A stretch of 44,945 bases of DNA from Crocinitomicaceae bacterium (lineage in GTDB: Bacteria > Bacteroidota > Bacteroidia > Flavobacteriales_D > Crocinitomicaceae), in contig JAKVAQ010000008.1 in assembly GCA_022447665.1 (NCBI GenBank), positions 1 through 44,945 of the forward strand, written 5' to 3'. Made by a program: the position numbers and the translations under genes. The notes under the pieces were generated by a model. It did no database searches, was not told the origin of the DNA, and worked only from the letters and a program-made list of their open reading frames with translations. Shown piece after piece: positions 1-44,945 of this stretch; position 1 is the stretch's first letter, and every line of letters starts with the position of its first letter.

Positions 1-1
1 C

Positions 2-637
2 ATGGAAATCGACTATGCGGGCGTAGAAGATTTGTTGTCGTTTAAAATGGACGAGAACAATATGTTTGCCGCTACCTCCGAAATTTACGTAGAAGAATAT
101 CCTGGAGAATACCTAGAATTGGTTGAAATTGTAAAAGAACTTTTAGAACACACTTACAATGATCAGGGTATGGACAATGAAATTTCTGAAACAAGAACTG
201 AGGTAATAGATGGTATTGAATTTAGCACCTATACGATAGAGGTATACCGGAAAGATGGTGTGATTTTGATTAACCAAATTATATACTCCGCCCTAATCAA
301 TGGATATGATTTTAACGTTACTATGACTTATACTGAAGAAGAGGATAAAGTTGAAATGCTTGAAATGTGGCGTAACTCTACTTTTGACAAGAGCGAGTTT
401 GATTCCGATTATGATCTAGAATATGATGAAGAAATAGAAGCTCAGTACGAAAAGATTATCAATAAGGCAGACTCGTTGTATGATCTTGGTCGCTATGATA
501 AGGCTTCAGAGCTTTATGAACGTGCAACAAGTATTAAGCCTGAAGAAGAGTATCCTTTTGATATGCTTGAAGAAATTGAGAGTTTAAAGAAATCAAAAAA
601 GGAACCACAAAAAATGCAGTTTCTTTCCCTTTGCTAA
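2..637 (+). CDS. Truncated protein with TPR-like C-terminus (5' end outside window)
   Basis: The frame is open from the first bases and ends at TAA 635-637. An ATG sits at base 2, but there is no signal peptide or natural N-terminus, so the gene probably begins upstream. The first ~130 residues form an acidic alpha/beta region vaguely like PsbP/DcrB-type domains (weak inference). The last ~65 residues contain a TPR-like helical pair (ADSLYDLGRYDKASELYERA). It converges with the lectin gene, leaving 13 bp between the stops. Exact function is unknown. Confidence 0.7.
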   Translation: MEIDYAGVEDLLSFKMDENNMFAATSEIYVEEYPGEYLELVEIVKELLEHTYNDQGMDNEISETRTEVIDGIEFSTYTIEVYRKDGVILINQIIYSALINGYDFNVTMTYTEEEDKVEMLEMWRNSTFDKSEFDSDYDLEYDEEIEAQYEKIINKADSLYDLGRYDKASELYERATSIKPEEEYPFDMLEEIESLKKSKKEPQKMQFLSLC

Positions 638-650
638 GAACCGACGTTCT

Positions 651-1460
651 TTATTGCTTAGTTACATTGAATTTTATTGTGCTCCCATTTTCAGGTAAGA
701 AAATCACATAAGTGTCAGTAGCCAAGGTCTCACAATTCACTTTAGGTGAAGCTCCGTTTAAAGTTCCTTCAACCAATACCTGCCCTTGTAAATTCAAAAT
801 TTGGTAAGTCTCGTTTTCGAAGTCACCATCCAATACAAAGTGGTCATCCGCAGGGTTAGGGTAAAGCTTATAATCAAGAGATTGATCTTCAACACCTGTT
901 GTATTTACATATTCAACAATAAGGTAAATAGAATTTGTTTCATCAATATCATTCCATTGCCCGGCAGAACCTAAAGGCCAGTTGGTGAAAGCTATTGCTA
1001 AACCATCTTGTCCTGAAAAATCATCTGGTTCATCTTCCCAGTTATTGTACAAACCGCCTACGGCAGAACCAGTTGAGGTGCCCATCCAAAATTGCGGACC
1101 TGTTCCGTCATTGTTTCCGTCCCAAATCCAAGTACCTTCAGTTTCTAAATCATTTCCGCCAAGCCATAAATATGAAGCTCCACCGCCATCGGGAGCCACA
1201 GTAATTGAAGCGGTTATGCTGGCTAAGTTCACGTGATGAAAAACAGTGTCTTGCTCTTCAAGTGAGTTTATTTCTACAAGATATCCGCCCCGCTCAACAG
1301 CACAAGCGGCAGCATCAGTCCAGGTTTTATTTTCTTTTATGATCTCGTAGTTGGCCCCTGCATAAGTAAAGGAGTAAACATTTCCTTCATCGCTTACACA
1401 TTGTCCAATAGCGGATATAGAGATTAATGTTGTTGTAATTAGAGTAAAAATTTTCATCAT
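651..1460 (-). CDS. Secreted C-type lectin-domain protein with T9SS sorting domain
   Basis: 269 residues. An N-terminal signal peptide (MMKIFTLITTTLISISAIGQ) is followed by a C-type lectin-like domain at about residues 28-185. Visible hallmarks are WLGG, an EPDD stretch at the place where C-type lectins carry EPN or QPD, and a calcium-site-like WND (QWNDID). After a linker, the last ~70 residues form a type IX secretion sorting domain beginning YKLYPNPADDHF and carrying the typical YQILNLQGQVL strand. The protein is therefore predicted to be exported by T9SS and held on, or released from, the cell surface. Calcium-dependent sugar binding is a family expectation, not shown. It is monocistronic, convergent with the upstream TPR gene. 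Confidence 0.88.
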   Translation of the reverse strand: MMKIFTLITTTLISISAIGQCVSDEGNVYSFTYAGANYEIIKENKTWTDAAACAVERGGYLVEINSLEEQDTVFHHVNLASITASITVAPDGGGASYLWLGGNDLETEGTWIWDGNNDGTGPQFWMGTSTGSAVGGLYNNWEDEPDDFSGQDGLAIAFTNWPLGSAGQWNDIDETNSIYLIVEYVNTTGVEDQSLDYKLYPNPADDHFVLDGDFENETYQILNLQGQVLVEGTLNGASPKVNCETLATDTYVIFLPENGSTIKFNVTKQ

Positions 1461-1911
1461 TTCATTTTAGTAGTTGTGCAACTTGACGGTAGCATTAGGT
1501 ATGGGGTTGCTTCAGGATAAAAAATAAATCTATTAAATCTATAGAATAAAACAACTATTGAATATTTATGTTGTCAATATGTTCAAACGCCCCCGAAATG
1601 ACTCAAAAAATTCAGGTTAATTCTGTTGATTTAACCATTGAAATTTCCAAGAATTCTTAGCTTACAGAGTGCAGAATAATTGATAAAAACTCTGAATTAG
1701 AAACGATTAATTTTTTTCATTCGTTGAGCTTAGGTCTTTCCTTTACATTTTCGCTGAATGTTCTTTTGACGAAATAGAGCTCACGTATCAGAGTTTGAAT
1801 TAAAAATATTAAACACCGGACACAATATTATATAGCATAGTGTACCAGAGCGCAATTTAATCTCTCATTTAATCTGGTAGGAATATTATACAGCCAAAGC
1901 GTGTTCGGTGT
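1461..1911. other. Intergenic stretch of about 450 bp without a convincing gene
   Basis: This is the only stretch over 300 bp without a gene. It holds the upstream region of the lectin gene and, at its right end, the nested inverted repeat described separately (1811-1913). The only ATG-started frame I followed is a 20-codon ORF at 1598-1660 on the plus strand, with no supporting feature. The DNA is AT-rich and may contain decayed sequence. I see no tRNA or clear promoter match. Confidence 0.6.
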
Positions 1912-1913
1912 TT
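1811..1913. repeat. Nested inverted-repeat element at the 3' end of the SDR gene
   Basis: Outer arms AAACACCGGACAC (1811-1823) and GTGTTCGGTGTTT (1901-1913) match at 12 of 13 positions, the exception being a G.U-compatible pair. Inside lie AATATT (1824-1829 and 1882-1887, self-complementary) and perfect arms TACCAG (1843-1848) / CTGGTA (1874-1879). The apical part carries a 9-bp direct repeat ATTTAATCT (1855-1863, 1867-1875). The right arm overlaps the TAA stop of the SDR gene. It could be a structured 3' UTR, a small RNA or a MITE-like palindrome. No T-tract supports a simple intrinsic terminator. Confidence 0.6.
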
Positions 1914-2874
1914 ATTTTTCAAAGTATTTCACCGTCTCTGCAACGGCCCTGTTATAAGGCGTTACCTTAAAGTCAGGAAAACGAAGTCTGAACTTTTCCC
2001 ACGACATTACATAGTCATTTTCAAATTGGAAAAGCATTTCGTCTACTTCTTTTACCGCAGGAACAAAAAGTGAAAGGAAAAGCTCCATGAGTTTAGGAAC
2101 AGCTTTAATTTTGAATTCGTTTCCGATGGCCTTGTTAAAATGTTCTAATAAATCCGTTGTTGTAATAGGTTCACCAACAGGTAAGTGCCACACCTGACCA
2201 CAGCAATCTTCATTTTCAGCCAATAAAATCATGGCGCGCGCATTATCGTGGACATAAGCATACGTGTGTAGCTTATCTGGAGTAGTCATAAAATAAGGAT
2301 CTTTTCCCTTAAGCATTCGTTCTAGAAAGGAAATATAAAGCATAGAGTTTGTAGCTCTTTTTCCGTAGAAATCTGCTGAACGAGCAATAGTTCCGCTTAG
2401 TCTTCCATCTTGAATAGCTTTGATCATCATACCCGCGATTTTTTCACGGACTATACCTTTTTTTGTAGAAGGGTTGAGTGCTGCATCTTCCTGAAAAGGT
2501 TTTGGAAATGGTGTATGATACATGTAAACGTTATCCAAGAAAATAAGTCGTGCTTTTTCTTCCACACAGGCATTAATCACGTTTTCCATAATGGTAGGCC
2601 AATCTTTTTCCCAGACTTTGTGATTATAAGGCAAACCAACACAAAGATAAACTAGTTTACTACCAGCTATGGCTTTTTTAGCCTGAGCAGGATCCCTTAG
2701 GTCGGCATGCATTACTTCATGACCTTCAATTTTTGAACGCGTGGTTACGGCACGTGTTTTTACTTTCTTTTTGGCCAGTTCATCAAGTACAGCATGGCCC
2801 ATTGCCCCGCTTGCACCTAGAACGGTATGTAGTCTATCGTCTTGTTCTAAAGGTGTGGTTGAAGTGTCGCTCAT
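1912..2874 (-). CDS. NAD(P)-binding SDR / epimerase-dehydratase-like protein, catalytic Tyr apparently lost
   Basis: 320 residues of the extended or atypical short-chain dehydrogenase superfamily. The nucleotide-binding loop GASGAMG lies at residues 20-26, after a short polar lead. Acidic and hydrophobic strands (VYLCVGLPYN, IFLDNVYMYH) follow the Rossmann pattern, and the C-terminal half has the family's substrate-side stretch (YVHDNARAMILL, WHLPVGEPITTTDLLEHF). At the expected YxxxK site I read IVREK (I141, K145), so the usual catalytic tyrosine seems absent, suggesting an atypical family. Substrate unknown. The stop codon lies inside the right arm of the inverted repeat. Confidence 0.8.
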   Translation of the reverse strand: MSDTSTTPLEQDDRLHTVLGASGAMGHAVLDELAKKKVKTRAVTTRSKIEGHEVMHADLRDPAQAKKAIAGSKLVYLCVGLPYNHKVWEKDWPTIMENVINACVEEKARLIFLDNVYMYHTPFPKPFQEDAALNPSTKKGIVREKIAGMMIKAIQDGRLSGTIARSADFYGKRATNSMLYISFLERMLKGKDPYFMTTPDKLHTYAYVHDNARAMILLAENEDCCGQVWHLPVGEPITTTDLLEHFNKAIGNEFKIKAVPKLMELFLSLFVPAVKEVDEMLFQFENDYVMSWEKFRLRFPDFKVTPYNRAVAETVKYFEK

Positions 2875-2966
2875 TATCTTGGGAATTTTGGGTAGTGAAG
2901 ATACGGATTTTTGGTTGTTACTTCATATCCAAAACAATCCTCAAACTTTCTCGGTTACTTTTCAAT

Positions 2967-3260
2967 TCAGAATTTTAACTCTTTCTTCAGTAAAGAATGT
3001 ACTAGAGTTTTCAATACTTCAAAATTATTCGTAAATAATATACGAGATTCATTAAACCTCTTTTCATTCCAAATGTCTCTCTGTTCCAATTTAGGAAGGT
3101 CATCCATTCCATTGATGTAAAACTGAGCCAGAGGCTTCAAATCTTCATTTCCTTCTTTAAATTCCCAATACAGAGATTCCAGGATTAACAAATGATCAAC
3201 ATTATACTCAAAAGGGTCTTCTAGTAGACTTTTTATGCGTTCTTTTTGTACTTCTGTCAT
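2967..3260 (-). CDS. Hypothetical protein, last gene of a three-gene cassette
   Basis: 97 residues, helical and charged, no signal peptide or membrane segment, family not recognised. The start ATG at 3258-3260 lies 3 bp after the TGA (3264-3266) that closes the reading frame continuing from the interrupted gene upstream. This operon-like spacing supports the start and shows it was built to be translated with that gene. The C-terminus is basic (LVHSLLKKELKF). Confidence 0.65.
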   Translation of the reverse strand: MTEVQKERIKSLLEDPFEYNVDHLLILESLYWEFKEGNEDLKPLAQFYINGMDDLPKLEQRDIWNEKRFNESRILFTNNFEVLKTLVHSLLKKELKF

Positions 3261-3263
3261 GGA

Positions 3264-3563
3264 TCACCAATTTTCTTTAATCCCTCTTACTCTATCTGTA
3301 AACGTTTTCGAATTGATCGCGTCCGTTCCAAATCGCTCCTCAAATTTTTCTTTGATTCGTTCTGACCTTTCTTAATTTGAATCCAATCCTTCAGCCTTTA
3401 AAATTTCTTCGGCAAAATCGATTGAATGAATAGTGGTTCGTGTAACAATGCTGTCATGAATTTTAGGCTCAACGTAAAAGCCCCAATAGGTGCAAAGGTC
3501 ATATAAGAGATACCGGAGTTCTCTTTCCATTGGAGGCGTGTTTTTGTCTACTTTAAAGCCCAC
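3264..3563 (-). pseudogene. Small hypothetical gene split by an in-frame TAA stop
   Basis: The first part encodes 63 residues (MGFKVDKNTPPMERELRY...) and stops at TAA 3372-3374. In the same frame the DNA continues without interruption for 35 more codons (starting ERSERIKEKFEERF, ending RGIKENW) to TGA 3264-3266, 3 bp before the next gene. The upstream gene ends 9 bp before its start. A 99-residue product would fill the operon gap exactly, so I infer that a sense codon (a single change from GAA, CAA or AAA) became TAA. The 63-residue product could still be functional, or the stop could be read through. Family not recognised. Confidence 0.65.
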
Positions 3564-3572
3564 AAAGTATTT

Positions 3573-4211
3573 TTATTCAACTGCAAAATCACGTTTAAAC
3601 CAGTCTTTAAGAAGGTTTTCAATTTCATTTGGATTGTAGGTGTTCGGATCCCTTCTTGACTGAATATAGTTCTCACGAGTCATTTTTTCAGCAATTTCAC
3701 CTACTGTTGTCAATTCCAATTCAATACCTAGTGCATAGGCTATCCTGAATCCCACGATTGAAATTAATAAGCCAATTAGTCCATATTCCCATGAGAAAAA
3801 GAATGAAACTAAGGAAGCTATGAATAACAACAAAATAATACCAATAACAAAGGCGGTAGGACTCAATATGTTTATTTTGAATCCGAGAGAATTTTCTATT
3901 CTGCGAATTTGTTTTCTTCGCCCTTTCCTTGGAATAATATCAGAGATTAAAGTTGAGGTTTCAATGGTCTGTTTATTCAACTCGATACAATCGCTTAAGA
4001 CCTTTCTTATCTTATAAAATGCTTGTTGTGACGTGCAATCATCTTTATGCGAAAGTTCAATTTTATTCTTAATATGATCACTTAATTCATTGAAAGTATG
4101 AACTTCATACAGTTCTCTTCCGTGAAATTCTATTCCAAATGATTCCTCTACACGTCCCAAAAAGTCTTCTAATTCGTCTCCTTCAATATTTTTAAACTCA
4201 ATGTCCTGCAT
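3573..4211 (-). CDS. Membrane protein with acyl-carrier-protein-like N-terminal region
   Basis: 212 residues. Residues ~8-55 resemble an acyl carrier protein fold (FLGRVEESFGIEFHGRELYE, then HTFNELSDHIKNKIE), but the DSL phosphopantetheine site is not visible. A short conserved-looking stretch DDCTSQQAFYKIRKVLS follows, then a basic segment (PRKGRRKQIRR) and two membrane helices at ~120-165 (PTAFVIGIILLLFIASLVSF and EYGLIGLLISIVGF). The C-terminus is cytoplasmic-looking and charged. I recall similar ACP-like proteins in Bacteroidota, but the role is unknown. It appears to head the cassette continuing at 3563. Confidence 0.7.
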   Translation of the reverse strand: MQDIEFKNIEGDELEDFLGRVEESFGIEFHGRELYEVHTFNELSDHIKNKIELSHKDDCTSQQAFYKIRKVLSDCIELNKQTIETSTLISDIIPRKGRRKQIRRIENSLGFKINILSPTAFVIGIILLLFIASLVSFFFSWEYGLIGLLISIVGFRIAYALGIELELTTVGEIAEKMTRENYIQSRRDPNTYNPNEIENLLKDWFKRDFAVE

Positions 4212-4314
4212 GGAATTTGCCTCGGGTTAATCTCCCATAAATTTAAGACAGATTTTGAAACTGGAGTATTGAAAAATGGCTTGTTAAATCGACTTTGTGT
4301 TACAATTGGGCAAT

Positions 4315-4346
4315 AAAAAAGAGCCACATTTTCATGCAGCTCTCTT
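4315..4346 (-). terminator. Intrinsic terminator after tRNA-Asn
   Basis: On the minus strand AAGAGAGCTGCA pairs with TGTGGCTCTTTT (12 bp including three G.U pairs) around the loop TGAAAA. The 3' arm runs into a T-tract. It begins 9 nt past the tRNA 3' end. Confidence 0.75.
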
Positions 4347-4355
4347 ATACTTTTG

Positions 4356-4429
4356 CTCCCCCTCAGGGACTTGAACCCCGGACCCTCTGATTAACAGTCA
4401 GATGCTCTAACCAACTGAGCTAAGGAGGA
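4356..4429 (-). tRNA. tRNA-Asn (anticodon GTT)
   Basis: 74 nt on the minus strand. The acceptor TCCTCCT pairs with AGGGGGA with one G.U pair, and the discriminator is G. The D-arm TAGCTCAGTTGGTTAGAGC is canonical. The anticodon stem TCTGA/TCAGA encloses the loop CTGTTAA, giving anticodon GTT. The T-arm is GGGGTTCAAGTCCC. CCA is not encoded. Confidence 0.97.
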
Positions 4430-4436
4430 ATTTACT

Positions 4437-4487
4437 CTCCGCTTTAACGCAAAGCGAGGGCAAATATAAATAATTTAAATTATTCAA
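4437..4487 (-). promoter_or_regulatory. Candidate promoter and leader hairpin for tRNA-Asn
   Basis: On the minus strand TATATTTG (4461-4468) fits the Bacteroidota -7 consensus TAnnTTTG, and TTG lies at 4485-4487. The 16-bp spacer is shorter than the usual ~19 and is itself a perfect palindrome (AATAATTTAAATTATT). Between the promoter and the tRNA, CTC-GCTTT / AAAGC-GAG can form a leader hairpin (4437-4458). Confidence 0.45.
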
Positions 4488-4533
4488 CTCCTTTTCAGAG
4501 AAAAAAAATTGGGGTAATGTTTTAAAATCCGTC

Positions 4534-4983
4534 TTAAAAGATTTCTTGCTCAAATGCAGCAAGCTCTTTTTCATCAGAATAGGCCGATGCCTCATCCTCA
4601 TTATAAGCATTGCCTTGATCGGTATTCTCTTCTTTAAGATTGTTAGGGGTTCTTAAAATATTTGTTTTAGCAACATTTAAGCGTATTTCTGTTCTTACAC
4701 TTTTGTCATCATTTAAATAACCTTTCGCAACAGGTGTACCTGTAATTTCAACTAGGGTTCCTTTTTTAAGAAAATCAACAATACGCATATTTGCGCCATC
4801 TCTTTTCCAAATAGTACAGTTTACCCAGGTCGTTTTTGTACGCTGTTCACCAGTACGTTTGTCTCTCCAGTTTCTGTTGTGTGCAACAGGGAAGTTAATA
4901 GCAACAATACCTTTATCCATGTTTCTCACGGAGGCATCCTTCCCTATGTTTCCAATTAGTTTTGTTTCGAACACAGTAGCCAT
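4534..4983 (-). CDS. ssb: Single-stranded DNA-binding protein
   Basis: 149 residues with an OB fold at about 1-110. Family landmarks are LIGNIGKDASVR near the N-terminus, NFPVAHNRNWRDKRTGE, TTWVNCTIWKRDGANMRIVDF and VEITGTPVAKGYLNDDKS. An acidic, low-complexity tail follows and ends FEQEIF. SSB proteins usually end in an acidic tip such as DDxPF that docks partner proteins; here the tip is weaker but keeps acidic residues and a terminal Phe. It acts in replication, repair and recombination. The gene is alone between the tRNA and the amidase gene. Confidence 0.95.
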   Translation of the reverse strand: MATVFETKLIGNIGKDASVRNMDKGIVAINFPVAHNRNWRDKRTGEQRTKTTWVNCTIWKRDGANMRIVDFLKKGTLVEITGTPVAKGYLNDDKSVRTEIRLNVAKTNILRTPNNLKEENTDQGNAYNEDEASAYSDEKELAAFEQEIF

Positions 4984-5066
4984 AAGTCAGTAAATTTTTA
5001 GTAAATCAACAACAAATTATGACATTTTAGTCAATTACGCAAATAATTAGCGTTTTGAGACCTAAC

Positions 5067-5975
5067 TTACTCGTAATAAATTAGAAAGGCATCGGGAAAG
5101 CCTTTTTCCTGAACGTGCTTTTGTGCTTGCTTGGCTTTTTTCTTCTCTGTAAAAGGGCCCACGTAGTATTTGTACTTATAGATACTAGAAGTTTCAATGA
5201 ACTTTCGCTCCACACCGTATTCAAGTTTTTTAAACTCAGGAATGTCTAGTGCCAATGAGTCAATCGAGGCCATGATTTGTACTTTCCAATGGGCTTCTTC
5301 AATTATAGGTTCATCCTTAGGAGGTGAAAAATCGATATCGGGATGCTGATCCTGTAAAAACTCTCTTGTACCTCTAAATATTGCTGAGGCAATAATCTCT
5401 TGTCCGTAAACCGAATTCAAATAATTCGCTTCGGTAGAATTGGTAATGAATCCGCACTCCACCAGAATTGTTGGCATTTTTGTGTATTTCAGAATCTGTA
5501 ATGAATGGCCTAAATCGGCAGCTGTTTTTACCCCACGACTTCTTCTACCTGCTCTACTTTTAAATTGTTTTTCAATGGCCTTAGCCCAAATATGGGAGAC
5601 CTTAGAATCATAGTTGTGAATGTGCGATTCGGTACCGGTAACGGAGGTATTGTTACTGCCGTTGATGTGAATAGACATCATATAATCCACATTTTTATTA
5701 TTGGCCATATCCACACGCTCGTCTAAACTTACTTTCACATCTTCAGTTCGGGTGTAAAGTACATCAACATGGGAGAGATTATAGGTTAAATAGTTCCCAA
5801 CCTTTAAAGCAATTTCTAGCGCCAACTCTTTCTCATCACGAATGCCATCATCTACCGGTAAATGTCCAGGATCTTCACCACCGTGACCAGGATCAATTAA
5901 AATGCTGATGTTTTTGTCTTGTGCAAAGCCAAGTGAGGCAAGACAAAATGATAGGATGAAGAAGGTACTTCTCAT
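5067..5975 (-). CDS. N-acetylmuramoyl-L-alanine amidase with SPOR domain
   Basis: 302 residues with a signal peptide (MRSTFFILSFCLASLGFAQ). The Amidase_3 domain covers ~23-205: zinc ligands H31 (LIDPGHGGEDPG), E48 (GIRDEKELAL) and H103 (SIHINGS), and the catalytic-Glu region ILVECGFITNSTEANYL. The last ~75 residues form a SPOR-like peptidoglycan-binding domain (HWKVQIMASIDS ... YKYYVGPFTEKKKA). It is predicted to cleave the amide between MurNAc and the stem peptide in the periplasm during cell separation. It is transcribed away from the divergent gene at 6052. A TAAATTTG box lies at 5980-5987 on its strand without a good -33 partner. Confidence 0.93.
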   Translation of the reverse strand: MRSTFFILSFCLASLGFAQDKNISILIDPGHGGEDPGHLPVDDGIRDEKELALEIALKVGNYLTYNLSHVDVLYTRTEDVKVSLDERVDMANNKNVDYMMSIHINGSNNTSVTGTESHIHNYDSKVSHIWAKAIEKQFKSRAGRRSRGVKTAADLGHSLQILKYTKMPTILVECGFITNSTEANYLNSVYGQEIIASAIFRGTREFLQDQHPDIDFSPPKDEPIIEEAHWKVQIMASIDSLALDIPEFKKLEYGVERKFIETSSIYKYKYYVGPFTEKKKAKQAQKHVQEKGFPDAFLIYYE

Positions 5976-6051
5976 GGCTCAAATTTAATGCGTAGTTTCG
6001 TTTAACTTTGATGATTCTCTTTGGAAGTATTCATGCATAAATGTTCAAAAC

Positions 6052-6456
6052 ATGTACCAAATAAACTATGATAAAAAGTGGGCCGCAATCTATTGGGTAG
6101 CGGGCTTTGGCACAGGGCTTATTTTTCTTCTGGGAGGAATTATTTTGAAAGATCCCACTTTACCCTTATACGCTTTTTCAAGTGCTTATTTGGCTGCAAT
6201 TGGCTTTTCAATTCATAGAAATCCATATTGTATTTATGGCTTAACGGAGATTAAGGTTTACGGGCATTTTAAGATGGTGAGAAAGGTATATCGATTTGAT
6301 GGCCCGAGTGATGTTAAGATCCACAAAAACAGGCTGTATATCAATGGAAAAAAGCTTAAACTAAGCGCTTGGATGATGGATAAGCAGGATTGGAAGCGAA
6401 TGATCGAACTCTATTCGCCAGACGAGAGTTTCTTAAACGAGTTAAACGAACTATAA
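6052..6456 (+). CDS. Small membrane protein of unknown function
   Basis: 134 residues. Two membrane helices (about residues 10-30 and 36-52) are followed by a ~75-residue cytoplasmic part of beta strands and a final helix (VYRFDGPSDVKIHKNRLYIN), resembling a small PH-like or bPH domain by pattern only. The family is not recognised. A TAACTTTG -7-like box lies at 6003-6010. Its stop TAA (6454-6456) abuts the stop of the convergent gene, so the two frames overlap by 6 bp and no terminator separates them. Confidence 0.7.
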   Translation: MYQINYDKKWAAIYWVAGFGTGLIFLLGGIILKDPTLPLYAFSSAYLAAIGFSIHRNPYCIYGLTEIKVYGHFKMVRKVYRFDGPSDVKIHKNRLYINGKKLKLSAWMMDKQDWKRMIELYSPDESFLNELNEL

Positions 6457-6834
6457 CGGACGCATTTCTAGTCTCAAAATATCGCCAACCATAAGTTTAT
6501 AATCCTCTCCAACTTCTTTCATATCTAAGTCATCTTCTTCATAAATCCAGAGAATCTCAACATTCTTCTTTTCCCCAGCGCGTTGAAATAATTGAAATAA
6601 ATTGAGAAGAATACTAGAAGTTGAAGTATTGAAATAGTCCATTTCAACAATAAACCTTAAACTATCTTTTGGACATTGAATGAAATCAAGCATCCAGGTT
6701 CTAAGTGGGAAATAGAAGTCCTTCGCATCTTCAGGAATACTAACACCTGTTATTTTTAGCTCACCATTTTCTAAATCACCATTAATCTCTGGTGTTTTAG
6801 TGGTTCTATTAACACTGTAAACTTTAGAATCCAT
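6451..6834 (-). CDS. SiaC-type (DUF1987) regulatory phosphoprotein
   Basis: 127 residues matching the SiaC/DUF1987 pattern: TKTPEINGDLENGELKITG, then IPEDAKDFYFPLRTWM, then MDYFNTSTSSILLNLFQLF, and WIYEEDDLDMKEVGEDYK. In Pseudomonas SiaC a Thr in the equivalent loop is phosphorylated by the kinase SiaB and dephosphorylated by SiaA; here the loop NTSTSS (69-74) offers several candidates. No SiaA-, SiaB- or cyclase-like partner lies nearby. Role in signalling is inferred from the family. Confidence 0.82.
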   Translation of the reverse strand: MDSKVYSVNRTTKTPEINGDLENGELKITGVSIPEDAKDFYFPLRTWMLDFIQCPKDSLRFIVEMDYFNTSTSSILLNLFQLFQRAGEKKNVEILWIYEEDDLDMKEVGEDYKLMVGDILRLEMRPL

Positions 6835-6934
6835 ATTCAGAATGAAATTAAGTTCCTTGGTTAAACTTAAGCATTTTACTTTTTTATTTGGATACCGCGT
6901 TTTAGAGTAATGGGTTACGAATTCGGAAAGTTTT

Positions 6935-8494
6935 TTAAACGAGCTTTAATTTTCTTCCATGTTTTGGTTTTGATGCAAAAAGTGATAACGACAAAAAAAG
7001 TGAGAAGATGGTAATTCCGGCTTGGGTTTCAATAATATCTTGAAAAAGGGCAGAGGTAATTAAAATTACGGAAGTGAGGCAAAAGAAAAAATCGAATCGG
7101 TTAGGGGTAAATAGAGGATAAAAAATGAGAAAGGTAAATGCTAAGAATCCAAAGATTCCCATACCTATCCATGTGGTTAGATACTGATTGTGCGAGCGCC
7201 ATCTATTTTCTGGGCTCAAGCGCGACTCCAGTTCATTATAGGCTTCTTCAAACTTTTGAGTAATATCACCTATTCCTACTCCAAAAGCCCAATGCTTTCC
7301 TAATAAATGTGTCGCAGTGCGTAAATGTTCTTTTCGTTGGAGCATGGTACTCCCATTGGGGTCTGCATCGGCACGATAACGGAAAAGCTCTAAGAGTAAT
7401 ACATCTAAACGTGCCATAAAACCGTTCTGTGCGTTCATACTCGTACTTCCATTTTCAATATTAATCACGTCTTGAGGTAAAAGCTTTGTAATTCCAGTGG
7501 AGTCTTTTCGTTCACCCATAGAGGTTAGGTAACGCATTATGGTTCCATAAAGTGGTTGTTCTTTTTTATCCGTTCCGTCATAATCTAGGGTAGATACTTT
7601 ATTCCATTCTTGACGCATTTCATCATGCTGAACATAAATCCAAACCAGGTTCCCGTTTTCGGTGAGGGTAGATGTGGTGTCGTGATAATAAGGATTTCCA
7701 CTTGGGGAGTACAATTCAAGTTCAGAGAAATTTACCTTTTCTTGATTTAAATAGGCTTGGGTACGCAGGTAAACCATAACTGATGTAATGGTGATCCCTA
7801 AAACCAGGGTTATGGAGAACGCAAATTTTAATACGCGTGCGTTTAACCGTTTAAACAGATAGTACACTGCCAAGACGGCCAAAATAGCGAAGAGAATATA
7901 CCCTGTTAGTACTTGTGATTTATAGGTATAGAACATTAACCAAACCATTATAGGAATGAAAATGAACCAAGGGAAACTTCGCTCCACGCTCAAGTATAAG
8001 CATGCACCCAAAGCCAGCGTAATGCTAATGGCGAATCGCACATGGCTCAAGAAAAGAGACATTTCCCGAATATCTTTATCAGGCGTATAATTGACGTAAT
8101 TAATTACAGACGCCAGGCATACGGTTAGAATAAAGAACATCAAAATCCACTTGAAGAAAGTATGAGAGAGCGGTTTTTGAATCCCCATGACCAATGGAAT
8201 TACAAAGAGCGGAAGCTTCATTCGAATATCCTTAAACCCATAAGCAATATCATCAGACCAAAGTAGGGAGGCAAAATGCCAAAGAATAAAGAAGATGAGT
8301 ACCCAAAGAAATTTATTCTTTTTTATTCTTTCCCAATACGCTTTAAAATCAGCTTGAATAATAGCGTTAGAGATAATCCAGATGGTACCAATGCTCATGA
8401 GAACATTATTAATACTGATTCCTACAGCGAGAATTAATAGCGCCGTAAGATGAAGGTACTTATGAGCTGGTAGTTTTAGCCACCTGTCAAACAT
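6935..8494 (-). CDS. O-antigen ligase / polymerase-like membrane protein
   Basis: 519 residues with about ten to twelve hydrophobic helices. A large extracytoplasmic loop (about 245-435) contains the family signature SHNQYLTTWIGMGIFG, placing it in the WaaL/Wzy (Wzy_C, O-antigen ligase) superfamily that transfers or polymerises surface glycans on lipid carriers. The exact glycan cannot be deduced and no glycan-biosynthesis genes are adjacent. It is the last gene of the operon and starts 3 bp after the S41 protease stop. Confidence 0.82.
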   Translation of the reverse strand: MFDRWLKLPAHKYLHLTALLILAVGISINNVLMSIGTIWIISNAIIQADFKAYWERIKKNKFLWVLIFFILWHFASLLWSDDIAYGFKDIRMKLPLFVIPLVMGIQKPLSHTFFKWILMFFILTVCLASVINYVNYTPDKDIREMSLFLSHVRFAISITLALGACLYLSVERSFPWFIFIPIMVWLMFYTYKSQVLTGYILFAILAVLAVYYLFKRLNARVLKFAFSITLVLGITITSVMVYLRTQAYLNQEKVNFSELELYSPSGNPYYHDTTSTLTENGNLVWIYVQHDEMRQEWNKVSTLDYDGTDKKEQPLYGTIMRYLTSMGERKDSTGITKLLPQDVINIENGSTSMNAQNGFMARLDVLLLELFRYRADADPNGSTMLQRKEHLRTATHLLGKHWAFGVGIGDITQKFEEAYNELESRLSPENRWRSHNQYLTTWIGMGIFGFLAFTFLIFYPLFTPNRFDFFFCLTSVILITSALFQDIIETQAGITIFSLFLSLSLFASKPKHGRKLKLV

Positions 8495-8497
8495 GGG

Positions 8498-10141
8498 TTA
8501 ATCTTGGATGTTGAGTATGGACTTATAACGAGCGTTGTCGTTTAATATTTTAACGGCCTCCTCAATATATTTATCGTTTACCAGGCTATATGCTATACGT
8601 CCTTCTTCATAATAATATCTTCCCACTATTTCGAGCCCAATCAATTCTTTGATTTCTGGTTTGAATTTTTCTAGGTCATCTTCTTTTGAAGGTTGGAATT
8701 TTGCAAAAAGAGCATCGTATTCTGATTGCGCATCTTGATAATATGATTCCTTTTCGGCAGTTTCTTTTAAAAGTTCCATCATATCGCCAGAAGCAGTGGT
8801 ATATTCAAAGTCTTGTTTTAATGCGAATTCTACAAAATCAGTGTATAAGGCGTCGTCAACGGTAAACTCGGTAGCTGGCGCGATGCTTTCATTATTTAAG
8901 AAATACTGTGTCGCAAAATCAAAGATGATATTGTTAACGACTAGCGTAGCTGTTAATCGCGAGTATTCTGGTAAATCAACTTTAACGTCTGGTTCAACTC
9001 CTCTACCATCAATTACTTCACGACCATTTTTAGTTTTAAACTTTTTAATGTATTCTTCAGAAACGGCGGTTGCGCTAGAACCAACTTCACGGTTTGAGTA
9101 ATCTAGTTTTTGAATACATCTTCCACTAGGTGTATAATACTTTGCAATGGTCACCTTCATTTTAGCGTTGTACTTTAAGTCTAATGGACGTTGCACCAAG
9201 CCTTTTCCGAATGAAGTTTCTCCCACAATAACCGCTCTATCTAAATCTTGAAGAGCCCCAGAAACAATCTCAGAAGCTGAAGCCGATCCACCATCAACTA
9301 CTACAACAAGCGGGATGCTCAAATCTTCCGGTTTAAGTAACGCTTTGTACTCTCTGTTTTCTTCACCGGTTCTTCCTTTTATCGCTACAACATCAGAACC
9401 TTTTGGCACAAACATGTTTACAATTTTAACCGCTTCAATTAAGAGTCCTCCACCGTTCCCTCGTAAGTCAAGAATACACTTGTTCATGCTGTTCGATTTC
9501 TTCAAGTCCTTAAAACCTTTCAATACATCCAATCCAGCAGTTTGGGTAAAAGAGTTGAGTTTAATATATCCCACATCATCATTTACCATTCCGTAAAAAG
9601 GAACGGGCCCTAGCTTAATTTCTTCGCGTGTAATTGGCTTTATCAACTGATCACCGTTACGCTCTACAGTGAGCTGAAATGTACTTCCAGGCTTTCCTTT
9701 TAGCATTTCTGAAACTTCCGATGAACTCAAACCTTCGCAACTTTTACCATCAATTTCTAAGATGACATCACCGGCAATAAATCCAGCTTTATCGGCAGGG
9801 TAGCCTTTATGAGGTTCTACAATGATTACTTGCTCATTTACTTGGCGTATGATGGCTCCGATTCCACCATACTGTCCGGTAGACATTAGTTTATAGTCTT
9901 CAATTTCTGATTCAGGGAAATATACTGTGTAGGGGTCAAGCTCTAAAAGCATGGCATCTATTGCCGCTTTCATTAAGGCTCCCGGGCTTGGTTCATCCAC
10001 GTAATTAATGTCAACCTTTTTATACACCTCTTCAAATAATTCTAAGTTCTTCAATAACTCAAAATCATATTCTGGATCCTGTGCTCGGAGCGATTGAGCA
10101 GAAACCGTAATAACTAATAATAAGGCGATTAGGTGCTTCAT
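8498..10141 (-). CDS. S41-family C-terminal processing peptidase
   Basis: 547 residues with a signal peptide ending near SLRAQ. A helical lead is followed by a PDZ domain at ~88-165 (YGGIGAIIRQ ... GYPADKAGFIAGDVILEIDG). The S41 catalytic domain carries DLRGNGGGLL, the serine region GGSASASEIVSGALQDL (catalytic Ser likely S288) and GETSFGKGLVQ (Lys K313), spaced 25 apart as in Tsp/Prc. It is a Ser-Lys periplasmic protease trimming or degrading exported proteins at the C-terminus. The ~150-residue tail beyond the core is helical. Its ATG overlaps the rnpA TGA (ATGA), implying coupled translation. Confidence 0.93.
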   Translation of the reverse strand: MKHLIALLLVITVSAQSLRAQDPEYDFELLKNLELFEEVYKKVDINYVDEPSPGALMKAAIDAMLLELDPYTVYFPESEIEDYKLMSTGQYGGIGAIIRQVNEQVIIVEPHKGYPADKAGFIAGDVILEIDGKSCEGLSSSEVSEMLKGKPGSTFQLTVERNGDQLIKPITREEIKLGPVPFYGMVNDDVGYIKLNSFTQTAGLDVLKGFKDLKKSNSMNKCILDLRGNGGGLLIEAVKIVNMFVPKGSDVVAIKGRTGEENREYKALLKPEDLSIPLVVVVDGGSASASEIVSGALQDLDRAVIVGETSFGKGLVQRPLDLKYNAKMKVTIAKYYTPSGRCIQKLDYSNREVGSSATAVSEEYIKKFKTKNGREVIDGRGVEPDVKVDLPEYSRLTATLVVNNIIFDFATQYFLNNESIAPATEFTVDDALYTDFVEFALKQDFEYTTASGDMMELLKETAEKESYYQDAQSEYDALFAKFQPSKEDDLEKFKPEIKELIGLEIVGRYYYEEGRIAYSLVNDKYIEEAVKILNDNARYKSILNIQD

Positions 10142-10509
10142 AATTTTTCCTCTAGTTCACGTAAAATTAATACTAATTTCTCCTGTATTTTTTTGAAGTC
10201 AGTCTTTTCCTCACCATTGTATATTAAAAACAATGCCAAATCAAGTTCTTTTTTCGCTGCGGTTTCGAGTAAAGATGATTTGTTAAGGCGGTAGGCTTCC
10301 CTAATTTGGCGCTTGATTCGATTTCTTTTTGCCGCACTTTTCACTTTTCGTTTGGGCACTGAAACAGCAATTCTAACTCCAGGATTATCGGACGTTGAAT
10401 TGTATTTTAGTAAGAGAGGAAACTTCTTAAGGACTTTACCTCCTTGAAAAAGGGTATCGATTCGCTTGCGCGAAACTAATTTTTCATTTTTACCAAAGGT
10501 AAGAGCCAC
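10138..10509 (-). CDS. rnpA: Ribonuclease P protein component
   Basis: 123 residues from a GTG start at 10507-10509, giving MALTFGKNEKLVSRKRID, the usual RnpA beginning. The family signature AAKRNRIKRQIREAYRLN is present, and VRIAVSVPKRKVKSA is also typical. The open frame extends upstream to 10653, but that part is basic, antisense-like and overlaps the DUF3109 gene, so I reject the longer start. The GTG lies 2 nt after the upstream TAA. RnpA is the protein cofactor of the RNA enzyme that matures tRNA 5' ends. rpmH, its neighbour in many bacteria, is not here. Confidence 0.92.
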   Translation of the reverse strand: MALTFGKNEKLVSRKRIDTLFQGGKVLKKFPLLLKYNSTSDNPGVRIAVSVPKRKVKSAAKRNRIKRQIREAYRLNKSSLLETAAKKELDLALFLIYNGEEKTDFKKIQEKLVLILRELEEKL

Positions 10510-10511
10510 AG

Positions 10512-11090
10512 TTAGGAGAGTTTTTTTAATTCTTCGTGTGCCTCTTCTAGTTCTGCATAGAAGTCTTCGCCATATTTGCGGATTAAAGGCTCTTTTAAGA
10601 ATTTGTATACGGGTACCGAAAGATCTTTGCCTAAGGTACAAGCATCTTTGCAAATTGGCCAGCGATCATAGTTCAACGCCTCGAATTTTTCAAATTTACG
10701 AGAACGAATAGGGTAGAGATGACAAGAAATAGGCTTGTTAAATGGTATTTTTCCGTCTTTATAAGCCGTTTCTACCGAACATTTGGTGATTCCATTATTA
10801 TCGCGATAAACAAAGGCACATTCTTTTCCTTTTACCAAGGCCGTTACTGGTTCATTTTCTCTATCAAGGTAAAATACACCTTTATCATTGACCGCAGCTT
10901 TGCCTTCTTCGGTCATGTAGGGCTTAATTTCATCAACGTAGTCTTCCAGTAAGTCCACTTCTTCCATGGTTAGCGGAGCACCATCGTCACCCTCTACACA
11001 ACAAGCACCTTTACAAGCGCCTAGATTACACACAAATTCTTCATCGAAGATATCGCGTGATACCAGTTTATCACCTATTTCTAGAATCAT
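10512..11090 (-). CDS. DUF3109-family cysteine-rich protein
   Basis: 192 residues. The N-terminal motif CNLGACKGACC (C21, C26, C30, C31) and further cysteines (KECAFVY, ITKCSVE, ISCHLYPIR, PICKDAC) match the DUF3109 family, related to YkgJ-type putative zinc or Fe-S proteins. The biochemical role is unknown. It is the first gene of the operon with rnpA, the S41 protease and the O-antigen-ligase-like gene, all within 0-3 bp of each other. Confidence 0.88.
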   Translation of the reverse strand: MILEIGDKLVSRDIFDEEFVCNLGACKGACCVEGDDGAPLTMEEVDLLEDYVDEIKPYMTEEGKAAVNDKGVFYLDRENEPVTALVKGKECAFVYRDNNGITKCSVETAYKDGKIPFNKPISCHLYPIRSRKFEKFEALNYDRWPICKDACTLGKDLSVPVYKFLKEPLIRKYGEDFYAELEEAHEELKKLS

Positions 11091-11148
11091 AAAGCAAAGG
11101 TAGTGGTAATGAAAGTAACAGAAAAGTGAATGACACAGTTATCTTAGT

Positions 11149-11328
11149 ATGCAAAGTTTCATTTATAAATGTTTTCTGGCCTCTTGGGTATTGTTATTGT
11201 ACGTAGTATTATTTCATAAAATATGGAATGGCGAATTGAACTTTTGGGAGTTATTTTTTTGGCTAGATAAATGCAAGGACCATCAGATTGAGGTGATACG
11301 AGCTTGCAAACTAGGTGAAGTAATATAA
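11149..11328 (+). CDS. Possible 59-residue single-pass membrane protein
   Basis: An intact ATG-to-TAA frame begins MQSFIYKCFLASWVLLLYVV. It has one clear hydrophobic helix at ~6-22 and a mixed, charged tail ending ACKLGEVI. It ends 14 bp before the ATG of the TonB-domain gene on the same strand, which fits a small leader gene of that operon. No family recognised. The region could also be just untranslated leader. Confidence 0.4.
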   Translation: MQSFIYKCFLASWVLLLYVVLFHKIWNGELNFWELFFWLDKCKDHQIEVIRACKLGEVI

Positions 11329-11342
11329 TTGTATATTTAGAT

Positions 11343-12272
11343 ATGAAAGGAATTATTTTGTGCCTATTATTCTTGCCTCTATTCTCTTTAGCTGGGACGA
11401 TAGAGAATAAATATTTAAATGATTATGATTCCTTATTAATTGAGAATAATCTTGATTGGGAAGAGATTAAAAATGGATTCCTTGAATATGGAAAACAAGA
11501 GTTCAGTTCTGATGATAAGGTAATCCAAGTTATTGATGCAGTTTATGAATCAAATCCATCTCATAAAAGTCAACTTGTTAGTTTAGAAAAGTTTGAACAT
11601 ATATCCCATTTTTCGAATTACTCCGGATATGTTTTAGGTGGATTCATTGAGTCATTGAGTAATTATGTTACTCCTAGTGCGAGATGGGAGACATATGATA
11701 ATTATACCCGGATTTACCTCTCAATATATGGATTAAGCTACTTTGGTTATAAGAACGTATCAACAGGAACTTTTTGTAGCAAGTTGAAGATTATCTATAA
11801 AGAGTTTGAAAATAAAGAATTAGCTGATCGGATCATTTTGGCATTGTTTATTGAACAGATTTTCAATGCAGATTATAAGCAACATGAAGATATTTCGATA
11901 CAATATTTGGATAAAAAAGAACGTAGAAAATTCTTTAAGAATGACAAGAGTAATGCTGATGAAAATGACCAAGCGCAAATTGATCCGAAATTTTTAGGTG
12001 GTGAAAGCGGATTAGGATTTTATATACAACAGAACATTGTCTACCCATCTAGATCAATAGAAATGGGAGAACAAGGCACCGTTCATGTACAGTTTGTAGT
12101 AGAAAAGAATGGTTTGATTTCCGATATAGTCGTCGTGAAAAAGATATCGAAATATCTTGATGAAGAGGCAGTAAGAATAATTAAGGCTCTTCCAAAATGG
12201 ATGCCTGGAAAGTTCAATGATAAGCTAGCACGTGTGAGATTTACAATTCCGATCCAGTTTCGTTTAGGTTAA
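11343..12272 (+). CDS. Exported protein with TonB C-terminal domain
   Basis: 309 residues with a signal peptide (MKGIILCLLFLPLFSLAG). The middle ~190 residues are not recognised. The last ~90 residues form a TonB_C-type domain: IQQNIVYPSRSIEMGEQGTV, VQFVVEKNGLISDIVVVKK, then the final strand RVRFTIPIQF. Unlike classical TonB it lacks an inner-membrane anchor plus proline-rich spacer, so it is more likely a periplasmic protein using the fold for binding than an energy transducer. A two-way terminator follows. Confidence 0.78.
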   Translation: MKGIILCLLFLPLFSLAGTIENKYLNDYDSLLIENNLDWEEIKNGFLEYGKQEFSSDDKVIQVIDAVYESNPSHKSQLVSLEKFEHISHFSNYSGYVLGGFIESLSNYVTPSARWETYDNYTRIYLSIYGLSYFGYKNVSTGTFCSKLKIIYKEFENKELADRIILALFIEQIFNADYKQHEDISIQYLDKKERRKFFKNDKSNADENDQAQIDPKFLGGESGLGFYIQQNIVYPSRSIEMGEQGTVHVQFVVEKNGLISDIVVVKKISKYLDEEAVRIIKALPKWMPGKFNDKLARVRFTIPIQFRLG

Positions 12273-12315
12273 TTTCTTACATCATGTAGCTAAAACCATA
12301 TTCATATTTCTAAAC

Positions 12316-12349
12316 AAAAAAAGGGACCCTCATTTGGGTCCCTTTTTTT
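12316..12349. terminator. Bidirectional intrinsic terminator
   Basis: AAAAAAAGGGACCC (12316-12329), loop TCATTT, and GGGTCCCTTTTTTT (12336-12349) form a perfect 14-bp stem with T-tracts on both strands. It lies between the convergent TonB-domain gene and atpG and can serve both. Confidence 0.93.
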
Positions 12350-12370
12350 GTAAATAATAAGTGATATAAA

Positions 12371-13258
12371 TTAATTGTTTAAGGCTTCTGCACCTCCAAC
12401 TATTTCTAGAATTTCATTTGTAATAGCTGCCTGACGTGCTTTGTTGTATTCAAGCTTCAATGATTTTTGAAGTTCACCTGCATTGTCAGTTGCTTTATGC
12501 ATCGCTGTCATACGAGCACCATGTTCACCAGCGTTAGAATCTAATAAAGCGCTGTAAAGTTGAATTTTAAGCGTCTTAGGAATTAGCTCAGTAACGATAT
12601 CTTCTTTATTAGGTTCAAAGATGTAATCGAGATTAGCGTTAGCTCCTTCAGTTTCTTCAACTTCGTTTTGAACGAGTGGTAAATATTGCTCAACTTTAAC
12701 TGGTTGCGTAGATACACTCACAAACTCATTGTATACCAAAACAATCTTGTCAATATGACCTTCAGTATAAGCGTTCATGATTTTCTCTGCAATAGGGGCA
12801 ACATGGTCAAATGTTAGGTCTCCCCATACATCGTTAAGGTTCTTAGGTAAGAAGGTTCCTTTGATATTGTATTGTGTTCTTTTGAAAGAGTCATCAGCTT
12901 TTTTACCAATGCAAAGAACAGATACATTTTTATCAGTGTAATCTTCTTTGATTACAGCAAGTGTTTTCTTTATAACGTTGTTATTGAAACCACCGCATAA
13001 ACCTCTATTTGATGTAATAGGAACGATAAGAACGTTTTTCACTTCTCTTTCAGTGCTGTAAGCGTTCTCTTCCCCATCCAATGTAGAAGAAAGATTAGCT
13101 AGAATTTCTCCCAATTTATTGGCGTAAGGGCGCATTTGAGTAACAGCATCTTGTGCACGTTTTAATTTTGCAGCACTTACCATTTTCATCGCTGATGTAA
13201 TTTGCATCGTTGATGAAACTGAAGTAATTCTATTTCTAATCTCTTTTAAGTTAGCCAT
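12371..13258 (-). CDS. atpG: ATP synthase F1 gamma subunit
   Basis: 295 residues. The N-terminal coiled-coil helix MANLKEIRNRITSVSSTMQI and the C-terminal helix NEILEIVGGAEALNN form the central shaft, and the Rossmann-like middle includes NRGLCGGFNNNVIK. The C-terminal motif region MTAMHKATDNAGEL is typical. It is the rotor stalk coupling proton flow to catalysis. It is the last gene of the operon, just before the shared terminator. Confidence 0.97.
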   Translation of the reverse strand: MANLKEIRNRITSVSSTMQITSAMKMVSAAKLKRAQDAVTQMRPYANKLGEILANLSSTLDGEENAYSTEREVKNVLIVPITSNRGLCGGFNNNVIKKTLAVIKEDYTDKNVSVLCIGKKADDSFKRTQYNIKGTFLPKNLNDVWGDLTFDHVAPIAEKIMNAYTEGHIDKIVLVYNEFVSVSTQPVKVEQYLPLVQNEVEETEGANANLDYIFEPNKEDIVTELIPKTLKIQLYSALLDSNAGEHGARMTAMHKATDNAGELQKSLKLEYNKARQAAITNEILEIVGGAEALNN

Positions 13259-13293
13259 ATCTTATAAGATTAAAGCGTTGCTTTAAAGGTTAT

Positions 13294-14871
13294 TTACTCT
13301 CCGTATTTTTCAGCTATTTCAGTAGCTACTTTTCCTAATACTGAAGTCAATTCATCTGAATATTTTCCAGCTGCTAATTGATCCATAACATCTTTATGGT
13401 TAGCGTTAAGGAAGTTTAAGTATTCCTCTTCGTATTCTTTTACTTTGTTCAAAGGAACTTTAGTAAGTAATCCTTTAGTACCAGCGTAAATAATAGCGAT
13501 TTGGTTCTCAACTCTGTAAGGGTCACCCTCTTTTTGCTTAAGGATTTCCACGTTTCTAGCACCCTTATCAAGTACAGCTTTAGTAGCAGCATCAAGGTCA
13601 GATCCGAACTTAGCGAATGCCTCTAGCTCACGGTACTGTGCTTGGTCAAGCTTAAGTGTACCTGCTACTTTTTTCATTGACTTAATTTGTGCTGAACCAC
13701 CTACACGAGATACTGAGATACCTACGTTAATTGCAGGACGTACACCAGAGTTAAATAAGTTAGACTCTAGGAATATCTGACCATCCGTAATTGAAATTAC
13801 GTTAGTTGGAATATACGCAGATACGTCACCTGCTTGTGTTTCAATAATTGGAAGTGCTGTTAACGAACCACCACCTTTAACTACCGGCTTAAGTGAATCA
13901 GGTAAGTCGTTCATTGTTTTAGCAATCTCGTCATCCGCAATTACCTTAGCAGCTCTTTCTAATAATCTTGAGTGAAGGTAGAATACGTCACCAGGGTACG
14001 CCTCACGTCCTGGAGGACGACGTAATAATAGAGAAACCTCACGGTAAGCTACTGCCTGCTTAGATAAATCATCATAGATAATTAATCCTGGACGTCCAGT
14101 ATCTCTGAAGTACTCACCAATAGCAGCACCTGCGAATGGAGCGTAGAACTGCATTGGAGCAGGGTCAGATGCATTAGCTGCAACAATAGTAGTGTATGCC
14201 ATTGCACCAGCAGCTTCTAACTTCGCTACTAATCCAGCTACTGTAGATGCTTTCTGTCCGATAGCAACATAAATACAGTAAACAGGTTCTCCTTTATCGT
14301 AAAATTCTTTCTGGTTGATGATAGTATCAATACAAACAGTTGTTTTACCAGTTTGTCTATCACCAATTACTAGCTCACGCTGACCTCTTCCGATTGGAAT
14401 CATCGAGTCTATCGCTTTAATACCAGTTTGTAATGGCTCAGTTACAGGCTGACGGTAAATTACACCCGGCGCTTTACGCTCAAGTGGCATTTCATAAGTT
14501 TCCCCTTCGATTGGTCCTTTACCATCAATTGGGTTACCCATAGTGTCAACAACACGTCCTACAATTCCTTCACCTACTTGAATAGATGCGATTTGGTTAA
14601 GACGTTTAACTGTATCACCTTCTTTAATATCTGATTTACCAAGCAATACCGCACCTACGTTATCTTCTTCAAGGTTAAGTACGATAGCTCTAAGACCAGT
14701 TGAAAATTCAACCATCTCACCGTACTGTACACTGTTCAATCCGTAGATACGAGCAATACCATCACCTACTTGAAGGACGGTACCTACTTCTTCTAATTCT
14801 GCTTCTGACTTGTATCCTGAAAGTTGTTCTCTTAGGATCGCCGAAACTTCTGCCGGTTTAATATCTGCCAT
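13294..14871 (-). CDS. atpA: ATP synthase F1 alpha subunit
   Basis: 525 residues. The Walker A loop GDRQTGKT is at 170-177. Other landmarks are [17 protein letters not shown], the signature [17 protein letters not shown] and [20 protein letters not shown]. It is the non-catalytic nucleotide-binding subunit of the alpha3-beta3 head. The catalytic beta subunit is not in this operon. Codon use is regular, as expected for a highly expressed gene. Confidence 0.98.
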
Positions 14872-14882
14872 TGTGTTAGCGT

Positions 14883-15416
14883 TTAATTAAGTAATATATT
14901 TTTCAAGTTTCTAAACTGACTAGAAATGGAAGCATCCAATTCTTTGTCATTAATACGAACAGTGAACCCACCAATTAAACTAGGATCAACTGATTCATGC
15001 GTAACTAAAGTTCCATCCACCATAGACTTAACTTTAGCTAATATTTTTTCACGTGCCGAATCTTCAAGCTTAGTAGCCGAAGTAATGTACACGTCAACAA
15101 TTCCCTTATGTGCTTTGAACTGCTCTACAAAGCTTTCTGCAATTTTCAATAACATGCCTTCACGACCATTTTTGGTAATTAGGTTAATGAAGTTTACAGA
15201 AACCTTCTCCATTTTTGAATCGAATAAATCGCTAAAAATGGCAGCTTTCTTTTTGCTGTCAATAATCGGACTAGCAAGAAGGTTTTCCATGTCCTTAGAT
15301 TCTTTAACAATCGTTGCTAAAGACTCCATGTCCTTGTTTACCTTGTCTTCTATCTTTTCGTCGATAGAAAGGTCCAATAATGACTTCGCGTATCTTGATG
15401 CTACTCTAGTACTCAT
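14883..15416 (-). CDS. atpH: ATP synthase F1 delta subunit (OSCP)
   Basis: 177 residues. It has the N-terminal helical bundle ([16 protein letters not shown]) and the conserved C-terminal strand [20 protein letters not shown] of the OSCP/delta family. It links the peripheral stalk to the head. It starts 7 bp after the atpF stop and ends 11 bp before atpA. Confidence 0.95.
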
Positions 15417-15423
15417 TGAGTTC

Positions 15424-15936
15424 TTAGTTTAAGCTAATATCTTCTGCTAATCTATCGGCTAAAGCTTTTTGCTTTTCATCCGATGCCATTTCGCCTTTAA
15501 CTATTTTTTCAGCAATTTCTAATGAAACAGCGGCAACAGTAGTTTTTAATTCTGCGATGGCAGCAGCTTTTTCTGCGTTGATTACTTGCTGTGCATCAGC
15601 AACAATTTTATCGTGTTGAGATTTAGCTTCTTCTTTAGCTTCAGCAATTACTCGCTTGCTAGTTTCTGTTGCTTCTTTCAACATTTTATCTCTTTCAGCA
15701 CGAGCTTCTTTTAATAAGTTCTCGTTCTGCGCTTGAAGCTGCTTCATCTCTGCTTTTGTTTTATCAGCTAAATTCATAGCCTCTTCAATAGCAGATTCTC
15801 TTTCGTTCACCGCATTAAGCATTGGCTTCCAAGCGAATTTTTTTAATAAAATCAAAAGAATAATAAACACTAATCCACCCCAAATGATTTGTCCCCAAGC
15901 TGGAGTAATTAACGGATGTAATTCTAATAATACCAT
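15424..15936 (-). CDS. atpF: ATP synthase F0 b subunit
   Basis: 170 residues. One N-terminal membrane helix (QIIWGGLVFIILLILLKKFA) is followed by the motif WKPMLNAVNERESAIEEAM and a long charged coiled coil rich in Lys, Glu and Ala, which forms the peripheral stalk. It lies downstream of atpE, beyond a terminator-like hairpin. Confidence 0.96.
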   Translation of the reverse strand: MVLLELHPLITPAWGQIIWGGLVFIILLILLKKFAWKPMLNAVNERESAIEEAMNLADKTKAEMKQLQAQNENLLKEARAERDKMLKEATETSKRVIAEAKEEAKSQHDKIVADAQQVINAEKAAAIAELKTTVAAVSLEIAEKIVKGEMASDEKQKALADRLAEDISLN

Positions 15937-15963
15937 AATAGTTTTGTTTCTAAGTTTTTGTTT

Positions 15964-15994
15964 AAAAAGGCGGGCCAGGCAATCCCTAGCCCGC
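15964..15994 (-). terminator. Terminator-like hairpin inside the atp operon, after atpE
   Basis: On the minus strand GCGGGCTAGG pairs with CCTGGCCCGC (10 bp, one G.U) around the loop GATTG, followed by C and TTTTT. It begins about 10 nt after the atpE stop and ends 28 nt before the atpF ATG. It may act as a partial terminator or mRNA stabiliser that raises c-subunit output; this is inference. The stem is GC-rich in an otherwise AT-rich operon. Confidence 0.7.
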
Positions 15995-16003
15995 GCTTAA
16001 TTT

Positions 16004-16210
<207 letters not shown>

Positions 16211-16241
16211 TTATTATATAGGTTAAACAAAAATTTACAAT

Positions 16242-17306
16242 TTAATGGTGCGCACTTTCAGTGGCTGATCCTATATACATTGCTGCTAGCATTGTAAAGA
16301 TGTATGCCTGTAAAAGAGCGACTAAAAGTTCTAATACTGATATAAATAATGTCATTGGCACCGATAATGCCGCCCATCCCACGCTCTCGTTCACAAAGAT
16401 GATTGAGATTAACGATACTACAATAATGTGTCCTGCAGTGATGTTCGCAAACAAACGTATAAATAATGCGATTGGCTTGATAAATATCCCTGCGATTTCA
16501 ATCGGTAATAGAATAAGGTATAAAGGAAGCTTCGCGAAGAACGGCATTGAGTTTCCTAAAGGGTCAACAATATGTAACCAGTAAGTTTTTCTTGAGTTAA
16601 GCATTTGAATCACAAAAGCAATAGTTGCTAATAAAATTGTGATTGAAATACTACCCGTCATGTTCGGGTTTGAAATGAACGGAATTAATCCTAATAAGTT
16701 TCCAAAGAAAATAAAGAAGAATAAAGTAAGCAGGTAAGGCACAAATTTCGCGAATTTGTCTTTTTCAATATTTTCTTTTGCAATGTCTTGTACGAAAACA
16801 ACACCAGGCTCTGTCCATTTTGCAATTCCTTTCGGTACTAATGTGTTGTGCTTTTTATAGTTCTTCGCCGAACGGGTAAAGATCAAAAGTAATAAGATCG
16901 CTACTAAGAACATTGTTACTACGTTTTTAGTAATGGAGAAATCAGTTGTGATTTTTTTAGCGTTTGTTGGGTGCCCATCTTCAATCTCAACGTGAGTAGC
17001 TCCGGCTTCTAATTGATAAATTTTTTCGTGCGACTTAACAAAACTCATTCCGTTTTTCTCGACAATGTGATGTCCTGTGTCATCATGATGGAATTCAGAA
17101 GACATGAACGTTACTAGTCCATTATCTGTCCAAAGAATAATTGGTAAAGGAATAGTTAATGCATCTGCAATGTGAATTTCGTGTGCGTCTAATGCGTGAT
17201 GAATAGCATGTTCAGCTGCGTTGAATTCTTCTTCCTCACTACTAGCAAATAGAGAAAAACTTGCTAAAACTGCTAAAACTGAAAATACACCTTTCATTAA
17301 TTTCAT
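16242..17306 (-). CDS. atpB: ATP synthase F0 a subunit, with long N-terminal extension
   Basis: 354 residues, longer than the ~270 of E. coli. The first ~20 residues look like a signal peptide (GVFSVLAVLASFSLFASSEE), followed by a ~110-residue His- and Glu-containing extracytoplasmic extension, a pattern known in Bacteroidota. The membrane core carries the essential arginine R284 in FIRLFANITAGH and ends with the usual AYIFTMLAAMYIG. It forms the proton half-channels against the c ring. Confidence 0.96.
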   Translation of the reverse strand: MKLMKGVFSVLAVLASFSLFASSEEEEFNAAEHAIHHALDAHEIHIADALTIPLPIILWTDNGLVTFMSSEFHHDDTGHHIVEKNGMSFVKSHEKIYQLEAGATHVEIEDGHPTNAKKITTDFSITKNVVTMFLVAILLLLIFTRSAKNYKKHNTLVPKGIAKWTEPGVVFVQDIAKENIEKDKFAKFVPYLLTLFFFIFFGNLLGLIPFISNPNMTGSISITILLATIAFVIQMLNSRKTYWLHIVDPLGNSMPFFAKLPLYLILLPIEIAGIFIKPIALFIRLFANITAGHIIVVSLISIIFVNESVGWAALSVPMTLFISVLELLVALLQAYIFTMLAAMYIGSATESAHH

Positions 17307-17398
17307 ACCAAACTCGATGTTAGTTCGTTGCTGTAAATTTTGCGCAAAGATAGTTAGAAATGGAAAACCAGAAAGAATTAAAGCCCAGCTTTTTTATC

Positions 17399-17788
17399 TT
17401 ATTTTGTTTTTTCGTCCAATGGATGGTTTATTAGTGTGACTACGCCAATAGTTTCGACCAATAAAAGTGGGAAGAAGAAGATAAAGAATTGGATCACATA
17501 AAACTTGGAAGAATCGGTTTTAGGAATGATGTATGGAATCAACGCGCCAGCGAGGGCTACAAGCTTAAATGAGGAAGCGTACAGATAGGGTTTAATGGCT
17601 GATTTATTTGCTGTGATTCTTGTGTACACCATCCAAAGCAAGAGGGCGCTGAACACGAAATTTAAACTTCCGAATAAAATTGAATGCGTTTCAAAAATTT
17701 CTTGTTTTAGATAAACATGATTTAAGCTAAATATGGCCACAGTGAAGATTAAGAGGACGATAAGTCTTCGAAAAAAGAGCTTTTTCAT
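17399..17788 (-). CDS. Small four-helix membrane protein of the atp operon
   Basis: 129 residues, four predicted membrane helices (for example RLIVLLIFTVAIFSL and FYVIQFFIFFFPLLLVETIG). It resembles the DUF6168-type proteins found beside ATP synthase genes in Flavobacteriia, from memory and so moderate confidence. Its ATG overlaps the TGA of the upstream AtpZ-like gene (ATGA). It may be analogous to AtpI in F0 assembly, but the role is unknown. Confidence 0.7.
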   Translation of the reverse strand: MKKLFFRRLIVLLIFTVAIFSLNHVYLKQEIFETHSILFGSLNFVFSALLLWMVYTRITANKSAIKPYLYASSFKLVALAGALIPYIIPKTDSSKFYVIQFFIFFFPLLLVETIGVVTLINHPLDEKTK

Positions 17789-18018
17789 TTTTTACCAATC
17801 TTTAATGCTTCTCGTATAACGAGATATAAGCCGATAAAAACGCCAATGAGGGAAAAGACCAATGCATAGATTGGTTTTTCATTGTTTTGATTTTCGTCCA
17901 GATAATTCCCGAAAAGGGCGCCTGCAGTTATAATCACGCCCATTTGCAGACCAATTCCTGCGAAACGCATTAGCGTATTGGGTTTGGGTTTAGAATCTTT
18001 TTTGGAAGATTTGTTCAT
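17785..18018 (-). CDS. AtpZ/AtpI-like membrane protein
   Basis: 77 residues. Two membrane helices are separated by a short loop: FAGIGLQMGVIITAGALFGN, then DENQNNEKPIYALVFSLIGV. This matches the AtpZ/AtpI family, thought to help assemble the c ring or carry divalent cations. It starts 3 bp after the bactofilin stop and overlaps the next gene. Confidence 0.85.
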   Translation of the reverse strand: MNKSSKKDSKPKPNTLMRFAGIGLQMGVIITAGALFGNYLDENQNNEKPIYALVFSLIGVFIGLYLVIREALKIGKK

Positions 18019-18021
18019 GAA

Positions 18022-18456
18022 TTAGTAAACTAACTCGGACTCTTCTTGTGATTGAGAAACAGTTTCAGATGCAGGAATGTTAGTTGTGGTAGAACCTTTA
18101 CCTAATTGACAGTTACCATTAAATTCAGCACCTAAGTGAACTTCAATTTTTCCAGTGGTAATGTTGCCAGTTACTTTGGCTGTAGACTTTAACGTAAGTA
18201 CGCCATCTACTTTTATGTTTCCAAGGATTTCGCCTTCAATATCAGCGTTGTTGCACGTGATTTCACCTTCGATTTTTCCTGTAGGTCCGATTACGAGTTT
18301 ACCTAAAGTATCTATTGTTCCTATTAGGGTTCCGTCTAACCTAAAGTTGCTTTCTGATTTAACATCACCCTTTATGTTGGTTCCTTCAACAATACGGTTC
18401 AATCGATCAGGAGAACTTGTTGTATCCACCTTGCCATTATTTCCACCTTTGAACAT
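18022..18456 (-). CDS. Bactofilin (polymer-forming cytoskeletal protein)
   Basis: 144 residues. The central ~95 residues form a beta-helix: VEGTNIKGDVKSESNFRLDG, IGPTGKIEGEITCNNADIEG, GNIKVDGVLTLKSTAKVTGN. Disordered N- and C-terminal tails flank it. Bactofilins assemble into filaments at the membrane and position cell-wall or division factors. It heads the ATP synthase operon, as in many Bacteroidota. A TTG-N19-TATTTTTG promoter lies just upstream. Confidence 0.93.
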   Translation of the reverse strand: MFKGGNNGKVDTTSSPDRLNRIVEGTNIKGDVKSESNFRLDGTLIGTIDTLGKLVIGPTGKIEGEITCNNADIEGEILGNIKVDGVLTLKSTAKVTGNITTGKIEVHLGAEFNGNCQLGKGSTTTNIPASETVSQSQEESELVY

Positions 18457-18478
18457 ATCTCCAATTATTAGTGAGGAA

Positions 18479-18508
18479 CAAAAATATAAAATTTCGCCAT
18501 CCTTTCAA
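18479..18508 (-). promoter_or_regulatory. Candidate promoter of the bactofilin-atp operon
   Basis: On the minus strand TTG (18506-18508), a 19-bp spacer and TATTTTTG (18479-18486) match the Bacteroidota consensus TTG-N19-TAnnTTTG exactly. The -7 box ends 22 bp before the bactofilin ATG. Confidence 0.65.
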
Positions 18509-18529
18509 AATGAGGAATGTTAACGATGG

Positions 18530-19801
18530 TTAAGGCTGCTTCTCTTTTTTCTCGATTTTGACGAGATCTATTTTGGATTCACTTACTTGGGTAACGGTGA
18601 AAGCGTAGTTGTCATTTTCGAAAAATGCACCTTCTTCGGGAATGTCTTCTAGTTCATGTATGACGTATCCCGCTAAGGTGTCGTACTCCTCGTTTTCATT
18701 GAAGTCAAAGTTAAATTCCTCATTCAAATAATCGATCTCAGTACGTCCTGCGAAAACAAATGTTTTTTCATCAATTTGTTCTTCGATATTCTGTGAAATA
18801 TCATGCTCGTCTTTTATCTCACCGAAAATCTCTTCAATAATATCTTCCACCGTAATTAAACCAGAAGTTCCTCCAAATTCATCTACAACAACTGCAATGC
18901 TGCGCTTCTTTCGGGTAAATTGTTCAAGAAGATTCTTTACCAACACTGCTTCAGGAACAATATCTATAGGTAAAAGCATTTGTTTTATAGATTCTGGCTG
19001 AGAGAAGAGCTCATATGCATGCACATACCCGATAATATTATCAAATGAATCGCGATAGATTAGGATTTTTGAAAGTCCGGTTTCAATAAATTTGGCTTTA
19101 ACGTCTTTTATCTCATCTTCAATATTCATTGCTACCATCTCGGTTCTAGGAATCATACATTCCCTTGCTTTAATGGATGAGAACTCCAATGCGTTGTGAA
19201 GAATCTGGATTTCATTATCCATTTCTACTTTATCATCGCTTCGTTCATTCAGATCTCTCACATAATCGTCTAGATCCACTTTTGAAAAAGCGACCTCCGA
19301 GTCATCCGTATCCACATTCATAAGCCTTAAAAAAAGGCTAGAAACTCCCATTACAAATACAGTTGGGATAAAAAGCAAACCATAAACGATAACTAGAGGA
19401 ATAGCTCCAAAAATTAATGTTCTATTTGGGTTGATGCGGAATAGTGCTTTAGGCAGGAACTCTGCTGTAACCAACACGATTAGCGTGGATACAATTGTTT
19501 GTAAAAGTAATACAAGTCCGGCATTTTCCGAAAGTTGAAGGAATAGCGGCTCTAGAAGCACAGCCATAAAAATACCATACACGACCAGACTGATGTTATT
19601 GCCTAAAAGCATGGCTGAAATAAAACGTCCGGTATTCTTTACAAAGTAAGAGAGAATTCTACCGGTCCAGAGACCTTGCTTTTTGTCAAGCTCAATTTTA
19701 AGCTTATTGGAAGATACGAAAGCGATTTCCATTCCTGAGAAGAATGCAGAGCAAATCAGGGTGGTTAAAATGACTAAATAAATCTGGGGTGCTTCGTCCA
19801 T
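18530..19801 (-). CDS. CNNM/HlyC-CorC-type membrane protein with CBS domains
   Basis: 423 residues. The N-terminal CNNM membrane domain (~1-180, four hydrophobic helices) contains CSAFFSGMEIAFVSSNKLKI. A CBS pair at ~200-330 includes ARECMIPRTEMVAMN and VVDEFGGTSGLITVEDIIEE. A C-terminal CorC_HlyC domain of ~80 residues follows. The family is implicated in Mg2+/Co2+ efflux; the gliding protein GldE is a Bacteroidota member, but I cannot assign that here. It follows purD by 30 bp. Confidence 0.9.
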   Translation of the reverse strand: MDEAPQIYLVILTTLICSAFFSGMEIAFVSSNKLKIELDKKQGLWTGRILSYFVKNTGRFISAMLLGNNISLVVYGIFMAVLLEPLFLQLSENAGLVLLLQTIVSTLIVLVTAEFLPKALFRINPNRTLIFGAIPLVIVYGLLFIPTVFVMGVSSLFLRLMNVDTDDSEVAFSKVDLDDYVRDLNERSDDKVEMDNEIQILHNALEFSSIKARECMIPRTEMVAMNIEDEIKDVKAKFIETGLSKILIYRDSFDNIIGYVHAYELFSQPESIKQMLLPIDIVPEAVLVKNLLEQFTRKKRSIAVVVDEFGGTSGLITVEDIIEEIFGEIKDEHDISQNIEEQIDEKTFVFAGRTEIDYLNEEFNFDFNENEEYDTLAGYVIHELEDIPEEGAFFENDNYAFTVTQVSESKIDLVKIEKKEKQP

Positions 19802-19831
19802 TGATATGAATACTAATCGAATTTAGTCAAA

Positions 19832-21115
19832 TTACTCGACTTCAGCAAGATCGTATCCGATATCCTTTCTATAGTAAGACTTGTCAAAAGAGATTTTTTC
19901 TAAGTTTTCGTAAGTCTTCTCTAGAGCTTTCTCTTGCTTTCTGTGCAAAGAAGTAACGCAAAGTACACGACCACCAGCAGTTACCGTATTTGGTCCGTCC
20001 TTTTTAGTCCCTGCATGGAATACTAAAGATTCGTAAACAGTATTTAATCCATTAATGTTTTTCTCCTTTTCGTATGAGCCAGGATATCCTCCTGAAACCA
20101 TCATAACACCCGTTGCTACTCTTTCATCAAACTCAACATCACGCTCTGATAAAGTTTGAGTACCAATTCCTTCGAAAAGTTCAAGAATATCTGATTTTAG
20201 GCGCGGCATAACCACTTCTGTTTCTGGGTCTCCTAAACGACAATTGTATTCAATTACATAAGGGTCATTCTTAACATTGATTAGGCCGAAGAATATAAAA
20301 CCTCGATAATCTATTTCTTCTTTCTTTAATCCCTTTATTGTCGGGATAATTACCTGATTAAGGACTTTGTCCATGAATCCTGGCTTAGCGAAAGGTACTG
20401 GAGAGATAGCTCCCATTCCACCGGTGTTTAATCCGGTATCTCCTTCACCAATTCTCTTGTAATCTTTTGCTTCCGGTAATATTTTAAATGATTGTCCATC
20501 CGTTACGATAAAGACAGAAAGTTCCACACCATCCAAAAATTGCTCAATAACCACCTTGGCCGAAGCATCACCAAATTTTCCATCGGTGATCATGCTTTTT
20601 AACTCTGCTTTCGCTTCATTTAAATCATCAAGAATTAAAACTCCTTTTCCCGCAGCTAATCCATCTGCTTTAAGCACATAAGGTGCCTTTTGAGAATCCA
20701 AAAAATCATACCCTTCTTCAAGATTGTCTTTTGTGACAGTGCAATACTTGGCAGTAGGGATGTTGTATTTCTTCATGAAGGCTTTAGAGAAATCTTTACT
20801 TCCTTCAAGTTGTGCAGCTTCTTTATTAGGTCCAATAATGGTGATATGACTAAGGCTAGAATCTGCTGCAAAAAAGTCAGCAATTCCATTTACTAGTGGC
20901 CCTTCTGGTCCTACCATAATGAAATCGATCTTATTTTCGAGCGCGAAGTCTCTTATGCCTTCAAAATCATCAACCGATAAATCGATATTCGTTCCTAATG
21001 CGGCAGTACCCGCATTACCTGGCGCAATGAATAGTTTATCGATTTGAGAAGATTGAGCAATCTTCCAAGAAATTGCATGTTCACGACCACCTGAACCTAA
21101 GACTAAAACATTCAT
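19832..21115 (-). CDS. purD: Phosphoribosylamine-glycine ligase (GAR synthetase)
   Basis: 427 residues. Landmarks are MNVLVLGSGGREHAISWKIA, the ATP-grasp segment VLKADGLAAGKGVLI, the purD signature YRGFIFFGLINV, and YNCRLGDPETEVVMPRLKSD with metal-binding residues. It ligates glycine to phosphoribosylamine with ATP in step 2 of purine synthesis. A -7-like TACATTTG lies 14 bp upstream (21130-21137) without a good -33 partner. Confidence 0.98.
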   Translation of the reverse strand: MNVLVLGSGGREHAISWKIAQSSQIDKLFIAPGNAGTAALGTNIDLSVDDFEGIRDFALENKIDFIMVGPEGPLVNGIADFFAADSSLSHITIIGPNKEAAQLEGSKDFSKAFMKKYNIPTAKYCTVTKDNLEEGYDFLDSQKAPYVLKADGLAAGKGVLILDDLNEAKAELKSMITDGKFGDASAKVVIEQFLDGVELSVFIVTDGQSFKILPEAKDYKRIGEGDTGLNTGGMGAISPVPFAKPGFMDKVLNQVIIPTIKGLKKEEIDYRGFIFFGLINVKNDPYVIEYNCRLGDPETEVVMPRLKSDILELFEGIGTQTLSERDVEFDERVATGVMMVSGGYPGSYEKEKNINGLNTVYESLVFHAGTKKDGPNTVTAGGRVLCVTSLHRKQEKALEKTYENLEKISFDKSYYRKDIGYDLAEVE

Positions 21116-21189
21116 AAAAAAGCTTTTTGCAAATGTACATTGTGAGCTAAGAAAAATGAGATTTTCTTATCAACATTCAGTGTGAATTT

Positions 21190-22044
21190 TCAATAATTAT
21201 GTGTTTCGTATTCCCAATCTTTAATGGCTTCAAATCTTTCTTGAGCTTTAATTGCCGAAGGATGTTGCAGAATCGATTCAACAGTGACCTCAGGTAGCTC
21301 TTTTTCTGCCATACCTTCACGCACAAATATCAAATTGAAACCACGTTGATTTGCACCAACCAATCGGTAACCTTTATGTTTAGCTAACTTAACCATAGCT
21401 ACTGGCGATGCTCCATGATAATCTGGGTGCTTACCCGGATAAATATAGTTAGCATCATACGGCACAACGATATCATTATATCCAAATTCGATATGAGTTT
21501 CAATGATTACTACTAACGGTTTAACTGTTTTTAGTGCTTTCCATACATAATAATCATTTCCATCTATATCTATGCTCATTAAATCGATGTCTCCTGAAAA
21601 CCCCTTTGAAGAAACAAGATCATTAATATTTTCTGCTGTCACCTTGCTGCAAAGAAATTCTGGTTGGTACATCCAAGGGTGTGGATTTTTTGAGTAGAAA
21701 CGTTTACCTCTTTCAATGGCAGTTTCATTTCCATCAATAAAAAGTCCATGGTAACCAAAATTAAAGTAGAAGTTAGCACAGTTAGAATTCACGCCGTCGT
21801 CGGCTCCAATCTCAAGGAAAGTTTTATTGGGCATTCCAAGTATGGTAAGAACGAAAAGCAAAAGTCCGTCTTCTTCAAACTGAGAAAAAACACGGAATCC
21901 TGTATCTTTAAGTTTGGGAGTTTTACCTGCATCCTTTTGCTCCAAATAATTCAAATAAAGTTGGCGCTGTTGAATTTGTACTGTAGGAGAGAAACGTTCT
22001 CTTATCTTCAGTTTGTAGAAATATTTCTTTAATAAGTTTTTCAT
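21190..22044 (-). CDS. FkbM-like SAM-dependent methyltransferase
   Basis: 284 residues. The SAM-binding motif FLEIGADDGVNSN is followed by a GLFIDGN acidic strand end and DIDLMSIDIDGNDYYVW, a pattern typical of FkbM-like methyltransferases. Nothing identifies the acceptor. The start ATG overlaps the stop of the upstream lipoprotein gene (ATGA), so the two are translationally coupled. The N-terminal ~40 residues are basic and helical, possibly membrane-associating. Confidence 0.75.
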   Translation of the reverse strand: MKNLLKKYFYKLKIRERFSPTVQIQQRQLYLNYLEQKDAGKTPKLKDTGFRVFSQFEEDGLLLFVLTILGMPNKTFLEIGADDGVNSNCANFYFNFGYHGLFIDGNETAIERGKRFYSKNPHPWMYQPEFLCSKVTAENINDLVSSKGFSGDIDLMSIDIDGNDYYVWKALKTVKPLVVIIETHIEFGYNDIVVPYDANYIYPGKHPDYHGASPVAMVKLAKHKGYRLVGANQRGFNLIFVREGMAEKELPEVTVESILQHPSAIKAQERFEAIKDWEYETHNY

Positions 22045-23627
22045 TCTTCAACAGGATTTGCCTTTAAGTACCAGTCAATTTCTTTATCCCATTTCGACTT
22101 TACAGTCATCGGTTTAACGGAATATATTTGTTGTTCCGGCTCTCTTTTTTCAGAGATGGAACCAGTTGTCCACTCCCCATCATTATTTTCATCTATAATC
22201 AATACCAAACTGTAATCCCCGGGGATTAGATCATTAAAATACAATGTGTTTGCATAAGGTACTTGGGTAATTATTTCTTTGGAAGAATTCATTAACTGAA
22301 CAATTACCGATTGTGTAAATACCGTATCCATATTCACTTTCAAATTACCGAAATACGAGCTGTCGTTATTCTCGAAGCTTAAGTTAATGTCAGCGTCTGA
22401 ATAATTGCCGTAATAAGATTTAACTGCACCAGAGTCTAAATGAAAGATAGAGGCGGTAGTATTCAAGGTTTTAAATGTTATAGTGCGCGGTTCAATTATT
22501 TCGTATTCTATCACAACTTCATTAGAATCTACATCTAAGAAATAGTAGGCGCCTTCAATGGGATTGATAGGTTCACTTGCGGTGATTTTAAGATTTTCTC
22601 CTGGTAGAAGCATGCCCTTGTTTAAGTTATTCGTCAATTGCATTTTACCCATTTCAATTTTGTCTGGAACTCCTTCGTAAAATGGTTTTAAAGTATCGAC
22701 TTCTCCATTGTTGTCCAGAATAAATTTCATACCTGAAGTTGGTGATTTGGCTAGCCAGAATATGAGCGAGTCTTCTGATCCAGAATCCTCAGGTACAAGG
22801 TCTATATCAGAACGAACTTTGAAATTTTCAAGAGGACAGGAACCTGAGAAAGTAATGCTTCCGGGGTAATTAAAATAAACTTCTTTCAATTCACATTCGT
22901 TATCTGCTGTTAAAAAAGATTTCATATCAATCTCAACAGAATCTCCCGCATATACTCTTCCCGAAGGTAAAAAGGCAATTTCTTCGTTCTCGTCTGCTAT
23001 TAAGTTTCTGTTCTTATCGTTAATGGCGAAAATATCATAGGAACCTCCCTTTAGGTAATTGAAGTTAAAATGACCTGACGCGTCTGTTTGTGCGATGTAT
23101 GTAGGTTTAGTTTTGTAAATGATGGAATCATAAGAAATGGTATCTTTTGGAGGATAGAGGCCAACCAAAAGTCCTTCGCTTGGAAGATTGGTAAAACCAT
23201 TTACAATATGTCCGTGTAAAGAGAGGGAGTCGATAAAGTCACCTGTAGAAAAGACATACTGAAAAACAGAATCATTTTTTTCGGTAAAGTCTTGAATCGC
23301 TCCATTTATATTAAGCGTATAGGTGGTGTTTTCCAATAGATCTTCCTTAAACTCAATAAATACTTTTTTGTTCTTGGATCGATATATGGGGGGTGTGTTG
23401 GGTTGCGGCGTAATAATAATATTATCGATTGGTTTATTCAGTGTGATATATTCGTCAAAGGCAAGCACCATTTCAGTGCCGCTAAAGTTAAGTGCCCCGT
23501 TTAGTGGATTTGTTTTGGCAGAATCAATGCGTGGAGCCGTAGTATCTTTAGGACCACCAGTAAGTGGCGCGTTGGACTGTGCGCAGGCAATCAAGAATAA
23601 TGCGAATATGTAAAAGCTCTTTTTCAG
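22041..23627 (-). CDS. Ig-like-domain lipoprotein, apparent CTG start
   Basis: 528 residues if started at CTG 23625-23627. The next accepted codon, TTG at 23594, would give only MIACAQ and destroy the export signal. From CTG the N-terminus reads (M)KKSFYIFALFLIAC, an ideal lipoprotein signal with lipobox LIAC and lipidated Cys15. The CTG overlaps the upstream TGA (CTGA), mirroring the ATGA overlaps seen elsewhere here. The body has a Big_5-like Ig domain near the N-terminus (DTTAPRIDSAKTNPLNGA), then beta-rich segments, including a carboxypeptidase-regulatory-like part (TDASGHFNFNYLKGGSYDIF). Function unknown; probably an outer-membrane-facing structural lipoprotein. Confidence 0.78.
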   Translation of the reverse strand: MKKSFYIFALFLIACAQSNAPLTGGPKDTTAPRIDSAKTNPLNGALNFSGTEMVLAFDEYITLNKPIDNIIITPQPNTPPIYRSKNKKVFIEFKEDLLENTTYTLNINGAIQDFTEKNDSVFQYVFSTGDFIDSLSLHGHIVNGFTNLPSEGLLVGLYPPKDTISYDSIIYKTKPTYIAQTDASGHFNFNYLKGGSYDIFAINDKNRNLIADENEEIAFLPSGRVYAGDSVEIDMKSFLTADNECELKEVYFNYPGSITFSGSCPLENFKVRSDIDLVPEDSGSEDSLIFWLAKSPTSGMKFILDNNGEVDTLKPFYEGVPDKIEMGKMQLTNNLNKGMLLPGENLKITASEPINPIEGAYYFLDVDSNEVVIEYEIIEPRTITFKTLNTTASIFHLDSGAVKSYYGNYSDADINLSFENNDSSYFGNLKVNMDTVFTQSVIVQLMNSSKEIITQVPYANTLYFNDLIPGDYSLVLIIDENNDGEWTTGSISEKREPEQQIYSVKPMTVKSKWDKEIDWYLKANPVEE

Positions 23628-24112
23628 TTGATTGTTTTTGCAAAGATTTCTACAATTTTCTCCAAATGAATTTGATCTACTTCACTAAAATCAGCAAATT
23701 CATCACTGTCTACATCTAATACGGCTAAGACTTTATCTTCCTTAACTACAGGAACTACAATTTCTGATTTGCTTAGAGAGCTACAAGCGATATGGCCAGG
23801 AAATTCATCCACATTATCCACGATCACAGTTTTTTCTGTTTCCCAAGTATGTCCACAAACGCCTTTGCCTTTCTGAATTCTTGTACAGGCTATGTCTCCT
23901 TGAAATGGACCCAATACAAGTTCGGATTCAGAGTCAACGAAGTAAAACCCAACCCAGAAGAAACCAAAAGTTTGACGCAAAGCAGCAGCAATGTTGGCTG
24001 CATTAGCCATTAGGTTAGATTCATCAGAAATTAGTGCTTCAATTTGAGAGGTTAGCAATTCGTATTTCTCCGCTCTTGTGCCTTTTTTCGCTATTTTTAA
24101 GTCTTCAGCCAT
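23624..24112 (-). CDS. msrC: Free methionine-(R)-sulfoxide reductase (GAF domain)
   Basis: 162 residues, a single GAF domain with the fRMsr fingerprint: GPFQGDIACTRIQKGKGVCG, FPGHIACSSLSKSEIVVPVV and VLDVDSDEF. The three expected cysteines are present (C76, C86, C110), so it should reduce free Met-R-sulfoxide using thioredoxin. The gene lies in the hemW to lipoprotein operon and its stop overlaps the next gene's CTG start. Confidence 0.92.
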   Translation of the reverse strand: MAEDLKIAKKGTRAEKYELLTSQIEALISDESNLMANAANIAAALRQTFGFFWVGFYFVDSESELVLGPFQGDIACTRIQKGKGVCGHTWETEKTVIVDNVDEFPGHIACSSLSKSEIVVPVVKEDKVLAVLDVDSDEFADFSEVDQIHLEKIVEIFAKTIN

Positions 24113-24135
24113 ATGTGAAATTCTTGCAAAATTAG

Positions 24136-25260
24136 TTAATCAACGAAAAGGTTAGCAGATATATTATCAGAAAGGAATTTTCCAGATGTCGTTAACGTAT
24201 AATTACCGTCTTGAAAATTGAGATGACCTGCATCGAATTCTTTGTCAAATATTGGTTTAGATTTTTCCCATAAATCTTTTGAAATATTAATAAGGTCATT
24301 GACTTCTACACCCCATTTAGTTCGAAGTCTAGTTAGAATATATTCGTTGAATTGATCTGTTAGACTCAAAAGCTCGGTGGTTGTAAATTCTTCCTTGTTT
24401 CGAATCGCTTTGATGTATCTAGGGTTGTTGGCGATATTCCAAGAACGTGATTCATTGAAGTAGGAATGCGCTGAAGGGCCAATTCCTAAATAAGGTTTGT
24501 TTCGCCAGTAGGCAGAGTTATGTTGTGAGATAAATCCCTCTTTAGCAAAGTTTGAGATCTCATAATGGTCATAGTTATTTTTGGTCATTACCTCGATTAA
24601 ATACTTGAATTGCGCATTGCTTAATTCATCTTCGGGTAGGGGAATATTTTTGTTTTTTTGAAGGTGACCAAAGTAAGTGTTTGGCTCAATGGTTAAACAA
24701 TAGGCGGATAGGTGGGGGATGTTTAAATTTAGAAATTTATCCAACTCCTTTTTCCAATCGTCAAGACTCTGATTAGGAAGACCATAAATTAAATCAATGG
24801 TAATGTTATTAAACCCGTTTTCCTGGGCGAGTTTGATACAGTTTAAGGCTTCTTCCGAATTGTGAGCGCGATTCATGTACTCAAGATGTCGCTGTTCAAA
24901 TGACTGGATGCCGATGCTTAATCTATTGACCCCTATTTCCTTTAGCTCTAGTAGTTTTTCGCTTGAAAGATCGTCAGGGTTGGCTTCTGAAGTAATTTCG
25001 GCCGAAGATTTAACTGAAAAGTTTTTGTATACCGCTTTAAGAATGGATTGTAGTTGACTTCTGGTTAATAGGCTTGGTGTACCGCCACCAAAATAGATGG
25101 TTTCAATAGTTTGATTTTCTAAATGAAGTGCACGCAAGGAGATTTCTTCAAGAATGGCTTCTACAAGTGCTTCTTGATTTGATAGGTTCGTAGAAAAATG
25201 AAAGTCACAATAATGGCACTTTACCTTGCAAAAAGGCACGTGAACATATATTCCAGCCAT
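24136..25260 (-). CDS. hemW: Radical SAM heme chaperone HemW
   Basis: 374 residues. The Fe4S4-SAM site is C11-x3-C15-x2-C18 (CKVKCHYCDF). The fourth Cys of true HemN (CxC after the third) is replaced by Phe, which points to HemW rather than coproporphyrinogen oxidase. Family stretches include ETIYFGGGTPSLL, VNRLSIGIQSFEQRHL and IDLIYGLPNQSLDDW. HemW delivers heme to respiratory enzymes. It starts 6 bp after the upstream peptide-binding gene. Confidence 0.94.
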   Translation of the reverse strand: MAGIYVHVPFCKVKCHYCDFHFSTNLSNQEALVEAILEEISLRALHLENQTIETIYFGGGTPSLLTRSQLQSILKAVYKNFSVKSSAEITSEANPDDLSSEKLLELKEIGVNRLSIGIQSFEQRHLEYMNRAHNSEEALNCIKLAQENGFNNITIDLIYGLPNQSLDDWKKELDKFLNLNIPHLSAYCLTIEPNTYFGHLQKNKNIPLPEDELSNAQFKYLIEVMTKNNYDHYEISNFAKEGFISQHNSAYWRNKPYLGIGPSAHSYFNESRSWNIANNPRYIKAIRNKEEFTTTELLSLTDQFNEYILTRLRTKWGVEVNDLINISKDLWEKSKPIFDKEFDAGHLNFQDGNYTLTTSGKFLSDNISANLFVD

Positions 25261-25266
25261 TAAGGT

Positions 25267-27021
25267 TTACTGTTGATTCTCTTTCTTTGCGTATTCTTCC
25301 GCAGTTGGCTCTTTGAAGTATACTTTCTTTAAGTCTAGGTATCTCATTCCGTTTGTTTGGAAATTTCTTACACTAGCTTTAAGTAACATCATGTCTTCTC
25401 CATACCATAGCACGATAAAAGGAGCGTCTTCCATCATTATTTTTTCGGCTTCAGCATAAGCAGCATAAGCTTCTTCAGCCGTTGCAGAAGTAACCCCTCT
25501 TTCAAAAGCAGCATCAAATTCTTTGCTTTGGTATCGCGAGGAATTCATATAAGAAGGCAGATTTGGGTCATCAGGTACTATTGCACCATAAGCATTTACT
25601 AAGAATGTTTCAGGGTTAGGATAATCAGCAAACCAAGTTGATCTGAAGATATCTGCTTTACCCATTCCTTGGTTCTCAATAAGCTCGTTGAATTCAACTC
25701 CTTCAATATCAAGATTAATGTTGAGTACGCTTCTCAGTTGATTTTGAATTTCTGAAGCAATTAGATAGTATTGATTACCTAACCTAAATTGCATGCTTAG
25801 GGTAGGGAAGCCTTTTCCTTCTGCATAGCCAGCTTCGGCTAATAATATTTTTGCTGTATCAGGATTGTATGAATAAGAAACAGCTTCAATCCCTTTAAAG
25901 TCATAATCGCGAATAGTTCGAGGTAACGGTGGAGTCAAACCATACTTACCTATTTCGTAAGCTTGGTTTTTCATGATTTTTTCAACTAGTTTTTTTCGGT
26001 TAATTGCGTAGTTTAAAGCCTGACGAACTTTCTTATTTTTCAATACTGGATTCGTTGTGTTAAACTCTAAATAAGTCGTCGATAGTTGAGGTTCCGAAAC
26101 TAAGACATATTTCGGTGGTTTACTGTCGAAATCATCAATTCTTTCTTCAACTACTTCTGAAATTTTCGAGATAGGAACACCAGGTACATAGCTCATTTCA
26201 CCCGACCAGAATTGGTCCATTTGAGCTTCTTGATTTTCTTGATAAATGAAACTTACTCCATCCAAATAAGGGTATTTATTTCCTTCTTCATCTGATTGGT
26301 GATAGTTATCGTTTCTTTTAAGCACAACGTTTTCCGATGAAGATTCAGTCTCATTATATACAAAAGGTCCTGTTCCTACTGGAATATAAGGGTCGGCCCC
26401 CATTGATTCTTCTGGGTAGATTGAACCGAATATTGTGGCAAGTTTTAATATAAATACTGCCGAAGGCTCTTCAAGTTTAAGGGTGATGTTATTACCCTCT
26501 GCTATTATTCCTTCAATTGATTCGGCTTCCCCGTTGTAATATGCGTCGCCACCCACTATTGTATTTTGAAAAGTATTGTAGGCTATGTTTTCAATGTCAT
26601 TCGCATAAACCTGCTCAAAAGAATAAACCACGTCATTAGCAGTTAAAGCTCTACCTTTTCCGCCATCAAAGCAAACATTATCATGAAAGTATATATCTTC
26701 TTTTAATGTAAAGTTGTATTCCAAGCCATCTTCTGATACGGTCCATTCCGAAGCTAAAGAAGGTTCAATTTCGAGGGTCTTTGGATTGTATTTAACTAAG
26801 CTTTCAAAAACTTGATCGTATACTTGAGCTGTTTCTAGTTTTTGCACGTAATTAACTGGAATACATGAGAAGTAACTATGAACAGGCATAGTGAAAACCC
26901 CACCATAAATACTTTCTTCAGTTTCAGTATCATTCTCTGTGTTGTCCGAGTCTCCACCACAACCAGTTAATAGAAACGTGGAAGAAATAGCAACAACGAA
27001 CAAAGACTTAAATAATTTCAT
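25267..27021 (-). CDS. ABC-type peptide-binding lipoprotein (SBP_bac_5)
   Basis: 584 residues. The lipoprotein signal MKLFKSLFVVAISSTFLLTG precedes Cys21 (lipobox LTGC) and an acidic linker. The DppA/OppA-type fold carries EPSLASEWTVSEDGLEYNFT, NDVVYSFEQVYAND, KKVRQALNYAINRKKLVEKI and DIFRSTWFADYPNPETFL. It is predicted to bind oligopeptides or similar substrates outside the cytoplasmic membrane. No permease or ATPase genes are adjacent, so its transporter, if any, is elsewhere. A -7-like TATATTTG (27049-27056) lies upstream. Confidence 0.9.
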   Translation of the reverse strand: MKLFKSLFVVAISSTFLLTGCGGDSDNTENDTETEESIYGGVFTMPVHSYFSCIPVNYVQKLETAQVYDQVFESLVKYNPKTLEIEPSLASEWTVSEDGLEYNFTLKEDIYFHDNVCFDGGKGRALTANDVVYSFEQVYANDIENIAYNTFQNTIVGGDAYYNGEAESIEGIIAEGNNITLKLEEPSAVFILKLATIFGSIYPEESMGADPYIPVGTGPFVYNETESSSENVVLKRNDNYHQSDEEGNKYPYLDGVSFIYQENQEAQMDQFWSGEMSYVPGVPISKISEVVEERIDDFDSKPPKYVLVSEPQLSTTYLEFNTTNPVLKNKKVRQALNYAINRKKLVEKIMKNQAYEIGKYGLTPPLPRTIRDYDFKGIEAVSYSYNPDTAKILLAEAGYAEGKGFPTLSMQFRLGNQYYLIASEIQNQLRSVLNINLDIEGVEFNELIENQGMGKADIFRSTWFADYPNPETFLVNAYGAIVPDDPNLPSYMNSSRYQSKEFDAAFERGVTSATAEEAYAAYAEAEKIMMEDAPFIVLWYGEDMMLLKASVRNFQTNGMRYLDLKKVYFKEPTAEEYAKKENQQ

Positions 27022-27139
27022 GGTTCAGAACAATAGAATATTATGAGTCAAATATAAAGTAATTTTCGGTTCGTCGTTTCAATTATTTCTATCGAGCGAA
27101 TAAAAACCTCCATTGGTAGAAAAAAAAAGGTTGTTTGTC

Positions 27140-27170
27140 TTGGTTTTTAATTACATTCCATATATTTTTG
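27140..27170 (+). promoter_or_regulatory. Candidate promoter for the secreted protein at 27201
   Basis: TTG (27140-27142), a 20-bp spacer and TATTTTTG (27163-27170) fit the Bacteroidota consensus. The -7 box ends 30 bp before the ATG. The region is divergent from the peptide-binding gene. Confidence 0.6.
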
Positions 27171-27200
27171 CTTACTGATTAAATTGCGTAATAACGTATT

Positions 27201-28004
27201 ATGTTGAAAATTAAACTTTTACTCCTAGTGTTCATGGTGGGTATGACTTTCCACTCGTTAGCGGATCTTTCGCTAGAAGGGCATTATCAAGGTAAAAACT
27301 TGTATGTTTCGAATCCAGAGGATGAATTTGGATTTGGTTTCTGCGTTACCAAAGCGACGGTGAATGGAGATCCAATTTCTGATGGGGTTCAATCAAGTGC
27401 TTTCGAAATCAATTTCGAAGAGTTTGGTTTGAAAATCGGAGATCCAGTTTTCGTTGTGCTGACGCATGACGTTGGTTGTAAGCCTAAAATTTTGAATCCA
27501 GAGGTGCTAAAACCGAAAAGTACATATGTAATTCAAAATATTTCTTGTACTCCAGATGGACAATTAACTTGGTCAACAACGGGAGAATCAGGTAAGTTGC
27601 CTTACGTAATTGAACAGTATAGATGGAATAAATGGGTTCCGGTAGGAGAAGTTGATGGAACTGGTACTTCAGGTGAGAATTCATATTCATTCAAAGTATC
27701 TCCTCATTCAGGTGAAAACAAAGTGCGCGTGGCGCAAACAGATCATACGGGACAGAAGAAACCATCAAAGGCCGTAACGTTTACTACTAACATTGCAGAG
27801 CCAGAGCTTCAGCCGAAGAAAGTAAAAGGATCGATAAAGTTTACTGCCAATGGTGCCCCAATTGAAACTAAATTCGAAATCTACGATGCTTATGGAAACA
27901 TTGTGAAAAAAGGTGTTGGCTCTGAAGTAGATTGTTCGAACTTGAAGAAAGGTGCCTATTACATCAACTACGATAATAAGAACGAGAAGTTTATTAAAAC
28001 TTAG
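27201..28004 (+). CDS. Secreted protein with putative sorting-like C-terminus
   Basis: 267 residues with a signal peptide (about MLKIKLLLLVFMVGMTFHSL). The middle has fibronectin/Ig-like beta strands (SYSFKVSPHSGENKVRVAQT). The last ~60 residues (FEIYDAYGNIVKKGVGSEVD, then LKKGAYYINYDN) follow the strand pattern of T9SS type A sorting domains but lack the YPNP opening. Secretion is well supported; use of T9SS is inference. A terminator follows 20 bp after the stop. Confidence 0.7.
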   Translation: MLKIKLLLLVFMVGMTFHSLADLSLEGHYQGKNLYVSNPEDEFGFGFCVTKATVNGDPISDGVQSSAFEINFEEFGLKIGDPVFVVLTHDVGCKPKILNPEVLKPKSTYVIQNISCTPDGQLTWSTTGESGKLPYVIEQYRWNKWVPVGEVDGTGTSGENSYSFKVSPHSGENKVRVAQTDHTGQKKPSKAVTFTTNIAEPELQPKKVKGSIKFTANGAPIETKFEIYDAYGNIVKKGVGSEVDCSNLKKGAYYINYDNKNEKFIKT

Positions 28005-28024
28005 CCTCGTTACAATGAATATTT

Positions 28025-28052
28025 AAATCCACTCGAAAGGGTGGATTTTTTT
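28025..28052 (+). terminator. Intrinsic terminator
   Basis: AAATCCACTC (28025-28034), loop GAAA, and GGGTGGATTT (28039-28048) form a 10-bp stem with one T.G pair. The 3' arm runs into a 7-T tract. Confidence 0.85.
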
Positions 28053-28065
28053 ATACCCTGACATT

Positions 28066-28464
28066 ATGAAAATTGAACATATTGGAATAGCAGTTAAAAG
28101 TCTAGCCAGTGCTGACGCCGTTTTTGAAAAACTATTCAATCAACCGGCCTATAAGAAGGAAGGCGTCGCCAGCGAAGGTGTCGAGACATCGTTTTATCAA
28201 ATAGGTGAGTCGAAGATAGAGTTATTAGAAGCCACTAATCCAGATAGCGCTATTGCTAAATTTATTGAAAAGAGGGGAGAGGGTATACACCACATAGCTT
28301 TTGAAGTTGCCGATATTGATGCTGAAATTCAACGTCTAACGGCAGAGGGGTTTCAAATGATTCATACTACTCCTAAGGATGGAGCAGACAACAAAAAAAT
28401 CGCCTTTTTACACCCAAAGTCAACTTCTGGAGTGCTGGTAGAATTATGCCAAGAAAAGGACTAG
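28066..28464 (+). CDS. mce: Methylmalonyl-CoA epimerase
   Basis: 132 residues of the vicinal-oxygen-chelate fold: MKIEHIGIAVKSLASAD at the N-terminus, GIHHIAFEVADIDAEI in the second half, and GVLVELCQ near the C-terminus. Candidate metal ligands are H5, one of H75/H76, and E126. It interconverts the R and S epimers of methylmalonyl-CoA for propionate metabolism; no mutase genes are in the window. Its stop shares CTAG (28461-28464) with the convergent kinase stop. Confidence 0.93.
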   Translation: MKIEHIGIAVKSLASADAVFEKLFNQPAYKKEGVASEGVETSFYQIGESKIELLEATNPDSAIAKFIEKRGEGIHHIAFEVADIDAEIQRLTAEGFQMIHTTPKDGADNKKIAFLHPKSTSGVLVELCQEKD

Positions 28465-30041
28465 ACGTTTAAGATAATTCGGAAGGTAGTTCCAACATTA
28501 ACCTCGGATTCTGCAACGAAGACTTTACCTTTGTGGAATTCCTCGACAATTCTCTTTACAAGCGACAGACCAAGACCCCAGCCTCGTTTTTTAGTAGTAT
28601 AACCAGGCTCAAAAACAGCCTTTAGCTTATTAGCTTCTATGCCTTTTCCATTATCACGAATATCAATATAGACTTCGTCTTCTTTTTGAGAAATTGCCAC
28701 TTCTATATGCCCTTTAGATTCCATTGCGTCAACAGCGTTTTTCACGATGTTTTCTATCACCCATTCCATCAAAGCTATATTGACCGAGGCTTTGATTTCA
28801 GGACTTTGTTGATTGACTTCGATTTTTACTTTGTCACTTACACGCATTCGTAAATACTCGGTGGCATTTTTAACTACTTGAACCAGGTCTTCTTCTTTTA
28901 AAAGGGAGTCAGAACCAATTTTTGAGAAACGGTCGGTCACCGTTTTAAGTCGTGCAAGGTCTTTTTCAATTTCTGACGTTATAGAAGAATCTATTTCTTG
29001 GGAAATTAATAGCTCGTTCCAAGCCATAAGAGATGAAATAGGAGTGCCCAATTGATGTGCGGTTTCTTTTGCCATTCCGGCCCAAACTTGGTCTTGTTCT
29101 GCCTTTCGGAAAGTACTAAAAGCGATGTAAGCGATGAATATAAACAGACCAATGATAAAGAAAAGAATAAAAGGGAAGTACTTTAGTTGTGTTACTTCAG
29201 CAGAGTGCTCGTAATAAATAACACCTTTACTTTCAACACCTAGATCAACCATTATAGAGTCGTTTTCTGCCACCATTCTATTGATGGTCTCTTCTTGCTG
29301 AGTGGCATCAAAGTCAGGTATATTAGTTGCGATCATTTCACGCGATTGTTGATCAATGAACATTACAGGCACTAAGTATTCATTTGTTACCAATTCGTTA
29401 GTAAAAGCATCTACCAAAGAATCTCGACTGCGCTCGAGGGCGTTCATCTTTAACGTCTGGTAATACACGGAATCGAAGTAGAAGATTTTCTGCTTTTCAT
29501 CGGCGTATAGATCAATAATAATAGGTTCATGTAAGTCTCGCCAAAAACCTAGATATCGTGTTAAGCTATCTTCTTTAGCTTTTTTAAAACCTTCTTTATC
29601 ATCTTTGCCTATTGCATCAATAATAGATTCATCTAAATGAGTCACATTATAACTGCCAACTATATTTTCATTGAGGTCAGTAAGAATCATCGGAATATTG
29701 TCGTTGTCGCGCAATATTGTTAGGAGATAAGAATAGTCATAGTCGGAGCAAAAGGACTTATTAATCTCACTCATTGTTAACGACCAGATTTCTACCTTAC
29801 GTCGTTCCTTTTCCTGGATGTCTTGAAGAACTGAGCCTAATTCATCGAATGTTTGATTAGTAAGCTTTACCAAGTTCGACTTGCGTTGCACTGCTTCCGC
29901 CCATTGGTTAATTCGATCAACTTCCTTGGCTTGTACCTTCTGAACTATTGTATATGAAAACCATAAAGAGGCAAAAATTAGAATTAGCGCAAATCCTAAT
30001 AATGCAATTTTCCAACGCTGCTTTTTATGGTAGAGATTCAT
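28461..30041 (-). CDS. Orphan membrane sensor histidine kinase
   Basis: 526 residues. TM helices at ~11-34 and ~288-310 enclose a ~255-residue extracytoplasmic sensor region. The cytoplasmic core has the phospho-acceptor H329 (KETAHQLGTPIS), N-box N435 (NIVKNAVDAM), G1 DNGKG (463-467), and the G2 region GWGLGLSLVKRIV. There is no clear HAMP domain and no receiver domain or response regulator nearby. It follows the AsmA-like gene by 32 bp, so the two probably share a transcript. The sensed signal is unknown. Confidence 0.9.
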   Translation of the reverse strand: MNLYHKKQRWKIALLGFALILIFASLWFSYTIVQKVQAKEVDRINQWAEAVQRKSNLVKLTNQTFDELGSVLQDIQEKERRKVEIWSLTMSEINKSFCSDYDYSYLLTILRDNDNIPMILTDLNENIVGSYNVTHLDESIIDAIGKDDKEGFKKAKEDSLTRYLGFWRDLHEPIIIDLYADEKQKIFYFDSVYYQTLKMNALERSRDSLVDAFTNELVTNEYLVPVMFIDQQSREMIATNIPDFDATQQEETINRMVAENDSIMVDLGVESKGVIYYEHSAEVTQLKYFPFILFFIIGLFIFIAYIAFSTFRKAEQDQVWAGMAKETAHQLGTPISSLMAWNELLISQEIDSSITSEIEKDLARLKTVTDRFSKIGSDSLLKEEDLVQVVKNATEYLRMRVSDKVKIEVNQQSPEIKASVNIALMEWVIENIVKNAVDAMESKGHIEVAISQKEDEVYIDIRDNGKGIEANKLKAVFEPGYTTKKRGWGLGLSLVKRIVEEFHKGKVFVAESEVNVGTTFRIILNV

Positions 30042-30073
30042 TTGGTTCTTTTCTGGGTATTGGTATAACTAGA

Positions 30074-32770
30074 TTATTGGTCAATAATTATATCCACATC
30101 CTTTTTTTCTTCTTCTTCCTGTTTTTTCTTCTGACGGTTAAAGAAGTTGTTATTAAAGATTTTGTTTTTGCTCTTCGAGGTATCTTTCGGATTTAGTTCT
30201 TGTTCTTCTCCTTCTTCATAAAATATAAATTCTACCTCCGGTTCTTTGTTTTGCTGTTTTTTCTGAACGGTTGTATCATTTTTGAATAGGCCAAATTCAG
30301 TTTTCATCATTGATTTAATGTCTTCTTTTTCATCGGCCATATTTTCTTTAATGTCATTTTTTCTTTCTTCTTTATCCAAACCATATACTGGATCATCTAA
30401 GTTTCCTGACATCGAAAGGTAAATAACAATTCCTAAGCCGTCGTCTTCAATTTTCCCAAACTCAGTGTATTCGGGTTTAGATTTAAGTTCTCTAAATCGG
30501 AAGCTGAAGTGATAGTCAATATTGTTTTCAAAATCATGCCATCCATGCAGATTGACGTCAAGTGCACTAGAAGCAATTTTCATTTTAGGAATGAAGACTT
30601 TACTATTTTTAATTTCAATAGTATTCGATAAGTTTTCGAATGAAATATTCATGAGTTTATCCTCAAATTTATCGATGTGTTTATTAAGTAAAAACTTGAG
30701 TCCTTTATTGCTACGCATATAGTCGGTGATAGCTCTCATGGTTTCCATTCCTTGAAGTTTCCCATTTTCAATGGTAAGATTAGTTTTGGAGTAAATTTGA
30801 TCTTCAATAATAGAGAAGTATGGGTTAAACCCTAGCATTAAATCGATGTTTCCTCTTGCCGTACCGGTCAAGTTTTCGCTAGTAACTTCGGTTTGATCAA
30901 AGTTTTCCCATTCTGCAAAGAGCTGCTTGATATTTATTCGGCTATACCAGAATTTACCCTCTATTAGATTTCCGTCGGCAAGATTATTATGCAAGGTTAT
31001 CCAACCATTTACATTGCCTCCTAGTGTATTCAATTTAACATCTTTTGCTGTGGCTTTGCTACCACTCATGAGAAGTTTACTTTTAATATTAGTAAACGAA
31101 TGGTTGTCCCAATCAAGCTTTTTGATATCAAGATCTAGGTTAAGATTTAAGTCTGATGGAAGTTCAAAAACAACCGGCGGACCATTTGCATTTTTGTTGT
31201 TATCAGGTAGAAATTCATTTAAGTTGAAATTTGACGATTCGAGCGTAGCTATAACTCCTAATCCGCCTGAACCTTCGACAAATGGTACAAAATTCTTAAG
31301 AGCACCATTTAGTTTAAAATCGGATAGGGCGGTTTTGATTGAAAGGTCTTTTGCAGAAGCGTCTTTATCCTGTACAATAATATCACCGTTGATGGATGTA
31401 TAATAAATGGTTTCGCTTTTCCCTTGATAACGTACATTATCGAAATTTAAATTTCCGCTTGCTTTCTTTATTTCAAAAAGCTCTTTTCGATATTTAGGGT
31501 CGAAAAGTTGTATTTCAGCATTCATCTTGGATTTAAGGTGGCCACCTAACTGCTCAAATTGATTTAAGCGAAAGAACTTTTTAACCGCTCCGAGATCAAT
31601 GTCTGCTAATACATTTGAACGAATAATAGGTTGATCGAAATTGTCGATGCTGGCATTTCCTGAAAATGATCCTTGTAGTAGATTAAAATCGAACTTTTCA
31701 AAATCGAGTTTTTCTATGTTTTTATTTGGATCGTTTTTATAGTGTCCCAGCAAATTAATATTTAGAAGACTTAGGTTATTCACAGGTTCTGTTAAGCTAG
31801 CATTTTCAATTGAAAAATTTGCTTCAACTGCAGGAACGGCTTCGCCAATAAATTCGCCTTTAATGGTAGCGTCAAAGGCCATAAGTCCTTGTCCATTATA
31901 AGCCTCAAGTTTTGTAGACCCATCCTCTTGAATTAGAATACTGTTGGCTAATTCATACACTTCAATTTCTTTTCCTGTTATTGTCAAATCAATGGTAGAT
32001 GAATCAACAAAACCATTAATAGAGAAAGGCATTTCTTCAACGTCCAAATACCCATCTTTAAAGGTGTATTTGCGTTCTTTAAGATTTATATCAAGTATTA
32101 AATCAGCGTGTGACTCTTTGTTCTGAATAAAAGCAAAGGCACCACTTTTTACAGCGTCAATATGAAAATCCGAATCTACCTGAAGCTCGAATTGTTCTTT
32201 GGAGAAATCACCGGCAAATAACCCTTCGTTTATATCTAATTCATAGTGTTGTGCGGCTTGCAAATTTGAGTATTTGAACCTAAAGTCTTCAATATGCAAC
32301 AATTCAAGGGAGAATTGGAAATCCTTATCCGATTTAATGGAGTCTTTTCTAGATTTTAGGATATCAAAGTTATTGGCTCCCTCTTTATTCATTTTCATGT
32401 TGAGAAGGCCATTTTCGATATTTACGCGCTCTACGTTGTAGTCTTCATTCCACAGATCCATCACATTAAAATGCATATAAAGGTTCCCTGCATAAAAGAG
32501 TGTGTCGTGTGAATTATCCTCTGGAAAAACCTCTTCAATATATACACGATTGAATTGTAAGGTAGCGTATGGGAAGCTGTCAAAAATAGTGAGATCTATA
32601 TCCATGACCTCAACATCTGTCTTCAGGTTTTCATTGAGTTTGTCTATGGCAAATTGCTTGATGTCATCTTCATATATATGCAGTATGACAGTCAGTGTTG
32701 TTACCAAAAACAATCCAATAAAAAAGGTCCAAAAAATGAACCTTCTTAATATTTTCCAAAAACGGCGCAT
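30074..32770 (-). CDS. Large AsmA-like membrane protein
   Basis: 898 residues. An N-terminal membrane helix (IFWTFFIGLFLVTTLTVIL) is followed by a long beta-rich periplasmic body with repeating strand patterns (for example GNASIDNFDQPIIRSNVLAD and LDVNLHGWHDFENNIDYHFS). The end has a charged, Lys/Glu-rich tail. This is the AsmA/TamB-like architecture, linked to lipid transport or outer-membrane assembly. The C-terminal AsmA_2-type region looks intact. It is upstream of the kinase gene. Confidence 0.85.
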   Translation of the reverse strand: MRRFWKILRRFIFWTFFIGLFLVTTLTVILHIYEDDIKQFAIDKLNENLKTDVEVMDIDLTIFDSFPYATLQFNRVYIEEVFPEDNSHDTLFYAGNLYMHFNVMDLWNEDYNVERVNIENGLLNMKMNKEGANNFDILKSRKDSIKSDKDFQFSLELLHIEDFRFKYSNLQAAQHYELDINEGLFAGDFSKEQFELQVDSDFHIDAVKSGAFAFIQNKESHADLILDINLKERKYTFKDGYLDVEEMPFSINGFVDSSTIDLTITGKEIEVYELANSILIQEDGSTKLEAYNGQGLMAFDATIKGEFIGEAVPAVEANFSIENASLTEPVNNLSLLNINLLGHYKNDPNKNIEKLDFEKFDFNLLQGSFSGNASIDNFDQPIIRSNVLADIDLGAVKKFFRLNQFEQLGGHLKSKMNAEIQLFDPKYRKELFEIKKASGNLNFDNVRYQGKSETIYYTSINGDIIVQDKDASAKDLSIKTALSDFKLNGALKNFVPFVEGSGGLGVIATLESSNFNLNEFLPDNNKNANGPPVVFELPSDLNLNLDLDIKKLDWDNHSFTNIKSKLLMSGSKATAKDVKLNTLGGNVNGWITLHNNLADGNLIEGKFWYSRINIKQLFAEWENFDQTEVTSENLTGTARGNIDLMLGFNPYFSIIEDQIYSKTNLTIENGKLQGMETMRAITDYMRSNKGLKFLLNKHIDKFEDKLMNISFENLSNTIEIKNSKVFIPKMKIASSALDVNLHGWHDFENNIDYHFSFRFRELKSKPEYTEFGKIEDDGLGIVIYLSMSGNLDDPVYGLDKEERKNDIKENMADEKEDIKSMMKTEFGLFKNDTTVQKKQQNKEPEVEFIFYEEGEEQELNPKDTSKSKNKIFNNNFFNRQKKKQEEEEKKDVDIIIDQ

Positions 32771-32820
32771 TCAACATATGAAGGTACGTTTATATTACCC
32801 CTGAATGCGCTTTGGTTACA

Positions 32821-32839
32821 GGAGGTTATTAACCTCCTT
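32821..32839. repeat. Perfect 19-bp palindrome between lipoprotein and AsmA-like genes
   Basis: AGGAGGTTA-T-TAACCTCCT, symmetric about 32830. As RNA it would give a 7-bp stem with a 5-nt loop, with no T-tract on either strand. It is 12 bp after the lipoprotein stop and about 50 bp before the AsmA ATG on the minus strand. It may be an operator or processing hairpin; it is not a typical terminator. Confidence 0.5.
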
Positions 32840-32850
32840 GCGTGAATTGA

Positions 32851-33153
32851 CTAAAATACTTTATCAAGAGCCTCTAGTCCATCTTCAATCGCATCGACTC
32901 CCTCTTCAAGAACATCTCCTCCCCCTTCAATAAGGTTCTGAGCTGAATCAATAACAGTATTTAACGTCGAGTTGGAATCTGTAATGGCCTCATTTATTTC
33001 ATTTTCAAGTGCATCCACACCTTGTTCGATAGCATTAATACCTCCTTCGATTTTTTCTCCTGTGGTGCTTTCTCTCTCAGCTTCTACTTCCTCTTCGCTT
33101 GAGCAGGCAACAAATAATGTTAGTGCAAATACTCCTAAAAGAACTTTTTTCAT
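32851..33153 (-). CDS. Small acidic lipoprotein
   Basis: 100 residues. MKKVLLGVFALTLFVAC carries a lipobox with lipidated Cys17. The rest is highly acidic and helical, with repeating units (GINAIEQGVDALEN, GVDAIEDGLEALDKVF). No family recognised. It shares a short divergent region with the superoxide dismutase gene and lies upstream of the AsmA-like gene. Confidence 0.8.
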   Translation of the reverse strand: MKKVLLGVFALTLFVACSSEEEVEAERESTTGEKIEGGINAIEQGVDALENEINEAITDSNSTLNTVIDSAQNLIEGGGDVLEEGVDAIEDGLEALDKVF

Positions 33154-33225
33154 TGTTTTATGTTTAGCTTTTGCGTACTAATTTAAAAAAATCGAATTTG
33201 ATCAAACTAATCATTGAATAAATAT

Positions 33226-33233
33226 TAAATTTG
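33226..33233 (+). promoter_or_regulatory. Candidate -7 box for superoxide dismutase
   Basis: TAAATTTG fits TAnnTTTG, 33 bp before the ATG. The nearest good TTG is at 33198-33200, 25 bp away and inside the 10-bp palindrome TTTGATCAAA (33197-33206), which could be an operator. Confidence 0.4.
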
Positions 33234-33266
33234 ATTTAGATGTTTAACCATAAATTATAGAAAAAA

Positions 33267-33875
33267 ATGGCTTTTAATTTACCAGATCTACCATACGCGC
33301 ATGATGCATTAGAACCGCATATTGACGCAAGAACAATGGAAATCCACCATGGAAAACACCATAACGGATACACAACAAAGTTGAACGCAGCAATTGAAGG
33401 AACAGATTTAGATTCTAAATCAATTGAAGATATTTTAAAAGGACTTGATATGAATAATGGCGCTGTTAGAAATAACGGTGGAGGTTATTACAATCACTGT
33501 CTTTTCTGGGAGGTGATGTCACCAAATGGTGGAGGCGAACCTTCAGGAGAATTAGCAGATGCAATTAACGCAGCTTACGGTTCGTTTGAAGAATTTAAAT
33601 CGGCATTCTCAACAGCAGCAGGTACTAGATTCGGATCAGGATGGGCATGGTTATGTGTTCATTCGGGTGGAAAAGTAGAAGTATGTTCTTCACCCAACCA
33701 AGACAATCCACTTATGCCAGGTGTAGGTTGTGGAGGTACACCTATTTTAGGATTAGATGTATGGGAACATGCATATTACTTAAACTATCAAAACAGAAGA
33801 CCGGATTATGTTTCAGCATTTTTTAATGTCATTAACTGGGATGCGGTTTCGGCAAAATACGCCGCTGCAAAGTAG
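33267..33875 (+). CDS. Superoxide dismutase, Fe/Mn family (Mn-like residues)
   Basis: 202 residues. Metal ligands H27 (MEIHHGKHH), H77 (GGGYYNH), D164 and H168 ([11 protein letters not shown]), with gateway Y35. The GGG before YYNH and Q145 in PNQDNPL match manganese-type enzymes more than iron-type ones, but cambialistic use is possible. It dismutates superoxide, probably in the cytoplasm since there is no signal peptide. An intrinsic terminator follows. Confidence 0.96.
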
Positions 33876-33899
33876 TTTATTAGAATTCAATTAAATACT

Positions 33900-33929
33900 A
33901 AAGGGACCAAACATTTGGTCCCTTTTTTT
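33900..33929 (+). terminator. Intrinsic terminator after superoxide dismutase
   Basis: AAAGGGACCA pairs with TGGTCCCTTT around the loop AACATT, followed by T's to 33929. The core GGGACC/GGTCCC and the CATTTGG segment are shared with the terminator at 12316-12349. Confidence 0.88.
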
Positions 33930-33944
33930 CGTTAAATTAGTGAG

Positions 33945-34304
33945 ATGCGAAGATTATTGGGTTTTATTCTCTTTCTAGTTATACTTTCCTCTTGTATTAA
34001 GGATAAGGCTGCACCTTATGTAGAACCTGAGTGTCCGACTATTATCTCATACGAAAGTGATATTAAGCCTATCATCAACACGAGCTGTGTAACTAACATG
34101 GGTCCTGGGACTGGTTGTCATGATGGGTGGATTTTTGAGTACGATAACCTTGCAGCTACAATCACTAATGGAACCACTCCGAATCGCGTATTTGAAGTAA
34201 GAGATATGCCCATAATTTCCGAAACCTTTGGTACTGATTCTTTGACTGCCGAGGAACTTCAAACTTTCAAGTGTTGGGTGGAGCAGGGGTATCCAAATAA
34301 CTAA
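33945..34304 (+). CDS. Small lipoprotein with CX9CH heme-like motif
   Basis: 119 residues. The lipoprotein signal ends ILSSC (Cys17). The mature part resembles small c-type cytochrome-like lipoproteins of Bacteroidota (SYESDIKPIINTSC, DMPIIS near the C-terminus, LTAEELQTFKCWVEQGYPNN). Where those have CxxCH or a short variant, this reads CVTNMGPGTGCH (C48 and C58-H59), nine residues between the cysteines. DMP supplies a possible axial Met. Heme attachment is unproven. It starts 15 bp after the dismutase terminator. Confidence 0.65.
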   Translation: MRRLLGFILFLVILSSCIKDKAAPYVEPECPTIISYESDIKPIINTSCVTNMGPGTGCHDGWIFEYDNLAATITNGTTPNRVFEVRDMPIISETFGTDSLTAEELQTFKCWVEQGYPNN

Positions 34305-34339
34305 AGCGCCTTTCCACACTTCTAATCATCCTAAATTTC

Positions 34340-34347
34340 TAACTTTG
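34340..34347 (+). promoter_or_regulatory. Candidate -7 box for leuS
   Basis: TAACTTTG fits TAnnTTTG and lies 17 bp before the ATG. No matching TTG is seen at the usual distance. Confidence 0.4.
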
Positions 34348-34364
34348 CGGCCATAAATTTAGTT

Positions 34365-37178
34365 ATGGATTATACGCATAAATCTATTGAAGAGAAGTGG
34401 CAATCTTACTGGTCTCAGAACAAAACTTTTGAGGCAAAAGTAAATGACCAACCAAAATATTATGGATTAACCATGTTTCCTTACCCGTCCGGCGCAGGGC
34501 TGCATGTTGGTCATCCTTTAGGGTATATCGCTTCTGATATTTATGCGCGATACAAAAGACATTTAGGATTCAATGTTCTTCATCCAATGGGGTATGATTC
34601 TTTCGGACTACCTGCTGAGCAATATGCTATACAAACCGGCCAGCATCCAGCTATAACTACCAAAGAAAACATTGCTCGTTATAGAGAGCAATTAGATCAA
34701 ATTGGTTTTGCATTTGATTGGACGAAAGAGGTGAAGACTTCTAATCCCGATTATTATAAATGGACACAATGGATTTTTAAGCAATTATTTGATTCTTGGT
34801 ATAACAACGAAACGAATAAAGCGGAAAGAATCTCAACGTTAATAGAAAAGTTCACCGCTTCTGGTAATGCCGAAGTAAATGCTGTATCCGATCAAGAAAT
34901 TATTTTTTCTGCCCAAGAATGGAGCGAGTTTTCTGAAAAAGAGCAATCGGACATTCTAATGAATTACCGTTTAACCTTCTTGGCGGATAGTTGGGTAAAC
35001 TGGTGTCCTGAATTAGGAACCGTTTTAGCCAATGACGAAATTAAAGACGGTGTTTCAGAACGAGGAGGACATCCAGTAGAACAGAAACTAATGCGTCAAT
35101 GGAGTATGCGTATCACGGCTTATGCTGAACGTTTGCTTCAAGGTTCGGAAAGTATCGATTGGACCGATGCAATTAAGGAACAACAACGCAATTGGATTGG
35201 CAAAAGTGCAGGCGCTTCAGTTGAGTTTAAAGTAGAAAATTCTGATAAAGTAATCGAAGTATTCACAACGAGACCTGACACTATTTATGGGGTTAATTTC
35301 GTTGTATTAGCACCTGAACATGAATATGTTTCAGAGCTTACAACTGCCGAACAGAAAGATGCTGTAGAAGCCTATGTGAGAGAAGCTAGCTTAAAGTCTG
35401 AAAGGGACAGACAATCGGATGTAAAGAATATTTCGGGTGTATTTACAGGTGCTTATGCTATACATCCGTTTACGGGAGAAAAGGTAGCTATTTGGTTGGG
35501 AGATTATGTTTTAGCGAGTTACGGTACAGGAGCAGTAATGGCAGTTCCTTGCGGAGATCAAAGAGATTGGGATTTTGCCAATCATTTTAATATTGAAATC
35601 AAAAATATTTTTGAGGATATTGATATTTCGGAGGCCGCGTATACGGAGAAGACTGGAAAAATTGCTGACTCTGATTTCTTGAATGGCTTGCCGGTTAAAA
35701 AGGCGATTAAGACGGCGATTTACGAAATTGAGAAAAGAGGTTTGGGAAAAGGAAAGACCAATTATAGATTAAGAGATGCGGTATTCTCAAGACAGCGATA
35801 TTGGGGAGAACCTTTCCCGGTGTATTATAAAAATGAAATTCCAACCTTGGTTGATGATGCTCATTTACCCGTTGAATTGCCTGAAGTGAATAATTATTTA
35901 CCAACAGCAGATGGAGAACCACCATTGGGCAATGCTAGTGTTTGGAGTTGGGATGAAGAAAATAACAAAGTGGTTGAAAATTCAGCGCAAAATGGTTCTT
36001 CAATTTGGCCGTTAGAGTTGAATACAATGCCAGGTTGGGCAGGTTCTAGTTGGTATTTCTTGAGGTACATGGATCCGCAAAACCATGAAGCTTTTGTGAA
36101 TAAGGAAAAGGTAGAGTACTGGAAGCAAGTTGATTTATATATTGGTGGTTCTGAACACGCCACAGGTCACCTCTTATATGCGCGTTTTTGGACAATGTTC
36201 TTAAACGATATGGGCTACATTGATTTTTCTGAGCCCTTTCAAAAAATGATCAATCAAGGAATGATTTTGGGTAAATCTGCCATTGCTTTTGTGGATGAAA
36301 ACAATACTATGGTCTCTTTTGACTCAATTTCAAAAGAGGATTTAGTTAACTACCGAGAGGTAAGAATTTGGATTGATTTGATTGATGGTGGAGACAATGT
36401 TGATGTTGCGCGCCTTAAGACTTGGCAGCCTCAATTTGCCGATATGAATTATCAGTTGAATGGTAATGGGGAAATGAAGGTAAAGCGAGAGGTGGATAAA
36501 ATGTCTAAGCGCTGGTTCAATGTTGTTAATCCCGATGATTTATGTGAACGTTACGGAGCGGATACGCTAAGGTGCTATGAAATGTTCTTGGGTCCGCTTG
36601 AGCAGGCAAAGCCTTGGGATACTCAAGGGATTAATGGTGTACAAGGATTCTTGAAAAAGATGTGGCGTCTGTTTTTTAATGATGGTGTGCTGAGCGTTTC
36701 AGAAGAAAAACCTTCCAAAGAGGAATATAAAGCGTTGCATAAGGCGATTAAAAAGGTGAGAGAGGACTTGGATAGGTTTTCTTTTAATACTTGTGTATCT
36801 ACCTTTATGATCGCTGTGAATGAGCTTACAGATCTAAAATGTAATAAGAGAGAAATACTTGAAGATTTGGTTCGTTTAGTATCTCCTTTTGCGCCGCACA
36901 TTACTGAGGAGTTATGGAGTCAATTAGGACACGAAGCAAGTGTCTCTAGTCAAGGTTTCCCAGAATTTGTAGAAGAATATTTGGTGGAATCAGATCATGA
37001 ATACCCAATTTCTTTTAATGGTAAAATGCGTTTCAAGCTTAAAATGCCATTAGACCTCTCAAAAGAAGAAATTGAAAAGACTGTATTGGCGCACGAGCAG
37101 AGTGTGAAATATATCGATGGAAAACCACTTAAGAAAGTGATTGTAGTTCCCGGAAAGATTGTAAATATTGTAGTTTAG
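34365..37178 (+). CDS. leuS: Leucyl-tRNA synthetase
   Basis: 937 residues, class I synthetase. HIGH-type motif HVGH at 47-50 (PSGAGLHVGHPLGYIASD) and KMSKR at 712-716. An editing (CP1) domain lies in the middle (TTRPDTIYGVNFVVLAPEH), and the C-terminal anticodon-binding part includes VRLVSPFAPHITEELW. It charges tRNA-Leu; a tRNA-Leu gene is also in this window. It converges on the T9SS gene with 1 bp between stops and no terminator. Confidence 0.98.
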   Translation: MDYTHKSIEEKWQSYWSQNKTFEAKVNDQPKYYGLTMFPYPSGAGLHVGHPLGYIASDIYARYKRHLGFNVLHPMGYDSFGLPAEQYAIQTGQHPAITTKENIARYREQLDQIGFAFDWTKEVKTSNPDYYKWTQWIFKQLFDSWYNNETNKAERISTLIEKFTASGNAEVNAVSDQEIIFSAQEWSEFSEKEQSDILMNYRLTFLADSWVNWCPELGTVLANDEIKDGVSERGGHPVEQKLMRQWSMRITAYAERLLQGSESIDWTDAIKEQQRNWIGKSAGASVEFKVENSDKVIEVFTTRPDTIYGVNFVVLAPEHEYVSELTTAEQKDAVEAYVREASLKSERDRQSDVKNISGVFTGAYAIHPFTGEKVAIWLGDYVLASYGTGAVMAVPCGDQRDWDFANHFNIEIKNIFEDIDISEAAYTEKTGKIADSDFLNGLPVKKAIKTAIYEIEKRGLGKGKTNYRLRDAVFSRQRYWGEPFPVYYKNEIPTLVDDAHLPVELPEVNNYLPTADGEPPLGNASVWSWDEENNKVVENSAQNGSSIWPLELNTMPGWAGSSWYFLRYMDPQNHEAFVNKEKVEYWKQVDLYIGGSEHATGHLLYARFWTMFLNDMGYIDFSEPFQKMINQGMILGKSAIAFVDENNTMVSFDSISKEDLVNYREVRIWIDLIDGGDNVDVARLKTWQPQFADMNYQLNGNGEMKVKREVDKMSKRWFNVVNPDDLCERYGADTLRCYEMFLGPLEQAKPWDTQGINGVQGFLKKMWRLFFNDGVLSVSEEKPSKEEYKALHKAIKKVREDLDRFSFNTCVSTFMIAVNELTDLKCNKREILEDLVRLVSPFAPHITEELWSQLGHEASVSSQGFPEFVEEYLVESDHEYPISFNGKMRFKLKMPLDLSKEEIEKTVLAHEQSVKYIDGKPLKKVIVVPGKIVNIVV

Positions 37179-37179
37179 A

Positions 37180-38745
37180 CTACTGTTTTAAAATCCTACC
37201 ATTGTAGGCAGCGCCATTGATTGTCATTGAGTAGAAGTAGATACCGTTTGTAGCTTCTTCACCGATTTTATTAGAACCATCCCATAGAATTTCTTGCTGA
37301 CCAGTTAAATATTGGTTCTCAACTAATTTGTTTACTACACGTCCGTTCAAGTCGTAGATATATACACTTGTGAGTGCATTTTCTCCGGCATCGAACGTAA
37401 TGGTCGTACTTGAATTGAATGGGTTTGGATAAACTTTAATCTCACTTTCTTCATTATACTTTGCCATTTCTGTGCTCAGAAATTCGGTTATAAGTTCATC
37501 CTGATTTATTAATTCATCTCCTGACTGATATGCCATAAAGTGGTAATAAATTAAATACATTTCGTCGGTTGTATTGAACCCTTCGCTAATGTCTTGCGGA
37601 GGGTCATAAGGATTGTGCGTATTCCCCGCAGTATTGTCATAAATGGCTCTACTTTCAATATCAGAACCGGCTGGAACATATTGTAAGTACTGGAACCAAT
37701 AGAAATCTTGCCAATCAAAATCATAATGAGGTATTCTAACAAACTTCACAGTGTCAGAAGCAGGAGTAACTGCAAACGATTGCATGTGTGACCCTAGTAA
37801 GTGCATATGCGGAAACACGCTCAGGAACGTAAAGTCAAATGGAGTGTCATCGAAGGTGTTGTACAAAGTATCAATTGTACCTGCAGGAATAGTAAAGTCA
37901 AATTCCGCGTTTAAAGGCGCGGCATATACTTGACGGAAAGTCGTGGTCATCGGTTCGTCGTAAAAGTAGAAGTTTACAGTCGTGGCGTCCCAAGTACCAT
38001 AACTACCGTGTGGGTAGTGCATTGCGAAGACTACATTTGAACCAGCGCCCATAACCATTCCACATGAAAAATCGTCGTTTGCTGGAAACACTGTTGGGCG
38101 TGTACCTGGCGTATATCCTGCCATTAATGGTTCACTTGATGGGCCACCACAGTCGCCACCAATTGTGTCTGTCGGATAATCGCCATCTTCATCATAATAA
38201 ACAAGACAATGATGAACCGTTGCAGAGTTTCCAGGCACAATCTCAATTGCTCTTACCCTTCTTTCTTCAGTTAAACCTGTTGGCATGGAAATACATACAT
38301 AATCATCTTGAACAACAGTAGCCTTACTCATGTAATTCGGCATTGTGATAGAGAGGTCTGGAGTTCCTGGTAGTATTTTTTCTCCTGTAAAAACTGGCGC
38401 TGGTGGAGCTAACGCAGGATCACCTTCCAATCCTCCTTCATTCACCCAGTTAATAATGGTGTTACGCTCAAGAGGTGTCAAGATTTTTTCGTCAAAATAA
38501 TGCTGAAAGGATGTATCTGCCTTGTATGGAGGCATGTTATTTGCTTCAACCTCTGCCTTGATTAATACTTTATAAATATCCGCGGTAGAGTAATCCAATA
38601 GGGAGAATGGGCCTATTCCATCCGGTCTGTGGCAGACAACGCAATTATCAAAAAAAATCTCTGCCGTATGCTCGCTCCAAGTAGTTTGAGCGTTTGAGTA
38701 CATTGCTGAAAGTCCTGCAAAAGTTAGGAGTAGAAGTCTTTTCAT
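37180..38745 (-). CDS. T9SS-exported heme and copper-monooxygenase-like protein
   Basis: 521 residues from ATG 38743-38745 (MKRLLLLTFAGLSAMYSNAQ, a clean signal peptide). The frame opens ten codons further up, but that lead (MCEQHKRLTI) would spoil the signal. A cytochrome c-type CVVCH site (C35, C38, H39) is followed by a region with histidine motifs of copper type II ascorbate-dependent monooxygenases: TVHHCLVYYDED, VFAMHYPHGS, VFPHMHLLGSHMQ. The C-terminus is a T9SS sorting domain (IKVYPNPFNSSTTITF, then YIYDLNGRVVNKLV). It is probably a surface or extracellular redox enzyme; substrate unknown. Confidence 0.88.
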   Translation of the reverse strand: MKRLLLLTFAGLSAMYSNAQTTWSEHTAEIFFDNCVVCHRPDGIGPFSLLDYSTADIYKVLIKAEVEANNMPPYKADTSFQHYFDEKILTPLERNTIINWVNEGGLEGDPALAPPAPVFTGEKILPGTPDLSITMPNYMSKATVVQDDYVCISMPTGLTEERRVRAIEIVPGNSATVHHCLVYYDEDGDYPTDTIGGDCGGPSSEPLMAGYTPGTRPTVFPANDDFSCGMVMGAGSNVVFAMHYPHGSYGTWDATTVNFYFYDEPMTTTFRQVYAAPLNAEFDFTIPAGTIDTLYNTFDDTPFDFTFLSVFPHMHLLGSHMQSFAVTPASDTVKFVRIPHYDFDWQDFYWFQYLQYVPAGSDIESRAIYDNTAGNTHNPYDPPQDISEGFNTTDEMYLIYYHFMAYQSGDELINQDELITEFLSTEMAKYNEESEIKVYPNPFNSSTTITFDAGENALTSVYIYDLNGRVVNKLVENQYLTGQQEILWDGSNKIGEEATNGIYFYSMTINGAAYNGRILKQ

Positions 38746-38850
38746 TATGGTAAGTCTTTTGTGCTGTTCACACATTACTTGTGTACATAGCCAATAAAGT
38801 TATGAATAATCACTTAGATTTCATAACAATTCTACTTATTTAACCGCTTG

Positions 38851-40008
38851 TTATTTAATTAGTTCGACGGCGATTCTACGCGACTCATTGTCCGTCTCAA
38901 AAAGCTGTTCTAATTCTGGTTTATTTTGGAAGCTAATGTTTTGTACAACCTTTTCATTGATATCGCCAATATCTAAAAAACCAATTTTCCCATCTATAAA
39001 TGCTTGGTTGGTGACTTCATTAGCTGCGTTCAGGGCACAAGGCATGTTTCCACCCTTTTTCAAAGCCTCGTAAGCTAAACGAAGATTAATGAATGTTTCT
39101 TGATCAGGAGCTTCAAATGTCAATGATGGATAGTCTAAAAAGTTAAATCGTTCGAAATTTGATTCGATCCTATTGGGATAAGATAGTGCGAATTGAATCG
39201 GTAATTTCATATTTGGTAATCCCATTTGAGCTTTCATTGAACCATCTCTAAATTGAGCTATGGAATGAATGATTGATTGGGGGTGAACAATTACATCGAT
39301 CTGATCTTCCTTAAGCCCAAAAAGCCATTTTGCTTCAATAATTTCAAGTCCCTTGTTCATCATCGTCGCCGAATCGATCGTGATTTTCGCGCCCATGCTC
39401 CAATTAGGATGATTCAAAGATTCCTTTACAGTAACAGACTTTAACTCGTTTCTGTTTTTTCCTCGAAATGGTCCTCCTGAAGCGGTTAAATAAACCTTCT
39501 CCAGCGGGTTATGAAATTCACCAACGATACATTGAAATATAGCGCTATGTTCAGAATCTACAGGGTAAATATTTACGCCTTTTTCTTTCGCTCTTTGTGT
39601 AATTATTTCACCGGCAACAACAAGGGTTTCCTTATTTGCGAGTGCTATGTTTTTTCCGTATTCGATTGCTTTTAGGGTTGGTTTAAGACCTGAAAATCCA
39701 ACTAGGGCAGTGAGAACAATGTCTATTTCATCCATTGAGCAGACATCCACAAGCGCTTCTTCACCGGTATAACATTTTGTTCCGAGATTCCAACATTCAT
39801 CATTAATCTTGGCGTGGCCTTCTTCAGAAACAATAACAACAGTATTTGGCTCGAACTCACGAACTTGTTCCATGAGTAAATCAGCATTTGTATTAGTAGT
39901 AAGTACACTTACTTCAAACTTCTCTGAATGATTTCGAATGACATCTAGGGCCTGAGTACCTATAGAACCAGTGGAGCCAAGTATGGCAATGCGCTTTTTT
40001 GAAGACAT
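38851..40008 (-). CDS. dxr: 1-deoxy-D-xylulose-5-phosphate reductoisomerase
   Basis: 385 residues. The NADPH loop GSTGSIG is at 11-17. Active-site stretches are PVDSEHSAIFQ, LTASGGPFRG, and HPNWSMGAKITIDSATMMNK. It catalyses the committed step of the MEP isoprenoid pathway. It is a single gene between the T9SS gene and the secreted three-gene operon. A TAATTTTG box overlaps its leader. Confidence 0.97.
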   Translation of the reverse strand: MSSKKRIAILGSTGSIGTQALDVIRNHSEKFEVSVLTTNTNADLLMEQVREFEPNTVVIVSEEGHAKINDECWNLGTKCYTGEEALVDVCSMDEIDIVLTALVGFSGLKPTLKAIEYGKNIALANKETLVVAGEIITQRAKEKGVNIYPVDSEHSAIFQCIVGEFHNPLEKVYLTASGGPFRGKNRNELKSVTVKESLNHPNWSMGAKITIDSATMMNKGLEIIEAKWLFGLKEDQIDVIVHPQSIIHSIAQFRDGSMKAQMGLPNMKLPIQFALSYPNRIESNFERFNFLDYPSLTFEAPDQETFINLRLAYEALKKGGNMPCALNAANEVTNQAFIDGKIGFLDIGDINEKVVQNISFQNKPELEQLFETDNESRRIAVELIK

Positions 40009-40058
40009 GCTTCAAAATTAGCGTTTATACTTAATGGAAAACTAAAAAAGTCACCTCT

Positions 40059-40589
40059 TTAGTTTTTAACGATCTTTCTTTCGATTACACCAATTGCCGA
40101 AATAAATTTCACGACATAGGTACCGTCGGCTTGATTGGATAGGTCAATACTATTTCCGCCAGATTCTTTTGAAATGAGTTTTCCATCCATACCGTAAACT
40201 TCTATATCAATAGTTTCGGTTGAAAGTACCTTGACAACGTCAGTGGTTGGGTTAGGAAAAATTGATAAACCAAAGGGCTCATTTTCATTGATGATGGCCG
40301 AGTTTGCTAGCCCAACAGTAAATGTAAATGTTGCCACACCGCAATAGGAGTCAGTTACTTCAACGGTATAACTTCCAGCCACAAGCCCCGTTAAATCCTC
40401 GTCTGTAGAAGTGAAACTTGATGGACCTGACCAGCTTATGGTGTAAGGAGCAACACCTCCTGCAATCGTTAAATCAATTTCACCATTGCTGAATCCAGCG
40501 TTCTCATCCGTGACAACTGCTGTAAGATCTGCTGCAGATGCAGTAAATCCTAAACCAGACAATACTAAGGCGATTAAAATCTTTTTCAT
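40059..40589 (-). CDS. Secreted SprB-repeat protein with T9SS sorting domain
   Basis: 176 residues from ATG 40587-40589 (MKKILIALVLSGLGFTASA, signal peptide). A ten-codon upstream extension of the frame is rejected as it overlaps the preceding gene. One SprB-like repeat spans ~20-95 (GGVAPYTISWSGPSSF, LVAGSYTVEVTD), followed by a T9SS sorting domain (GLSIFPNPTTDVVKVL ... IEVYGMDGKLI). It is the last gene of the operon, 1 bp after the upstream stop. Confidence 0.85.
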   Translation of the reverse strand: MKKILIALVLSGLGFTASAADLTAVVTDENAGFSNGEIDLTIAGGVAPYTISWSGPSSFTSTDEDLTGLVAGSYTVEVTDSYCGVATFTFTVGLANSAIINENEPFGLSIFPNPTTDVVKVLSTETIDIEVYGMDGKLISKESGGNSIDLSNQADGTYVVKFISAIGVIERKIVKN

Positions 40590-40590
40590 A

Positions 40591-41418
40591 TTACTCGTAT
40601 AAAATGGTACTAAATTCACTTAATATCTCACTTAGTGTTTTCTCTTTGTCCAAGTGGGATTTATCTAAATATTGGAGTTTATTGACATCCTTATTTAAAA
40701 CAAGGATACCATCATTCAGTGTCTTTTGTGGCTTTGCTATTTGAAGTTGCTCAATTTTTTTCTCAGTTACCTTGTAAACGGCCGAACTCTCCATCACCAT
40801 ATGCATTTCATCATCCTTTTCGAATAAAGTAAATTTGCAGCTTTGATAAGGAACCAATACTGATGATTGTTTCCATTGATAATTTTCAAAATACCAAACC
40901 GTCCATTCGTTTTGGCAAGTCACAACCATCCAGTATTTTTCTTTGAAATAGACGGCATCAAAATAGTAAGTGTCAAGCGACTTAAATCGCTGAGCGATAT
41001 ATCTGTAAGGATCATTCGGCGCATACATGTAATTGTCAACGCTTATCAGAATAACATCGCCTGGGTGTTTATAATTTCCCCAGTCTTGCAAACTGTCCAA
41101 AGGAATTTTCTTAATTGCTTCATACCTATCATTAAGCGGGTGCTCCAAAGTACTAACCGCAAAAATATCCTTCTCATTGATGTCCCAAGCTAGCTCGTTA
41201 TCATTGCCACCAAGCATTCTTCCTGCCGGTAAAGCTAAAGATTGAGAAGTTAACAAAGTGTCGTCGATACTTCCTGTGTGGTAGGTTCCAATTTGAAAAA
41301 GCGGGTCTATAGAAACACAATGATATTTCCCGTTTTCTATAATGATCTTGCGATCAATAATCATAGCCAAGCTTGAAGAGGCCCATAAAAGAATTGATAT
41401 GGTAATAATGTTTTTCAA
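40591..41418 (-). CDS. Secreted protein of unknown function, middle gene of operon
   Basis: 275 residues. The signal peptide is MKNIITISILLWASSSLA. The mature part is rich in aromatic residues and short strand-like stretches (TYYFDAVYFKEKYWMVVT, WYFENYQWKQSSVLVPYQ), possibly a beta-propeller-like fold, but no family is recognised. It is 4 bp downstream of the transglutaminase-like gene and 1 bp before the sorting-domain gene. No sorting domain of its own is visible. Confidence 0.72.
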   Translation of the reverse strand: MKNIITISILLWASSSLAMIIDRKIIIENGKYHCVSIDPLFQIGTYHTGSIDDTLLTSQSLALPAGRMLGGNDNELAWDINEKDIFAVSTLEHPLNDRYEAIKKIPLDSLQDWGNYKHPGDVILISVDNYMYAPNDPYRYIAQRFKSLDTYYFDAVYFKEKYWMVVTCQNEWTVWYFENYQWKQSSVLVPYQSCKFTLFEKDDEMHMVMESSAVYKVTEKKIEQLQIAKPQKTLNDGILVLNKDVNKLQYLDKSHLDKEKTLSEILSEFSTILYE

Positions 41419-41422
41419 ACCT

Positions 41423-42682
41423 CTAGTAAGTGGTAGTTGTGCTTGTTAAAGAAGATTCTGATAAATCATCCGTGAAAAGACAGTGTTTTATTGAGCCTGG
41501 ACCCCACCCAATAGTGTATCGGTAACCCCATCCATCGAAAGCGGTAGGTGCTATATCATCGAATGTAGGAAAGCTCACACCGTATGAAGGGTCATAATAA
41601 ACACCATCGATATAACAGATTTGGTGATTATTAAAAAAAGAACTTGGGTTTGCAGAGCCTTGTCCATAAATCCCAACTTGATCCGTTACGTCTTCAGTAT
41701 CAAAATCGTAGGCAGTATATGGAAAAGGTAGTAGACTCGTATACGTGTTTTTATATGGAAAAGCAGCACATTCTCCCGATGCAGATGGCGTTCCAAACTC
41801 CCAGTTCTTTACTAAGAATCGATTCACTGAATTTCCACAAACTGTATTGCCTATCGGTGTAATATAAACGTAATTATTCGTTCTAACTATTCCTTGTATT
41901 TTGATGGTAGCTAGAAAGAGTTTGGCGAAAGTATAGCACTGTGCATTATTGAACATTAATAATGAAGCTAAAGAAGTATTGAATGTATACATTGGGTTAT
42001 AGTATTTTAGACTGTCTCCTTGCCAATTCAACATTTCTTGGTCTTGAAAATCTGTCCAAATTCCAGCTATAATGTCGCTTTCTGTGCTTTCTCCATCCGT
42101 GTTTCTACACGAAATATCGAAAATAGTTCTCCAATGTTGAAAATCCGAATTTTCTGACATAGGTGTATCGTGAGTTACGTACATTACGTTTTTTGTGCTG
42201 TCAGCATTTCGCCAAGTTGTTCCATCATCGAAAGAAACGTCCCAGCCAATACTGAAAGGACCGAAATAGCGAGATTCATCAGGTGTAAATCCTGCATCTG
42301 CTGTTGTGTTAGGATAAGAGAATTCAAATTCACCAGCGCCCACATTTGTTATTTCTACTTTGGTGGCAGGGAAATTCATACCATCAGGAGCAACCCCCAT
42401 TACCCAAATAGAATCAGGAGCATCAGCACACATAAAGGTGAAATTGGCTGAAATTTCTGGGGCTGTTCCACTCACATACGCTACGGGCTCTTGCTCCGTC
42501 TCACTCACATCATAGTGTGGTATTCCATCAGCGTATATTCCTGAGCCATCATCTTTACGAATATCTAACGTAGGTCCTGCAAAGGTTGCTGTTTCCACCT
42601 CAATACTCGAATATGTAAAGTCTTGAGCATTTGTTGTGTGTAGAAGTGCAGCTGCGGCGGTAAGCGTAAAAAATCGAATCAT
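41423..42682 (-). CDS. Secreted transglutaminase-like cysteine protein
   Basis: 419 residues with a signal peptide (MIRFFTLTAAAALLHTTNAQ). After a beta-rich N-terminal half, a transglutaminase-like core shows the probable triad C249 (NNAQCYTFAKLFLATI), H353 (FFNNHQICYIDG) and D364 (VYYDPSYG). This fold makes or breaks amide bonds at peptides. The C-terminal tail is Ser/Thr-rich (SSLTSTTTTY), with no T9SS signal. It is the first gene of the operon. The inverted repeat GACTA-AAA-TAGTC lies upstream at 42700-42712. Confidence 0.78.
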   Translation of the reverse strand: MIRFFTLTAAAALLHTTNAQDFTYSSIEVETATFAGPTLDIRKDDGSGIYADGIPHYDVSETEQEPVAYVSGTAPEISANFTFMCADAPDSIWVMGVAPDGMNFPATKVEITNVGAGEFEFSYPNTTADAGFTPDESRYFGPFSIGWDVSFDDGTTWRNADSTKNVMYVTHDTPMSENSDFQHWRTIFDISCRNTDGESTESDIIAGIWTDFQDQEMLNWQGDSLKYYNPMYTFNTSLASLLMFNNAQCYTFAKLFLATIKIQGIVRTNNYVYITPIGNTVCGNSVNRFLVKNWEFGTPSASGECAAFPYKNTYTSLLPFPYTAYDFDTEDVTDQVGIYGQGSANPSSFFNNHQICYIDGVYYDPSYGVSFPTFDDIAPTAFDGWGYRYTIGWGPGSIKHCLFTDDLSESSLTSTTTTY

Positions 42683-42804
42683 ATCTTTGATTTTGATGAG
42701 ACTAAAATAGTCATTTTCAACGCTTTTTGGTAATCAGTTTTCGTTAAAGCTGTTAATTTCAGAACGAGAGATTAAGTGTAAAATGAAATATTTTTCTTCT
42801 TTTT

Positions 42805-42834
42805 TTGAAGAATTAAATATTCTATTTACCTTTG
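42805..42834 (+). promoter_or_regulatory. Promoter of tRNA-Leu
   Basis: TTG (42805-42807), a 19-bp spacer and TACCTTTG (42827-42834) match the Bacteroidota consensus. The tRNA begins 22 bp later. Between them TCCCTT-TTT-AAGGGA (42838-42852) forms a leader hairpin. Confidence 0.7.
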
Positions 42835-42855
42835 CGGTCCCTTTTTAAGGGAGTT

Positions 42856-42937
42856 GCAGGCGTGGTGGAATTGGTAGACACGCTAGACTTAGGATCTAGT
42901 GCCGCGAGGTGTGAGAGTTCGAGTCTCTCCGCCTGTA
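42856..42937 (+). tRNA. tRNA-Leu (anticodon TAG)
   Basis: 82 nt. The acceptor GCAGGCG pairs with CGCCTGT (terminal G.U), and the discriminator is A. The anticodon stem CTAGA/TCTAG encloses the loop CTTAGGA, giving anticodon TAG. The longer variable region and T-arm (AGAGTTCGAGTCTCT) fit a class II tRNA-Leu. Confidence 0.95.
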
Positions 42938-42954
42938 CATTTTGAACTTAAAAT

Positions 42955-42987
42955 ATGGTCAAGGCTCTGCTTCGGCCATTTTTTTTT
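42955..42987 (+). terminator. Terminator after tRNA-Leu, 15 bp before tig
   Basis: ATGGTCAAGGC pairs with GCTTCGGCCAT (11 bp with two G.U pairs and one A.C mismatch) around the loop TCT, followed by nine T's. It ends the tRNA transcript, but no clear promoter separates it from tig. Confidence 0.75.
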
Positions 42988-43002
42988 AACTAAACTAAAA
43001 TT

Positions 43003-44355
43003 ATGGAAGTAGTTGAGGAAAAGATTGATAGTTTAAATGCTGTTTTAAGAGTTAAGGTAACAGCTGATGACTATGCTGAAACTGTAGACAAACAATTAAA
43101 CGATTACCGAAAGCAGGCTAATATTCCAGGGTTCAGACCGGGGAAAACTCCAATCGGACTAATCAAAAAGAAATATGGAAAGGCTGTTTTAGCAGAGGAA
43201 TTGAATAAAGTGGTAAGTAAGTCACTTTACGATTTCATTGAGGAAAACAAGCTAAATATTCTTGGTAATCCACTTCCAAAAGAAAATGAAGAGGTAAAAG
43301 GAGATTTTGATAATCCAGCAGATTTTGAATTTGTATATGAAATTGGAATCTCTCCTGAGTTCAAGGTTGACCTTTCTAAAGGAAAATTTGATTACTTAAA
43401 GATCAAAATTGATGGCGAAATGCTTGACAAGGAAGTTGATCAAATGGCACGTCGTTATGGGTCGTTGGTTTCAGCTGAGAAGGCAAGTGAGAAGGATATG
43501 ATTATGGGAGAATTCACTGAAATGGAGGGTGATAACCCTAAAGAAGGAGGTGTTTCTCATACAGCTACAATTTCATTAGAATTCTTAGAGGATAAGAAGG
43601 CAGTTAAGAAATTAGTTGGAGCTAAAGTAGGCGATGAATTTAGAGTAGATCCTGTTGATTATTCAAAGGGTGAGGCTGATTTAGCAGCTATGCTTGGAGT
43701 GACCAAAGAAGATCTTCCGAACATCTCTAACGACTTTAATCTTAAAGTAACGGAGATAAAAGAAATGAAGCCGGCAGCGATTGACCAAGCTTTATTTGAC
43801 AAAGTTTTTGGAGAAGGAAAAGTAAGCTCTGAAGAGGAAATGAGATCAACAATTGAAGGTGATTTAGTGAAAATGTTCGCTAATGATTCAGATAGAGTAT
43901 TCAACGATAAAGTAGTAGAAGAACTTCTTGAGAAAACTAAGATTGATCTACCAGAAGAATTCCTTAAAAGATGGATTTTAGCTAGTTCTGATAAAGAGGA
44001 TTTAACGGCTGAAAAAATCGAAGAGGATTTCGAAAACTACCGCAAAGGGTTAAAATGGCAGTTGATTCAGAATAACATCATTAAAGATAATGATATTAAA
44101 GTTGAGCCTGCTGAGGCAGTAGATTATGTTAAGAATCTATTGGTAAATCAATATGCACAATACGGTATGCCTGCTCCTGAAGATAACGTACTTGAAGATC
44201 AAGCCAAAAACGTATTAGGGAATAGAGATGAGGCGAACAAGATTTATGATAGTCTTTACGCATCTAAAATTCTACAGTATTTCAAGGAAACTGTGAAAAT
44301 CAAAGAAAAAGAAGTTTCTTACGAAGATTTCGTTAAAGAGGCTTACGGGAAGTAG
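43003..44355 (+). CDS. tig: Trigger factor
   Basis: 450 residues. The ribosome-binding N-terminal domain carries the docking loop RKQANIPGFRPGKTPIGLI. A shortened, diverged PPIase-like middle and a helical C-terminal domain follow. It is the ribosome-bound chaperone for nascent chains. clpP follows after a hairpin, as in the common tig-clpP-clpX order. The start ATG 43003 fits the family N-terminus MEVVEEKIDSLNA. Confidence 0.95.
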   Translation: MEVVEEKIDSLNAVLRVKVTADDYAETVDKQLNDYRKQANIPGFRPGKTPIGLIKKKYGKAVLAEELNKVVSKSLYDFIEENKLNILGNPLPKENEEVKGDFDNPADFEFVYEIGISPEFKVDLSKGKFDYLKIKIDGEMLDKEVDQMARRYGSLVSAEKASEKDMIMGEFTEMEGDNPKEGGVSHTATISLEFLEDKKAVKKLVGAKVGDEFRVDPVDYSKGEADLAAMLGVTKEDLPNISNDFNLKVTEIKEMKPAAIDQALFDKVFGEGKVSSEEEMRSTIEGDLVKMFANDSDRVFNDKVVEELLEKTKIDLPEEFLKRWILASSDKEDLTAEKIEEDFENYRKGLKWQLIQNNIIKDNDIKVEPAEAVDYVKNLLVNQYAQYGMPAPEDNVLEDQAKNVLGNRDEANKIYDSLYASKILQYFKETVKIKEKEVSYEDFVKEAYGK

Positions 44356-44380
44356 GATTCCAAATTTTTCTAGAGCATTG

Positions 44381-44415
44381 AAAATAATACCTATCTTTAT
44401 GGGTATTATTTTTTT
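44381..44415 (+). terminator. Intrinsic terminator between tig and clpP
   Basis: AAAATAATACC (44381-44391) pairs with GGTATTATTTT (44402-44412), loop TATCTTTATG, with T's to 44415. The loop contains TATCTTTA, one base from a -7 box, so a clpP promoter could overlap it. Confidence 0.75.
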
Positions 44416-44433
44416 GCCTAAAATTTTCAATCA

Positions 44434-44945
44434 ATGTACGATAAAGACGAATTTAAGAAGTTTGCTACCAAGCACATGGGTATCAGAAGTGAGGCCCTAA
44501 ACTATCATATTACATCATCACTTACACCATATATCATCGAAGAGCGTCAGCTTAATGTGGCACAAATGGACGTGTTTTCGCGTCTTATGATGGACAGAAT
44601 TATATTCTTAGGAACTGGTATTGATGATCATGTTGCCAATATTATTACAGCACAGCTATTATTCTTAGAATCTGTAGACCCGAAGAAAGATATTCAGATA
44701 TACTTGAACTCTCCGGGAGGAAGCGTTTATGCTGGTCTAGGAATTTATGATACAATGCAGTACATCAACCCTGATGTTGCGACAATATGTACAGGTATGG
44801 CAGCTTCGATGGGTGCTGTATTATTGTGCGCTGGTGCAGCAGGTAAACGTTCTGCTTTACCTCACTCGAGAGTAATGATTCACCAGCCTTTAGGAGGTGC
44901 TCAAGGTCAGGCTTCTGATATTGAAATTACTGCAAGAGAGATACA
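44434..44945 (+). CDS. clpP: ATP-dependent Clp protease proteolytic subunit (5' part)
   Basis: 170 complete codons from ATG 44434-44436; the 3' end lies beyond the window. After a short lead the family stretches appear: [44 protein letters not shown], catalytic Ser125 in [11 protein letters not shown] and His150 in [11 protein letters not shown]. It forms the proteolytic barrel served by ClpX or ClpA-type unfoldases. It lies 78 bp after tig. Confidence 0.96.

Follow-up and report, generated by a model that had tools for sequence, protein, structure and literature searches.

A conserved three-gene operon in Bacteroidota with a predicted transglutaminase-like enzyme, a probable beta-propeller and a small SprB-repeat protein with a type IX secretion tail

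Three adjacent minus-strand genes of a Crocinitomicaceae bacterium (assembly GCA_022447665.1, contig JAKVAQ010000008.1) belong to a real and conserved operon family, which has no Pfam or NCBIfam counterpart for its first two products. The genes, here called P1, P2 and P3, lie in a window of 44,945 nucleotides, the whole stretch of DNA that was analysed. P1 is probably a divergent transglutaminase-like enzyme, P2 is a probable beta-propeller, and P3 combines a single SprB repeat with a sorting tail of the type IX secretion system (T9SS). The gene neighbourhood suggests that P1 works on the surface protein P3. The features discussed below are the following.

41423..42682, minus strand: P1, predicted transglutaminase-like Cys-His-Asp protein, 419 aa, ATG start, hydrophobic N-terminus
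41936..41938, minus strand: codon of P1 C249, predicted nucleophile, invariant in 23/23 proteins, aligned with the Cys of ordinary transglutaminase-core domains
41624..41626, minus strand: codon of P1 H353, predicted catalytic His, invariant in 23/23, also aligned in a separate profile comparison
41591..41593, minus strand: codon of P1 D364, predicted catalytic Asp, invariant in 23/23, also aligned in a separate profile comparison
40591..41418, minus strand: P2, predicted beta-propeller (moderate confidence), 275 aa, TTG start, hydrophobic N-terminus
40059..40589, minus strand: P3, one SprB repeat and a T9SS type A tail, 176 aa, ATG start, hydrophobic N-terminus
40422..40496, minus strand: SprB repeat of P3 (PF13573)
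40062..40262, minus strand: T9SS type A sorting tail of P3, aa 110-176 (TIGR04183 and PF18962)

The genes are separated by 4 bp (P1-P2) and 1 bp (P2-P3), the latter counted from the P3 ATG at 40589, with an upstream GTG at 40619 not taken as the start. This confirms the compact three-gene arrangement given in a preliminary description of this DNA, and a hydrophobic stretch is found at the N-terminus of all three products alike. P2 starts with TTG in the window (41418) and in one relative (G008; L009 7315) and with ATG in the eight other relatives checked; the TTG is possibly a damped start. The Bacteroidetes-type promoter motif, TAnnTTTG, was matched 5 times against 5.1 expected, and sigma-70 and terminator scans gave results at chance level. 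Consequently, no promoter or terminator is claimed for the operon. A tRNA-Leu gene (42856-42938, plus strand) is divergent from P1 and has a TAnnTTTG match just upstream; matches to the motif, this one included, are not commoner here than in shuffles. Elsewhere in the window, 37180-38775 (minus strand) encodes a protein of 531 aa that has a T9SS type A tail and a C-terminal domain of the copper type II monooxygenase kind. Its CxxCH stretch goes with cytochrome c matches that stay below cut-off, and it may be a secreted oxidoreductase of copper or haem type.

The order P1-P2-P3 on one strand was found in all 11 close loci that were read (the window, G008, G011, G030, G288, G243, G330, G340, G195, L006 and L007), so that the trio does occur together elsewhere; its absence from other genomes, which the preliminary description would have taken as a refutation, is not what is seen. 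The P1-bearing genome G1092, from the scan of one genus, was left out of this reading. Across ten of the loci (G030 left out), spacing ranges from -1 to 12 bp between P1 and P2 and from 1 to 45 bp between P2 and P3, with 7 and 45 bp, respectively, in G288. The genes that flank the trio are not the same in the window, in G008, in the genus of G011 and in L006/L007. Contig ends split P1 in G030 and in G793 (L007). In G030, P2 is also interrupted by an in-frame stop, which leaves one broken gene in two pieces. Between G288 and G243, dN/dS is 0.057 for P1, 0.102 for P2 and 0.125 for P3, values that are rough with dS near 1. The unbroken association in the close loci, together with the low dN/dS, argues that the trio is more than a chance arrangement.

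P1 is a single-copy gene in the window's genome. It is present in 4 of 59 relatives (the window's own genome counted), in 9 of 399 genomes of the order, representing 3 of 70 genera, and in 8 of the 9 genomes of one genus, where the sole miss is a genome that is 67% complete. A scan of genome contigs returned three P1 loci. Two of them, L006 and L007, were new and belong to metagenome assemblies of Bacteroidota. Two samples of the phylum gave P1 in the window's genome only (1/395 and 1/385), with a first-look filter that may miss distant members. P2, searched independently, occurs in exactly the nine order genomes that carry P1, and it is a single gene in each (in G030, the two pieces of the broken gene). 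Because seven of the nine belong to one genus, they are not independent, and a chance estimate for the sharing of 9/399 genomes was discarded for this relatedness.

P1 has no match in Pfam or NCBIfam up to E 10, and none in a sequence search of solved structures. The enzyme call draws on an alignment of 23 P1 proteins, which are 22-59% identical to the window protein. Eleven columns are invariant throughout, those of C249, H353 and D364 included, and the Cys, His, Asp order of the transglutaminase-like superfamily (PF01841) is kept in every row. Conservation is highest in the two catalytic stretches, with mean pairwise identities of 0.68 and 0.76 versus 0.53 in the N-domain. The P1 core profile was compared with 29 transglutaminase-core domains of the window's genome and of its relatives. 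It scored 34.9, against 15.6 for the best of 100 column shuffles and 17.3 and 12.5 for control profiles of P2 and P3. The His-Asp half by itself scored 18.4 (at most 14.6 in shuffles), and its alignment pairs the His and Asp of P1 with those of known transglutaminase-core domains. The hhalign probabilities are modest, at 58.7 for the core and 4.3 for the His-Asp half. The Cys-His-Asp triad proposed in the preliminary description is thus supported, both by its invariance and by a profile match above shuffled controls, and P1 is probably an active, divergent member of the superfamily. Both of its halves align with Transglut_core (PF01841) by profile, in the same residue order; it differs in its own long N-terminal region and in lying nearly out of Pfam's reach, with weak matches in 6 of the 23 members (best E 0.0013) and none in the window protein. 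Scattered weak matches of P1 members to other Pfam families (BNR, Mo-co_dimer, Imm41, RbmA-like and others) were set aside. An AlphaFold2 model from four sequences (pLDDT 36, pTM 0.30) gave no usable fold.

The Por_Secre_tail family matches none of the 23 P1 members, and P1 therefore probably works in the periplasm. It could still leave the cell, since some proteins may be exported by the T9SS even though they have no classical tail, according to the available part of one source (PMC7073777).

Among described systems, LapG offers a likeness. It is a periplasmic transglutaminase-like enzyme that cleaves the adhesin LapA, as presented in the accessible portion of PMC3032545, and like P1 it combines a Cys-His-Asp arrangement with a gene near that of a surface adhesin. 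According to the same portion, LapA uses type 1 secretion, whereas P3 has a T9SS tail. The calcium site of BTLCP/LapG proteins is formed by acidic residues flanking the catalytic Cys (PMC13090378, in the text available), whereas an acidic pair around the Cys is found in 0/23 P1 proteins, L056 having a Glu on one side only. Furthermore, the 23 members matched 15 families at E up to 1, and PF06035 was not one of them. With the calcium site absent and no Pfam match, P1 was rejected as a BTLCP/LapG (PF06035) protein. The Lap system includes a LapD-type c-di-GMP receptor; the P1 operon differs in having a beta-propeller candidate as its third partner. HvyA of Caulobacter, too, is a transglutaminase homologue that is exported, has a Cys-His-Asp triad and acts on the envelope; it differs in being of the BTLCP family and in preventing capsulation (PMC4241560, as far as its excerpted text goes).

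P3 is matched by TIGR04183 at 48.8 bits (cut-off 23), by Por_Secre_tail (PF18962) at 44.4 bits (cut-off 27) and by the SprB repeat (PF13573) at 32.9 bits (cut-off 28), and the sorting domain and repeat first ascribed to the third gene are therefore borne out above curated cut-offs. The idea of a 'surface system', put forward at the same time, stands for P3, which has the sorting tail, and not for P1 (0/23 members with a tail) or P2 (0/10). The mature P3 protein is little beyond a single SprB domain and a type A tail. It differs from the SprB gliding adhesin, which the sections available of PMC10202324 describe as very large and with a type B tail. In the window's genome (G000), there are 118 SprB repeat matches, in ORFs of up to about 3000 aa, and such matches were found in 0/14 control genomes.

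The middle protein, described earlier as having no known family, still has none in Pfam (no match) or NCBIfam (one family, far below cut-off). A sequence search of solved structures returned three matches, with E 0.19 or worse. The model of P2 (pLDDT 61.5, pTM 0.66) resembles a beta-propeller, and its best structural match is VIA (Z 9.8, rmsd 4.1, 211 aligned). On the strength of this model, P2 is a probable beta-propeller. Many propellers that are unrelated to one another match it structurally, with Z 8.0 to 9.8 among the matches listed, and for this reason no function was derived for it.

We read the trio as an enzyme-partner-cargo operon, in which P1 would carry out amide-bond chemistry on P3 or SprB-type cargo in the periplasm and P2 would dock or regulate it. 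This reading is plausible, if somewhat short of probable. From sequence and gene order, we infer the location of P1 and P2, the activity and substrate of P1, and the role of P2 as follows. P1 would be exported by Sec and, having no sorting tail, would remain periplasmic. Its triad would catalyse amide-bond chemistry, most likely hydrolysis, on P3 or similar SprB-type cargo in periplasmic transit toward the T9SS. P2, as a probable beta-propeller, might dock or regulate P1, and P3 would be exported and anchored at the surface.

Hydrolysis is preferred because LapG, an adhesin-linked enzyme of the same superfamily, is a periplasmic protease in the part of PMC3032545 that was available. The main rival to hydrolysis is transamidation: P1 could be a true transamidase that crosslinks or anchors small P3 domains, either mutually or to another surface partner. 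The triad is the same as that of the superfamily, and a mature P3 of one SprB domain and a tail has the size of a polymer subunit. However, no Lys or Gln is invariant in the aligned P3 domain, where the conserved residues are mainly Gly, Pro, aromatic or small, plus one Cys, and P1 seems to be periplasmic while P3 is exported to the surface. A transamidase is, on balance, unlikely. The P3 alignment shows no cleavage motif either, and this, like the missing Lys and Gln, counts against the reading of P1 as acting on P3-type cargo.

More distant relatives bear on the choice of substrate. L006 belongs to genome G792, in whose order P1-like proteins occur in 16 of 298 genomes. The 16 distant loci read comprise those of 14 of the 15 other genomes (G855, with the weakest P1-like match, was left out), a second locus in G891 and a paralogue in G793. 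A P3-like gene, called at a P3 profile E of 3.3e-14 or better, is second after P1 in 7 of the 16 (L054, L056, L057, L061, L063, L065 and L067). These counterparts are 194 to 1689 aa long, and the protein is spread over two ORFs in L063 and three in L067. The Pfam SprB model is above cut-off in five of the seven; L056 and L057, where it falls short, have proteins with a T9SS tail above cut-off. In L055, SprB-type ORFs lie farther downstream, after two other genes. In L062 (4705-6885), SprB-like or PKD-like repeats are N-terminal to the P1 core within one putative lipoprotein that has a lipobox-like stretch; the repeats match the P3 profile at E 3.1e-6, and in Pfam give only a PKD match below cut-off. 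The loci L060 and L066 end before any third gene. No SprB-type gene lies beside P1 in the other five (L052, L058, L059, L064 and L068), including L052 (486-2516), a second P1-P2 pair without P3 that is the paralogue in G793, a genome which also holds the L007 trio. For comparison, ordinary transglutaminase-core genes have a P3-like ORF no more than 1.5 kb away in 2 of 30 loci.

Action of P1 on SprB-type cargo is the simplest reading, because the context holds even where the length of the cargo and the middle gene vary from locus to locus; the seven distant loci, with cargo of up to 1689 aa, count in its favour. Counted against it are the five loci without an SprB-type neighbour, the paralogue L052 among them, the sub-threshold SprB domains of L056 and L057, the commonness of SprB genes in the host (118 repeat matches), the modest hhalign probabilities, and the chance that P1 leaves the cell without a classical tail. 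The same five loci and the same abundance of SprB genes would be expected if P1 were a broader periplasmic peptidase or amidase, working on the envelope or peptidoglycan, with P3 merely co-expressed. That explanation appears rather improbable, as P3 stays third in 11/11 close loci, P3-like proteins of very unequal lengths follow distant P1 relatives in 7/16 loci, and ordinary transglutaminase-core genes have such a neighbour in 2/30.

The middle gene, examined in 15 of the 16 distant loci (L062 left out), is matched by the P2 profile in six and not in nine. The middle proteins of L058, L060 and L068 are alike, and are perhaps linked to P2 through L059. Six others are only 162-199 aa long and show no relation to P2 in the profile test. 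Ten middle proteins that lie outside the clear P2 family, that of L059 among them, were tested, and every one has an N-terminal hydrophobic stretch, as P2 does. In G891, the contigs L059 and L068 each carry a P1-like gene or fragment followed by a similar middle gene, and L068 has a further P1-like start at its end; this arrangement is a possible tandem duplication.

A changing middle gene and the faster divergence of P2 relative to P1 would also fit a toxin-like system, with P1 as a secreted cysteine effector, the next gene as its immunity and P3 as a T9SS delivery or surface partner. The TANFOR polymorphic toxins of Bacteroidetes likewise adjoin SprB-repeat T9SS proteins, and the P-value of SprB is below that of any other Table 1 row listed (PMC7073777, from the part available). 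However, P1 has neither a TANFOR domain nor a swapped toxin end: the same catalytic core is present in 23/23 proteins without domain swapping, and TIGR02542 is unmatched in all of them at E up to 1, so that P1 was rejected as a TANFOR toxin. The nine order genomes, each with one P2, also lack extra immunity-like copies. A toxin-like role is accordingly very unlikely.

In the literature searched on transglutaminases together with SprB repeats, type IX secretion or gliding motility, the pairing of a P1-type enzyme with SprB was not found. T9SS cargo is processed by the sortase PorU and is glycosylated or phosphorylated in places (PMC10202324, in the sections available). If P1 acts on cargo as proposed, a dedicated cysteine enzyme for SprB-repeat proteins would be a further layer of T9SS cargo processing, and P3, at 176 aa, is a small substrate suited to direct tests. 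A wider and more doubtful proposal is that the trio represents an undescribed enzyme family specialised on SprB-repeat surface proteins. Its transglutaminase-like enzyme would cut SprB-type adhesins or link them covalently, and would so decide whether the cell retains them, with the propeller or another exported partner as a specificity factor or brake. Such a family might be a T9SS counterpart of the Lap switch, and SprB-type proteins would gain a candidate switch for their release or crosslinking.
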